Origin: Gelatoporia subvermispora B
Lineage: Eukaryota > Basidiomycota > Agaricomycetes > Polyporales > Gelatoporiaceae
NCBI GenBank assembly: GCA_000320605.2
Contig: KB445792.1
Location: 935,581-999,580, forward strand
DNA length: 64,000 nt
Direction: 5' to 3'
Shown piece by piece: positions 1 through 64,000 of the stretch (the first letter of the stretch is position 1; each line of letters starts with the position of its first letter). The position numbers and the translations under genes were made by a program. Below the pieces are notes generated by a model, which saw only the letters and a program-made list of their open reading frames with translations, ran no database searches and was not told where the DNA came from.

Positions 1-443
1 CATCTGATATATTTCATGAGTGCTAGCATCAGACTGTAAATGGTGGGATTGGGGAGCGTGCTGCCGCTAAGGGCGGGAATTATGTGAAAGGATAATTACG
101 TCAGCGATCTGGATCTGGTGCCTTTGGGAGCTCAGATATCTTACGCTGGGTTCTTAAGTCAAGTCTGGCCTGCGCGCTCGCGCTGACCGTGTCTGGACGG
201 TATATCTGACCCGCTCAACCTGGCGGGTTTCAGAACAGCCGTCCAACTATTCCATCTGGTTCGTATCCCAAAAGTCCCTCATGTTGACCCACTTTTCACC
301 TTTTGCTTTATAACCTCGGATTCTCCGCGATGCCATTCCTGACTTCGCAGGCACCTGCTCATACATTCGAGGGGAGTTATAATACGCCTCCCCAGTAGAA
401 CCTCCAGCGGGCCCCTCTCACGACTCGAACGAAGTCTGCAGCC
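1..443. other. Intergenic, upstream of MFS transporter
   Basis: No coding sequence or RNA gene is recognisable here. The stretch presumably holds the promoter and 5' leader of the transporter that starts at 444. No clear TATA box or repeat stands out. Confidence 0.5.
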
Positions 444-3227
444 ATGGCCGTCCGCGAGAACTCTGAGACGCGCCCCCTACTGGACGCTGCTTCCGAACAA
501 TTGGAGTCCTATCGCTCCGTTGACGACGATGATTTACTCCCTTTAGAGCCGCCCGTACCGAACAAGATCTCGGGCTATGACTTGACATGGGTTCTGGCTG
601 GCCTCTGGAGTGCAGTCTTCTTGGGAGCACTGGACGGCAAGTCATGTAGCGTTGCTTACGCCGCTCAATCCGCTGACGTGGGGCTGTCAACAGGAACAAT
701 AGTTGCAACGTTGCTCTCCCCCATCGGGAGTTACTTCAATGAGTCGAACCGCTCATCGTACATCGGAACATCATACCTGCTGTCCGTATGTTGTTTTACT
801 CCCTTATACGGTATGTCTGCTGTGCAATGCATTCATTTACGGAGCGGTGAGTGACTGAAGGTCATGTTGAAGGTCGGCTATCGGACATCTTGGGACGCAA
901 AGGTGCCATGTTGTTAGCCTTGTCGCTCTTCGGTAGATCATGCGGTGCTTTTGCTTGGGGCGCCTGTCCTGACGTTCTCTCAGGGTCGGGCACGTTGTTG
1001 TGCGGGTTGGCCCCTTCCATGGACGCTCTTATCGCAGCCCGGGCGATAGCAGGCATGGGAGGCGGAGGGTAGGTGGGCAAGCTCCCTTCATTCAGTGCTA
1101 TTCTCACATCTTCGAATCGTGCATCACAGCGTTATGACAGGTGAGCTGTGAGCTCCGGCTTCAACCATGACGTCATGTCCTCAATGTCGCAATCCTGCTG
1201 CAGTCTCCAGCGTTGCGGTTACGGATTTGATTCCGCTGTGAGTGGGGCGCCGTGAATTTTGAAATGCTTGGACTCACTTTTTTTTCGCAGCCGCCAACGA
1301 GGGCTCTATCAGGGCATGACTAATATGTACGTGGCATATCCACTCGGGCATCTCGCACTTTGACAAACTCCGTGTCTCCGTGTCCAGCCTCTTCGGACTG
1401 GGAGCGGGACTGGGCGGACCTCTCGGAGGCTGGATGAACGATGCTCTAGGATGGCAAGTTTCATGTACCATGTTGTACCTTGCACGAGGCCTGACAAGTT
1501 GTTCTTTATCAGGAGATCGGCTTTCCTTTTACAGGTGAGCGCTCATGAATCAGAATTTCCTCGATCATGCCAACGATAATCATTCTGTCCTTCAGATGCC
1601 GCTTCTGGTGTTTTCTTTCGTTCTCGTAACGCTAAAGGTGTCTATACGGCTCCCCGACGAGATCGAGAACCAGTCAGTCCGCGCTAAATTGCGCCGGATA
1701 GATTTCCTCGGATCTTTCACGCTCGTCGGCACGGTCGGCTGTCTCCTCCTGGGTCTCAGTCTCAAATCCACTGAGGAATTACCCTGGTCCAACCCCATCA
1801 TTTGGGGTTTGCTGCTCGCTAGCGTCGTATGGTGTGCTTTCTTCATTTATGTGGAGACATATGTGTCGCCATATCCGGTCATGCCCATGCGACTCATCAA
1901 GCAACGAACACCGCTCGCTGTATCACTTTCGAATTTCTTTGGGAGTGTCGCGGCGTTCTCCATGGTGGGTGCACGCCCTCCCGATCACCGGTGGGTTGCT
2001 GACCTGCCTGATAGTTGTATAATGTACCGCTGGTACGTAAGGGTAGATCCCTGTGGTGAACACCGTTGACGCCGTGTTGCAGTATTTCTCTGCAGTCAGG
2101 TTGAACTCGTCCACCAATGCAGGTCGGTTTAGATTCTACAACCCCCAGTGCCGGGACCTAGCTGACGGGAGCTTACAGGGCTGCATCTACTGCCGCATTC
2201 AGTACGCTTGTCGTACCGCATCCCGGTGATTATCTGACGCGAGATTCTCCCTTCCTCAGGTTGCGATCTCGACGGGCAGCGTGTTCGCTGGCTGGTGCGT
2301 TCTACTGAGAGAACTGATTAAATGCTGATACCAAGCTCCGTCTCCCAGGATTATGAGAAGAACCGGGCAACTGTACTCGTTGACTCTCATCTCGGCCTCT
2401 CTGACGGTGATCGCCACCATTCTGGTGGCGCTCTGGAACAACAACACGGCGACATACCATCTTTGGCTTGACGTGGTGCCCCAAGGCTTTGGGATGGCCA
2501 GCGTTATCACCACTACGTTGATTGTAAGAGCCGAGCCGGCATCTTGTTAACCTCGTGTCTCGTCCAGCTGATGAAGAGCCGCTCAGGCTATGATCGCAAG
2601 TATCACACGAGAAGACCTGGCAGTGGCCACAGGCAGTATGTCCTCCGATCATGTCATGCGTATAGCTTCTCACCAGTGCGCGCACAGTCACATACCTCTT
2701 CCGAACTACGGGCCAAGTGATTGGCGTGAGCCTGAGCGGCGCACTCTTGCAAGCCATACTCACCAGAAAGCTCCGAGAACGCATCACTGGACCTGGGGCG
2801 TTGGAGGTGTGTGCAATACACTGATCATGCTGTATGTTACCACTGACCATAGCACTTTCAGATGATAGAAAGTATCCGGCAAGTGTTCTTGAGATGTTTC
2901 GCGTGTCAGCTCGTGTTTATGGCCTGTCCAGTCATTCAACAAGCATCATACCGGACTTGAGCCCGAAGCTGCGCGACGCAGCCGTGAGCTCATATGCCGA
3001 CGCCTTACGCGTCGTATTCATCTGCCAGGCTGCCGCTAACTTTATTTGCTTATTATGCTGTCTACCAATACAAGAAAACCCCCTCCCGTATGCACCTCCC
3101 TTAAGATCTTCTGTTGCCCAATTGACCATTATTTGTCAGGGGGACGCATGAGGAACAGGAAGCACAGTACCGAAGTCGAAAAAATACCTTGAGTGGGCAC
3201 ATCTCAGACAATAGTAGTGATACCTGA
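444..3227 (+). CDS. MFS transporter, vacuolar amino-acid/drug type (Vba/Fnx1-like)
   Basis: Predicted 12-14 helix major facilitator that moves small cations, amino acids or drugs across the vacuolar or plasma membrane. The spliced protein shows a polar N-terminus, a first helix around GLWSAVFLGALDG, the family motif GRLSDILGRKGAML, and a GMGGGGVMTVSS segment followed by TDLIPLRQRGLYQGMTNI, which is characteristic of the Vba/Fnx1 branch. Later come FSMLYNVPLYFSAVRLNSS and a C-terminal QENPLPG tail ending SDNSSDT. At least ten introns are needed; the frame is continuous across all of them. One intron (2879-2931) uses a GC donor. Exact substrate cannot be told from sequence. The frame is intact and the gene looks functional. 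Confidence 0.87.
2879..2931 (+). other. GC-AG intron in the MFS gene
   Basis: The conserved peptide ESIRHSTSIIPDL is restored only if splicing removes 2879-2931. This intron begins GCAAGT and ends CCAG. No GT donor in the area keeps the family sequence in frame. GCAAGT is the usual form of a GC donor. Confidence 0.65.
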
Positions 3228-3381
3228 CGTTGTACGATGGAAAATTTGTACATATATACAGCCGCATTATCTGGAACCTAGCATTATCAACATTGTCAGG
3301 CGAGAATTTGTCAGTTATTTGCGAGATTGGGGAAGGTCACCCCAGGCTGATTGCTTGGCACACGAAGCAAATGAGCAGAAT

Positions 3382-3642
3382 TTATGATTGCGATGGTTTT
3401 GGTTGTAGTTCTTCTATCCACCTCTTTGGCCGCTTCTCTACAACGGTGACCCTGCGCTTCCTCTGGCCATCCTCCTCCGCACCATCGTCCGCGTACCGAT
3501 CGCGGCTAATGCGAGCAGGACATGGTAGCACTGCAGATGCAGAAACTGTGATGACACTTGCGATGAATGTGAGGGCGAAGAGTGAGGAGACGAATGTGCG
3601 CCGTTGGCGGTGGGTGAAGTTGAGTGTTCTGGCAGGGGTCAT
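3382..3642 (-). CDS. Small single-pass membrane protein, hypothetical
   Basis: An uninterrupted 86-residue frame with an ATG start and a TAA stop. The N-terminus is basic (a THRQRR block) and is followed by one hydrophobic helix, roughly residues 16-37. Then comes a CPAR motif and a strongly charged, Arg/Lys-rich tail that includes VVEKRPKRW. This layout (basic, one helix, charged tail) resembles small mitochondrial inner-membrane or assembly factors, but I do not recognise the family. It is tail-to-tail with the MFS gene and divergent from the bZIP gene. Codon-like composition and the helix support a real gene. Confidence 0.5.
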   Translation of the reverse strand: MTPARTLNFTHRQRRTFVSSLFALTFIASVITVSASAVLPCPARISRDRYADDGAEEDGQRKRRVTVVEKRPKRWIEELQPKPSQS

Positions 3643-4095
3643 TTATGATGTCTGCGGGCTAAAGTTGAGTCGGAATCATCAGACGGTGTCGTGCGGTACG
3701 CACCGGTCTCAACAGCTCATATCTCCACTGCTCACGGAAAAGAGCACGACCCGATGGCTGATGTCGCAAGAAAAGTGGAGGTCGTCTTGCAGCGTCTTGC
3801 GCGGCGAAAGGCAAAGTCGCAAGTGACGACTCAGTCGCTATCTGTCACGTGCACTCTTGCCATGTTTGGTGTGGGCTGGGGCGGGGTCTGAACAAAAGGT
3901 CGTGCCGGTGCATGCCGAAACGGATGCCGATCCCGTTCGTGTCGGGCGGCGTGCTGAGTACGCAGCGAGCTTGACGCTAAGGTCGTGGGTCGAGTCCAAC
4001 CTTCGTCCGGTGCAGCCGCGCAGTTGGCCTGTATCCTTGTAAATCGTTCCATCTGACCAGGTTCTCGCATCTGCCCGTTCACAGTCAGTCAGTTT

Positions 4096-6015
4096 ATGTC
4101 AAACAAAGATAGTAGGGCGCGCAGTGTTTCCGGGGAGCTTGAGGTAATCACGAGTCCTATCGTTCGCGGCTTCCAGCTCATCTGCGCGTAGAGCTCTGAC
4201 TTGGGCTCCCCTGGGCCTAACGATCTCAACGATGGCGGTTCCTCCCATCAGCCAGGCAAGCCGGGAAGAAAGAAAAACCCAAAGTATGCAGTCATCTGCC
4301 ACACATGCAACGTCCAGCGTGATGATGCTTACGTGCTCTGGACTAGCTCGCAAGCTGCCAGGCGCGATCAAAACCGGATTGCACAGAGGGAGTTCCGTCT
4401 TAGAAAGCAACAACGTGTGCGTTGGCTCTCGTGCCTTGTCCGCCTGAGCGTGCTGACCATGGTGTAGATACGAGATCTCGAGGCTAGTGTCGAGATCCTC
4501 TCTGGTGGCAAGGAAGAGGCCCTCGCTCACTTGCGTAAGATCATGAAAGGTACGCACTTCAAAGGTGTTCCTTGCTTTTGACCGACATCTCCGTGCTGTG
4601 GGGCAGATCTGATGCACGAGAACCACGTCCTGCGTGGGCTGTTACGCAATTTGAGTAACTTCATCGGTGACGGCGCAGGCGGTCTTTTGCCCAAGCTTGG
4701 GTGGGACATCAATGACTTCAACAACTTCCTCAACAAAGGCGAGACGGACACCGCCTGGGAAAGTTATCAGCGGAACAAGCAAGATTCGACTGTCGTTGGC
4801 TCATCCACTACGACTACGCCAGCACCGCCCCCAGCGGCAGCGTCTGGCTCGGGCACACAGAAACGCGCCGCTGAGGAGGATCCATTTGGCATTCGTACAA
4901 AACGTCCTCGCTCATTCAGCGACCAAAATGGCGACGATCGGCATGACATCTACCCGTCTCTCGTTCCCCTTGGCGGTGCATCCGGTTCAGGTTCGGCGAG
5001 CGTCGGCGGCATGTACTCGACCGCTGGCCGGTCGTCGCACTCCGATTTGTTCGACCTAATGCGCGGTTCGCCCAACTCGCCCATGTTTGTCCCTTCCGCC
5101 AATTCGCCGTCTAACGCCTCCGGTCAGTTTGCTGGACCCTCTCCTTCAGCTACGGCTGGGTATACGTCGTCGTATCTTCCCTCCATGCATATGGCCGCTG
5201 ACCCCAATATTCCGCCAATATCCGCTGTAAATACCCGCACTGCGCCCGCGCCTCTAGCCCCGCCTCGACAGGCGGCGGCTGGGCAACCGGTATCCGAGGA
5301 AGATATGGACCCAAAACGAAATGAAGCGTATAAGCTTATTCAGTAAGCGCTGGTATGATCAGAGAGTTTGCTCATGTCTCATTGACCGGACCAGCTATCA
5401 CCTCGACAATTTTAAGCGCAACCACAACTATTGCTTACCATCTTCGCTACGCCCGACACTGGTCCAGAGGTAATGCGCAATCGCATAGGACATCCCACCC
5501 CTTTTCTGACAGTCGGTCCGTCTCCCAGGTCCATAGCACACGGCAAGTGTTCCCTACTGCCTTACCTCACCGCTAGGTCTGAACGCTTATGTGATATGCA
5601 GAGGGAGTGATCGACAGCATCCTACACCCTGAACTTCGCGATCGCATGATTCTTCTTCGAGGTACGATCATTGATCGACTTCCATGCTTGGGATTGTTCA
5701 CTCAGTCACGATGACGCTATCTCAGCACGTTTCGACCTGGTCGAATGTCTACACGACTATCGAACAGCCGTGACCATCCACGGAGACGATGTCCTAGCAC
5801 ATAGCAACTGGGAAATCAGCGAGAACTGGATTCGAAGATACAAGTTTGTCCCTTCTCCTTCACGTATCAAGCTGTCATAACACCTAATATACCCTTGCAG
5901 AGTTCTCATCGACCAGGAAACACTTGCCATAACTAATCGGTGGAGGCGTGAACGAGGGGACCCCGAGCTACGTCTCTCAGACATGGGCGATGACCCTCAG
6001 GGTACCCCTGTTTGA
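4096..6015 (+). CDS. bZIP transcription factor with DUF3425 domain (Yap/Pap1-like)
   Basis: Predicted nuclear DNA-binding regulator, probably of stress or metabolic genes. The first exon encodes MSNKDSRARSVSGELE. The basic region reads RRDQNRIAQREFRLRKQQ and fits the NxxAQxxFR signature of fungal Yap/Pap1 bZIPs. A leucine zipper follows (RIRDLEASVEIL and onward). A long Ser/Pro/Gly-rich middle holds a KR-rich stretch (RTKRPRS) that could be a nuclear signal. The C-terminus, from MDPKRNEAYKLIQ through NFKRNHNYCLP, LHPELRDRMILLRG, VTIHGDDVLAHSNWE and ENWIRRYKFLIDQ, is a typical DUF3425 domain. About six short introns are required, including one inside the basic region. I see no redox Cys clusters like those of Yap1, so oxidant sensing is not supported. 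Confidence 0.88.
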
Positions 6016-6404
6016 TCCACGACAGGCATATGCAATTATGTGTATACCAGGGACCTGGATATTGGAAGATTGGCAGGTTGAACATCTCTGTGTACTTTAG
6101 CTGTCGTAGATGTTACTGTGCCAATGTATTCAGCTACACATTCAGGAAGACATTGTAGGTACCCATGGTGCATGGAGCGGCTGTAGGTCGCTTTCTTCCT
6201 GGCGATCTCTATGGCGCTGTCTCAGTGTGAATGGTCCCCTCCGATGTACCAATAGCAACAATTTCGGCGGGAACTGCTAGTTTCGGGCATGAGAAGGACG
6301 CTTGACAAATGAGCTCTAAACGAGAAGACTTGAGATTTCATTTGCTCCAAACCCATCTATAATATGCGGCTACGCACAATGTTTCTAATTTGCACATAAT
6401 ATAA
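6016..6404. other. Convergent intergenic (3' ends)
   Basis: Lies between the stop codons of the bZIP gene and uS14m, so it should hold both 3' UTRs. It is AT-richer near 6355-6405. I see no further gene. Confidence 0.5.
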
Positions 6405-6768
6405 TCACCACGAAGCCTTCTTCACACCAGGCAGTTCGTTGTTCAAGGCCTTCAAGCGGAATTGATACTACGTGGGGTCAGCGTCTTCGTTTTCGACTTG
6501 ACGTTGAGGAAGGACATACCCTGCACAGACCAAACTCCCCAATGATACCACGACCTCTACCGGTCTCGACGCAGCGATTCTTGACAGTAGTCGGGCGAGT
6601 GTACTTGCCGAAGGTGTTCAACTGAAGCTGCGCCTGGTAGCGGACCTGGGGCGGTAGTGTCTGGTTGCGCGCGACATACAGGTACGCGCGGCGCACGAGT
6701 TCTTGCGCGTTCACCCCGGCGCGAGCCTTCTTGTCGCGCAAGATGCGCACGTTGAACCCGGCGTGCAT
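6405..6768 (-). CDS. MRP2: Mitochondrial small-subunit ribosomal protein uS14m
   Basis: Component of the mitochondrial 37S subunit, close to the decoding site. Two exons. The first runs from the ATG at 6768 and contains LPPQVRYQAQLQL and then KNRCVETGRGRGI, the conserved uS14 core around the Cys and RGRG. An intron with donor GTATGT and acceptor TAG separates FGLCR from YQFRLKALNNELPGVKKASW, the standard uS14m C-terminus. Total length is about 103 residues, normal for the family. Only one Cys of the bacterial zinc knuckle remains, as is usual in mitochondrial forms. The start follows family alignment (MHAGFNVRILRD); an additional 5' exon is possible but not needed. Confidence 0.93.
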
Positions 6769-8772
6769 TGAAAGTACAGCTAAACAGGAGCGAGGCTGAG
6801 CGAGGATACTGGAAAGCTAAAGGTGGCTGAGGCGCCCACGACAGCAAACTTCGGCAACCTCCGTAGCATAAATAGGCGCTCACGAAGCCATGTCACTGAA
6901 GTCATGCTAGCCATCCTAGCGCTGGCAGTGAACCTACGTTGGATGAGCAGTTTCGGTCACCGTAGGTCCTTCGCTCAACCTCGACAGAATAAGTACCTCT
7001 GACTATTATCGTGCTATACTGGACTACCAGTAAGTGGAGTATAGTTGTCCTACAATCGTCCTGCATTGGCAAAATTTTATAGACTACATAACATGGTTCT
7101 TTGAGACTGAAGATTCAATCACTTGAATTGAGCTGCAATACCGATATTTCAGGACATTAGATCCTACTACTTAGAACCAAGGCGTGAGATAGTCGGAAAA
7201 CTGGTCGCCGAATGACTCGACGGGTTGGGCTAAAAATTCGCCAATTGACACCTAAATATGGCGTGATTGGAGGCCTTCAGGTGTATATTAAATCCATGCC
7301 GTAGGGCTACGCGACACACTCAGCAGCCCAATCTCGGAGTGGAAGGCTCGCTTAGCTTGAGAACCTTCTCACTGCTCAGGCGACCGACCGAATCGAAGTA
7401 TGTGCTACCATTCTGAGGATGCGCGGAAAGCACGTGATAATATTTCAGCGACGCGTCAAACGCACGGCAGGCGCGGGATGCGAACTTGCTGAGCCACGGC
7501 CCACAGGAGACACTACACTGGCTGAAAACAGTACATTGGCTACGAAAGACTGCATATTAAGGGAGCAGATGTTGAAACGGTCTTATCCCGTCTGGCCTGA
7601 CCGTCGCAGTTTTCCGAGCTTTCGACCGTTCTCGACACTTGACTCGTGGTTCTGCTAAACTAAACCATACTTGTCGCCCTCTGGAACCCTGCTATCAAGA
7701 ACCCGCTTGCTCCAACACCGCGTTGACTGCTTTTTTGACCAATTTCTGACGTCGACTGCGGCCCGCGTCTGTAGCGCTGTTTTGACTGGGCAATGAATCG
7801 CCTCCAGCTTCCCGCGTTGCGTTTCACAATGGACAATGTACATAACTCCGGGTGCTTGTTCGATTGATTGGTGGATTCTGTCCCTGGAATCGTCTCTCTC
7901 ATGCCCATACCCTTGCCTTCTTTGGCCTGTCTTAAGCACTTCCGCCCAGCATCACACCATGAGGATGCTATATCCGCATAACTCACCCCCTTGCCGGCGG
8001 TCCCAGATCTGTCTCACCTCCATCTGTTCGGAATCTATATCTCATGTCCCGGCTTCTAGTTCATCTCCGGGAAGTCCGGTCTTCCACTTGGCAGCTCGAT
8101 GACATCGAGTCCGCAAGTATCTTCCGATTCCCTGGACTACACCCACCCATCGGTCGTCACTGAATGTCAAAGTGGTGGCCCATTGTCGTCATTAGACCTT
8201 TCAGTGCCTGATCTGTCTTGCCTCGCCGCAATACATTCTCACCATGCCTGCTACATTGTCTCGGCGATTTTCCAGTGTACGATCTTTCCTGCTTCGACGT
8301 GGCATCCGGTGCGACATGAGACCGTTCGAGCGTTCGCCACAGCAGGCCCCAACGGATAGTCGGTGTTCCTGTAGCTTCGCAACGCGCCACTGCATGCAGC
8401 AAGCCATCCGAGGTGTCGCTGACGTACCCGGGGTATTTATGCGTTCGCCAGAACTGATCTCGCATCCCCGGGATCTGCCCGGCGGACTGAAACGATCGCA
8501 GCGTCACATCGGCCCTCTATCAAATGTGCCGGCATGCCACGCGGAATAACCTAGGTCGATACCAATCGGATCGAGGGATCACCATGCCGCTAGCACGCTG
8601 CAGATTTTTGATATCTCGTGCACGGATTGTGCACGGACGGAGTACACATTGCAGCGTGTTCAGCAGGGCTCATGACGCCCACGCCGCCGGCTGCTCAATG
8701 TCCGCTGACCTTTTATTTCTTGCCGAATAAAAGGCAAGCTTCTCAGCCGAGAAGTCTGGCAATCCTCTTCCA
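6769..8772. other. Gene-poor 2-kb divergent intergenic region
   Basis: This is the longest stretch without a supported gene, lying between the starts of uS14m and DUF6593 protein A. Short open frames exist on both strands, but none carries a recognisable motif or a convincing splice-linked extension. A 7-bp inverted repeat (CTATACT / AGTATAG) sits near 7013-7043. I see no tRNA, rRNA or transposase motif. It could contain an unrecognised or decayed gene, a non-coding RNA or simply promoters. Confidence 0.45.
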
Positions 8773-9580
8773 ATGGCTAGCACCAGTGCCTCTGCAAGTG
8801 CATCCACGACCTCTATTACCACGACCGTCGTTGATGAACTCATTTTTCCATTCGAGTTCTCCACGAACCCGAACGCGGACATGCGTACCGTCAACGTAAA
8901 GCACGTTATCGCCGGTGCCGCTGAACCTGAGGAGATCTACAAGGTACGTATAGTATATCGCCGTCATCAGCTTCTCAATAGACGATCTTCTGGATTATCT
9001 TTTGCAGTTCTTCCATCCACTCACGGGTTTGGCCATCACGAGCGTCACATCCATCCATCGCAGGAACCTCGCGACTCAGCACTGGGAGAACGCCGGCGAA
9101 GTTAACTGGACAAACGATTGGACCGCTCACGTGTACTTTGGACTTGAGCGGGTACTCCCTCGACGTGATGAGACGTCATTCTTGGATTAACTAGATCCCA
9201 CATAGGTCAGCATGAAGGAGGTCCGGCAATTGCACAAAAGATCCAGCAAGTGGGGGGCCCATGAGCACATTATTCTTTGCAGTTACAGTCGCTGAGCAGT
9301 CGCACTTGTCAGGTCGCGCAGGTTCAAAGCAAATGGAACAGAATACAAATGGAAGATTGCAGAAAATGGAGTGGATCTATTTGTGAGTAATCACTACGTG
9401 ACAGGGCAGCGCGGGCTACAACGAGTCGGGTAGTGTGTCAATCTCCGCGGCAAGACCATTGCGACATGGACGCAGGAAGACGTCACGCTACGCGTTATGC
9501 GCAGCGCGGAGCCCATCCTGGATCGTGTTGTTATAACTTGCTTCCTCAACTTGTGGATGAAGAACATCAACGCGTGGTAG
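8773..9580 (+). CDS. DUF6593 family protein (copy A)
   Basis: Function unknown; DUF6593 proteins are small soluble proteins common and multi-copy in mushroom-forming fungi. Five exons join into a continuous frame. The N-terminus is Ser/Thr/Ala-rich. Then come [35 protein letters not shown], a [16 protein letters not shown] strand pair, [19 protein letters not shown] (the typical 'xYKWK' segment) and a C-terminus [17 protein letters not shown]. The last exon starts [14 protein letters not shown]. The 'YKWK' strand followed by a hydrophobic C-terminal strand fits the family. It shares this plan with the gene at 19330-20157 on the other strand. Confidence is higher for the gene than for the family name. 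Confidence 0.75.
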
Positions 9581-9763
9581 GAGACCGTCTTGTCTCGTGT
9601 ACTTGTAGTCAGACCCTCTGTGTCGATAGGCGTGTACAGATAGGTGGGAGCTAATGTTTGGCAGTATATGCGATAGTGTACAAGTGGACAGCGGCGACAG
9701 CGAGCGAACCGGTATCTATGACCGATGTAAAGGGGAGATGATGCGAGGAGGGCATTGTGGCGG

Positions 9764-10084
9764 TCATCGCGCCTCGAATTGCACCACTGGCGCAAACGAG
9801 GTGAGCAGCAAGTAACAAGCATCAGTGATGGCGACGCACTTCGTTTTGTCCTCTTCTTGTACATGATACGGTGACCGCACTCCCTACACCGGATAGGTTC
9901 CCGAGATTTGATTTCGTTTTTTGCGCCGCAGTCTGTGACAGGTCAGCGACGATTGCGATGTCACTGTAGAGGGTGAGTACTGACCTGCGCAGAGGTATTC
10001 CATCTCCTGGCGAGGAGCGGGCATGTAAGATGCCCCACCGGAGGCTGGAGGGTTGCCAAAGTTCCCGCTCTGCTGAGAGTTCAT
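9764..10084 (-). CDS. RPB12: RNA polymerases I/II/III shared subunit RPB12 (ABC10-alpha)
   Basis: Small zinc-binding subunit common to all three nuclear RNA polymerases. Three exons give about 70 residues. The protein has a Gly/Pro-rich N-terminal tail, then [20 protein letters not shown], then [16 protein letters not shown] and a final exon MVQFEAR ending in TGA. The four Cys of the zinc ribbon (CxxC and CxxC) are all present and the C-terminal basic block is invariant in the family. The first in-frame ATG that needs no upstream exon is at 10084, which gives the normal family length. Both introns have standard GT-AG borders; the second splits the Met codon of MVQFEAR. Confidence 0.95.
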
Positions 10085-10968
10085 GGATGCAGAGGGTAGA
10101 GAGGTATTTGTGAGTGTTTGGTCGGCCACGGGCCGGATAGCTATGGGCGCTCAAGTCCATGCAAGGCAGCCTGCCAGGACAGCAGGCTGTGCTCACCTTC
10201 AACGACAACGCAAAGATTAAATCATGAACCCTGACGCCCGGTTGCGAAGACATTTGGCGGTATCATCCTCCGCGATGAGAGGATAGCTTGTGTGCTACCT
10301 GTTCCGTAGCAGCTGTAGGCGTGTTGCGTCGTGTGCGCGACGCGCGACAAGCCTGCCATCGTAGCATGCCGACGGTGGTCATCGAGGAACATCCCCATCA
10401 CATAGTGTCAGCTGGGAAGACTTTACAGACATGACCCAGCGAGCCTTGGGATGTCAGGGTGCGAGTTGTGAGGATACTAACAAACAGGTGTAGCGTGCCA
10501 ATCGAACGGACGCCAGGGCGCCAGGATCAAGAGAGATATGAGCTCGGGTAGATCAAGAGAGGAGATATGACACGGTGCGGCACACGGCTAGCAGGTACTA
10601 ACACCGATGTCGTCCTGGAACGTACAGCAACAATTGACAGACAGCATAAACCGACATCGGTGGGCCGGCTAGGGGAGAGCTAGGAGCTACTAGGCCGCCG
10701 CCTGTGCCACGGATGCGGCGGTTCCATGCGGGGATACCTCTCCTCCGCATCTCCTTGTCGACAACCGTCTATTTTGATCGTCTCAACCGCCCAAGCTGCG
10801 CTCCTCGAAACTGCAATCAGCGACACCCTGCACCGATGACTCCATGACACTTGCGATATGTCTTGCTTGGCAACCACAATACGAGCCCGTTTCCAAGGCG
10901 GCACACTATAATAGACCCTCGGACGCTCGCCAGGTCCTAGGTCGCCTCCGGCTACCTTCCCGTCCGCC
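10085..10968. other. Divergent intergenic region
   Basis: Sits between the starts of RPB12 (minus) and the Ser-rich gene (plus), so it should carry both promoters. I see no motif-bearing reading frame, RNA gene or repeat apart from the TATA-like box at 10907-10912. Short open frames antisense to the downstream gene look like by-products of GC-rich sequence. Confidence 0.45.
10907..10912 (+). promoter_or_regulatory. TATA-like element
   Basis: TATAAT lies 57 bases before the ATG at 10969, in a plausible position for a core promoter with a short leader. It is judged by position and sequence only. Confidence 0.3.
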
Positions 10969-11942
10969 ATGACCACTACTCTCCCTTCCTTCGTCGAGCT
11001 CATGGCTTCCCTTGGGCTCGATAACACCAGCTCGACCACCACCGGGCCCGCTCGCCATGGGTCTGGTACTCACCATTCGCGGTCCTCGTCCTACTCATCT
11101 ATCAGCTCTGTCTCTTCGCAAGCTTCTAGCACTGTATCATCAACGCATTCCTCCACACATTCCGATATTTATTCCAACTCTTCTCCTTCCATTGTCATCT
11201 CGCGCGAACGCGATGAGCACAACCTTTTCGACCGTGACTGGGATATGGAAAGGCGACGGACGCGTGCAGCGCGCTTCTCTCCTTACGGTCCCGCAATTGT
11301 GAGTTCTCATGTCATCGGTGCGATGACTATCCATCTGACAACCGCGCAGTCACATACAAGGAGGGGCAGCATGCCTGTGATGCCAACAGATGAAGATCCG
11401 GAAGAGCGACCAAACAGGGTACGTGAACCCGAAGTAATTCCATTTACGATATTCACCTCAATTCAAACTAGGCACTGTCCACCTCACCTCGCATCTCGTC
11501 TCAACGGACTGCGGGCCGACGAGGTTCTGTACTGAGCCTCCGAAATCATCGTCCAGAGAAACTGAGGCTGTCAGATGGCGACCTTCCTGCACACACTCCG
11601 ATCTCAACATTTGTTCGTCGTAAGACACCGCAGACATCCCCAACATCCCCAACCTTCCCTACCCTGTCTAAGAAGCGCTCGTCCAGCCCCTCGTTGCCCG
11701 TCTCCATCCCGACGCTCCCGCAGTTCTTTCCTCCAGCCACATACACCGGCTACAACACGTCCGACACCGACGATGATGACATGCAGACTGACCCGCCCCA
11801 GCATCGCCTCCGTGGCGCCCGATATGTGGTGGCGAAAGAATCCGCAGTTCGGTCATATCGTAGTGGCGGCATCGGTCGCCGGTCGCTGTTGCAAGCCAGC
11901 GCTCTGGAAAACCGACAACGCCACATCTCTCCCATCGCTTGA
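10969..11942 (+). CDS. Ser-rich hypothetical protein
   Basis: I do not recognise a family. The N-terminus MTTTLPSFVELMASLGLD looks like an amphipathic helix and may be the conserved part. It is followed by a long Ser tract (residues about 30-75), a charged DRDWDMERRRTRAARFSPYGPAI segment, then Ser/Pro-rich sequence with many SP/TP sites. The C-terminal segment RLRGARYVVAKESAVRS and GIGRRSLLQASALE is again less simple. Two short introns join three exons in frame; the first (51 bases) is a multiple of three without a stop, so retention would also be in frame. The many SP/TP motifs suggest regulation by a proline-directed kinase, which is inference. Confidence 0.7.
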
Positions 11943-12332
11943 CCGCACATTGGACATTTTTTATTGACTTGTTCTTGTACCTTGACAACTGTATCGTGCA
12001 TCGCGTCCTTCATTGCTTATCGTGTTCTCCCGTAACTGGCTCGCTCGGTATCTGCATGTCCCGAGCAGTCATCACGGCAGCACCCTCATTAGCTATCCCG
12101 TGCTTCGGCCCACCACCGTGCTATGTCGCTCTTTGCTTAGTTGCCGTTCTTGCATTTGCAATAGTCGCATTTGGCTAGCACACATTCCTTGTTCCCCATG
12201 GACAACGGACAATTTGTAGCACTTCGGGGCGACGCGTCTCTACGCAACGGTCCTCGCGCGCTGCGTGTACAATGTTTCTATCGGCCTGTCCATAGAAATT
12301 ACATGATCTATACGGATCTGTTAAAAGCTCAG
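11943..12332. other. Convergent intergenic (3' ends)
   Basis: Separates the stop codons of the Ser-rich gene and the G-patch gene and should contain their 3' UTRs. I see no other gene or repeat. Confidence 0.5.
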
Positions 12333-13581
12333 TCATGAGCATCTTCATCGGGCCCGGGGCAGTTTGTATCGAGATCTTCCTGGCTGTCATATTGCGTGCC
12401 GCACCAGAAGCAATAGGCATATTTCTGACGGAGGTAGTCTAGGACTAGCTCCAGTCTATCCTTGGCCTGGAGACAGTCAGCAACCAGGTAAATTGCAAAC
12501 GGCTAGGTACCACTGACGCTGAGACGCAGAAACTGAGTGGCTTCTTGGATGTCTTCCTCGGAATATGGAGTCTTGCGCAGTCCTGCCTTTTCAGCTGCGG
12601 ACGCCGAGTCGTCATCGAGGGCGGAGGTCAATGGTTGTAGCGCGTCGGCTCGCATACGCGCACGCATCCGACCTTCTATAGAATCGTCGGCCTGTCTTCG
12701 TTGCAAGATTGCTACTAGATCCGGGTCTTCCAGGGCATCAAGGAGACCATCTGGGAAAGTAGCCGGGTTGTCTGGGTTCAGCCACAGGATATTGAACTAT
12801 CCGTTGTTCGTCAGCAGTCGTCATGTACCACTCAATGGGGATGAACATACCTCGCGGCCTTCCTTCTCATCCAGAGTGATACATGTGCGCTGAGCGGGCG
12901 CAAGTCTGCCTTGCGCGCGACGTTCCTCGTACTCCTGGCGTGCCCTGTCCCGAAAGGCGGAGTGCGAGACCTGTTCTTGCTGGTCTGCTGCCATCCGTGC
13001 CATCTTCGCAAGCCTCTCCGGTGCCCCGGGGGACGCAGCGCGCTTCCCCAGGCCGATGCCTTTCTTACCTGTACGAAAGCCACATGGTCAGAACTCATAC
13101 AAACATCACAGGCCGATAACGCACCTGCCCACTCGTTGAGAGGGATCGGTTCTACTCTGTGCTGCACGCTGTGCTTCGCACTGGTCGATGGCCCAGCATC
13201 AGGAGTTGAGGCTCTGTCGCCAGTAGGCGTGGCTTCTGCAGAGGCAGAGGCGGGGACTGATGGCGACATCTTGTCTCCATCATGCTTCACTCCTAGAGAC
13301 TCTCCTGGCTTGAACCCCATCTTCATCATCATTGCCAAAGCCTTGTTCTGTTGCCCAGATGCCTCATCTTCCTTGGCGCGTTCAAAGAGGCTCTTTCGAA
13401 GGCCCTCTTCACGAGCCTCGAGCTCGAGTTGCTTCCTGCTTTTCCTGCGGTTCTGTTCATTCTTCAGTGCAGCTATACGCTGGGCTTCCTTGCGTCTCTC
13501 TGCGTAAGTCTTCGGTGCAGCTGGAGCAGTCAATTCTTGGAGGAATTTGTCGGATAGGTAGTCGTTCTCCTCATCGGACAT
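12333..13581 (-). CDS. G-patch domain protein, GPATCH11-like with DUF4187
   Basis: Predicted nuclear RNA-processing or kinetochore-linked protein; G-patches commonly activate DEAH helicases. It starts MSDEENDYLSDKFL, typical of the GPATCH11/CCDC75 family, then has a Lys/Arg/Glu-rich coiled coil. The G-patch begins ALAMMMKMGFKPGESLGVKH and continues, after a Ser/Thr-rich insert, with EPIPLNEWAGKKGIGLGKRA. The C-terminus has SEEDIQEATQFLRLSAKDRLELVLDYLR followed by KYAYCFWCGTQYDSQEDLDTNCPGP, the DUF4187 zinc-binding tail with CxxC. The reading frame extends upstream of the chosen ATG without a clear alternative; MSDEEN matches the family start. Four or so introns. Confidence 0.9.
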
Positions 13582-13885
13582 TATGGTTACGTAACAGTCA
13601 TAAGCACGGCGTATCGTATAAAAGGTAAGTGCGGGGATCATAAATATGACAACGGAAGTAAAGCCGCTGGATTTAGCGAAGCGACAATACAAGTCATCAA
13701 CTACGAAACGGCACCAGACCGCTGGGAAATGCACTACGACTTAACTAAACGGGCAAACGTAGCGGTAAGATCGACACCAGTTTCAAACGGGATGAACAAA
13801 GGCTCCAAACGGACGGCAGGGGAACAGAGGTTGTCCATGCAATGCACTGAGTCCCCAGCACAATCATGGTATCAGCACAGGATCA
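13582..13885. other. Intergenic, promoter of the G-patch gene
   Basis: A 304-base gap between two minus-strand genes. It should hold the 3' UTR of the RRM gene and the promoter of the G-patch gene. I see no distinct element. Confidence 0.4.
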
Positions 13886-15107
13886 TTAGGCAGCAGCAAC
13901 GGTCGCGGTGGCCTCCGGAGTGGCGTCGGGCTGGACCTCGCCCTCAGCAGCGGGAGCAGCGGGGGGAGCATCCGACTCAGCACCCTCCTCGACACCCTCC
14001 TCCGTCTGAGAGTTCACCGCGATCTTGACCGCGATGGCCCGACCCCCAACCTCCTTTCCGTTGAGCGCCTCAATTGCTTTCTTCTGCTCCTCCTCCTCAC
14101 CAACATCAACAAAACCGTAACCCTTGCTCTTCCTGGGCTTGCCCCAGCGCCGGCGGACGATGCGTGCCGAGTTGACCTTGATGCCCGCATCAGTGAAAAG
14201 GGCAGAGAGGCCGGCGTCATCGATGTTAAAACCGAGGTTGGCGACAAACAGGACCGACTTGGAGGGCTCGCCAACCGGATCCTCACCGGCGGGGCGAGGG
14301 GCGCGAGGAGTCTTGGGCTTGCGTTGCTTAGGTTGTTTCTTGGGAGCGCCCTCAGCGCCTTCCGCACCGGGGGTGCCCTCGGCACCAGAGGTAGCATCCC
14401 CGTCGGAGGTAGCCGTCGTCTTGCGCTTGGGCTTGCGCTATTGTACATCAAACGTCACGCAAGGCCAGTATATAAGAGCGTACAGAGACTTACGTTGGCC
14501 TTCTTCTTCTTCTTGGGCTTTGCCTCGTCGGTCTGAGCAGCAGCGCCGTCCGTCTTCTCGGTAGCAGAGACATCACCGTTGGCTTCCGCCTCGCTGACCT
14601 CTCCGGGAACAGACTTGCTGCCGCGGCGTCCCGTCCTCCTCTTATTGAATCTCTTCTGCTTCTTCTCCTTCTGATCTGCCGGCTTGGCGACCTCGACAAT
14701 CACCTGACGGCCGTCAAGCTCCTTTTTGTCCAGGAGCTCAACGGCCTTCTGGGCAGCCTCAGCGGTGGCCACCGCGACGAAGCCGTAACCCGCGGAGCGG
14801 GTGCCGCGGAAAATGACCTGAGCAGACAGACTATGGGGCCACACGAGCACATAAGCCACAATTCCCGCGACCAAAAAATCTACGCACATCTCGCTCTGGA
14901 CAGGATCAAAGAATGTCTTCAGCCCTTCATCCGTGGTGGTGTACGCAAGGTTGCCGGCGAAGACCTGGGGGAGGAGATCATGAGGACAGTGCCACGTCAA
15001 CAGAGAAGTGGCGGTACCTTGAAGCCGGGGGTCTCTTCGATGACCGTCTCTTGCGCAGCCGGAGGCACGCCATTCTCGGTAACAGGGGCGGCGGGGGCGT
15101 CAGACAT
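13886..15107 (-). CDS. RNA-binding protein with two RRM domains
   Basis: Predicted RNA-binding protein; cell location unknown. After an acidic/Ala-rich start (MSDAPAAPVTENG) RRM1 begins with the RNP2 motif VFAGNLAYT and has RNP1 SAGYGFVAV. A basic linker with KRFNKRRTGRRG and two Lys-rich blocks (KKKKKA, KPKRK) follows. RRM2 starts SVLFVANLGFNIDDAGL and has RNP1 SKGYGFVDV. The C-terminus is Ala/Pro/Glu-rich and ends ATATVAAA. Introns interrupt RRM1 (before LSAQVIFRG) and the basic linker. The layout of two RRMs split by a basic spacer resembles fungal nucleolar or mRNP proteins, but I cannot assign an orthologue. Confidence 0.85.
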
Positions 15108-15894
15108 TGCGAGCGGGATGAACTGGTGGGTGTATTGAGCGATGAACTTGTTGAACCGGTTTCTTCGTGTCAAACTTGGGGGTTGAGAGAAAAGGACGGT
15201 TGCGGCAAGATGCTTTGTTTTGATCTGCAACAAACTCCGCTCGACTAGAACGTTCACGTCGCCATGACTGCTACAATCAGCTTCCGTTCAGGCGATGCAC
15301 ACTGGTCAATCATCTGCTCGAAACGAATGTTATATTACAGGAGTGCCTGCTGCGGGACTCGTAAAGACTGCGTATGAAGCAGTTCTTGCTGAAATGATGG
15401 CTGGTGTGCCTCTCACTTGTACTAATCAGTCCAAGTTCCCACGGTTTAAGTGAGCATTCGCGTCGTGTTCACGTGCATACTAATTAGGTTAATGCCTCCG
15501 CCGCGCTCGTTTCGCTGCGTCGCACTCTGTCGCACTCCCCTCGCGTTGCTGGGCGAGTTGCTCGACGATGACGAACCTAGCAAAAATAATGAAGCCCTCG
15601 TCAAGGCCCTCGTCAAGACTGAGAAAAAGAGATCCGGCCTCTGGTACACGCACTTGGCGAGTCTCGGCCAGGTCCGTGCGCTCAGTGGTGGCATGGCAAC
15701 TTACATAAGCCGACGAGCCAAGCTATCGACAGGGCCGGCTGTCGTTCCTTTTCACCTCCCTCGACCTTCGTCGTTTCTCGTCTCTCCTCTCATCCAACCC
15801 GCAGTCCATCCTCCGAGCCCGCACCTGGGCGCATTCATTCTTTATTCACTACACTCGTTGTCAAACTAGATCGTTACGATCCCGACGCGTTACA
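15108..15894. other. Divergent intergenic region
   Basis: Lies between the starts of the RRM gene and the GH128 gene. One open frame (15450-15869) has no recognisable motif and overlaps the likely GH128 promoter and leader, which is rich in pyrimidine runs near 15760-15870. No RNA gene or repeat is seen. Confidence 0.45.
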
Positions 15895-17255
15895 ATGGCC
15901 GTTAAACTATTCAACCTGCTTGCTGTCACTTCGCTGGCAATTGCTGCCTGCTCCTTCGGCGCGACCTCTGCCAACGCTCTAAGCACTGGGCACCACGATA
16001 TCGCTCGTCGCCACATCGCGCACGACGGTATCGCGAAGAAGAAGCGCTCGCAGACCCAGCGTTGCAAGCAGAGGCCCTCGAGCAGCGCTGCCCCGGCGCC
16101 CTCGTCAACTCAGGCGCCTCCGCCCCCGCCCGCGCCGACCTCGTCTGCCATCAAGGTCGCACCCTCCTCTGCGGCTCCCCCACCTCCCCCGAGCTCTAGC
16201 GCTGCCCCTCCCCCTGCTCCATCTCCGTCTTCCGCCCCGTCCTCTGGTGGCGGATCCGGCAAGGTCGGCATTGCTTGGGCGAACGGAGATTCGCCCAACC
16301 TCGCGAACTTCAAGACTGACAAGACCAGCCTGTGAGTCGGTCAATAGTCACTTTCCAATAGACTTCACTCATTAGCATCTGGTAGTCTCTACACGTGGAG
16401 CGCGTACAAGCCCTCGAACGCCGATCAGCTCGGTTTCAGCTTCATGCCGATGCTCTGGGGCTCCAGCCAAGTCGATGAATTCGAGCAGATGGTCACTGCG
16501 GGTTACGGTTCCATCATTTTGGGTTTCAACGAGTACGTGCTTCAAAGTCGGGCGTGTAGAACCCAGCTGACTTGTTACGAAGGCCCGATCAGAACGGACA
16601 GTCGAACTTGGACCCAGAGACTGCTGCCTCTCTGTGGAAGCAGCACATTGAGCCCAAGAAGTCCATGGGCTACACTCTTGGTGCCCCTGCTGTCTCTTCT
16701 GCGGATGCTGGTCGCACCTGGTACCAGAACTTCTTGAGCGCTTGCAATGGTGAATGCACGGTGCGCAATCTGTGTTTTCCAATCTGCAGCGTGTGACTGA
16801 CGTCTCCGACAGATCGACCACTGTGTCATCCACTGGTACGGCACGGACGCTCAGCAGTTCATCGACTATGTTTCAGGCTGGCAGTCCCAGTTCAACTGCC
16901 CTGACATCCTGGTCACGGAGTATGCGGATCAGGTATGTAGGGTTCTACATTCAGGGGGGCATACTTCTCAACCTTGCCCGGTAGAACTTCGTCAACCTGA
17001 ACGAACAGGCCTCCGCTTCTGATATCCAGACCTTCTACTCTACCGTTAACAAGTGGATGGATGAGACCGACTACGTCAAGGCTTACTTCGCATTTGGTAA
17101 GCATCGGCGAAGAATTGCAAAATTGCGTACACTGACAACGCGGTCGCACAGGTATCATGACCAATATGCAGGGTGTCAACCAGCTTGACTCCCTCATGGA
17201 GAGCAGCGGCCAGCCGACTTCGCTGGGTTGGCAATATGTCAACGACAGCTGGTAG
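15895..17255 (+). CDS. Secreted GH128-family glycoside hydrolase (putative beta-1,3-glucanase)
   Basis: Predicted extracellular or wall-associated enzyme that cleaves beta-1,3-glucan (Asl1-like). The first ~28 residues form a signal peptide ending around TSANA. A KKKR site near residue 50 could be cut by a Kex2-type protease. A long Ser/Pro/Ala linker with runs of Pro follows, then the catalytic domain from GKVGIAWANGDSPNLANF. The two expected catalytic Glu sit in LGFNEPDQNGQSNLDP and in ILVTEYADQ. The C-terminus reads SGQPTSLGWQYVNDSW, typical for the family. Five short introns; one splits the NEPDQ motif. The Pro/Ser linker probably acts as an O-glycosylated spacer. Confidence 0.9.
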
Positions 17256-17848
17256 AGGATTCGTTTGAGCTGTCACGCATGATTTAAAGTTATCTTGCCC
17301 CGAATACTCTCCGATCTCCTTCATTTCCATCATACCATCTGTATACCCATTGCATTGTCTTTACCAGCCTGTGATGCCTCTGGGAAGGTTTGGGCTGATC
17401 ATGGTCTGTGCTATTCCTGGAGGATTCACAGCTTACTGTAGTGCTGCGCATTCGAAGTATTACCTGTTTTCTCCGTTCTGAACTAGTGATTGTCTGTGCC
17501 AATGACAGTGTCATTTTCTTAGCTGTGCGTGTGAAGTGAGTGTGGGCATTCCAGCGTTATTGAGTCCCACGACGAGGAACCTGGGAGAACATGAAGCCAA
17601 TCGAGACGGCGGCCCGCGCGCTCCCGCGGTCATAGAGAAATTTGGTTCCGTGTCGAGGACGAATCGCGGAACTTGGCAGCGGTCGGGTAGCATCCAATTG
17701 CCACAAAGCACGCTAGTGCGATCGCCGTTCCTACTCGCGCTTCTTTGTGTTGGCCAATCAGTGTTCATTCGGCTAGATACCATCGTCAAGCCCGATACGA
17801 ACGACCGGCCACTTCATCGCACATTCATCGCTGCGATTCGCTCCAATA
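17256..17848. other. Intergenic region
   Basis: Between GH128 and the AhpD-like gene, both on plus. It should contain a 3' UTR and a promoter. An open frame that starts at 17536 overlaps the next gene in another register and has no motif. Nothing else is seen. Confidence 0.4.
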
Positions 17849-19022
17849 ATGGTCAGACATCTCCCGCCCCCGGTCAAGCACCTCTTGACTTTACGCAATC
17901 CAAATTCATTTCCGGGCCCCTCGGTCACGAAATTGAACGAAATCTTCACGAGCACCTTCAGGGATGCCAAGCAGAGGAAAGCGGAACGGGGTTGGTTGAC
18001 TTTGACGGTGAGTACGGTCATTGATTGCTACAGATAGGCGTTTTCAGGCTCTGGCGCTCATTTTGCTCGTCCGCAGACATGTACGCTGTTGACAGCAAAC
18101 ATCCCCTCGTCCGTTGGACACCTCTACCGCTTCGCCACTAGAGACGACCCGAGCAGTGCCGACTCGCGGCGGAGCCTCCAAGAGGCCGTCGGTAAAGCCG
18201 CTTGGATGCGCGAGTCTGCGCTAAAGAGTTGCATTTTTGTCGGAGTGCCCCGGGTATGCTTCCAGACTTGCTCCGGTGCCCACCTACAACGCTCATGAAT
18301 TTTCTGCGTCGTCAAGACCATCCTGTCCCTAGCCGCCCTGGTTGAAGCTACTGAAGACGATGTGAAGGACAACTTGCGGAAGAAATCGATCAGGTATGCC
18401 CTATTTCTGCAGTTTACCTGCTGCGCATTCGTGACAGCGCCCTGACCCACAAATTGCCGCAGAATTGCGACGCCGGACAACGTTGAGGAGATCGAGGCGC
18501 GCGGACGCGCATTGTGGGCTTCCATCTACGAACCACATGCCGAGAAGCTGTACAACAAGTTGGGATCGTATCACCCCGATTTCATAGGTGCGTCCACAAC
18601 GCCACTCCCTCTTTTCCTTACAGCGCAACCCTTCATCCACTCCCTCGGGTCTTCGCTCGTCGATCTGCGTCCCCGCCACCGCGGAAGCTGATCTATCGCC
18701 CGATCCAGAGTTCATCATACAAGCCTATGGTACCGTGCTCGCGCCCCTCCCCGGCGGCGACGCCGAACAAGGCAACCTCTCGCGCGCCCTTGGGTCCGTC
18801 GTGGGCACTGCCTGTCTACGCGCCGAAGGCCATGTTGGGCCCCAGCTCATTAGCCACGTTTTCGGTCTTCTCAAGGCGCGCTACGAAGAAGGTTTGGGCG
18901 ACGAGGATCGGTGGTTGTCGAGCGATGAAGGCACGGAGTGGGTGATCCGGACCGTGGACGCAATCATGGATGTTGTGCAGCCCTCTTCGGAAGATGCGCC
19001 TGCGGCCAAGGCGAAGCTGTAG
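17849..19022 (+). CDS. AhpD-like (carboxymuconolactone decarboxylase fold) protein
   Basis: An all-helical protein of the AhpD-like superfamily; substrate unknown. Five exons join in frame, beginning MVRHLPPPVKHLLTL. The core includes RESALKSCIFVGVPRTILSL, then the charged EDDVKDNLRKKSIRIATP, then RGRALWASIYEPHAEKLYNKLGSYHPDFI. It continues with FIIQAYGTVLAPLPGG and LSRALGSVVGTACLRAEG. The C-terminus is GTEWVIRTVDAIMDVVQP. The catalytic CxxC of true AhpD peroxidase partners is not visible, so an alkylhydroperoxidase role is doubtful. Start choice rests on the family-like N-terminus; a longer overlapping frame starting at 17536 is out of register. Confidence 0.8.
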
Positions 19023-19329
19023 GTCGATCTCGTCCGCGCTGTAATGTGATATTCGCGTGCCCCTTGGCGCCTGGAAATAGTCGCTGAGCAGTGCTAGTCC
19101 CTGAGCCCCGTTGCGGCTAGAGGGGCCCGGATATGCGTTGCTATCGGGCGCCCATCTGCGAATTGCCTCGTCCATTGCACTAGCGTTCAGAACGTATTAT
19201 ACAGATTTGTACATCGACGCCGAATCATCGTACATGGCATTGTCCAAGCCATTGCCGTTCTCACTTCTTGCCTGCAGCCTCGGACGACGGGAGACCGACG
19301 AATTATGCCAGACCCCAGTGCCTGCTCCC
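19023..19329. other. Convergent intergenic (3' ends)
   Basis: A 307-base gap between the stop codons of the AhpD-like gene and DUF6593 copy B. It should hold their 3' UTRs. Nothing else is seen. Confidence 0.4.
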
Positions 19330-20157
19330 TCAAAGTCCGTATGCCATGCAGAAACGGTACAACATTGCCGTCACCGTTACCAGGTCCATGAGCGGAGGGT
19401 GCATCTGCAACCGCATCATGAGACTAGGTCATGTATGTGCGCTTGCATGTGCGACTTACCACGACACCTGCCCCCGCGTTCCGCACAAAGTGCAGTTCCC
19501 CGTACACTTCGCCAATGTTGTACCTGGCAGGACGGATTGGATGATAAAATGCAATAACGTTATTATTTTGGTCCTGGAGCTGTCAACGTGTCGGGGTAAG
19601 TTCCCAGGCAGAGCGGGCAACGTGTGGGCAGGGGACTAACGAGGATGTCGTTTGAGTTGGGCGCGGGTCTCCACCGGTATGTGTAGCCGTCTGGCCCGTT
19701 GAACACCCTGCCATTCTAGAAGGAGACAGCTGTCATTGGCGGATGGGAGAACTTCGGATTGCCAATAGACTCACAAATACTGACGGGTCGTGACGGACCA
19801 GATCTGCCATGGGCAGAGTACTCTGAGATAGTCGAGATCAGTGGCCGCAGAGATCGGGTAGAGCGATATTTTGTACTTTGCCAATGACTGCGCGGCCGAG
19901 GCCGCCATTTGGTGCCCATTCCAATTTTGCGACGCGATCCTCTTTGGTGGGACGGATGGCACGCCATAGAGTGGTGACGCTGTTCCCTTGAGCATTGGGC
20001 TCGGTCTGTCGGCGGAGTGGGTGAACCCTTGAACGGATTTTTTTTCATGATATGGTACACTCACCTGGAAGCGGTAGAGGACGCCGTTACTGCTAAAGAG
20101 CTGGCTTTGACGGGGATCCTGGGAAGTCCAGGAGAGTATGTCGCTCGAGGCAGACAT
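19330..20157 (-). CDS. DUF6593 family protein (copy B)
   Basis: Function unknown. Six short exons join in one frame starting MSASSDILSWTSQDPRQSQLF and then NGVLYRFQ. Next come TLWRAIRPTKEDRVAKLEWAP, GRVFNGPDGYTYRWRPAPNS (the conserved 'G-x-Y-x-W' segment), NNNVIAFYHPIRPARYNIGEV and YGELHFVRNAGAGVVMHPPL. The C-terminal strand is MDLVTVTAMLYRFCMAYGL. This order (N-terminal strand, LEW strand, GPDG-Y-W strand, 'IAFYH' strand, hydrophobic C-terminus) matches DUF6593 closely and more typically than copy A. All five introns have GT-AG borders. No signal peptide or membrane segment. Confidence 0.82.
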
Positions 20158-21369
20158 GATCGTCCGATATAGATGTGGCTCTGGATGGAATCGGCGAACC
20201 GAGAGATCCTGCGGGTGGTCTGGGACATGGCATGACTCAAGAGCTTTATATCCTCAACCACTGCGAAAATTTTGTCTTTCTAACTGATGGTGGATTGTTC
20301 GATCGGGAACGTGTACATGGTGACAGATAATGCTGAATACAAGGTATTCCAACGTGTCTATAGAAGAACGATGGCTGCATGATGTCGTCCTGAGACTTGT
20401 TCGTGGAGTAGTGGTCCGGAGTTCCATCGGGCGACTTCAGGCTCCAGGATGATCGAAGAACAACACGAGGGATGTTGTAAGCGCCATTCTTACCTCGAGA
20501 CCTGTGAAAGAAATTGAAGCTGAGATCCTTGACGTTGCGAAGCAGGGCTCATTCGTTGCACATTTCTCGTCGACAAGATCGCGTGAATTTCATTGGGTAG
20601 CATGTGTAAAAGGCGGATTTCTCCGCCTTTTCGAATCACAGAAACAAGAACGATTCCTACCTGATAGTCGCAGCCGCCTACACGAGGTCAACAGAAGCAC
20701 CTGTAAAAGGCATGTAAGTTGCATCGTGGTGGATAACGACCAACTTAGCCCAGGATTGTGGTCCAGCTGAACAGGGCGTGTGTGCAGCGTGTCTCAGATG
20801 CCATATAGGGCACAAAGGGCCTTTCTTCTACGGCCAAAGTTCATCGGCGAGGAAATAGTAGGGTCCGGCATGACAGAATTGTACAGTACACATTCAAAGT
20901 CGCACATCGCAAAGAGGCAACTCCAGCTCAGATCAGCGGAAGGGACTACGCAAGATGGCAACCCGAGCACACAAAGAGTGGGTCTGTTCATGCGGGCAAT
21001 ATGACCCATCCTGGAGCTTAACTTTACTGCCGCCATCTGAACCTTGTCTCCAGACAGTCAGGGAAGGTGGCTGTAGCGCTCAAGCTAGTGCCGACGGAGT
21101 TGAGATCTATAATCACGCGTGCAATCCCATTCATTCCAAAGAACCGCTGCATACTGAGGTGCATGGTTTGTCGGAAATTCTTGGCGCACCAGTATAACTA
21201 AAATACTCTATCACAGCAGGATGGTGGTCAATTTCATAGGTGACAGCTCCCGAGATGAAGACGCCTTCTGCGGGGTTGAATCGCTTTGACAGTCGGCAAA
21301 AAAGACCTACGACAAGGATATGGTTATCAATAAGGCGCGCAGGCAGACCAAGGGTGAAGCACTAACCGG
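20158..21369. other. Unassigned 1.2-kb region
   Basis: Upstream of DUF6593 copy B and downstream of uL11m. Open frames at 20504-20770 (plus), 20780-21004 (plus) and 20955-21197 (plus) are short, not clearly linked by splicing, and have no motif I recognise. A perfect 10-bp stem-loop lies at 20608-20631. It may hold a decayed gene, a non-coding RNA or regulatory DNA. Confidence 0.4.
20608..20631. repeat. Perfect inverted repeat, 10-bp stem, 4-base loop
   Basis: AAAAGGCGGA, loop TTTC, then TCCGCCTTTT. In either strand the stem is followed by T-rich sequence. It resembles a terminator hairpin in form, but eukaryotic Pol II genes do not use such terminators, so the role is unclear. Confidence 0.6.
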
Positions 21370-21881
21370 CTATGGCACCACCTGAAGGCCGAGAGTCCTG
21401 GCAGAACCGACTACCGAGCGAGCGATACCCTCAAGCCTCAGATGCTTCATGTGTTCGTCCGTTTGCTTGATTTTCGCAATTTCATAGATGTGTTTGAGGC
21501 TGACAGTCCCCACGATATTGTGTCCGGGCTTGTCTGTGCCCTTGGTGATGCCTGCAGCCTTCTTGAGGAAGTAAGACGCAGGTGGTGTTTTCGTGACAAA
21601 AGTGAAAGTGCGATCAGGCTGGATGGTGATGAGGGTCGGAGTAGGCACGCCGGTTTCAATATGTGCGGTCCGTGCATTGAACTCTTTGCAAAAGTCCATG
21701 GATTTGACACCACGAGCACCGAGCGCAGGACCAACTGGCGGAGAGGGGGCCGCCTTCCCCGCCGGGATGAGGATTCGCTGGTGACATGGCAATGTGCACG
21801 ATGAGCAAAAAACAAGGCCAGTCTCGGCTATCAGGGGGGACGTACGACGACCTGTGCTTTTGCTTTGAGGGCCTTGGACAT
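21370..21881 (-). CDS. MRPL19: Mitochondrial large-subunit ribosomal protein uL11m
   Basis: Component of the mitochondrial 54S subunit at the GTPase-associated centre. Two exons. The first encodes MSKALKAKAQVV; the second begins RILIPAGKAAPSPPVGPALG, the hallmark uL11 N-terminal signature, followed by ARGVKSMDFCKEFNARTAH and the C-terminal rRNA-binding part (TPPASYFLKKAAGITKGTDK, GTVSLKHIYEIAKIKQTDE, EGIARSVVGSARTLGLQV). Length of about 150 residues is normal. The start is fixed by the conserved first exon. A telomere-like box lies about 70 bases upstream. Confidence 0.94.
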
Positions 21882-21948
21882 GGCGACCTGCGCTCGGGTG
21901 GCGGACCTGAACAGACGTAAGTGAAGAAGATCTCCCAATCCGTGCCTC

Positions 21949-21962
21949 TAGGGTTAGGGTTT
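21949..21962. promoter_or_regulatory. Telomere-like box upstream of uL11m
   Basis: TAGGGTTAGGGTTT, two tandem TTAGGG-type units, lies 68-81 bases upstream of the uL11m ATG, in the promoter shared with the divergent M28 peptidase gene. Similar boxes in fungi are bound by Tbf1-type factors in ribosomal protein promoters. Position and sequence are seen; function is inferred. Confidence 0.5.
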
Positions 21963-22243
21963 CTCCTTTAGTAACCGACTTGCAGCGCGCACACGAACTC
22001 AGGTAATTCTCTCGTTAAGCTTGCATAAATTCATCCTCTTCACAATTAATGACCGTTGGGCGCGAGAATGCACGATCATCACGGCAGATCTGTAGAGGGT
22101 GCGCGTGAGGTACGTATAGGGCGGCTACCAGGGAACACGGTGTTGTCCCAAAGCGGCCGCCTGAGGCGAATAGCCGCCGGCGAGCGTACGTACTCCCAGT
22201 CCCAACCACAACAGTGCGTAGCTCCTCCGTTACGACCATCATC

Positions 22244-24223
22244 ATGAAGTCTTTAGCTCTTCTGCTGCCTATTGTCTCTCTCGCCCTTGCTACACCGTTC
22301 CCGTACGATAATGAACAGCTTTTGCTTGATAGCTATCGCCATGGTCGCCCAGGCTTCCACCTTGATCTCAGTGAGCTTCGGTTGGTCCAGCTCGAGGGCC
22401 AACCGCCGGTGCTCATGACCGAGCTGGAGAAGGTCAATTCAGCGAAGTGAGCTTGGATGGGTTTGTTGAACAATGATACTTGCAGATCCATGCCAAAGCA
22501 CAAGGGCATAAGTTTTTCGACATGTACAGCACTGCCCTTTCCTGATACTGCATTGTACTCACTAGTGGTCACTAGCACGGACACGCCCGACCTCGGATAC
22601 TCGGCTTCGTTGAGGACTGCCAGCAGGCGTCAGTCATAATTCCTTGGATTCAATTGGCCTTCTCACGTTTTGCTCTGCCACAGCGGTCTTCCCTAGCCCC
22701 AATTCTTCGGATCTCATCAAACCCATTCTCAAGAATCTCTCTGTTGAGAATCTCAAGTCGACCCTGGGAGAATTCACTAGTTTCCGTACGAGATGTATGC
22801 CAAATATCGGTTCTCTTCTCCTTCAATGCCGTGCTAATGTTGTCCGGTAGACTACCGAAGCGATGTAAATATGCCGCGCTCGCAGCGCAGACAATGCACT
22901 GACATGTACGTAGACCGGCAAACAAAGCGAGAAGTGGCTGCTAGGGAAGATCGCGGAGGTACCTGAATCTTGTTCTCCTTTCGCGAGCGCGTGCTGACCA
23001 CATCTTGCCAGATCACTCGGGAGTCCGCTCCGCCTTCCCTGCAAGACATAATCTCCATTAAGGAGTTCTCCCACAGCTGGCCGCAGAGTTCTATCGTCAG
23101 TCCTCATTTCCGCAGTCGGTTTATCACCTACTAGAATCTTGCGCAGATTGTCAGGATCAATGGCTCGTCTCCCGATGACGGCGTCATCATCATTGGCGCT
23201 CATCAGGATAGGTAGGCTCCCGGTCCGCTATGAGTCTCATGATCTGAGATCCTGCCGCTCAGTGCGAATACATGGCCATTCCTGCCAGCTCCAGGTAGAT
23301 AGCCTTTACCCGAAGTATTCAGCACCCGTTTCAGATGCTGACTCCGTCTAAAGGTGCTGATGATGATGGTTCGGGTTCGATGAGCATCTTGGAAAGCTAC
23401 CGAGCTCTTCTAGAGGCGGATTTCCGCCCTCAGCGCGCGGTCGAATTCCACTGGTACTCTGCAGAGGTAGTCCGGATCATCCTGGCTCGTGTGCACGGTT
23501 TTCTCAACTCTACGAGATAGGAAGGCGGCCTTCTTGGCTCGCAAGCAGTAGCGCGCGACTACGAAGCTCGGTCGGTGAACGTTGTTGCCATGAGTCAGGT
23601 ACGCGCGGACCCACACTCCGGCGCCGCGACCTGCTATCTCATCTTGCGTAGTATGATATGACAGCATGGGTCAAGCGAGGCACCAGGGAAGAAGTCGGCA
23701 TTATCACCGACTTCGTAAACACAGAGTAAGAGAAGCATGACCAGCTGACAGTATTCTAGCTGACAGTCTGCAGGCTTACGGAATTCAACAAGAAGCTCGT
23801 GGATGCATATCTTGACATCCCGTACGTTGATACTAAGTGTGGCTATGCATGCAGTGACCAGTAAGGCGTGAAACTTGATCCTTCCGCAGTAATGTTCAAC
23901 TTCGTATCCAGCGCGTCATGGGGCAAGGCCGGATATCCCAGCGTCTTCACAATCGGTGTGTGAAATACGTTCAATGCCTGTCGTATGATCCTCGCTGACT
24001 ATATCGCGACATGCAGAGAGCACGTTTGAGAACAGCAACCATTATATCCACAGCGCCAACGAGTGAGATATTTTTGCATCATCTTACCCATCCTTGTTCA
24101 CTGAATTCCTCCACAAGCCGTATGGACATTTCCGACGAATTCAGCTTCACGCACATGCGTGAATTCTCGAAGCTTGCTGTAGCTTTCGCGATTGAGCTTG
24201 GAGGTTGGAAGAAGTCCGATTAG
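22244..24223 (+). CDS. Secreted M28-family leucine aminopeptidase
   Basis: Predicted extracellular zinc exopeptidase that removes N-terminal residues (Leu preferred) from peptides. The signal peptide is [19 protein letters not shown]. The propeptide region contains [18 protein letters not shown]. The catalytic domain shows all zinc and catalytic residues: [43 protein letters not shown] and [14 protein letters not shown]. It ends [10 protein letters not shown]. About fourteen short introns interrupt it; a 32-base exon encodes the loop before GADDDG. Once these are spliced the frame is complete, although unspliced frames look broken. Length is normal for the family. Confidence 0.92.
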
Positions 24224-24337
24224 GCCGCACTGACACAGTTGCTACTATCTACGTTGTTGTAATTTGCATGTGCTTTGTAAATCTCACAGGACCCACGGAC
24301 ATTCCTATAGGAAGTTTGGATGCTCATTAAAGCCACG

Positions 24338-27300
24338 TCAATTACCGCGTGACAGATCCCAGTATGTTACGATGTGGCCGCCATAGCCAATTACATGCAG
24401 GCCCGAGAGGACGGTGTGTATAATCGGTGCGGACCGTTTGCCCTCGAATTTCACCATGACGTTCTGCGAATACATGGAAGGTTAGTTCGGATCCGAATGA
24501 AGACATGCTGAGCAGAACTTACATTTGAATTACGATAGTCCCATACACGCACCATTCCATCTCCGTACCCGCGCCCGAAGCAATTAAACGAGGCCGATCC
24601 CTTAACATATCGGCGACCTGGCTTCTCAGCGTTCTCGCCAACCTCGCGATAACCGAACTCTAGGCAAGGGGATCGATTGAACCCTGACTTGCGAGTATCA
24701 TACAAGTGAATTTGGCGGTCCATATGATCGACCTGCCGGGGGCGGCTTCAGCGCGAAATGAAAAACGCGTGGCAAACCTGGTGACCCACCTCAAGTAGAA
24801 TGAGGTGCGGCGCTTGCGGGTGAACATGCACCTGTGTCACGCTCGCAGACACGCGCACGGGTTCCGAAGGACGCATCGCCGCAAGATGTGTGGAGTGAAT
24901 GTGGGCGCCAGCACTTGAGAACACGCATTCGTCGGAAGCGCGGTAGGCCACCGCATGCACCGAGCGCGAATGGAATACATCTATCCGCTGAGATCGGGCG
25001 GCGTATCCTCGCCCCTCGTGTTCGATCGTCCACCAGTAGACATGCTTGTCATGTCCCCCCGTCAGAAATTGCAAGCCGCTAACCCCCGATGGTACCAAGC
25101 AGCTCACGCCTGGGTTCAGATGCGTGGACGCAAGGGCTCGATTCTCGATAACTGTGGAATGCGCCTTGTGAGCAAGATCGAAACGGCGGGGTGACTGCCA
25201 CATTCATCAGGGAGAGTGACCAGCTCGCGGGAGATGTAGAAGTACCTGATCGGCTGAAAGAGGTATCAGGGACACCTGAGCTGGGCCTAAATTGTAGCCT
25301 ATTGCGATAAGGTTTTCTTCAACGAGACATGCATCTTCAACGTGCCTGTCGGGAGTGCGAGACGTATTCGTCGAGTGCAGAGCGTATCTTGAGATCCGGT
25401 GGCTAAGAAGAAAATGGTAACGACGATGCCGGGTATGGAAATATTCTACTTACAGCTTCTTGCTCTCAATAAAATGGATGTCCCCGCGCATTGCAATAGT
25501 CGAGTGAGGTAAGTTAGCATCGGAGGAGATGAGCAGTCTTCGAGCTCTCGAATATGTTGTCTTCGGAATTGTAATTCCATAGGTCCGACCAGCATGTGCA
25601 CAGCTCACATCCGCATGAGCCGTATGCTGGCTAGCGGGTTCTGGAGCTGACCGCGACTGCGGGGTCGGGCGGTCATTGCGCTTCTTCGCTGAGGTACGTC
25701 TTACTGCTGTTAAGGTGGAGGTATTTTCCTCGTGACGAGGCTGACTGGCCTCACTACCGGAGCTGGAGCGCAGGTACCTTTGTAGATGCGCCCTGTCATC
25801 ATGATCCCCAATCCCGTTCATCAAACTGGAACGAAGGTCCGCTAGTAGCGCGACTGCAGGCTCGTACAACTCAGGGATCGGCACCACTCGTTCTGCTCGT
25901 TGAGTATCTGCTCTAGAATACTGGTGCTCAGTTTCGTCCTCGGAGCTCGATGCAAGGGCGTCGAAATTCCCCCAGAGGGGATCAGGTTCGCGCCCAGACC
26001 GAACTGTCAAAGTGACTTCTCGATGGCGCGGGAAATCGGCGTTCTCGTCTGCGCCAGCTGAGTGCAGCGGGCGTGCTTCTCCCGAAGTTGTCTCGATCGA
26101 GAGGGACTCTTGCTCAGCCCGGTGCGGCGGAACCTTTTCGACGTTCGATCCGTCCCTTGCGCCCGCAGCCTTCTCAACGGCGATATTGGCACCATCGGAG
26201 ACCTTGGCTGAGCTCGTATATAGGTCTAAAACACCGTCCAGTACGGAGACATTTGTCAGAGCGTTCGGTATCGCGGCTGGTGACCGGATGCGTTCATTTG
26301 CCTCTTCTTCGACCGAGGCCCGCTCCAAGTATATCGCGTGAGATGTCGATGGCATCGATGAACAGGAGTGTGCACGATTGTCGACGCATCTGTTACGGCA
26401 TACAATAAGCAAGGAGGACGCTTTTCGCCGGTCAAATAGATACCTTATATTCCGCAAACCATCTACTGCTTCGGTGTGCCTCGAAGGCATACGGTCATGT
26501 AACTCTTGATCCGGATATGGCTCCGCCGGATATGTGGCGACAGAACGAGGATCCTGAAGAGATCCCCCATACGACGGCCCAATAATTGTCTCCTTGAAGC
26601 CATGGTATGACATGTCAGGTCCTTGATGAACCTGAATTGCAACTTGCGAGGATCCGGTGCTAGGGTTGCCATCGAGGTTCCTCCCACACGATATCGATGG
26701 GTCTGGCCCCAGACTCTGTACATCATCAGAACCGAGTATAGTCGGATCTGAGGCTTCCGATCCGAAGTGTTATTTCACCGCGGGAATCAATCAGATCTGG
26801 ATGTGCCACACCTGTCCCTGTTCCATATATCGTGTTATACTTGTTGATATCTCCGGTGCGCTGAGGATGCTGACGTGACACGACCGTTGAGTTGTTTCGT
26901 TTGCTTAGTTGTACGGTGTCTGATCGAGAACCTCCTGTTCGTTGACGGAACACAGCGTGCAACACGTCAGGGCTTATACCCTCGCTGACAAGACGTCTAT
27001 TGTTGACACAGCTGCCCACGTGTTGATTGTACGTACACTTTGAGTAAAGTGTATAGACCCTCGTTTTTAACGGCGTCGTCGAGGACCCTGTTCATTATGA
27101 GACGGGCCGGTAAGGGATTCATAACACCTACCAGTCAAAGCAGATACCATCGTGTCTCCATGGGACGCTCAGCACCCCGGGAGTAAGCCAAGAATGGTTC
27201 TTGCAACTCACAGAAGCCTCGGAGCCCAAAGCAAGCGCTTCCCCTCCCGAGCAAGCCTTTGAACTGTCTCAAGGATGACATCGTTGATTAAACTTGCAGT

Positions 27301-27495
27301 TCGCAAGTTGTTTTGCTCAAGCTGGACCCATTCTACGCCGCGACTCGTATTCGAACGTGGCCACAAGGCTACCCGCGGAGGACTCTGGCTCAATTTCGAA
27401 ACCTCCCGTTCGTGACTCTGACTACGCCTTGGCCTCTTCGACCCGTCCACAGGTGACAAAGCAGCCTGAAATTTGCGTTTCTCATGGGTCGCCAT
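24338..27495 (-). CDS. WD40-repeat protein, divergent pair member A
   Basis: Function unknown. The N-terminus (MATHEKRKFQAALSPVDGSKRPRRSQ) has a nuclear-signal-like KRPRR block. A long, poorly conserved Ser/Arg-rich middle spans the exon at about 25450-26613. The C-terminal half is a beta-propeller: EDACLVEENLIAIGYNLG, then GLQFLTGGHDKHVYWWTIE, RSVHAVAYRASDECVFSSAG, APHLILLEVDHMDRQIHLYD, FGYREVGENAEKPGRRYVKG and GYGDGMVRVWDYRN. The last exon ends VIGYGGHIVTYWDLSRGN. The propeller resembles that of the divergent neighbour. Internal exon borders in 26600-27200 are uncertain. Starts of the two genes are only 78-402 bases apart. Confidence 0.75.
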
Positions 27496-27572
27496 ACGGT
27501 CACTAGTGGTGAAAACAACGCCAGTACAGCTGCCAAGGGCTGAGTCCTAGAAGATGCTATGCCCAAAGAACA

Positions 27573-30500
27573 ATGTCGCCGCCAAGCGCACAAGCTAGCA
27601 GATTACAAGCCGACAACACGAGGCGGACTGCCTGTTCGTCGGAGACTCATGAGATAGAATCGAAGAGCGCTCGTCGAGTGTTCAGCTTAGATACGAGGGT
27701 CCATGATGCGAGCAGCGAGTGTAAGGTGCACACACCGACGCGTCGGTGGCTGAATGTCAACCAGTCTGCGCGCGTCTGCGAGCTCTCGCACAATGTAAGC
27801 GCCGGATATGATCATTCCCAACTGCCACCTCTGCTTCCTCACCCTCACATTGTCGCAACCCGCAACGTTCTGAAGGACGCATTCTATTTGATTACGATGA
27901 CAAATGAGGATATGCAACCAAATGAGATACGCGCGGCCCGAAAGGGCACGACCACAATACCTCGAATACGACCTAGTACGCGCCCACAAAACACAAGGGG
28001 AGTGTTCAGAGGCGGTTCACGAGGAAGGGGGGGCGGCTTCTCCAGAGGCTCCTGGAGACCATTCTCCATTCATTCACCGCAATATGCACTGGATCTAAGG
28101 AACGCTTCGTCGTCTACAGTGTCTCCCCCAGCTCCTGCCGCACTTCTTGGTAACTCTGAACGTGTCCGTTATGACTCAGATCGACCCGCGAAGAGGCGCA
28201 GGGTGGCGAACAACCAACATCCTTCGTTGTATTCTGCAGAACGCTCTTCTCATGCCGCTCGCCAACCGTATGTGCCTTCGAACAATGTGGACAAAACCAA
28301 GCTCGTAGAAGTTCTTCTCGACCTCCCTGAGGACTGCCGAAAAGGCGCTGCCCGCTGCCACAGCAATCGTCGCTTCTGGATACGACAGCAAATATCTCGC
28401 ATGAGAAGAGATCAGAACATGAGCGTTATCAATTATACATTTCTGGATATACAAGTGCGCCTCGAATGTATTCCGAATGCAGAACCATTAGCACTGGGCC
28501 CTGCCCAAAGTCTTCCTGTGGAGTCGGACACAGCCAGAACAACGTCGAACGCTGGAGGTACGACCCTTGTTTTTTTTGCTGAGATGTAGTCATGACCCAC
28601 CAAGCTTCTCAAGCTCAACCAGAAGAAGCCAGTGGCTTTGTGCAGGTCTGGACACCGCATGTCATCGCTTCTGTCTTTGTTGTGACCATCCCCATGCCCA
28701 GTCTTCGAACGGAACTGGCGGTGAATGCGTTATGCAGCACATCGTAATTCCCAGAAGTATGTGCCGTGTCTTGTGTGCCCAGTCTTTCCTTAGTAATTGC
28801 CCATGCTCTTTCTCAAGAGCATCAAACCAGTCTGGCAAACACAGGTACCAATCCTACGATACTATACCGGCAAGGGGGTCGCAGAGAGAAGCGAGAAGAT
28901 ATATTCCACTTGTCTCAGACATCGCAAGACCAACATCCTGGCAAGGTGCTGACGCGCCAGGGCGAAAATGTACCCGAGGTGATCGACCTCACGTCGGATA
29001 CAGAAGACGTATTGGAGGAACTGCTACCTAATGCCGGAGTTCCGTCTGAGAAGGATGTCGCGGCACAAGATGGAAGTTCAGACCAGACGGCCCGGTCTTC
29101 TCCTTTCTTTCCTTCATTTCGATCAGGGTCTCTTGTGATTTTACGAGAAGACGGGTGCTTGGCAAATATACCACATCGCCGGGAAGACGTGGAAGCGGCT
29201 CCTCTCTTCAATGACTCACTAGACAGCAACTCAATGCGATCATCAGTCACCGAGATGTCACCTTCACTGGCAATGGGTGCCTCAGAACAAGACGAGTCTA
29301 GAATCGCTCATACCACTTCGCATGCCGAGATTCGTTCTGGTGTCCCAGTCACCCATGGATCTTGGGATATCTCCGATCAGAGCTGTGTTCTGCAAGGACG
29401 AATTCTACAGATGACACCACATCTCGGTACGGCTTCCGTCAGGGACTCTTCCAACTTCCACATGGCTCAGCCGGAAGACATCATTCGCATCCATCAAGAC
29501 AGCCATGACAAATCGCGCAAGCTCTTGTTGTCCGCTGTTGATATCTTGACTATCTCAATGCGCGGATGCATCGATCGTACGGAAATTGAGGTACCAAGGT
29601 ACGCATGCGACAACAAACTTCCGGCCTAACTTTGAATCAGCAACAGGAAGAAACACGCTTTGATGTCAGTACCGGAAGCAACGCGGCAACTAGTGGATGA
29701 TGCTTGCCTCCTGCCAGGTCTGCATACAGATATTTTAGTCCTGGGGTATGCCCGACATACCCGCCAATTAACACTTGTCCATGCTGCCAGAGATAACGTG
29801 AGTATGTATTTGCATCGTGTCGTGCTAGAAGCTAATACCGTCCCAGGCAAGAGAAGTTTCTTCGTTGACTAGACCCATTCAAACCGGGAAGAAAGGGGGC
29901 GTCAGTGCAGTCTGCGCCATGACGGTCCCGCGAACTTTCGCCACGGGTGGTTATGACCATGCCGTTCACCTCTGGAAATTGACTGAGGACGGCCAGGGTG
30001 CAACTGCGCAGTCATTAGCCATTAGACACGCTTCTCTAGTCCAGTCCCTTCTACCCATACGCGACACAAGCCATAAACTGCTATCCGCTGGAGCCGATTG
30101 CTCTGTCAACGTATGGGACTTGTCTTCAGAACGGGTTGTCAACATCATCAAGACGTCCAACTCGATTTACCATACCCACAAGGCTTTATCTCCTTTCTGT
30201 ACCCTTTTAGAGGTTTGAGTGCTCCTTTTCACGCGAGACAAGCGCCACTCATGCTGAAACTGCAGGTCGCTCATCGTGAGCTTCAGTTTGAGATTCGAGA
30301 CTATCGACTAGTCCCTGAGAGGCCTGTGCAACGATTTGGGTACGACGCAATTAAACCACACGGGAGGTTCATGAAAGGTCCGCGAGAACGAATCTACTAT
30401 TCGCGCCGTTTGCTAAGGCTAGTTGCGCAGGTGATGTCAAGGATAGTTTCTTCGCCTGTGGGGATCGCGAAGGTGTTGTGCGAATGTGGGATATGCGCAA

Positions 30501-30701
30501 TACGAGGCACCCACTTCATACGGTACGATGAGCGGCTCAAGTTTGTGCTGTATACTCGCTGACACTACCATTGCCTAGGTTCCAGCCATCTCTGGCCGCA
30601 AACTTACACAGGTCGTCTTCGGCGACAACCACTTGGTTGCCTCATCTGAGGACCAAAGATTGGCCTTTATACCCTACTCCGCATTGCACGAATCCGCGTA
30701 G
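27573..30701 (+). CDS. WD40-repeat protein, divergent pair member B
   Basis: Function unknown. The first exon may start at 27573, or at the later ATG at 27897 (MTNEDMQPNEIRAARKG). It has an RG-rich tract (RGVFRGGSRGRGGGFSRGSW), suggesting RNA binding or arginine methylation, and a DRPAKRRRVAN nuclear-signal-like block. A Ser-rich acidic middle includes EVIDLTSDTEDVLEELLP, which looks like a SUMO-interacting motif. The C-terminal propeller shows DDACLLPGLHTDILVLGYARH, PRTFATGGYDHAVHLWKL, KLLSAGADCSVNVWDLSS, FCTLLEVAHRELQFEIRDYR, QRFGYDAIKPHGRFMKG, GDREGVVRMWDMRN and a final LVASSEDQRLAFIPYSALHE. Exact introns between 28560 and 28900 are uncertain. Confidence 0.75.
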
Positions 30702-31187
30702 GCAGGGTCATCCCTAGTTAATGCACGTGCATGCCTTGCGCGTGTGATCTTTTGCCGTCACTGAGAGGCTTGCTTGGCACGCTGTCCAGTCGGCATGTCC
30801 GTCTGACGTGTGGCCGCGTGGCGTGGCTAACGTTGCAGTGTTGCCTAGTCCACTGGCGGCCCAGAACCGCTCGTTCCGTTCTGGTGGCAACATGCGTACT
30901 TCAAGCAAAAGCTCAGTGGGATTATTCGTGCGCAGTGCGGTACAGATCGCAGCCGCACGTTGGGACAGTTGCGAGATTCGCGGTGGCGGGTGGTACTAGG
31001 AATTGCCGATTACGTAGCGCGTTATTACCGCTTTAGCACAGGTTCGACGCGCTGCGGGCGCCCTGTCTGCCACTCAAATATTCAGCTTGTTCGATTCTGT
31101 CCTGTCCACGAAAGTATCATCATCGGCGAACATCCTGACGAGTCCTCCGATCTTCACTAGTTTGCTAATTGTACAATCCATTATCCG
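30702..31187. other. Intergenic region
   Basis: Between WD40 gene B and the C2 gene, both on plus. Small open frames are present but have no motif. It should hold a 3' UTR and the promoter of the C2 gene. Confidence 0.4.
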
Positions 31188-33568
31188 ATGTCCATCACCC
31201 CGCGCAATATCGGCACTCTCATCGTAGTCGTCTTGAAAGCGGTGTGTGTACTAGCGTATGAGCATTCGGTGCTGGGGCCTCAACGGAAGCTTGTAGCGGA
31301 ATCTACCAAACAAGAGGCACATAGGGAAACAAGATCCCTACTGCACCATCACTCACAATGGCGAGAAACGGCGTACGAAGGCCATTCGGCGTGGCGGGCA
31401 ACACCCTGAATGGGATGAGGAGATCCGTTACACAATCTACGAAGACCCAGATGAAGAACTTTCCCGCATAGCAAATGGAGATTCTCCCCCACCTCCACCA
31501 CCAAAATCTAGTGGCAAGGGTGTGCCCCCCAAAATCAAGGGCGGGCACTTCATGGCAATTGCGTGTTACGCGGAGGACCCTCGAGAACCGGATCTAATCG
31601 GCGAGGGTAAGGTCGATCTTACTGAGGTCTTGACCAAAGGCGAGACAGACGGTACGCGTCTTCCGCTGATTGAGCACCTATCTGTTGATGTGCCACTCAG
31701 AATGGTTCACGCTCATGCACAAGGACAAGTACTGCGGCGAAGTTTACCTGGAACTCACATTTTGGTCCAACGTTAGTGGTTTAGAGAGTCATGGGTCCAA
31801 AGTCATGCTCAGTGCATATGCTTTATAGGAACCACCTCCGGTCAAAAAGGTAACTCCCCAGCCCAAAGCAAGTAAACAGTATGGAGGACCAGGTTCATTC
31901 GTCCCGCTGTCGGACTCGCCTGCACATCAGGAGGTGAATGGGGGTTCGGTGAGCTCCCGCTTATCTTCTACGGGCAGTTCACGCGACGAGCTACGCCTTG
32001 AAAATCTACCGCCTTCTCTACGATCCTCGAGTTCGGTGGGAAGATTGGATCTATATGTCCCCCCTTACGAGAGTATGCGCTCACATACCTCGTCTGTGGA
32101 CAACATCACAAACGACTTCGCGGAATTGGGAGTTGCGGATCAGGGGCACCGCAGGCAAAGTCTACCGGTCTGTTTCCTACTTCAGATGACGGTGATAAAT
32201 AGCTCACCATTCTCAAAGCTTCAGACGCTAGGACATTCGCCCCGCCCTTCAACGTCGATGGGCTTCTCTAGTCATCTCTCTTTGCCTAGTAACACGTCTC
32301 AAGGGCAGCATTTGAATACTTACTCTGATGGACCGGTGCCCTATACTTACGATCGGCCTGTTACACCAAATGCATCATTATCATATCCTCCGGGAGCGTC
32401 TGTGGGTCAAGAGCCATACCAGCCTCAGTATGAGTCTGCACAACTACCATCGCCGGGGCACCACTCTCCAGCTCGACACCCTGGTCCGCGTTATAGTATA
32501 CCCCCGGCGTCGTCGGGGTTCATGCCTATCCCATCGCCGACGCCTGCTCCGTCTGGATTCCTGCCACTTCCGACTCAGTCCTCACAACCCTCTGGATTTG
32601 CCCCGCTCCCTGCGCAGGCACCGCCGCCTGTTGGATATGGTGCCCCATCAGTGCATCAACCCATTCAATCCTCTAGCTTTTCGTCTCTATCTCCGCCCAC
32701 GGTCCCATCCGGATTCGGGAGTGCGGGAGTACCACCATCAACCTCGTACTATCAGTCAATCCCCCAGTCATCGTCGGGATATAATTATGCGCCCTACCCA
32801 CCGCCTATGCAGTCCGGTTTTCCCCAGCAAGCACCACCTCAAGCATCTGTGCCACTGCAACCACATGAGATACCCATGCAGTCGTACGGACATCCGCCAC
32901 CGCCACCACCTTCTGTACCACCACAATCCCACTCAGCGTCAATCGAGCATCATGCGGGTTATTCGCCGCCTCGCAATCCCATACCGCCCCCACCACCGCT
33001 TACGGAGACTCCTGCCCCCATCGCCGGCTCACGACCTCTTCCGAAGCCTCAAGCTCGCCGGCAGACATCTCTGCCTGTGCCTCCTCCAGGTCCACCAGGT
33101 CCTCCTCCCATCTACGACCCGTCAGCCGGAACTGTTGGCTTTCCATCATCCGGCTCGTACAATCAAATACCCCCGCCTCCTCCATTGCCGCAGCAGGGCG
33201 TACCCCCTCAGTCATACCCGCAACATCAATCACCTGTGCCAGGGCCTCCACCCCCGCCACCTTCGCAATATCATCAGCAGCCCCTTGCACGGCGTCCGAG
33301 CCTTCCTCCACCTCCGATCAACTTTCCCCCTCAGCAACCTCCGTATCAGTCACTACCGCCGCCTCCGGCTCCGCCAGCGCTACCGTCTCATGTGCCGCCG
33401 CCACCTGAGCATGTTCCCGCTTACCCGTCGGCGAGCAATGGCCATTCATTCTATCCTCCAGGTCCACCCCCAAGACCGCCCACGCAAATCAATCCATCGT
33501 CGTATCTACACCCGCATCCACCACCGCACGGACATCTGTCCCCTGTTGCGCATACAGGCTGGCAATAG
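31188..33568 (+). CDS. C2-domain, proline-rich protein (Inn1/Fic1-like)
   Basis: Predicted cytokinesis factor that links the plasma membrane to the contractile ring through a C2 domain and SH3-binding PxxP motifs. The C2 domain starts MSITPRNIGTLIVVVLKA and continues RNLPNKRHIGKQDPYCTITH, HPEWDEEIRYTIYED, EGKVDLTEVL and EWFTLMHKDKYCGEVYLEL. A Ser-rich spacer follows. The second half is dense in Pro, Ser, Gln and Tyr with many PPPPP and PxxP runs up to the stop. Three or four introns lie in the C2 part. The C2-plus-PxxP plan matches S. cerevisiae Inn1 and S. pombe Fic1. A long overlapping frame (32328-34121) is a by-product of the repeats. Confidence 0.8.
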
Positions 33569-33775
33569 AACCTCAAGACGAGTTCATATTTATGACCACT
33601 CACGAATTCACAAGCAAGATACCGCACCGGAATATATAGTACATATCAGGCATTCTCTCTGGACAATTGTCTCTATTTCTATTTGCTGTCCCGCCTATCT
33701 TGCGCCACATAATGTAGAGTCCTGTTCACGTACTTCCTCCCTCGCGCGGTTGAAACGTTATCTGCAATGTCATAA

Positions 33776-34309
33776 TTACGAGAGGGGCTCCTGTGGTTGG
33801 GCTTGGCTCGTTTCAGCTTCCCGACGCGCTCGCTCCGCCTTCCACTGCGCGATCGCTGGCTCCGTAGCAACGAGACCCTGTCGCGCAAGGTCTATGCGTG
33901 CCTGCCGACGCAGGATAGTCTCTTCCTGCCTCCGCTGTGCCTCATATGCTAGCAGAGCGTTTTCGGCGGTGATGACAAGTCCGAATATAGTGACTTGTGC
34001 GGAAAAGGGATGGTGTCGGATAAGCTACTTGGGACGCAACCGATGCGCGGAGAGGCACGCACTAGTAGAGACGAGGAATCCTTTGAATGCTACGGTCTGT
34101 CGCCTAGAACACCAGTTTTAGATTTATGCAGAGTAGGCCTATGACCAAACCAGCGGAGATGCGTCTAACCGGAAGGCAGGCCAACTGTAATGACCGAGGA
34201 CGGCAAGCCCGAAACCAACCGCGCCCCAGCGAGCTGCGCCGTAGACGGCGGCTCTAACTTGGATACCGTATGCCCTCTCGACGTCTTCCCTGCGACTTGC
34301 TCTATCCAT
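33776..34309 (-). CDS. Small two-helix membrane protein, HIG1/Rcf2-like
   Basis: Three exons give roughly 140 residues. MDRASRREDVERAYGIQVRA precedes a first hydrophobic helix (AARWGAVGFGLAVLGHY). After SWPAFRRQTVAFKGF comes a second helix (LVSTITIFGLVITAENALLA), and then a charged helix rich in Glu/Arg (YEAQRRQEETILRRQARIDLARQGL). The two-helix layout with 'F-K-x-F' between helices and a trailing Arg/Glu helix resembles the N-terminal part of mitochondrial Rcf2/HIG1 proteins. A mitochondrial inner-membrane role is therefore possible, but the family assignment is tentative. The frame is intact; both introns are standard. Confidence 0.6.
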
Positions 34310-34753
34310 GCTCGATCAAGTAAGGGTGCAAGGCACGGATAGCAGACACATAAATGGGTCGTGATGGGATCGTGGTCACCGGATGAGGGAGAGTTCCGCG
34401 TGTCTGCATTGCAGCAGCGGGTGTTGCCGCCTCATCGTCCTCTCCGCTCCTCCACCATCACTGTCGAATTCGAACTTGCTCCAATTTATCACCTTCGTCA
34501 TCGTCACGCCTTCATAATTTACGACGAAGATCCAGTGGATATTCGCTCTGCTAGGTGCCAGGCTGAGCGGCTAGAGTAACGTCCCGGAGGCGGATACAAG
34601 TTCACCGATCTCAGATCCTCTCCTCATCCTCCCCGCTGCCTGCCATTACACTTGCCCTTAACCACCAACCAACAACCAACCATCATTTCTGTGTGCGAGC
34701 TCCTCGTTTCATACCTCACAGCAAACAGACGCTAGTTGGCTTTGCGGTCAGTC
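34310..34753. other. Divergent intergenic region
   Basis: Between the HIG1-like gene and the Ser-rich gene starting at 34754. A pyrimidine-rich run (34620-34690) just before the plus gene looks like a promoter or leader. No other gene is seen. Confidence 0.4.
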
Positions 34754-36472
34754 ATGGCTGTCCCAGACAATCCCCAGAACAAGCCCGTGGCAGCGGCCCC
34801 CACGTCTCCCACCAAGCCCAAGCCACCCCAAGAGTCTTCCGGGCAGATCATCAAGTCAAAGAAGGAGGGACACGTTGCGACCCCAGCTACATATCCACCT
34901 ACCTCGGAAACTAGAGGAGAGCCGCGCTCCCAGATGAAGAAGATTTCCCGCCGGTCGAGCAAACCTTTTATCAACTGGTTTCAGCGCAAGCTCGCAGGCA
35001 CTGTGCGCGCAAGGCGTGTGTCTGAACCCCAAAGGCCGGGTACCCGCTCGCCGAGCGTGCAGGAAAAGCGAAGGTCGTCGGTACCTATGCCGCCGCTGCT
35101 TGCGCCACACGCAGGCAGCACAGGCTCTAGACACCAAGGCCGGGCAGCTTCTGTGGGGCCTAGCAGCAGGAAGAATGCTATATCGTTGAACGATACGGAT
35201 GAAGCTGGTAGTACCACCGACGCGGCAGACTCGGAGTCGTACGACGGGCGCCGCTCGTCACTTGCTCGGGATTCGACGTGGTCTCCTGCAAGCTACTATG
35301 AGGCAGACGAGGATGCTTCTGTGCGACCACTACCTCCGAGCTCTCCTCCTTCTCCTTCACCGTCCCGCTCTTCTTCTTCGTATCTCTCTGACCCGCGCAC
35401 TTTCCGGAGCATGGCTGCGAGCACGAAGCCTACCACGCTTTTGAGCGTTGACCTGACTGGTGGGATGGCTCATATTGCTCAGGCCCCTCCTACGCCTACA
35501 TCGACCTCACATCGCATCCCCCCGTATATTCGCTCGCACTCTGCCGGCCCATCTGGTGGATCAATCAGTTTCTCCGCATTGCCCCCTCCTTCGCCGACGC
35601 GCGCCACGAGTTCAGGTGCCTTGCAGGCACCCCAGCATACCAGACACCACCCCCGCGACAATCCGCGGCCTGATGCAGTGCCGCGCGATGACGCGTCGGT
35701 GCTCACGCTGGCGTCGAGTGCATTCGGCATGCCAGGCGCGCGGATCGGCGTTGCGGCACTCGCAACGTCCGGACGCGCCTCCCTCGCCGACGATGCATCA
35801 CATCTCAGCGCGGCACACGGCGCCAGTGATAGCACAAGTCATTTCTTATTAAGCCGTGACCGTTATGATGAGGCCGACGACGGCGAGGAGCAAGAGCAAG
35901 AGCAAGATAGGGACGAGGACGTGGGTGCTAGCGTGCGGGCACTGCGTCCGCGTAGCTCGCGCAGGAATAGTTGGGGAAGTGAGGCGAGCAAGTGGAGCGC
36001 TAGCGCGAGCGTAATCCTCGGAAGCAATGTCAGCCCGGTTGCGCGCGATCGCAGCCTTTGGACGGGCAGCTATCGAACTGGTGCATTCAGTGTCGAGAAC
36101 GGGGAGGATCTGGAGGGCGAAGCGAGTGATGAAGGAGAAGACAATCCGGCGGAGTCTTTGGAGGATGATACAGGTTTGGATCACTCTGCACGGTTGGAAG
36201 ATAGAGTGCAGATCGTAGATGCGACGACCCCGCCGGCTGCCCAGCCAGCGAATACTTCACCATCTGAAGAACCCGTTCACAGATTACATCATCACACCTC
36301 ATTCACCTCAAGTAAGAGCCCATCCGAGACTCCAAGGGTCGTGCCGATTCCGCTAGGGGAGCCAGAGCCCATGCCAAATCCCCGCGCGAGTGTGGATGTA
36401 CAAAGTATGGCAACTACAGACTATCATACGGAAGGCTATCGTACCGCAGCCTCCACTCCACTGCCTGTGTAA
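34754..36472 (+). CDS. Ser/Pro-rich hypothetical protein with basic N-terminal patch
   Basis: An intron-free frame of about 572 residues, unusual among its intron-rich neighbours. The most structured part is a basic, aromatic stretch at about residues 58-86 (SRRSSKPFINWFQRKLAGTV, then RARRVSEPQ), which could be an amphipathic membrane or lipid-binding element. The rest is disordered: Ser/Pro/Thr-rich, with acidic patches (DRDEDVGASVRALRP; LEGEASDEGEDN) and many possible phosphorylation sites. I do not recognise a family. The ATG at 34754 is the first in frame. High Arg/Ala/Ser use is consistent with the local GC-rich composition. Confidence 0.7.
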   Translation: MAVPDNPQNKPVAAAPTSPTKPKPPQESSGQIIKSKKEGHVATPATYPPTSETRGEPRSQMKKISRRSSKPFINWFQRKLAGTVRARRVSEPQRPGTRSPSVQEKRRSSVPMPPLLAPHAGSTGSRHQGRAASVGPSSRKNAISLNDTDEAGSTTDAADSESYDGRRSSLARDSTWSPASYYEADEDASVRPLPPSSPPSPSPSRSSSSYLSDPRTFRSMAASTKPTTLLSVDLTGGMAHIAQAPPTPTSTSHRIPPYIRSHSAGPSGGSISFSALPPPSPTRATSSGALQAPQHTRHHPRDNPRPDAVPRDDASVLTLASSAFGMPGARIGVAALATSGRASLADDASHLSAAHGASDSTSHFLLSRDRYDEADDGEEQEQEQDRDEDVGASVRALRPRSSRRNSWGSEASKWSASASVILGSNVSPVARDRSLWTGSYRTGAFSVENGEDLEGEASDEGEDNPAESLEDDTGLDHSARLEDRVQIVDATTPPAAQPANTSPSEEPVHRLHHHTSFTSSKSPSETPRVVPIPLGEPEPMPNPRASVDVQSMATTDYHTEGYRTAASTPLPV

Positions 36473-36915
36473 GCCGTTTATGCGGGATGGTACGTCTGCA
36501 GCATAGTGCATGTGCATGTGCACAACTTGACCCTTGTTTAGACCTCTCTTCGTATTACGTCCAAAGTACAGTATGTGATGGAATCCCATGCCGTCTCTGC
36601 ATTCCATACCTAACTCCGATAATCCAATATTGTGTTGCAATCATGTTCCATGCCATCAAGTCATCTGTGATTATATGCAACGTTGCCATTGCCCTTATGC
36701 GTATTAGCTACGATTATCTCCCTTGTAATTATAGTGTATCCTTCGAGTCGTATGAATACCCTCCCCGTCATCGTTCATCATCTGTTATTGAGCACTCAAT
36801 TTTTAGTTCAAGACCTGTGTGCGTTAGATTATTCGGCGAAGCTGCCCATTAGGGTGCGAGTCTTTTAGAGTGCATGAGTTATCTGAATGGGCACGCAACA
36901 AAATTACAAAATTAA
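36473..36915. other. Intergenic region
   Basis: AT-richer than its surroundings, between the Ser-rich gene and the tRNA gene. It should hold the 3' UTR of the Ser-rich gene. Open frames here have no motif. Confidence 0.4.
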
Positions 36916-37012
36916 TGTCCCTAGGGAGATTCGAGCTCCCGTCTCCACGGTTCTGCACATGCATTTCACAAGCGCCACAACGTGATGATCTAACCACTAA
37001 TCGATAGGGACC
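36916..37012 (-). tRNA. tRNA-His (anticodon GUG) with a 24-base intron
   Basis: On the minus strand a 7-bp acceptor stem GTCCCTA/TAGGGAC is perfect, with G at position -1 (37012) as expected for tRNA-His and discriminator A at 36916. The D stem is GATT/GATC. The anticodon stem TCACG/CGTGG encloses loop TTGTGG-C, with anticodon GTG at 36976-36978. The intron occupies 36951-36974, directly after the base 3' of the anticodon, the canonical eukaryotic position. The T stem GGGAG/CTCCC encloses CTCGAAT; position 54 is C instead of the usual T. CCA is not encoded. Confidence 0.85.
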
Positions 37013-37252
37013 ATACTGCGATCGGGAAGGCGAATGCCATGGATGGCGGCGTTCGAAAAGGTAACATCTGGCACACCATTCCACGCTATTCTACATATTG
37101 TAGGTCAGAAAAATCATGATCTACCAGTGCTATGTTTGAACGAGTCATGCCTAGAGTGCCACTTTCCCTGAATGACATTACATGACTTGCGACAACCACC
37201 CAACTGAGAGAAAATTGCCAGTCATCACACGTCAGCCGGGACTCACATCAGC

Positions 37253-38531
37253 ATGAGTGCACCTCAGAGTCTGTCTTCGGTGAATATCACAATTCTCGGA
37301 AGTGCTTCCGCTCAGCCATCTTCGACAAGAAACCATTCTTCTCTTGCCCTACGCCTTGACGGAGATGTATGGTTGTTTGACTGCGGCGAAGCGACGCAGC
37401 ACCAGCTCCAGAAAAGCACCGTAAAGATGGGCAAGATCCAAAAGATCTTCATTACGCATACACATGGTAGCCCTTCAGTGTACCAATCCTGTATCAACTG
37501 CATCACTCATCTTAGGACCACAGGCGATCACATATTTGGGCTCTTACCCGTCCTTGCTAGCAGATTGAATGGGGCCGGAGGGATGACCGATCCTGCTGAA
37601 GATCCACGACTGCAGCATGCGGAACAGACCCGAGTTACGGTTGGTCCTCTTCTCTCCGCATTAATAAGAATCACATTCTCAAGGAGCATCTCAGCCGCTG
37701 GAGATCTATGGACCGGCAGGCACACGTGCATACGTGCGCAACGGTCTGACCTACACCCACACCATCCTAGGAGCGCCGTACGTCGTACACGAGTTGCGCT
37801 TCCCCTCCGATCTACCAGACGACGATCTCACCTCCATGCCCCTACATGCATCCGAACTTGCGACTGGTCGCAACATTCGACAAGTTGACGGCATTTGGGT
37901 TGATATCTGGGCAAACGACCTACTCGCAGTCTCCGCTGCACCCATCTTCCACTCTGTGCCATGCGTAGGCTACGTTGTGACAGAGCTGCCGGTTCCGGGG
38001 AAGATAGAACCTGCGAAGTACATACCTGCACTGAAGCGCACAAAGACGCCTATATCGGTCATGAAGCTCCTACAACAAGGCGAGAGTGTTCAGCTGTCCG
38101 ACGGCACTGTTCTCCACGGTCCAGAACGGAAGCCAGGGCGGAAGCTAGTGATTCTGGGCGACACATATGACTCCTCTCCCATTGCAGACTTGGCTAGGGA
38201 GGCAGATATCCTCGTTCATGAAGCAACGAATGCGCATCTACCAGGAGTCGACCCGAACACAAAGGACGATGACACATATGAGAGCGTGGAAGCGCGCGCC
38301 AAGTCGCGCGGACACTCGACACCTCAAATGGCTGGCGCATTCGGCAAGAATATCGGTGCGCGCAAGTTGCTCCTAAATCACTTCTCCGCACGATATCCCG
38401 GGAACGACGACCTGGATGAAGAAGCTAAGAAAATCATGCAAGCCATAGGTACTCTGGCCGCAGGCGAATTCAATGGACCAGTCATCTGCGCAAGGGACCT
38501 GATGAGCTTTGACATAGAGCCACGCAGATAG
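37253..38531 (+). CDS. tRNase Z (tRNA 3'-processing endonuclease)
   Basis: Metallo-beta-lactamase-fold endonuclease that cuts the 3' trailer from tRNA precursors. Motifs in order: [33 protein letters not shown], the zinc motif [17 protein letters not shown] (split by an intron after HTHG), [36 protein letters not shown], the HEAT motif VHEATNAH, and [12 protein letters not shown] with [10 protein letters not shown] near the C-terminus. These are the defining residues of tRNase Z. At about 380 residues it is the short (ELAC1-like) form. A second intron precedes PLEIYGPAG. It lies 240 bases from the divergent tRNA-His gene. Confidence 0.94.
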
Positions 38532-38600
38532 TTGAGTACCAGTAATAACATAATTGTACAACGTCCGCGGATATAGGTACAGTGCTGTGTCCGGGGCCAA

Positions 38601-39877
38601 TCAGTCGTCCGGTGGATCAGACAACTCACTGCTCATATCGCTCGCCTCGCCCTCCTCTAACTCTTCTTCTCGTGCCTTCTTTTTCACCTTCGGCTCCTCT
38701 GCTAGCTCACCCATCTCAATGTCGTCCTCATCTGACACCCGTACAGACGGAATCGGTGCAGGAGAATTGCTTCCCGACATTGGTATTACGGGAGTAGATG
38801 TACGTGAGGTTGAAGGTACGAAGGGACGAGCTCCGGCGTTGAGCGTGTGAGCGAGCGGGATGTCGTCGGAATCTCGGTCGTTCTCTCCTTCCTCATGCTC
38901 TTCGTTGAGTTCGCCAGACTCTTCTCGTGTTCGTGCACTAGTTGACCCTTCCGCTTCCATGTCGACGTCTTCGCCCTCGACTTCGGGCGGCAGTTCTGGC
39001 GCGGGGCTCTCGGGGCGTGACAACTCAGTTGGGTCTTGTTTCCCCATGAGGCGGAGTGAGGCGAGCTCTGAGATAATGCCCTCCAAAGCGGATTTTTGCG
39101 ACTGCACGACTCGATTTTGGCTTTCGTGCTCTGCGCGAATAGTAGCCATGTCGTTCTCGAGCGAGGCGATTGACCTGAGAAACCATCCACGTGTAAGCCC
39201 CGCGCCCAATCGGCTAGGCGAACAGGTGCACGACTGCATGCGTACCGCTCCAACTCCTCCCTGCTTGGGAAGGTGTTGATCTTGTCGGCGATTTGGTCAT
39301 ACTCGATTTTGCGCTTGCGCTGCAGCTGGGCGTGCTCTAGCGATGTCTTGAGCTCCTCAATTTGGTCTTTCAATCGAACGTGCTCGGTGGCTGCGGAGAG
39401 GCGCACGCGTAAACGTTCAAAAACCTCGCGCCAGGAGTCACCCGTACGTACCTATGCGCTCTCGCTCTCGCTGATACTCCTCTACTTGCCGCGCCTCTGC
39501 CTCACACACCATGAGACTCTTCTTGAGCGATAGATGAAACGACGCAAGCTCGACAAGGAATGCTTCGCGCGCATCTTCGACTGAGGTGAATGCAGGGAGG
39601 AGGGGCGGGATGACGGGGGTGTAAGCCACGGAGGTGTAGTTGTGAAACTTCTTGGTCACACGACGCAGGGCCTTCTCGTCATTCGTAATGCGAGTGTGGA
39701 TAATGGCGTCTTCGGGTACCCGCGGAAGGTATCAATAGGTTAGTCTTTCGGAACTGACACGGGCTGCACACCTTCCTGCTGCACAGATAACGAAGGTGCG
39801 ACATAGGTTGCCTCTGCCGTCGAAGCAGTGGTTGACGGCTGGTCCTCGGGCGTTACGTGCTCGGCCACGTTCGACAT
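38601..39877 (-). CDS. THO complex subunit 7 (THOC7/Mft1-like)
   Basis: Subunit of the nuclear THO/TREX complex, which couples transcription to mRNP packaging and export. The first exon encodes MSNVAEHVTPEDQPSTTAS. The conserved domain is DAIIHTRITNDEKALRRVTKKFHNY and onwards, then SFHLSLKKSLMVCEAEARQV and a coiled coil (RLKDQIEELKTSLEHAQLQRK, then RKIEYDQIADKINTFPSREELE). A second coiled coil (SIASLENDMATIRAEHES) is followed by a long acidic, Ser/Pro-rich tail ending SSELSDPPDD. The KIEYDxIAxxI segment is characteristic of THOC7. The acidic tail is longer than in animals. Four exons. Confidence 0.88.
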
Positions 39878-40285
39878 ACTACCGGAAATGCTTGTTGGAT
39901 GGACGTGGGCCGCAGAAGGTAGACGGTGAGTGTGGCCGCCACAAGAAATTGAATAGGTTCAGCTAGTCCTCCTGGTCGGCGGCGGCAGGACAAGGCAGCC
40001 AAGCGTGACACGTGCGTTACTCGGAAAATGGAAAAAATATGTCTCAACTCAGATAAGCCCTATACTATGGTTCGGGCCGAGTGCCAGCCAGGGACAGGGC
40101 GGCAAGCACGAGGTGTCACGCGGCCTGCGTCACGGCGTCGGGGTGTGACGCGCAGCCTCTGACGTCGCGCACGTTCGTGCAGAGTTGCCTAAAGGAGGTT
40201 GTACCATCTAGGCTCCGTTCCTACCAGAACTTGTCAGGCGGCTCAAGGGCGAGCTTCTGCCTCCTCACCTCTCCCAGCTCCCACC
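39878..40285. other. Divergent promoter region, THO7 / VTC1
   Basis: A 408-base gap between the starts of THO7 (minus) and VTC1 (plus). The part nearest VTC1 is GC- and pyrimidine-rich. I see no other gene. Confidence 0.4.
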
Positions 40286-40890
40286 ATGTCCACTCAGCCG
40301 CTCCTGCAGCGTACCGCAGCGAAACGTATCGCCCTCCCCGTCCGCGTCGAGCCCAAGGTCTCCTTTGCGAACGAGCGTACTTTCCTTTCATGGCTGCACT
40401 TCACCGTCGTTCTCGGCGGACTTGCGGTTGGTTTGCTCAACTTTGGAGATAAAGTGCGTCATTGGTCGTGTGCGAGATTACTGGCTGATATTCACCGTGT
40501 CCGAAGGTCGGGAAGATCAGTGCAGCGATGTTTTCCCTCGTCGGTGAGTACTCATCAGCCGAAGTCCTCTCTGCTCGCCATTCACAGCGGCGTTCTCGTC
40601 GGTCAGCTATGGCGGTTATGATGTACGCACTATATACATATCACTGGCGTGCAGCATCCATCCGTAAAGGAGGCCGTGGTCCCTACGATGATAGAATTGG
40701 ACCGGTGAGTGCCAACGAAAAGTAATCACCGCATTTAATTCACCTGCCCTACAGACGGTCCTGTGCATTGCGCTCATGAGTATGTCTCTGATATTAATGC
40801 TAAGATTGCACCCGCTCATCATTTCACGTAGTCGCTATCATCGTCAATTTCGTCCTGCGATTCACGCAGCCAGACCTGGACCAGCCGTGA
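40286..40890 (+). CDS. VTC1: Vacuolar transporter chaperone subunit 1 (VTC1)
   Basis: Small three-helix membrane subunit of the VTC complex, which makes polyphosphate and moves it into the vacuole. It starts [20 protein letters not shown] and then [21 protein letters not shown], the invariant VTC signature ([14 protein letters not shown]). Next are [59 protein letters not shown] and the third helix [19 protein letters not shown]. Length of about 130 residues is normal. Four introns with standard borders; the first lies directly after GDK. Confidence 0.95.
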
Positions 40891-41266
40891 TCCACGAAGC
40901 TATTACATGCCGCTATATCTATCAAGATGTACCACGCAATCTCATCCACATTCTACGCACCGTGGATCCATCAAGGCGCCACGACGAGCTAGACGAACCA
41001 CTTGCACATATCTCATCGGAGGCTTGAATATACCGTCTATCCCGGTCACTGCACGCGCCTAGTTCAAAAGGACACTGTCACTTCATGTATTCCTACTTTC
41101 TAATGATAATGACATCAGTATGTTCTCGGCCTTGCACCCAATTATCCATCGACTTGCGTGTAGTGCAACGCGAGTGTTCATCACACATCTCACACTTTGG
41201 GATATCATCCCTGTGGTTATCGTAGCACGTGTAGCATTGAGTATGTCTACAATCAAGTCTCTATTG
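40891..41266. other. Convergent intergenic (3' ends)
   Basis: A 376-base gap between the stop codons of VTC1 and NDUFA8. It should hold their 3' UTRs; nothing else is seen. Confidence 0.4.
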
Positions 41267-42099
41267 CTACCGCTGTACACCAGTAAAAACGGGGTTTTTG
41301 ACCTCGTGGATCGGCGTCTTCCCCGCCGGCGTTCCCGGAATGGTCTTGGTCAGGCCCTGCGAAGTGGAGTAAACATCAGTCATGAACGACCCCCGTGTGG
41401 ACAGGGAGAAAGAGCGTTAGTGTGAAGGAGGGCATACCAGCTTCTCGAACATGCAGTTGTTCAATGCACGCTCAGGCTTGCGGCACATGTAGAATTCCTG
41501 GAAATAGGGAGCAGATGCTAAGCTGCGCGAGTAGAGCCGTTATAGAAAGGGAGGACAGACGTGGTTGTTCTTCTCTAGGCACTGCCAGTGATCCTCGAAG
41601 ACTTGTCCGCAGTTCTCGCGCATCTTGGTGATGCTAACATGTCAGTCGCGGCGCAATGGGAGCAAGCTTGAGTTCGCAGCATCACGGGTCTAGAAGGAGC
41701 ACTCACAGGTCAATGGCGCAGCGCGTTACCCGTCTACCTTCCTTCAAACAGTGCGCTGGGTCGCGGTTCTCGGCCTTGCACAACATGAAGTCCTCTGTCA
41801 CAGCGCATTCGAGCGATCAGTCCATTGCCCTCAAACTGCAACTATCCCAAAGATAGCGACGTAATTGTTATCTTCCAACAGGTAGGCCAAGGGTATTGCA
41901 CAGCGAAGGATCCGAGAAACGCAGTCTGGCGGAACATACCATTGAACTCCTTGCAGTAATCGCCGATGAAGAAAGCGGCGCTCTTGAGCGGCGCACTGGT
42001 CGTACCAAGCTCAGAGACCTTGGGAACGTCGCTAGGGAGCGGGGTGGGCTCCTTGTAGGGCTGCGACGCCTCGGCGGGGTCGTGGTATACGCTGGACAT
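41267..42099 (-). CDS. Complex I subunit NDUFA8 (twin CHCH, 20.8 kDa/PGIV)
   Basis: Accessory subunit of respiratory complex I, located in the intermembrane space. It starts MSSVYHDPAEASQPYKEP and continues KVSELGTTSAPLKSAAFFIG. Four CX9C motifs are present: CKEFNEDFMLC, CLKEGRRVTRC, CGQVFEDHWQC and CRKPERALNNC. This is the twin-CHCH signature of NDUFA8, imported by the Mia40 route. The C-terminus reads FEKLGLTKTIPGTPAGKTPIH and ends NPVFTGVQR. Introns split the first CX9C and the region after CAIDL. The N-terminal exon fixes the start. Confidence 0.93.
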
Positions 42100-42353
42100 G
42101 GTGTCGCGGTGCTCGTTGGTCGCCGGCGGCTAGTTTCCCAGTGTCGGGCAGCGGTCACGCACTCACGCTTACCCCGCCGGCCAATCGACACGCGGCGGAG
42201 TTGGCCGCTGCAGTCGCCCAAATGCGGGAGGGCTGCACGCCCGGGCCAATATTTGGACGTGTATGTAGTATTTGACGCGCGTCGCGCAATGCACAGGCGG
42301 CCGCGGGGGAACGCGTGTGGCTCTCAACTTGCCTTACGTCGACGACTGGCCCC

Positions 42354-43033
42354 ATGGTGAGCACCGTCCTCCAGAGCCTCTGGCAACAGGCTGATATCTA
42401 CCTTTGGCAATATAGAAACCTATCAGACCACCCCCAAAGACCTACGTCCTCCAGGTCAAGACACACAAGCTTTCTGTTGTTCTCGTTGCCGACAAAGAGA
42501 AGACGATTGGCTCTCTCAAAACCGAGGTGCTGGGTGCGCTCCAGGCACCAGTCCTCGATGCGCCTATGGGTCCCATGAGCATGCATGTCGAAATGGACCC
42601 CGAGTGGCAGGTGCCCAAAGTTGAGAGCGTAAACGATTTCGAGCTCAGTAGGGGCCTCAAGGAACGCGGCCGACCGACAGGACAGTACGAGGTCCTCGAC
42701 GCGTCAACCAGGATCCAGAACACATTGACAAATTGGGACTACGTGTTCGTGCAGTTCAGAGACGAGGATGGTGAGTACAATACAAGCTCCTCTTATAGAC
42801 GTGTTCTTCCATACATAATACACAAAATGCGCATACCATCGTACTTCCCGTCGACGTGCCAACCTCGCCCGGTCTCTATTCAACGCCCGTTGCCATTTCA
42901 AACACCACAAGGCAAACTGCAACCCGTGAAAGTCTCCGTTCCCGCTCTTCTGGAGGACGATGAGGATGACCAAGATGCAGCGTTGGCTGCAGCACGTAAA
43001 GGAAAACGAAAAGCAGATTCAGTCGAGGCGTGA
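42354..43033 (+). CDS. Ubiquitin-like-fold hypothetical protein
   Basis: The first coding exon is just the ATG (42354-42356); after a 59-base intron the frame continues KPIRPPPKTYVLQVKTHKLS. The segment TYVLQVKTHKLSVVLVADKE followed by KTIGSLKTEVLGAL looks like the beta-hairpin and helix of a ubiquitin-like fold. It goes on with ESVNDFELSRGLKERGRPTG and NTLTNWDYVFVQFRDEDGK, then an acidic patch (LLEDDEDDQDAALAAARKG) and a basic end KGKRKADSVEA. The KRK block may be a nuclear signal. There is no di-Gly end, so it would not be conjugated. I do not recognise the family. One more intron follows EDG. Confidence 0.75.
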
Positions 43034-43179
43034 TATGTCCTGATCCTGCGCCACCGACGTGACTTCGGAGGTACTACGAATGGACACCGAGACTGCATAG
43101 AGCTACTTGCACTGTTCTTCGTTTTCCGTATGGGATGCTGTTGCGCTGGCTCCTGGTGTATACCGTATCTCCCGCATCT

Positions 43180-43858
43180 CTATAATTGTAGTGCTTGCTC
43201 TCTTGGCCAGGACCGAGGTTCTAAAGGTAGAAGAGCTGCTGCAACGCGACGGCCTTCTTCGAGAAGCAGGTTGTATGTAGAGCACGCATTCCACTGTCAT
43301 TTTGCAAAGGTCAATGAAGTGGATGTGAGTCGATGAAATACCACGAACCGTGTCCATCACTTCGACGTTGATGCCATTCCGGCTGAGATATAGACGGAGG
43401 GCAGGCGGAATCATCTTCACTTTCTTACCCGTACCGAGAAGCAGTAATTCTATACATACCAGCACCAGTATCAGGCGAAGACTTCACATGTATGCACCAT
43501 AGACATACTGACCAGGTTTCGGAACGGTGGCCTCAAATATTTCAAAATGCTCCTTCCCCCATCCCTCCCAGAACTGTTGGGGTACATCCCAGAGGAAGAC
43601 TTTACCCTCGAGGAAGATACACGCGGCCGGGAGGAGCAGTCCGTCGTCGAGTTGTACGCCCGCCGGCGTTACTGTCTTGACAGATACGGGAGGTGCGGGT
43701 CCACCTTCCAGGATGTTGTTCAGGTGTGTCACATTGCTTCGAAGACAGACAGAATGAGAAAATGAGCGCGAAGACAGGAATGCGCTCCTGTGAAACACTG
43801 GCCGAGCAACTTGTTGTAGCAGTATGCGAGCGAGAGGACGGAAGTGTGTGTTGGCCAT
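43180..43858 (-). CDS. Complex I assembly factor NDUFAF3-like (DUF498)
   Basis: Mitochondrial factor for early complex I assembly. The N-terminus MANTHFRPLARILLQQVARP and onward is Arg-rich and amphipathic, as for a mitochondrial presequence. The DUF498 core has NNILEGGPAPPVSVKTVTPA, GLLLPAACIFLEGKVFLWDV and HFEIFEATVPKP, then ELLLLGTGKKVKMIPPALRL (the diagnostic LGTG motif), LSRNGINVEVMDTV and NACSTYNLLLEEGRRVAAAL ending in LPLEPRSW. Introns fall before ELLLLGTG and before NACSTYN. Length of about 190 residues fits the family. It lies beside the NDUFA8 gene, separated only by the ubiquitin-like gene. Confidence 0.92.
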
Positions 43859-44097
43859 GACTGCCTTCGTTCACTTCATGCTCCAGTCCAATCCGACTTT
43901 GGACTTACGATCGAGGTGTACATGCTGACTAATTAATCACGTGTGAACCGCGCGCGCACGGTCGCGCCGACACCCTCGCATCGCGCGCCTCCGTGGACCG
44001 TAGTCCATGAACTCTTACCGCACCGCACATACGCGGTACAATACTCTCCAAGTTTCGTTTACTTTTATGAACTTTCACGACTTATTCCACAAGCACA

Positions 44098-47000
44098 ATG
44101 GGTATGATTTCGCTGAGATCTAAAATCCAGCGCGGCTGATGTCGCATTAGAGTCGAGCGTGGCGAAGCAGTTGGTCGACAAGATGTACGAGAAGCGAAAG
44201 TCAGCGGCCCTCGAACTTGAAAAGTGAGTACCCTTTAGTGTACTATATAGTCTTAACGACCTTAAAACACTTGTCAGGCAAGTCCGAGAGTGTCATCAGT
44301 CTGGGGACAACCGTCGTATCAGTCAGATTGTCGACCAGCTCGTGGAGATGTTCAACAACGCATCGAACCCCCTTCACGTCCGCAATGGTGGTCTCATTGG
44401 ACTAGCCGGGACTGCAATTGCTCTCGGAGTGGATATCGCCCCCTACATGGAGAAATTTGTGGAGCCTCTACTCATATGCTTCACTGATCCGGAGAACCGC
44501 GTACGGTATTTCTCGGCCGAGTGCTTGTACAACATTGCCAAAGTCTCTAAGGGGGAGATCTTAGTATACTTTAATCCGATATTTGACGCGTTGAGCAAGG
44601 TGCGTGTACTCTTCTGCATGGCGCCGTCTTACTCAGAGATGCAGGGCAGCTTGCAGCAGACTCAGAGCTTTCCGTGAAGAATGGTGCAGAGCTCCTAGAC
44701 CGTTTGCTCAAGGACATTGTCGCAGAGACTGCATCTGTCTACATTCCTCACTACCCAGAGACGGAGAAGGTCCGCCGACGAGCCGACGAAGCACACGGCC
44801 TCAGCATTCTCGTGCCTCATCCCGATGACGTCGCCAATGGCGAGGACCTGAACGTGGCTCGCAAAGCGTTCTCCCTTGCACACTTTATACCCTTACTCTC
44901 TGAGCGGATATATGTCCTGAGTCCGTTCACGCGAAGTTACTTGGTTTCGTGGATTACTGTGCTTGATTCTGTTCCTGAGCTCGAGCTCATCACATACCTT
45001 CCGGAATTCTTGGATGGACTTCTGTGAGGGCCACTCCAGCACTACCGCAAAAATACTTACCTCACACTATTTTACCAGGAAATACCTGTCCGATCCTACA
45101 GAGGACGTGCGAGTGGCAACAGAGAATTTGCTCGCCGATTTTCTGCGCGAGATCAGAGATGTAACACTCGTTCAGAAACGGAACGAAGAACAACTCAAGG
45201 CCAGGCGTGCCGTACCTCCTACTGATCAATCACGACGTGCGGATGCCGACAGAGAGAGATTGCCGGATATAACTCTGGACCATGCTGAACATGCGAACTT
45301 CCTTCCCGAGTCGGAAGCTGGTGTGTTCGATGATGATATGATCGGTTCTCCAGATGAGAAGCAGTCTGAGCAGGATGGCCGGGACGCGGGCAGTGCGTAT
45401 TCAAAACCGTTATTACACGCCAATGCTCATCATACAATAGATTGGATACCGGGCTTTGGCGTGAAGATCGACTACGCTGCTATTGTGGAGATTCTGATTC
45501 AACAACTAGATGACCAGCGTAGGTACTTCGTGCAATCAAACGGAAGTCGCGCTTACTGACTGTACGCCAAGATGACGAAATACAACAAACCACCGCTCTT
45601 CGGTGGCTGTCCGAGTTCCTCAACATTGTTCCGGAAGTCATGGTGCCGTTTACACCCCGCCTCATTCGCGCCATCTTGCCCAACCTCTCGCACCATGTAG
45701 CAATGATGCAGTCCGCTGCGATACGGACAAATAAACTGCTACTCAACGTGATACACAACTTACCTTCTCCCGCTGATACTTCGGCCCGCCAAAGTACAGA
45801 CAAGTCCTCAGCTTCTCACATATCACCTGGCTCGCCGGTGACAACCGCTCCTGCATTGCCCTCTTCTCGTCAGTCTGCGGTTCCTGCGAAGGATGCGAAC
45901 ACAGGTCGAGACTCAAGTTCCCCAGAATCAGCCTCCGAGACTGTCGCGCCCGAGCGCGCTCCCGCACCGCAGTCAAGGGCGAGGTCTAGTACTGCAAACG
46001 CTGATAGCACTCGAGGTGGTACTGCCGCACCACCTGCAGAGGTGGCATCCACTGCGCAACCCAGTCGCCCGGACTCACCTATATCTGCTATCAGTGTGCC
46101 ACAAGTGCAGCAATCTCCGGAAGCCTCGATACTGCAGGAGAAGACCGAACAGGTTGATTACCAGGCAACTGTGAATGCTTTGACTATCCAGTTCTTGAGC
46201 GAACACGAGGAAACTCGAGTTGCCGCTCTGAAGTGGCTCATCATGCTGCACCAGAAGGCACCGAAGAAGGTATGAATGCTTAGCAATGTAGCCAGGTTAG
46301 CCACTGAACTTAGGAACAGATCCTTGCTATGGACGATGGCACGTTTCCCGCCTTGTTGAAAACATTATCAGACTCCTCGGAGGAGGTAAGCATCATGTGT
46401 TTCCATCCTGCACTGTTACTTACAGCTCATCTGCACCTCATAGGTCATCAAACATGACTTGCAGCTCCTGGCTCAAATTTCATCGAGCTCAGAGGAGAGC
46501 TACTTCAAATCATTTATGCACAATCTCCTCGAGCTCTTCAGCACAGATCGTGGTCTCTTGGATGCGAAGGGTAGTTTGATCATTCGGCAGCTCTGTCTGC
46601 ATCTAAACACGGAGAAGATCTACCGCACATTGGCGGAGATTCTAGAGAAGGAAGAGGTGGATACATCTTGCTGCTGTCTGAGCGCACGTGCTAAGAGTGT
46701 TAATGTCATCCAGGATCTTGAGTTTGCAAGCGAGATGGTTCAAAAACTCAACATTATCCTGATAACGTCGCCCGAACTAACAGATTTCCGAAAACGATTA
46801 AAGAGCCTAGAGACAAGGGTAGGTAATGCCGACCGCTCTCAGTACTGTTCGGTAACTAACACCTATGCAGTCAGACGGCCAGGCGCTTTTCACTACGCTC
46901 TATCGATCTTGGTGTCACAATGCTGTCGCTGTATTTTCCTTATGCCTGTTGGCCCAAGCATATGAACATGCATCAAATCTGTTGTATATTTTGTACGTTG

Positions 47001-47808
47001 CATCTTGAAACTTCAGAAAATGTGCCTAATGTCAAAATAGCGCTGACCTTGAAATCACGGTGCAACTACTTGTTCAGATAGATAAGCTGGTCCAACTCAT
47101 CGAATCGCCGGTATTTACATGCATGTTGTCGTCTGAATTTTCATTGCGTGCACTGCTCATTTGCTTGCAGATCTCAGATTGCAACTCTTGGAACCCGAGA
47201 AATACCCGCATCTATTCAAGTGTCTATATGGGCTCCTAATGTTGCTTCCACAAAGCTCTGCGTTCATCTCGCTACGCAATCGCCTAAATGCCGTCAATTC
47301 GGCTGGCTTCCTACACATAGCGCCGAAATCGTCGTGAGTGATGATACTCATATCAGAGACGAGCGTTGGTTGATCACAATTTCTTAGACCTGTCAGTAAC
47401 CTTACATCTACACGATCAAAATTGGGACGTGAGGATATCAAGTGGCAGGAGCTGCTCTCCCACTTCAGGGCGGTGCAGAGTCGACATGAGAAGTCGCGTC
47501 GACAAGCTTTGGGTACGGATAATGCCCCTCTTTCCGGGTTCTCTAGCGCAGAGAGATCTACGCCAACACCAGTGGCAACGAATCCTGCGCCCGCACCAGT
47601 AGCACGTCCACCAATGCGTCGGAAAGTGACGCTCAACGACGGCCCTGCACGCCCACCGTCTCGCTCGAGTGGCATACTGTCTCCGCTCAATCCCAGGAGT
47701 CGGGCACTGCCCGCGACGAATGGCACACAGCAGCCATCTAGTCCTGTATTAGCACCACAAGATCGGTCGAAACCGCAACGGACGCTAAGTTTAAGTAGGA
47801 AATCGTGA
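44098..47808 (+). CDS. VAC14: VAC14, scaffold of the PI(3,5)P2 (Fab1/PIKfyve) complex
   Basis: HEAT-repeat scaffold at the vacuole or endosome that holds Fab1 kinase and Fig4 phosphatase. The first coding exon is only ATGG (44098-44101); then [20 protein letters not shown]. The conserved N-terminal domain includes [40 protein letters not shown] and [20 protein letters not shown]. Later come [20 protein letters not shown] and [21 protein letters not shown] Ser/Pro/Ala-rich insert occupies about 45780-46140. The C-terminal Fig4-binding part ends in [24 protein letters not shown] sequence with [11 protein letters not shown], then a disordered Pro/Ser tail ending TLSLSRKS. Many introns; borders in 46260-47100 are approximate. 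Confidence 0.93.
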
Positions 47809-48068
47809 TGGAAGGAATCTGTTTAATGACCACTGGACTGTATCTTATGTGCGCATTACTATACCATCGACTTTGATGTCCAATGATGGCTGAATTGACC
47901 CCGAATATTGCGATAATGAACCCGTACATAGACCCCTTGAAGAAGACCATCTCGGTGCGACGTGGGTAGTGACTAGTGTCATTGTGACCATGTGGACAAG
48001 GCTCTACAGAAGTCTAATTATGGAATGCCCATTACCGTAATACCGTAGAAGACTAGTCCGGAGTCCTC
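47809..48068. other. Convergent intergenic (3' ends)
   Basis: A 260-base gap between the stop codons of VAC14 and the phosphatase. It should contain their 3' UTRs; nothing else is seen. Confidence 0.35.
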
Positions 48069-49233
48069 TCAACTTATGGGAGTTAGTAGATTATTCCGGA
48101 TGATGTCAATTTCCTCGTCTGTGAGGTTAAGGTACTGTTTTAGGTAGTCCACGACGCCTCCGTACTTGGTCTGCAGTACCCCGAGGAATGCAAGCATCAC
48201 TTCCGCCCTTAAGCGTGCTTTTAATGAATATTCATGCATTACGTACTGGCCGAACATACCTCGATGAAAACATATTACGAGCTGCCACTGTGTTCGTAGC
48301 GAATAATGGTAATTGCGCTAGTCGAGACATGACTGCTTGTCGCGCTGGCTCACGACCCACCCTTGTCAGAGCATAGTCCTCCGCTATACTCTCATCATCG
48401 ACCCCTGCAAGCTACGATGGTGATGTGAACGACTGGTTAACGATTGTATCGGACGTGCATTGCACACCTTGAGAATGACAGCTGCGAGGACACCGGTTCG
48501 ATCTTTGCCAGCTATTTCGAAGAACGCATCAATTGCCGCACCTGACGTTCGGGGTCAATCAAGCATACCTGTGCAGTGGAACAACATCCCTTCGTCCGAG
48601 TGGTCTCGAATATGCCGCATGATGGCTCCAAATGCTGGCCCAGCGTGATCAAGTATCTGCGAATACAGCTCCATGAAGGCCTCATATGGTGCAGCACTTG
48701 GTCCGTCAGAGGTTCAGTGAAGAAGAACCATGACGTACTTCAGTCTGTCCACTGGCGTATAACTCGAAACGTCTGGAGGCACCAAGTATGACTACCAGGA
48801 GCCAGAAAGTTCCGTGACTATGCGGACATACTTGGCCATCATCTCAGGGCTATAGTCCTCCACTTTAAAGACAGGTACTCGGACGATCTCTATGCCTTCC
48901 AGCTCAGGGCAAGGTGTCCCATATCGTTCAATCTCTGTATCTGACCGCATGTCATAGACTTTGTCCACGCCCAGAGCCTTAAGCTGTGCTATGCCTGGCG
49001 CACTGGAGTCAGGAGGTGAATAAACAAATAGGATCGTGGAACTTGCCCTCGTCGGTTATGGAGGAGACTTCTGCAGAACGAAAGATCAAGCGTGGTTTGG
49101 TCATGTGTCCGGGAGATGTTGCGCTGCGGTAAGAGCCCAGGTCTCGAACATTGTGAACACCTGCTATTGATACAAATGGTGGTTGAGACAATCTTTCGGC
49201 CACATATACAGGATCAAGGGGATCCAAATCCAT
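48069..49233 (-). CDS. Protein tyrosine phosphatase family protein (Y_phosphatase3 type)
   Basis: Predicted protein-tyrosine or dual-specificity phosphatase with a Cys-phosphate intermediate. It starts MDLDPLDPVYVAERLSQPPF and continues VSIAGVHNVRDLGSY, then PRLIFRSAEVSSITDEG, QLKALGVDKVYDMRSDTEIE and GIEIVRVPVFKVEDYSPEMM. The P-loop HCTAGKDRTG contains the catalytic Cys and Arg (CX5R) and is split by an intron after HCT. After VLAAVILK comes DDESIAEDYALTRVG, and the end is DYLKQYLNLTDEEIDIIRNN. The frame also extends upstream to an ATG at 49380, which would leave only 90 bases to the divergent MCM6 start; 49233 fits the family start better. Confidence 0.85.
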
Positions 49234-49470
49234 TACGAAGGATGTTGAAGGAGATACAGGAGAAGTACTTGGCTGATAGTTAGCTGTGACCAGTTTGAGT
49301 GCGCCATCGGACTGGGGTATGGTGCAGAGCACGTGCGCGTCGGCCATGCGTGCTTCAGGGCAGGCTTTCTCGCGTCTCATGAACGCGACGCGCCGTCAAT
49401 TCGTTAGTCTTGTCTCCGTCGCGCCGCGTCCACATCCTCTTCCGCCCACACTCTCTTCTATCTACACGCA

Positions 49471-52762
<3,292 letters not shown>

Positions 52763-53297
52763 TTTCACTAGTTCTGGCGCGTTGGGTTACTATCTAGGAC
52801 CATTTCTCATTCGCATTAGTGTTGTGGCTTGTCGAGTTGCATGGTTGGTACATGTATTGTAGGGTTGCGTGTACACCTATCGAACCAGACCTCATATTGT
52901 AACTGACGTCGATGAGTGGCAGCTGCGCCTTTCGCAATTCGAAGCTTGAGCCTTCTGAACGATTACAAGCTGTTCACGAGGCAACTTGAGCACTTCAGGC
53001 TTTATAGCACTTGCGGGCTCTTGCGGGTCATGATGCATGATGGGCGCTTGTCGCCAAGACCAAACTTTGCTTAGTCATCATTCGCATCCGGTCAGTCTGC
53101 ATTCTGAGCTGCACGACCATGACCGTGCCGTGTTGCGTCCATACGCCGCTTACGCGTTTACCAAGAACCATGTTGCGAGGAACCGTGTAAAGGAGCTTTA
53201 TATACCAGTAGTGGATCTTCTGACTGAACGACTTTGACGACTACCACCATCGACCGCGACGTTCCTTCTCCAGGCGGACCCTCTGATACCTTCCAAT
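52763..53297. other. Intergenic region, promoter of the formin
   Basis: Between MCM6 and the formin, both on plus. It carries a TATA-like box at 53199-53204. Open frames here have no motif. Otherwise nothing is seen. Confidence 0.4.
53199..53204 (+). promoter_or_regulatory. TATA-like element
   Basis: TATATA, about 94 bases upstream of the formin ATG at 53298. Judged by sequence and position only. Confidence 0.3.
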
Positions 53298-56200
53298 ATG
53301 CCGGATGACGTCCTCATAGTCCCTGTAGCCAGTCCAAATGGCGCGGTTCATTTTGCAACGGTCAATTCGGATGCGACCATCCAGGACGTACTTGACACAC
53401 TCATCCTTACCCCGGCGGCTACCTCTGACGTTCTTCATGGTCTCGAAGAGTACGGCTGGGCATTGCAGAGGATTAGACGCGAGCACCCTGGTAGACAGTG
53501 GGAGGAGGCAGATTTGGAGGCCCTGGGCAATGGTATGTGCTCGTGTTTTTACTATGGTATCCTTGTCTCTCATATGTTCTGCGTAGGAATAATGCCTCCC
53601 TCTGAACAAGTCGCGCCATTGCTAAATGCTCCCGCTCCGACTGCGCGTTCTGACAAGACGTTCTCCGCATTCCCTCTCACGTCCCATCTCCATACCCCAA
53701 TTCTGCGTCTGGTGTCTCTTCATCCTTTCCTCTCCATGACGTGCTCATTCCTCCGTGTGCCTGAGATACATGATGATTTTCAGTGGAAGCTGTTCATCTC
53801 CCGAACTTCCGATGTGGGGGATGCCATAGACTCCATTATAGATGAACTTGGTCTTGCCAGATCTTTGCCTACGCCAGGGGGCGGAAACGTAGACTACGTC
53901 CTCGAGGAAGTTTGGAGTGTCGGTGGCTCTGAAAGTAAGATGTTGCTCCCCTGGTCCAAAATCGATGCTCACCAGCATCTGTTAGAATCTTCGAGGTTGC
54001 CTAACTCTGCATCTCTGTCCAATATACTGGAGTCCCCATTCTCTACTAATCCCATAGGTCCGTCTGCTACCCGTACGTTCAGGTTCTGTGTTCCCGATGA
54101 GTGGTACCGTCGCTCGAGATCTCGCACTATCTCCTCCTCGTCGCTTACGCCTTCAGAGGCCACTATAAGACGCCTCGCGGATCTGGAGGAAGAGGAGGAG
54201 GAAGATAGTGAAGTTGTTGATGGCACGGCGAGGCAAAAGGATCTCGTGCAGCCACAGGAACGCGAGACAATATCCCCACAAGCAACCGGAACTGCGGCTG
54301 ATTGGCGCGGGTCGGTCTCTGCCAGCCGTCTCTCCAGCCTTCTGGAAGGATGGGTATACTCGACTCCTTCCGGTACAGGCTCTATCTCACAGAGAAAGCC
54401 TGTAAGCGAGCCGAAATTGATCGACCGAAGAAACAGTATCATCATCGCGGGTCCAGCGGACATGACCACGACTGATGGAGGCGCGGCAGATGATGTTGAC
54501 GCCGCGGTGTTTGAGGAATTTCTTGTAAGTTGAGCATACCTTCGTATGATATCGCGTCTCAGAGCATTCACAGGATGAGCTGGGACTCAAAGGACCTAAC
54601 AGAGATGCAATGTATCATTTGCCACCCGAGAAGAAGAGATACTTACTTGAGACTGGCGCGGCCACAATGTCGAAGGCGACAGCTGCGAGATCAGCCAGCA
54701 AGGTTGTAGCTGCGCAAGCCTCTACTTATTCGCCGGCGACTACGGCCTCTCTTCTCCCGCGTCTTGTCCCCCAGTTGACCGGAGACTCCGGTATCATGAA
54801 ACGGTTTTCCATCGCTGGATGGGGTTCTGGAAGTGGTTCCGATGGCGGGAATACTCCGAAACGGTCTAGCACCGAACACAGTGATAGACGCAGCTCCACG
54901 GAAGCTACTGGCCTGTGTGCAGACGAGTTGGAAGCGCAACCAATTCAGCCACAGTCTACGGGCAGTTTATGGAGTAGTTGGTGGACGTCGGCTGGAGGCG
55001 AGAAAGCAAGTTCGGACGTGAAGGGACAATCCAAGGAATCCGGAAAGACCGCAACGTGGTATGTCGACGGCATCCGCAACAAGAGGTCAACAGATACCAA
55101 GCTTGTGAAGCATCTGATCTCACTACGAGTACACCTATCGACAGCCAATTTAGCATGGATAGAGGACTTCGTCTCGGAGCAGAGAGGTATGGACGTCCTG
55201 GGCCGGGTGTTGGAAGGGCTGGTCAGCAAAGGAGGCAAGCGTAAGAAGCTCAACGAAGTTGAGGAGACAGTCCTCTTGGAATCTGTCAAATGCTTCAGAG
55301 TTCTGTTGAATACTGAGGTGGGTATACGGCTATGTTGTTCGGCCGCGTACTGATCACTGTCGTAGCCCGGTTTTCGTTACATTCTATCTGCACCAGCTCT
55401 AACAACAAACATTGCCTATTCGCTACACGGCTCCTCCATCAGACTACGCACACTTTCCTCGGAGATTCTTGCAGCGATATGTGTTCTATCACCTACCGAG
55501 GGTCACCGGGCTATTCTCTCTGCATTGTCCGACTATCGCGTAGAATATGGCGAAGCGTTCCGCTTTCAGGAACTTATCGCGTCCTTACGTGTTGCCAGCA
55601 TGTCTGACGACGGCACAACTGACGAATCGACCTACAGAAATGATGAGGAGGGCGTTTGGGAAGCGCGCGCGGCTTCTATGGCATTGATCAACGCATTAAC
55701 GACTTGTCCTGACTCCTTAGAGGAGCGCATTCTGCTACGAGAAGAGTTTGGGAGGCGAGGGCTGAACGAAGCCATTGTGGTAAGTGCTGCTTACTGCCAC
55801 TCAACTATCAGTATTCTCAAGATAAACAGGCTTTGAGATATGTGAAACCACCAGAATCGCTCATAACACAGTTGGACGTATATACCGAAGAGAAGTTCGA
55901 AGATGAAGAAGATATGCGAGAGCGCGCACGGAACATTGTTCACGCTACAGGCCCTCGCTCGGAGATCGACGACGAGTTTGATAACTTTCTGCATGCTGCG
56001 AAACATCACGCTGAATTAGGACCCGTTGTTTCTCGAACCCTCAAATCCTGGTGTATGCTCCTGGGGAGAGGCATTAGCATGTGAGTGCTGACTCATTCAT
56101 GGGGAGTCGCGTTCTGAGCTCTTGTAGCGAGCTCAAGACAGACCTAACGGTAATCCTGGAACGCTTCGTGGAACGCTTGCATATACTTGGGAACCTGTAT

Positions 56201-59200
56201 GTCCAAGATAATTCTCACTTCATCCTATCCTAACAGTGGGATTGCGTTGCCCTACAGCGATGACGAATGGGAGCTATTTCTAAAGCAATTCTTGCTATCA
56301 GTACAAACCCTTACCGGCAGACCACTGGAAATTGAAGTCGCATCTGCTGATGTAACAGAAATCGAAGAGGAATTGGAGTCTTTGCGGTCACAAGTCGAAC
56401 TCCTAAACCAAGAGGTCCGTTGCAATGTATATAGCTCTTCAATATGTTCACATAAACGCGGGCAGAGGACGAGATTGCGAGACACCATTGACGAACAAGC
56501 GGCCGAGGTCGCTACTTTGAAAGCTTTGACGCCTCAAATGCCGCCGTCTGGTTCTCGGCAAGCTGGGCGGGGAGAGGTACGTAATTTGTCTAGACATCCA
56601 CTGCAGTTGCTTTGACATGCCCCAGCCTATATCCGGCGTTGTACAACGACTTGTACAGAAAGAAAAGCAAGTTCTGCAGCTGCAAGCCGAAGTTGACAGA
56701 CTTAAGGCTGAGAATCCGACTGAAGATAGGGAAGCTGTGAGCTCGATTCCTTGACGTGTGATCTCCTGGTGCTTATTACCTTGATCAGGAGGAACGAGCA
56801 AGACGGGAGCGAGATCGAGTCAAATGGACCACTCTGATGGAAGAGATTACCAACCTCAGAGCACAGGTGGGCCACGTTCACGGTTTTTATAGGAGCCACA
56901 CTTCTCAGCGGACTCTCCTAGAACGGCGAATTGGAGGCCGCCATGACCACGAAAAATAAAGAGGCTGTATATTTAAAGCGAGCGTTGGAGTCCGTATACT
57001 CTCGATTCCGTCTACGAGAGGAGTCCCGCGAAGAGTCCGAAGTTGACGCAGAACTCATTGCCAATCGTGCGATCGATAGCCTTACTCAGAAGGAGGAGGA
57101 GATCTTTGGTCTCCAAGCTGAAATCGAGAAGTTGAAGTTTCAACTCGCGGAGAAACCCAAGTTCATCTCTGAGAAGGATTACAAACACCAAGTCGCACCT
57201 CCACCTCCGCCTCCCGCAAAGCCTATGCGTTCCACTGATACCCCTGTAAATGATCGGAATACTGACCTTGGCCGGACAGTTTCGCCGCTGCCACCACCAC
57301 CACCACCGCCACCACCACCTCTGCCCTCCCTGCATACTTCCTCCACCGATGTCGTTATATCGTTACATCCTTCCGATCCTTCAGTTCCGGCGGGGGCGGG
57401 GGCGGAGGTCCACTAGCCATAGGTGGTGGGGGAGGCGGAGCAGTAGGTCCACTAATCATAGATGGTGGAGGGGGAGGGGGAGGGGGAGGGGGAGGTGGAG
57501 GTGGAGGTGGAGGCACCGGGCCACTGTCGGCACTAGGACTGAGTGGTGGAGGCGGCGGCGGAGGTGATGGCGGCGATGGACATCCCGCCCCCGCCCCTTC
57601 CTCCATCTGTACAACGGAACAAATTCGCTCCATCGAAGCCTCTGAAACGTCTCAAACCGTTCTTCTGGAACAAGTTGTCTCCCACCACAATCGCGTCCAC
57701 TGTCTGGAGTGATGTCAGCACAGACACTACCTTCGACCTGGAAGACCTAGAATCAACTTTCTCAATTGATACCTCCAAGTCCACTGACTCGCAACTCTCC
57801 GTGACTTCGCCGAAGAAAGCTTCTGTGACTACTCTGCTTGATATCACGCGTGCCAATAACGTCGGTGAGTACCCCGCTCACATCACAGGAATACAAACTG
57901 ACATGTATTTCTTACGAAGCCATTATGCTGTCACGGATCAAGCTCAGTCTCCCCGGAATCAGATCAGCTCTCCTCCAACTCGATGATGAGATTTTATCTG
58001 TTGATGACTTGCGAGCCATCAGCAAGCAACTACCCACATCAGAGGAGGTGAGCGCAGTATAGAACTTTTTTGCATAGGTGTGATCTCAAATGTTCCATAG
58101 ATCACACGTCTCAAGGACTATGGTGATGTTGGCAAGTTGGCTAAGGCTGATCAATACTTCAGCGAGGTGAGAGCCGTTTGGGGACATGCGAGCCAAACAA
58201 GTATAGTGATATTGTATAGATCATGACCATACCGAGGCTATCGGAGCGCTTAGAATGCATGTTATACCGTCGAAGACTTGAGCTTGAGATAGAGGAGATC
58301 CGGCCAGAACTCAACATAGTCCGCAGCGCATCAGTCGAGCTGCGTTCTTCGCCAAAGTTCAAACGTGTTCTACAGGTTATATCATCCGCTATTTTGAGAC
58401 TGTGGTCGCTGATTGATTTGCAGGCAATTTTAACAATCGGCAACGCCCTCAATGGGACCACCTTCCGCGGTGGTGCTAGGGGCTTCCAGCTGGATGCATT
58501 GTTGAAGGTATGCGGGCGTGACACATACTACGACACTAGCTTATCCCACGATGTCAGTTGAGAGAGACGAAGACGGCAAAGGGAGGAGTAGAATGCCCTA
58601 CTTTGCTCCACTATCTGGCGAAGCTTCTTCTAAGGAGTGATTCATCTCTGGTCATGTATATAGAGGACATGCCGCACCTGGAGGCAGCGGCTCGAGGTGA
58701 GATTCAATAGTGGTCTCACCAACCCTCAAAACTGATGGTCTCGCAGTATCACCTCAGACGCTCATTGGATGTGTTCAGTCTCTCGTCGCTGGCCTCAAAC
58801 AGGTCAGAGATGAGATACAAGAAGTACACCGACTACATCCATCTCCCGAGGATCGCTTCGTCAGTGTTATGCAGGTATGCAACCGTGTTGAGGGGTCTTC
58901 TCATGTGCTGATTACCTCGAACAGCCTTTCGTCTCTCGAGTTTCTTCTAGTGTTGAAGCTCTGCAGAACATGGCTGCTTCGCTTGATAGAGAGCTTCGCT
59001 ACATGCTGCAGTTCTATGGGGAGAACCCGGACATACCGGAAGCTCCCAAGCCTGAGGACTTCTTTGGTCTTGTACAAACTTTTAGTCTGGCCCTTCAGGT
59101 AGGCTTTTCCTGTTGTCATTTGACCCCCTATTTAAATTGTTCGTCCAGAAAGCGGCGCTGGAAGTACATGATAGTGCTTCTGGGCACGAGGCTAAGATAC

Positions 59201-59504
59201 AAGTATCCAAGGAAACCTCAACAAGCCTCTCGGAGGCCACAGTCAGTGATTTCATGTGTTGCGTTGGCTTGCCGCTAAATTCGATCCGGTGCAGACTATC
59301 AAGCAAGGCAACGACCCATCGCGAGCAAATCTACAGGTACCTCCATCGTCATGGAGTCGTGCAGGCGATCCTTCTGTTGGTCGCGGAGATTTCGACGATG
59401 TCATCCGAGGACTACGCACCGGCAAGCGACGTGCTCGGGTTCAGAATAGGCCACTTAGCAAGATCTTCATTGACGGCAATCGGGCTAGTCGGGCCTTCGA
59501 CTGA
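53298..59504 (+). CDS. Formin (GBD/FH3-FH1-FH2-DAD)
   Basis: Actin nucleator for cables and the contractile ring, regulated by Rho GTPases. Domains in order: an N-terminal region (MPDDVLIVPVASPNGAVHFA); a GTPase-binding start at DELGLKGPNRDAMYHLPPEK; FH3 with WYVDGIRNKRSTDTKLVKHL and CFRVLLNTEPGF; a coiled coil (EEELESLRSQVELLNQE); FH1 polyproline from about 57200; FH2 from LKRLKPFFWNKLSPTTIAST through TIGNALNGTTFRGGARGFQL; and a DAD-like end DFDDVIRGLRTGKRRARVQ followed by a basic tail. About 18 introns give roughly 1,700 residues. The FH1 segment 57406-57584 reads polyproline only on the opposite strand (see findings). As written, the frame stops at 57414-57416, unless an intron from 57408 to about 57563 is removed. 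Otherwise the gene is intact. Confidence 0.9.
57393..57597. repeat. Inverted repeat pair flanking a reversed FH1 segment
   Basis: GGGGCGGGGGCGG (57393-57405) and its exact reverse complement CCGCCCCCGCCCC (57585-57597) flank 179 bases. The enclosed DNA is G-rich on the gene's strand and encodes long proline runs on the other. One base from the left arm plus 179 equals 60 codons, so flipping the interior keeps the frame on both sides. Confidence 0.85.
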
Positions 59505-59613
59505 CGCGAATGTCCAGCCTATCCATACAGAACCGTGTTGCATGTGATCCGAACATTGCTGCTGTTCTTACTTCGTATATCTAGATACCACTGTTCTACT
59601 AATGCACACCAAT

Positions 59614-61022
59614 TCACACCGAACGGTTCACAGAATTGAGTGGAGAGACTACGTCGCAGCGAGCGATACAGTCCAGGAGCAGCTCGAAGAAGCGTTTGAC
59701 CTACGTACGTATATCATGCGTTGCAATTCATGAGGACGATATTTCCTACCGGAGGTTAGGAATCACTCACATCAACCTTCTCCGCGACCAGGCAATTCTT
59801 GCCTGATTCGCCCCATGTATCGTCGCATGTGCGATAGCCCCATACGTCAACGACTGTCTCACCGCTCGTGTGCGCACCGCCGAGTTCGACATCAACCCGA
59901 TATCTTTTGCAAGAGAACATTTCGGGATGTAGTGCATACACGATGGTGAGGGCATCGTGCAGGGGGGGACCACCGGTAAAACCAAAAATCATGTTATAGG
60001 AGTCCGCAAAGTAGTCGATGAGGGTAGACAGCATGTGCCTCAGATTGGATGAAGCTTGCGGACGCTTTCCATCGACGATTGTGCCGCCCGGGCGTAGTAG
60101 TTGGCAAGAAATCTCTTTCGTTACGATTGCCGTGTGGGTCACATTGAGTGGAATCATGGTCTTCTGGACTGGTGCGTCTAGCACAATCTGCGCTGCTTCG
60201 GCTTCCGCGGCCATTAGTTTTCGCCTGCGAATAAGCTGTACAGACGGCGCTTACGGTCACAGAGTATATTGAATTCTGGCAGGACAGTCATCGTTGAATG
60301 ACAGTGAGTGACCACAATCGCACTCACCAGCCGTTGCAGCGCGATTGCCGATACCTACACCCCCACCCATGAATACGACCTGTTCTATTAGCAGTGCAGT
60401 CAATCAGCAAACATCCAGTCAACCCTGACAAAAATCTCACCAATGCCGGCCAACAGATCGGGATATACGCTCACGAATAGAGCTAAGTTCGTCATGGGGC
60501 CCGAGGAGATGAGTGTAATCTGCGGGCCCATGCCGTCGTTCCATATTTTTCTAACTGCACTGGCGATGCCTTCGATCGCCTTAAGTGGACGTCCTTGCCG
60601 ATCTAGGGCGAGGCGTGCCAGTACCTCAGGATGATTCGCAGAAGGTAATCCTTCTACACCACCTAGGCCATCGACGCCATGGATCTCCGGGTCGTGTCGT
60701 GCATGCCTGATCAGAGGTTTAACTGCTCCGGGGTAGACTAGGACCCCTGGAGGAGCTGCAAATGCATGGAGACATCTCGCTGCATTGTTCACGGTGTTGT
60801 CAGCACTGGCATTGCCGTGTACCTGTTCAGAACGTTTAGGATCTGTCTTGTAAGTTTGTGGCCATACCCACCGTTGAGACACCTAACAACTGTAGATCGT
60901 TGCAATGGACTGCTAACAAGATCGCAGTCGCGTCATCGTGGCCCTGGGTTCTTAGTGTGAGTCAAATGAGAGCTGCCGTGTAGGCGACTCACAGGATCAC
61001 AATCCAGCCAACAGTTCTTCAT
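59614..61022 (-). CDS. Inosine-uridine-type nucleoside hydrolase
   Basis: Hydrolyses the N-glycosidic bond of ribonucleosides (purine or pyrimidine salvage). The start MKNCWLDCDPGHDDATAILL contains the diagnostic Ca-binding DxDPGxDD motif, split by an intron after DCDP. Next are LLGVSTVHGNASADNTVNNA, VDGLGGVEGLPSANH, ITLISSGPMTNLALFVSVYP, the active-site region QVVFMGGGVGIGNRAATAEF and NILCDPEAAQIVLDAPVQKT. The later part includes MIPLNVTHTAIVTKEI, GGPPLHDALTIVYALHPEMF and the last exon VKRFFELLLDCIARCDVV. Seven exons, all standard borders. It is tail-to-tail with the formin, 109 bases apart. Confidence 0.93.
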
Positions 61023-61488
61023 CTCTAATCAAGCCTCCTGGGGGAACTAATCTGGACGACCGAAGGGATGACGATGGATCGATTGCAACCGCGTGCACGG
61101 GTCTCAATATCGTGTCGAAATGGAGAATACAGCAATTACATTCAAATGGCTTTCATACATGTATGGTGTACTTGCGACTCATCAAGGTCCCGTGCACATT
61201 GCATTACAATTGTGCCGTCAGTGGGCTCATGAAAGCAGACAATTGCAGTGGCTCTTGGCTGATCCAATAAGGCAGCGCAGAACATCCTCGGATTCATACG
61301 ATTCATACTTATCGACAGCTTGAGACTGAGGGACTCGATTATAGCGCCCATAGCACGTGGGTGGCCTCTCGGGTTAACCGGTTTGGCTCTCGGCACTGAG
61401 CGGCATGTTTACCTAAGCCATTTTTGCGGTCATCTTGATGGCCGGGTGCTGCAAACCCGCTCTCCGTCCTGCAAGACTCGTGCAGAAC
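61023..61488. other. Divergent promoter region, nucleoside hydrolase / RRN3
   Basis: A 466-base gap between two divergent starts. An in-frame ATG for RRN3 also exists at 61438. No RNA gene or repeat is seen. Confidence 0.4.
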
Positions 61489-64000
61489 ATGGATCCCCAT
61501 TCTCGCTTTTCCCAGTTCAATTCTAGGCAAACCAAAGCTGGCCCTGCTTCGCTCGAGTCTCGCTACATGGATACTTCCTCAAAACTGGCTAGTCCGCTAG
61601 AAAGCTACAAGAAGCGAGGTTCACCTTTTAGCAGCACTTCTACACCATCACAGTCCACTCCTCGGCTTCTCGTCACAAATTCAAGAATCAAGCAAGGTCT
61701 GTTACCGTCGAGTTTACATCGTACAGATTTTGGATCTGATCGCTTCCCCAAGATGAACAATACAAGAAGGACATGTATCTTGCCTTTGTGAACAATGCGC
61801 TGCAGCAGAAGGCCAACGTGAGTTCCATCTGATCGAGTGCTCAACAAGTTCTCTCAACTCGAAACCAGGGCGTCAGTGATGCCTTCGACGAACTAGTAGA
61901 CCAGTTCAATCCTAGGAAGTTCAACGGCGAAGCGCCGTCGCCCATACCCCAACTCCGCCTGTGGATCATCGCTCTCTCCCACGTCGTCTCACGACTCGAA
62001 CGTCCCCACTCGGCACTCGTAGAGGCAATTTTGAATATGCCATGGACGACCATGGAAAGCACGTTTGTGAAGTCGTACACCGCCTTTGTCGGCATGCTGG
62101 TCAGTGCCCGAGCCGAGTATTTATCACTCGTACTAGATAAGGTTGCTCACGGATTTACCTATCGTGCGTTGATTGCGCTTCATTTTACAAGCATATTGAC
62201 GTACCATGTGCACAGAATCAGGTTTGCAAGCTCTGGATGCAGGGCTTCCTGAGTCATCGTCAAGACCATTGACGCACCGAGTTGTGTATGAACGCATCCA
62301 CTTTCTTCTTCGGCACCTCCTCACACTTGTACCGACGCTACCATCAACCCTCCATCCTCTTCTTGTGCGGCATTTCCCCCACAAACGGCAATCCCAGGCG
62401 GCTCAGGTTACCTATATCCGCAATCTGCTGAAAGTCACCGACTACTGTCCGGAGCTCGCAGACCGGATTCTAGCCACGATAATAGATCGTGCCATACAGA
62501 TTGATGTAGGTCCTCACCGCCCTCCGCCGCACAGACTGGTACTAAAGCAGACCGCCAGGTCGAGATTCAAGTAGAACTCGAAGAACTCGAAGAGCAGCTG
62601 GCCTCACAGGACCACAGCGAGGTTTTCGAATTGGATCCCTTTGACACATTGCTAGGTCAGGAAGCGGATGAGTCTGACTCAGATGGCTCAGAAGATGGCG
62701 GCAACTTTAGTGATTTGTCTTCGGACGCTGGCGGAGAGGCGGACGACGGCCCGATTGACGATGTGCCCTCTGACTTTCAACATGTACAAGATATGGTCAA
62801 CAAGCTGGATGCAATCCTCAAGAATATTTTCGATCATTTCAACAAAATGCACGCTTCAGTCGCGCCCACACCTCTGTTGAGTCCCTCATCGCCGCCCGAT
62901 TCATTTCTGTTGCTAGACATCGTACGACCTGCTTCACCGAATTCTCTTGAAGAAGGCAGGGCTCGTCGACGGGCGCAGTTCAATACACTTCTCTCCATCT
63001 TCGATCGCACTATCCTTCGGACTTTCAAGTCTCGATATACTCAATTCCTCGTATTCTGGTACTCTTCATTGGATCCAGAATTCAGTGATTTGTTCCAGGG
63101 TATGCTTGTTTCGAAGTCGCTATTGGAGGAAGACCAACCTGCTGTGACGAGGGCCGCTGCTGCTAGCTACATCGCGAGTTTTGTCAGCCGTGCCCAATTT
63201 GTCGACAGGGACAGCACGCGCCAAGTCGTTGCATGTCTCTGCAACTTCTTGAGGAATCGTCTTGACATCTTTGATGCTGTCATTAAGGCTGGTGCGACTC
63301 CGCCCAGTATGGCGCATCACAGCGTCTTCTACGCCGTTGCGCAAGCGGTCTTCCTGATATTCTGTTTCCGATGGCGGGACCTCCTCGAAGATCAGGAAGA
63401 GGTCGATGAATATGCGACGCATGGCACGCCTTCGAAGAAGTGGATGGGCGAATTGGATGTTATACAACGCATGATTACATCGGAGCTCAATCCGCTGAAG
63501 GTGCGTCACCAAAGATCCATACGTTTTGTCGTCTTCCTGAATCGTGTCTTCAGGTTTGTTCTGCAAATGTTGTCATGCAATTCGCAAGAGTGGCGCACGC
63601 GACCGACTTTATCTACTGCTACTCGATCATGGAAGCAAATAAGCGGTCTGACTACGCCAACCCGTCTGCGACAAGTGGTTCGCAAAGTAGTCTTCGCGCA
63701 ACTCCGATCTACATGCCTAGGTCAGGAGACTCCCTCACCGCGGAGCTCAACACCTTCTTTCCCTTCGATCCATACAAGCTACCCAAGTCCGGCTCTTATA
63801 TCCAAGGTGTTTACCGTGAATGGTCTTCGGTGGCCATCGAGGAGGATGACGAGGAAGAAGATGAAGACGACGAGAATGACGATAGCATCGAGGACGATAG
63901 TTTTGCTACGAGTCCCCCCACGAGCGAATCGCGCGGTATCTCTGTACGAGGCAAGACGACGGACGACGATGCAGATGGGCTAGGGGCATCGTTTGGTGGT
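61489..64000 (+). CDS. RRN3: RNA polymerase I initiation factor RRN3 (TIF-IA), 3' end outside window
   Basis: Binds the free RNA polymerase I and recruits it to rDNA promoters. It starts MDPHSRFSQFNSRQTKAGPA (an in-frame ATG lies further upstream at 61438). HEAT-repeat segments follow: KKDMYLAFVNNALQQKANGV, RLWIIALSHVVSRLERPHSA and THRVVYERIHFLLRHLLTLV. A conserved block is YIRNLLKVTDYCPELADRIL, followed by an acidic insert (QEADESDSDGSEDGGNFSDL). The C-terminal half includes FLVFWYSSLDPEFSDLFQGM, AAAASYIASFVSRAQFVDRD and LNTFFPFDPYKLPKSGSYI, the best-conserved RRN3 motif. A second acidic run is near 63840-63900. The window ends within the C-terminal tail, so the stop codon is not seen. Confidence 0.94.

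Follow-up and report, generated by a model that had tools for sequence, protein, structure and literature searches.

The formin gene and its public model

The DNA analyzed here, referred to as the window, is a 64-kb stretch of the genome of Gelatoporia subvermispora B, which we take to be the same fungus as Ceriporiopsis subvermispora. The window lies on a contig of 2,776,163 bases (C2), and the assembly that was searched comprises 37,718,642 bases in 52 contigs. Near the center of this analysis is a Diaphanous-type formin gene, which was modeled by hand (Table 1), with the intron at 53935-53985 taken over from the public protein P0001. A sequence-only reading of the window had recognized a formin here, and the Pfam matches to the GTPase-binding domain (GBD), FH3, and FH2 bear this out. 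The combination of GBD, FH3, and FH2 that defines Diaphanous-related formins is present, the domains follow the Diaphanous order GBD, FH3, FH1, FH2, and the frame is open save for about 190 bases of FH1. The FH2 region is 58-69% identical to its nine best matches after the gene's own protein.

With 57408-57563 spliced and 58376-58423 retained, the formin exons yield the public protein CERSUDRAFT_102967 (P0001, 1689 aa) letter for letter. The retained stretch, 58376-58423, is a 48-nt intron (donor GTTATA) that adds 16 residues inside FH2 in the public protein, and these residues are absent from the relatives P0002 and P0003. A second formin of the same genome, on contig C13, has its proline tracts all in one orientation (locus L004).

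Table 1. Features of the formin locus, in window coordinates
Feature	Position	Strand	Basis or remark
Diaphanous-type formin gene	53298..59503	+	Hand model: 21 exons, 20 introns of 47-61 nt
Drf_GBD, GTPase-binding domain	55027..55485 (approximate, from protein positions)	+	Pfam PF06371, E 2.5e-21
Drf_FH3	55504..55937 (approximate, from protein positions)	+	Pfam PF06367, E 2.7e-16
Upstream FH1, sense polyproline	57198..57320 (runs 57198-57215, 57291-57320)	+	Tract scan
Putative reversed FH1 segment, preferred borders	57389..57583	-	Breakpoint enumeration; a single (CCGCCC)5 tract when rejoined, with GPPPPPPPPPPPLPP ahead of FH2
Left arm of 13-bp inverted repeat, GGGGCGGGGGCGG	57393..57405	+	Inside G-rich 57389-57409
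Putative reversed segment, alternative borders (interior of the sequence-only reading)	57406..57584	-	Open frame on inversion
Annotated intron of CERSUDRAFT_102967	57408..57563	+	156 nt, donor GTCCAC, purine-rich before acceptor
First in-frame stop as written	57414..57416	+	
Right arm of 13-bp inverted repeat	57585..57597	+	Part of CCGCCC tract
FH2	57633..59100 (approximate, introns inside)	+	Pfam PF02181, E 7.4e-87, spliced piece

Reading frame of the FH1 segment

The frame upstream of FH2 (56922-57416) closes at the first stop listed in Table 1, as the sequence-only reading had stated. As written, the formin model contains seven in-frame stops, every one of them in the FH1 exon. Reverse-complementing either 57389-57583 or 57406-57584, the 179-base interior that had been predicted to open the frame into FH2, removes all seven and yields a 1725-aa model that has no stop elsewhere. 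The reversed reading joins the upstream exon to FH2 in one frame and places long proline runs directly before FH2. The reversed piece is without decay, being open from end to end with no frame shift. A proline-rich FH1 directly before FH2 is present only if the segment is reversed; as written it is interrupted.

The proline fraction of the last 80 residues before FH2 is 0.56 in the restored form versus 0.29 in the public model. The latter value is the second lowest (P0015 is lowest, at 0.28) among the 30 proteins that were kept from 80 examined, the 50 without an FH2 anchor having been dropped. Runs of at least four prolines number six (51 residues) in the restored FH1 and three (20 residues) in the written one.

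Comparison with related formins supports the proposed reversed FH1 cassette. In a comparison that gave both readings the same number of residues and entered stops as X, the proline-rich reversed reading outscored the written one in 29 of 29 related formins with either set of borders, the 29 being those of P0002-P0089 that had a recognizable proline start and FH2 start; others were dropped. For the exact reverse-complement relationship expected of a micro-inversion, the support is at the protein level, in every relative scored, and the G-rich orientation that the sequence-only reading had named as evidence against a flip, were relatives to share it, was not seen at the protein level in any of them; a conserved intron was likewise judged through proteins. 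We consider it very likely that a piece of FH1 of about 190 bases is reversed relative to the formins of related species.

Pattern searches revealed no glycine-rich or similar islands beside the proline runs of the 111 formins, among 120 listed, that have such a run. This result says little, because P0001, the public model of this very gene, is among the 111 and passes too. In the public formin P0022 of Trametes cinnabarina, FH1 is largely missing, as is the beginning of FH2; a comparable problem, or a gap, may lie behind this. A search of the assembly, which skips simple repeats, matched the window alone and so gave neither a further copy nor another allele. The protein collection held no recognizable same-species fragments in either orientation (six matches, 32-62% identity), and none of the titles listed for related terms in the open-licence literature pointed to an account of this flip.

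Inverted repeat and breakpoints

The sequence-only reading placed the inversion at a 13-bp perfect inverted repeat flanking 179 bases. The repeat is there: the two arms are perfect reverse complements, 13 bp is their maximal length, and they lie 179 nt apart. Restoration of the frame also stood; the role of the repeat as the cause found no support in the form proposed. Of the 20,860 intervals tried in an enumeration of breakpoints, 1950 open the frame, and 57406-57584 ranks 449th of these. The most proline (78 residues) is restored by 57389-57583 and equally by 57389-57580, whereas the borders proposed earlier, although they open the frame, give 72. The form with 57389-57583 reversed also outscores the form with 57406-57584 reversed in 22 of the 29 relatives.

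Inverting 57389-57583 brings the G-rich left end to the C-rich right end and creates an unbroken (CCGCCC)5. Because this inversion rejoins one hexanucleotide tract, the flip itself may have produced the inverted repeat, instead of being caused by it. Inverted repeats are present at the edges, as in known micro-inversions, with arms that are possibly the two parts of a split CCGCCC tract. The 13-bp repeat may be a single tandem tract cut in two, or it may be a pre-existing or homogenized inverted repeat.

The gain in open frame sets this repeat apart within the window. Among 65 perfect inverted-repeat pairs (arms of at least 10, spacer 20-1000), the formin pair, in two registers, was the sole one whose inversion gained a long frame, giving 354 open codons versus 148; the next best gain of any pair was 58. 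Inversions of 205 nt placed at random in the window gained at least 200 codons in 24 of 4000 trials, with intervals overlapping the formin included in that count. When codons were resampled with the protein fixed, none of 5000 trials produced a 13-bp repeat. An imperfect, longer inverted repeat also joins both ends, with a local alignment score of 17 that was reached in 0 of 2000 resamplings. This null retains the peptide AGAGAG, an oddity in its own right: among the 120 listed formins, only P0063, P0066, and P0077 were found to have Ala and Gly alternating in a strongly proline-rich context, and none of these has AGAGAG. Inverted repeats of 13 bp between C-rich and G-rich DNA are not rare here, since the other two of the three in the window share the same exon. 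Within the reversed piece, the G-rich run at 57470-57495 matches the G-quadruplex pattern (plus strand); four such places were found in the 64 kb, both strands counted.

The annotated intron

The public protein model uses precisely the GT-AG intron that the sequence-only reading foresaw as an alternative. It is 156 nt long versus 47-61 nt for the other 20 introns of the gene. In splice scores built from the same 19 introns (of 20) of this one gene with which it was compared, its donor, AGGTCCAC, scores 1.28 versus 3.3-10.3. The pyrimidine fraction before its acceptor is 0.23 versus 0.31-0.69, and its acceptor motif, at 0.42, lies within the range of the other introns (-0.5 to 9.6). The intron is probably an artefact of gene prediction, by which the gene finder spanned the interruption.

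A possible second case in a WASP-type gene

Long proline-codon tracts on opposite strands less than 500 bases apart were found at two places among the tracts listed, the formin and C8:478,023-478,186; the mapping covered the best 100 of 173, the best 100 of 125, and all 48 tracts in three sets. The second place (locus L050, C8:477000-479200, minus strand) is a WASP-type gene with a P21-Rho-binding domain (1.7e-7), and the relatives of its protein have WH1 and PBD domains. Its polyproline arm as written has glycine runs of 10, 6, and 5 residues, without loss of the open frame. When partly reversed, the arm reads PPPPPPTRSGPAPPPPPPPPPP; PPPPPTRS is found in Daedalea (P0134), and TRSGPPPPP is found in Punctularia (P0150). 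Both reversed forms outscored the written form (108 residues each) in all 21 relatives that passed the anchors, of 67 listed. Five or more glycines between proline runs were seen in none of the relatives with a proline run (60 of 67), many of which end before or within the arm. Judged from these sequences, the WASP polyproline arm looks partly reversed. A 12-bp perfect inverted repeat (L050 1098-1109 and 1240-1251) was rejected as the border of the segment, as inversion there restores just part of the proline. The borders are uncertain because several intervals near coding-strand positions 992-1108 restore more.

Tracts in both orientations at most 200 bases apart were present at 2 of 24 distinct long-polyproline loci that were read, the formin and the WASP gene. 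The 24 loci are a selection of sites, and the count is descriptive rather than a test because both genes had been noticed beforehand. In the WASP-type protein P0155 of Schizophyllum amplum, the polyproline arm becomes a Leu/His/Arg-rich stretch, which looks like a frame shift in the proline codons.

Origin of the probable reversal

We lean, if only marginally, toward an orientation error in sequencing or assembly, to which we assign slightly less than an even chance. Most likely in a single event, 180-195 bp of FH1-coding DNA would have been reversed in the assembly. The right-hand break would lie inside a (CCGCCC)n proline tract, of which one portion was left in place and another turned with the segment, producing what looks like an inverted repeat. 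The public gene model would then span the lesion with a false intron, and the living fungus would keep the sense orientation, the flip having arisen during the sequencing or assembly of GC-rich, fold-back-prone DNA. Consistent with such an error, the open frame and the match to FH1 appear only when the segment is reversed, the formin model is intact everywhere else, and the gene as written either stops before FH2 or needs an intron that is atypical in length, donor, and pyrimidine content. The reversed piece has neither decayed nor shifted frame, and one assembly holds what look like two such cases, formin and WASP.

However, there are no gap letters (N) in the 64-kb window, there is no frame error in the reversed piece, and an overlap of 13 bp would be short for mis-orientation by an assembler. 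The splice scores come from one gene and the annotated acceptor motif is in range, and comparable real micro-inversions are documented in the portions of two reports used here (PMC8604942, PMC8755829). Base composition gave little help. GC content reaches 71% in 57389-57600 and 83% in the WASP stretch, but over 212 bases around the longest tract the formin ranks 7th of the 24 loci and the WASP gene 1st. An argument for an artefact, that both cases lie in the DNA richest in GC, did not hold for the formin, and we therefore lowered our estimate for an error, which had stood at an even chance.

An actual inversion, a switch included, is almost as probable. Most of that weight falls on a recent micro-inversion in strain B, a serious possibility in its own right, in which the segment would have been turned where proline-codon DNA is prone to fold back, either by template switching of the polymerase or during repair of a break, leaving a truncated formin or, through splicing of a weak intron, a short FH1. 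Precedents with flanking inverted repeats come from human and chimpanzee (PMC8755829) and from the spacers of yeast coding genes (PMC8604942), in the portions of those reports used here. The extended imperfect repeat linking the two ends, the similar look of the WASP locus in the same genome, a window without N, and the unexceptional GC content of the formin among the 24 loci are all consistent with a real event. Against it, the reversed piece is undecayed, FH2 would probably be lost unless the atypical intron were used, and the precedents described (2-5 bp in yeast, 17-33 bp between human and chimpanzee) fall far below 180-195 bp in length.

A switch, reversible or polymorphic, in which the segment would turn over time and again between the arms and thereby adjust FH1 length and profilin binding, is improbable. 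The repeat outlasts the inversion with the frame kept afterwards, the reversed piece shows no decay, and repeated spacer flips are described for yeast SPO75 and YBZ1 in the portion of the report used (PMC8604942). However, the assembly has a single copy in a single orientation, and the genome contains 53 copies of the arm sequence (24 + 29, both formin arms counted), so that the arms are not a dedicated recombination site. Because proline codons (CCN) and glycine codons (GGN) are each other's reverse complements, the polyproline arms of actin nucleators carry their own fold-back sites, and it is conceivable, if a long shot, that in this fungus the formin FH1 and the WASP arm are both truly flipped, recurrently and perhaps reversibly, such short inversions switching profilin-binding capacity off and on.

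That 57408-57563 is an ordinary long intron and nothing is inverted is least probable of all: it offers an open GT-AG solution with an acceptor in range, which the public model adopted, but its length, donor, and pyrimidine content rule it out as the most likely reading, the opposite strand of the region codes for the missing FH1 in frame, and related proteins have polyproline at the same place. What probability the other readings leave belongs to this intron or to something not thought of.

Implications and comparison with known systems

FH1 polyproline tracts bind profilin, and FH1 passes profilin-actin on to the end of the filament; for Bni1, the influence of FH1 on processivity has been measured, including with a variant whose tracts were replaced by Gly-Ser (PMC11773026, in the portion used here). 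If the inversion is real, the written form would lose most of the FH1 proline or, unspliced, the whole FH2. It would be a coding micro-inversion in an actin-growth gene, several times longer than those described in the portions used of PMC8604942 and PMC8755829, and a likely second flip in another actin nucleator would hint that polyproline coding DNA is a hotspot for flips. If it is an artefact, a reference genome can contain a reversed coding piece masked by a gene finder's false intron, and others could be sought with a simple scan that inverts repeat-bounded segments and looks for a gain of frame.

The gene resembles fungal Diaphanous/Bni1-type formins in its GBD, FH3, and FH2 by Pfam and, when the segment is reversed, in the FH1 that precedes FH2. 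It differs in that FH1 as written is broken by the stops and the annotated FH1 is proline-poor. As far as the portions used of the two reports go, both kinds of documented inversion share features with this locus. In yeast coding genes, ten spacer inversions at inverted repeats with arms over 9 bp, attributed to template switching, likewise combine a perfect inverted repeat with a reversed spacer in a coding exon (PMC8604942). In contrast to the 180-195 bp here, with loss of frame, their spacers are 2-5 bp and replace up to two residues. The 59 micro-inversions between human and chimpanzee, reported to be all flanked by inverted repeats, likewise have a reversed segment between repeats at its edges (PMC8755829), but they are genomic events of 17-33 bp, whereas the 180-195-bp reversal in the formin may have arisen either in the genome or in sequencing or assembly.
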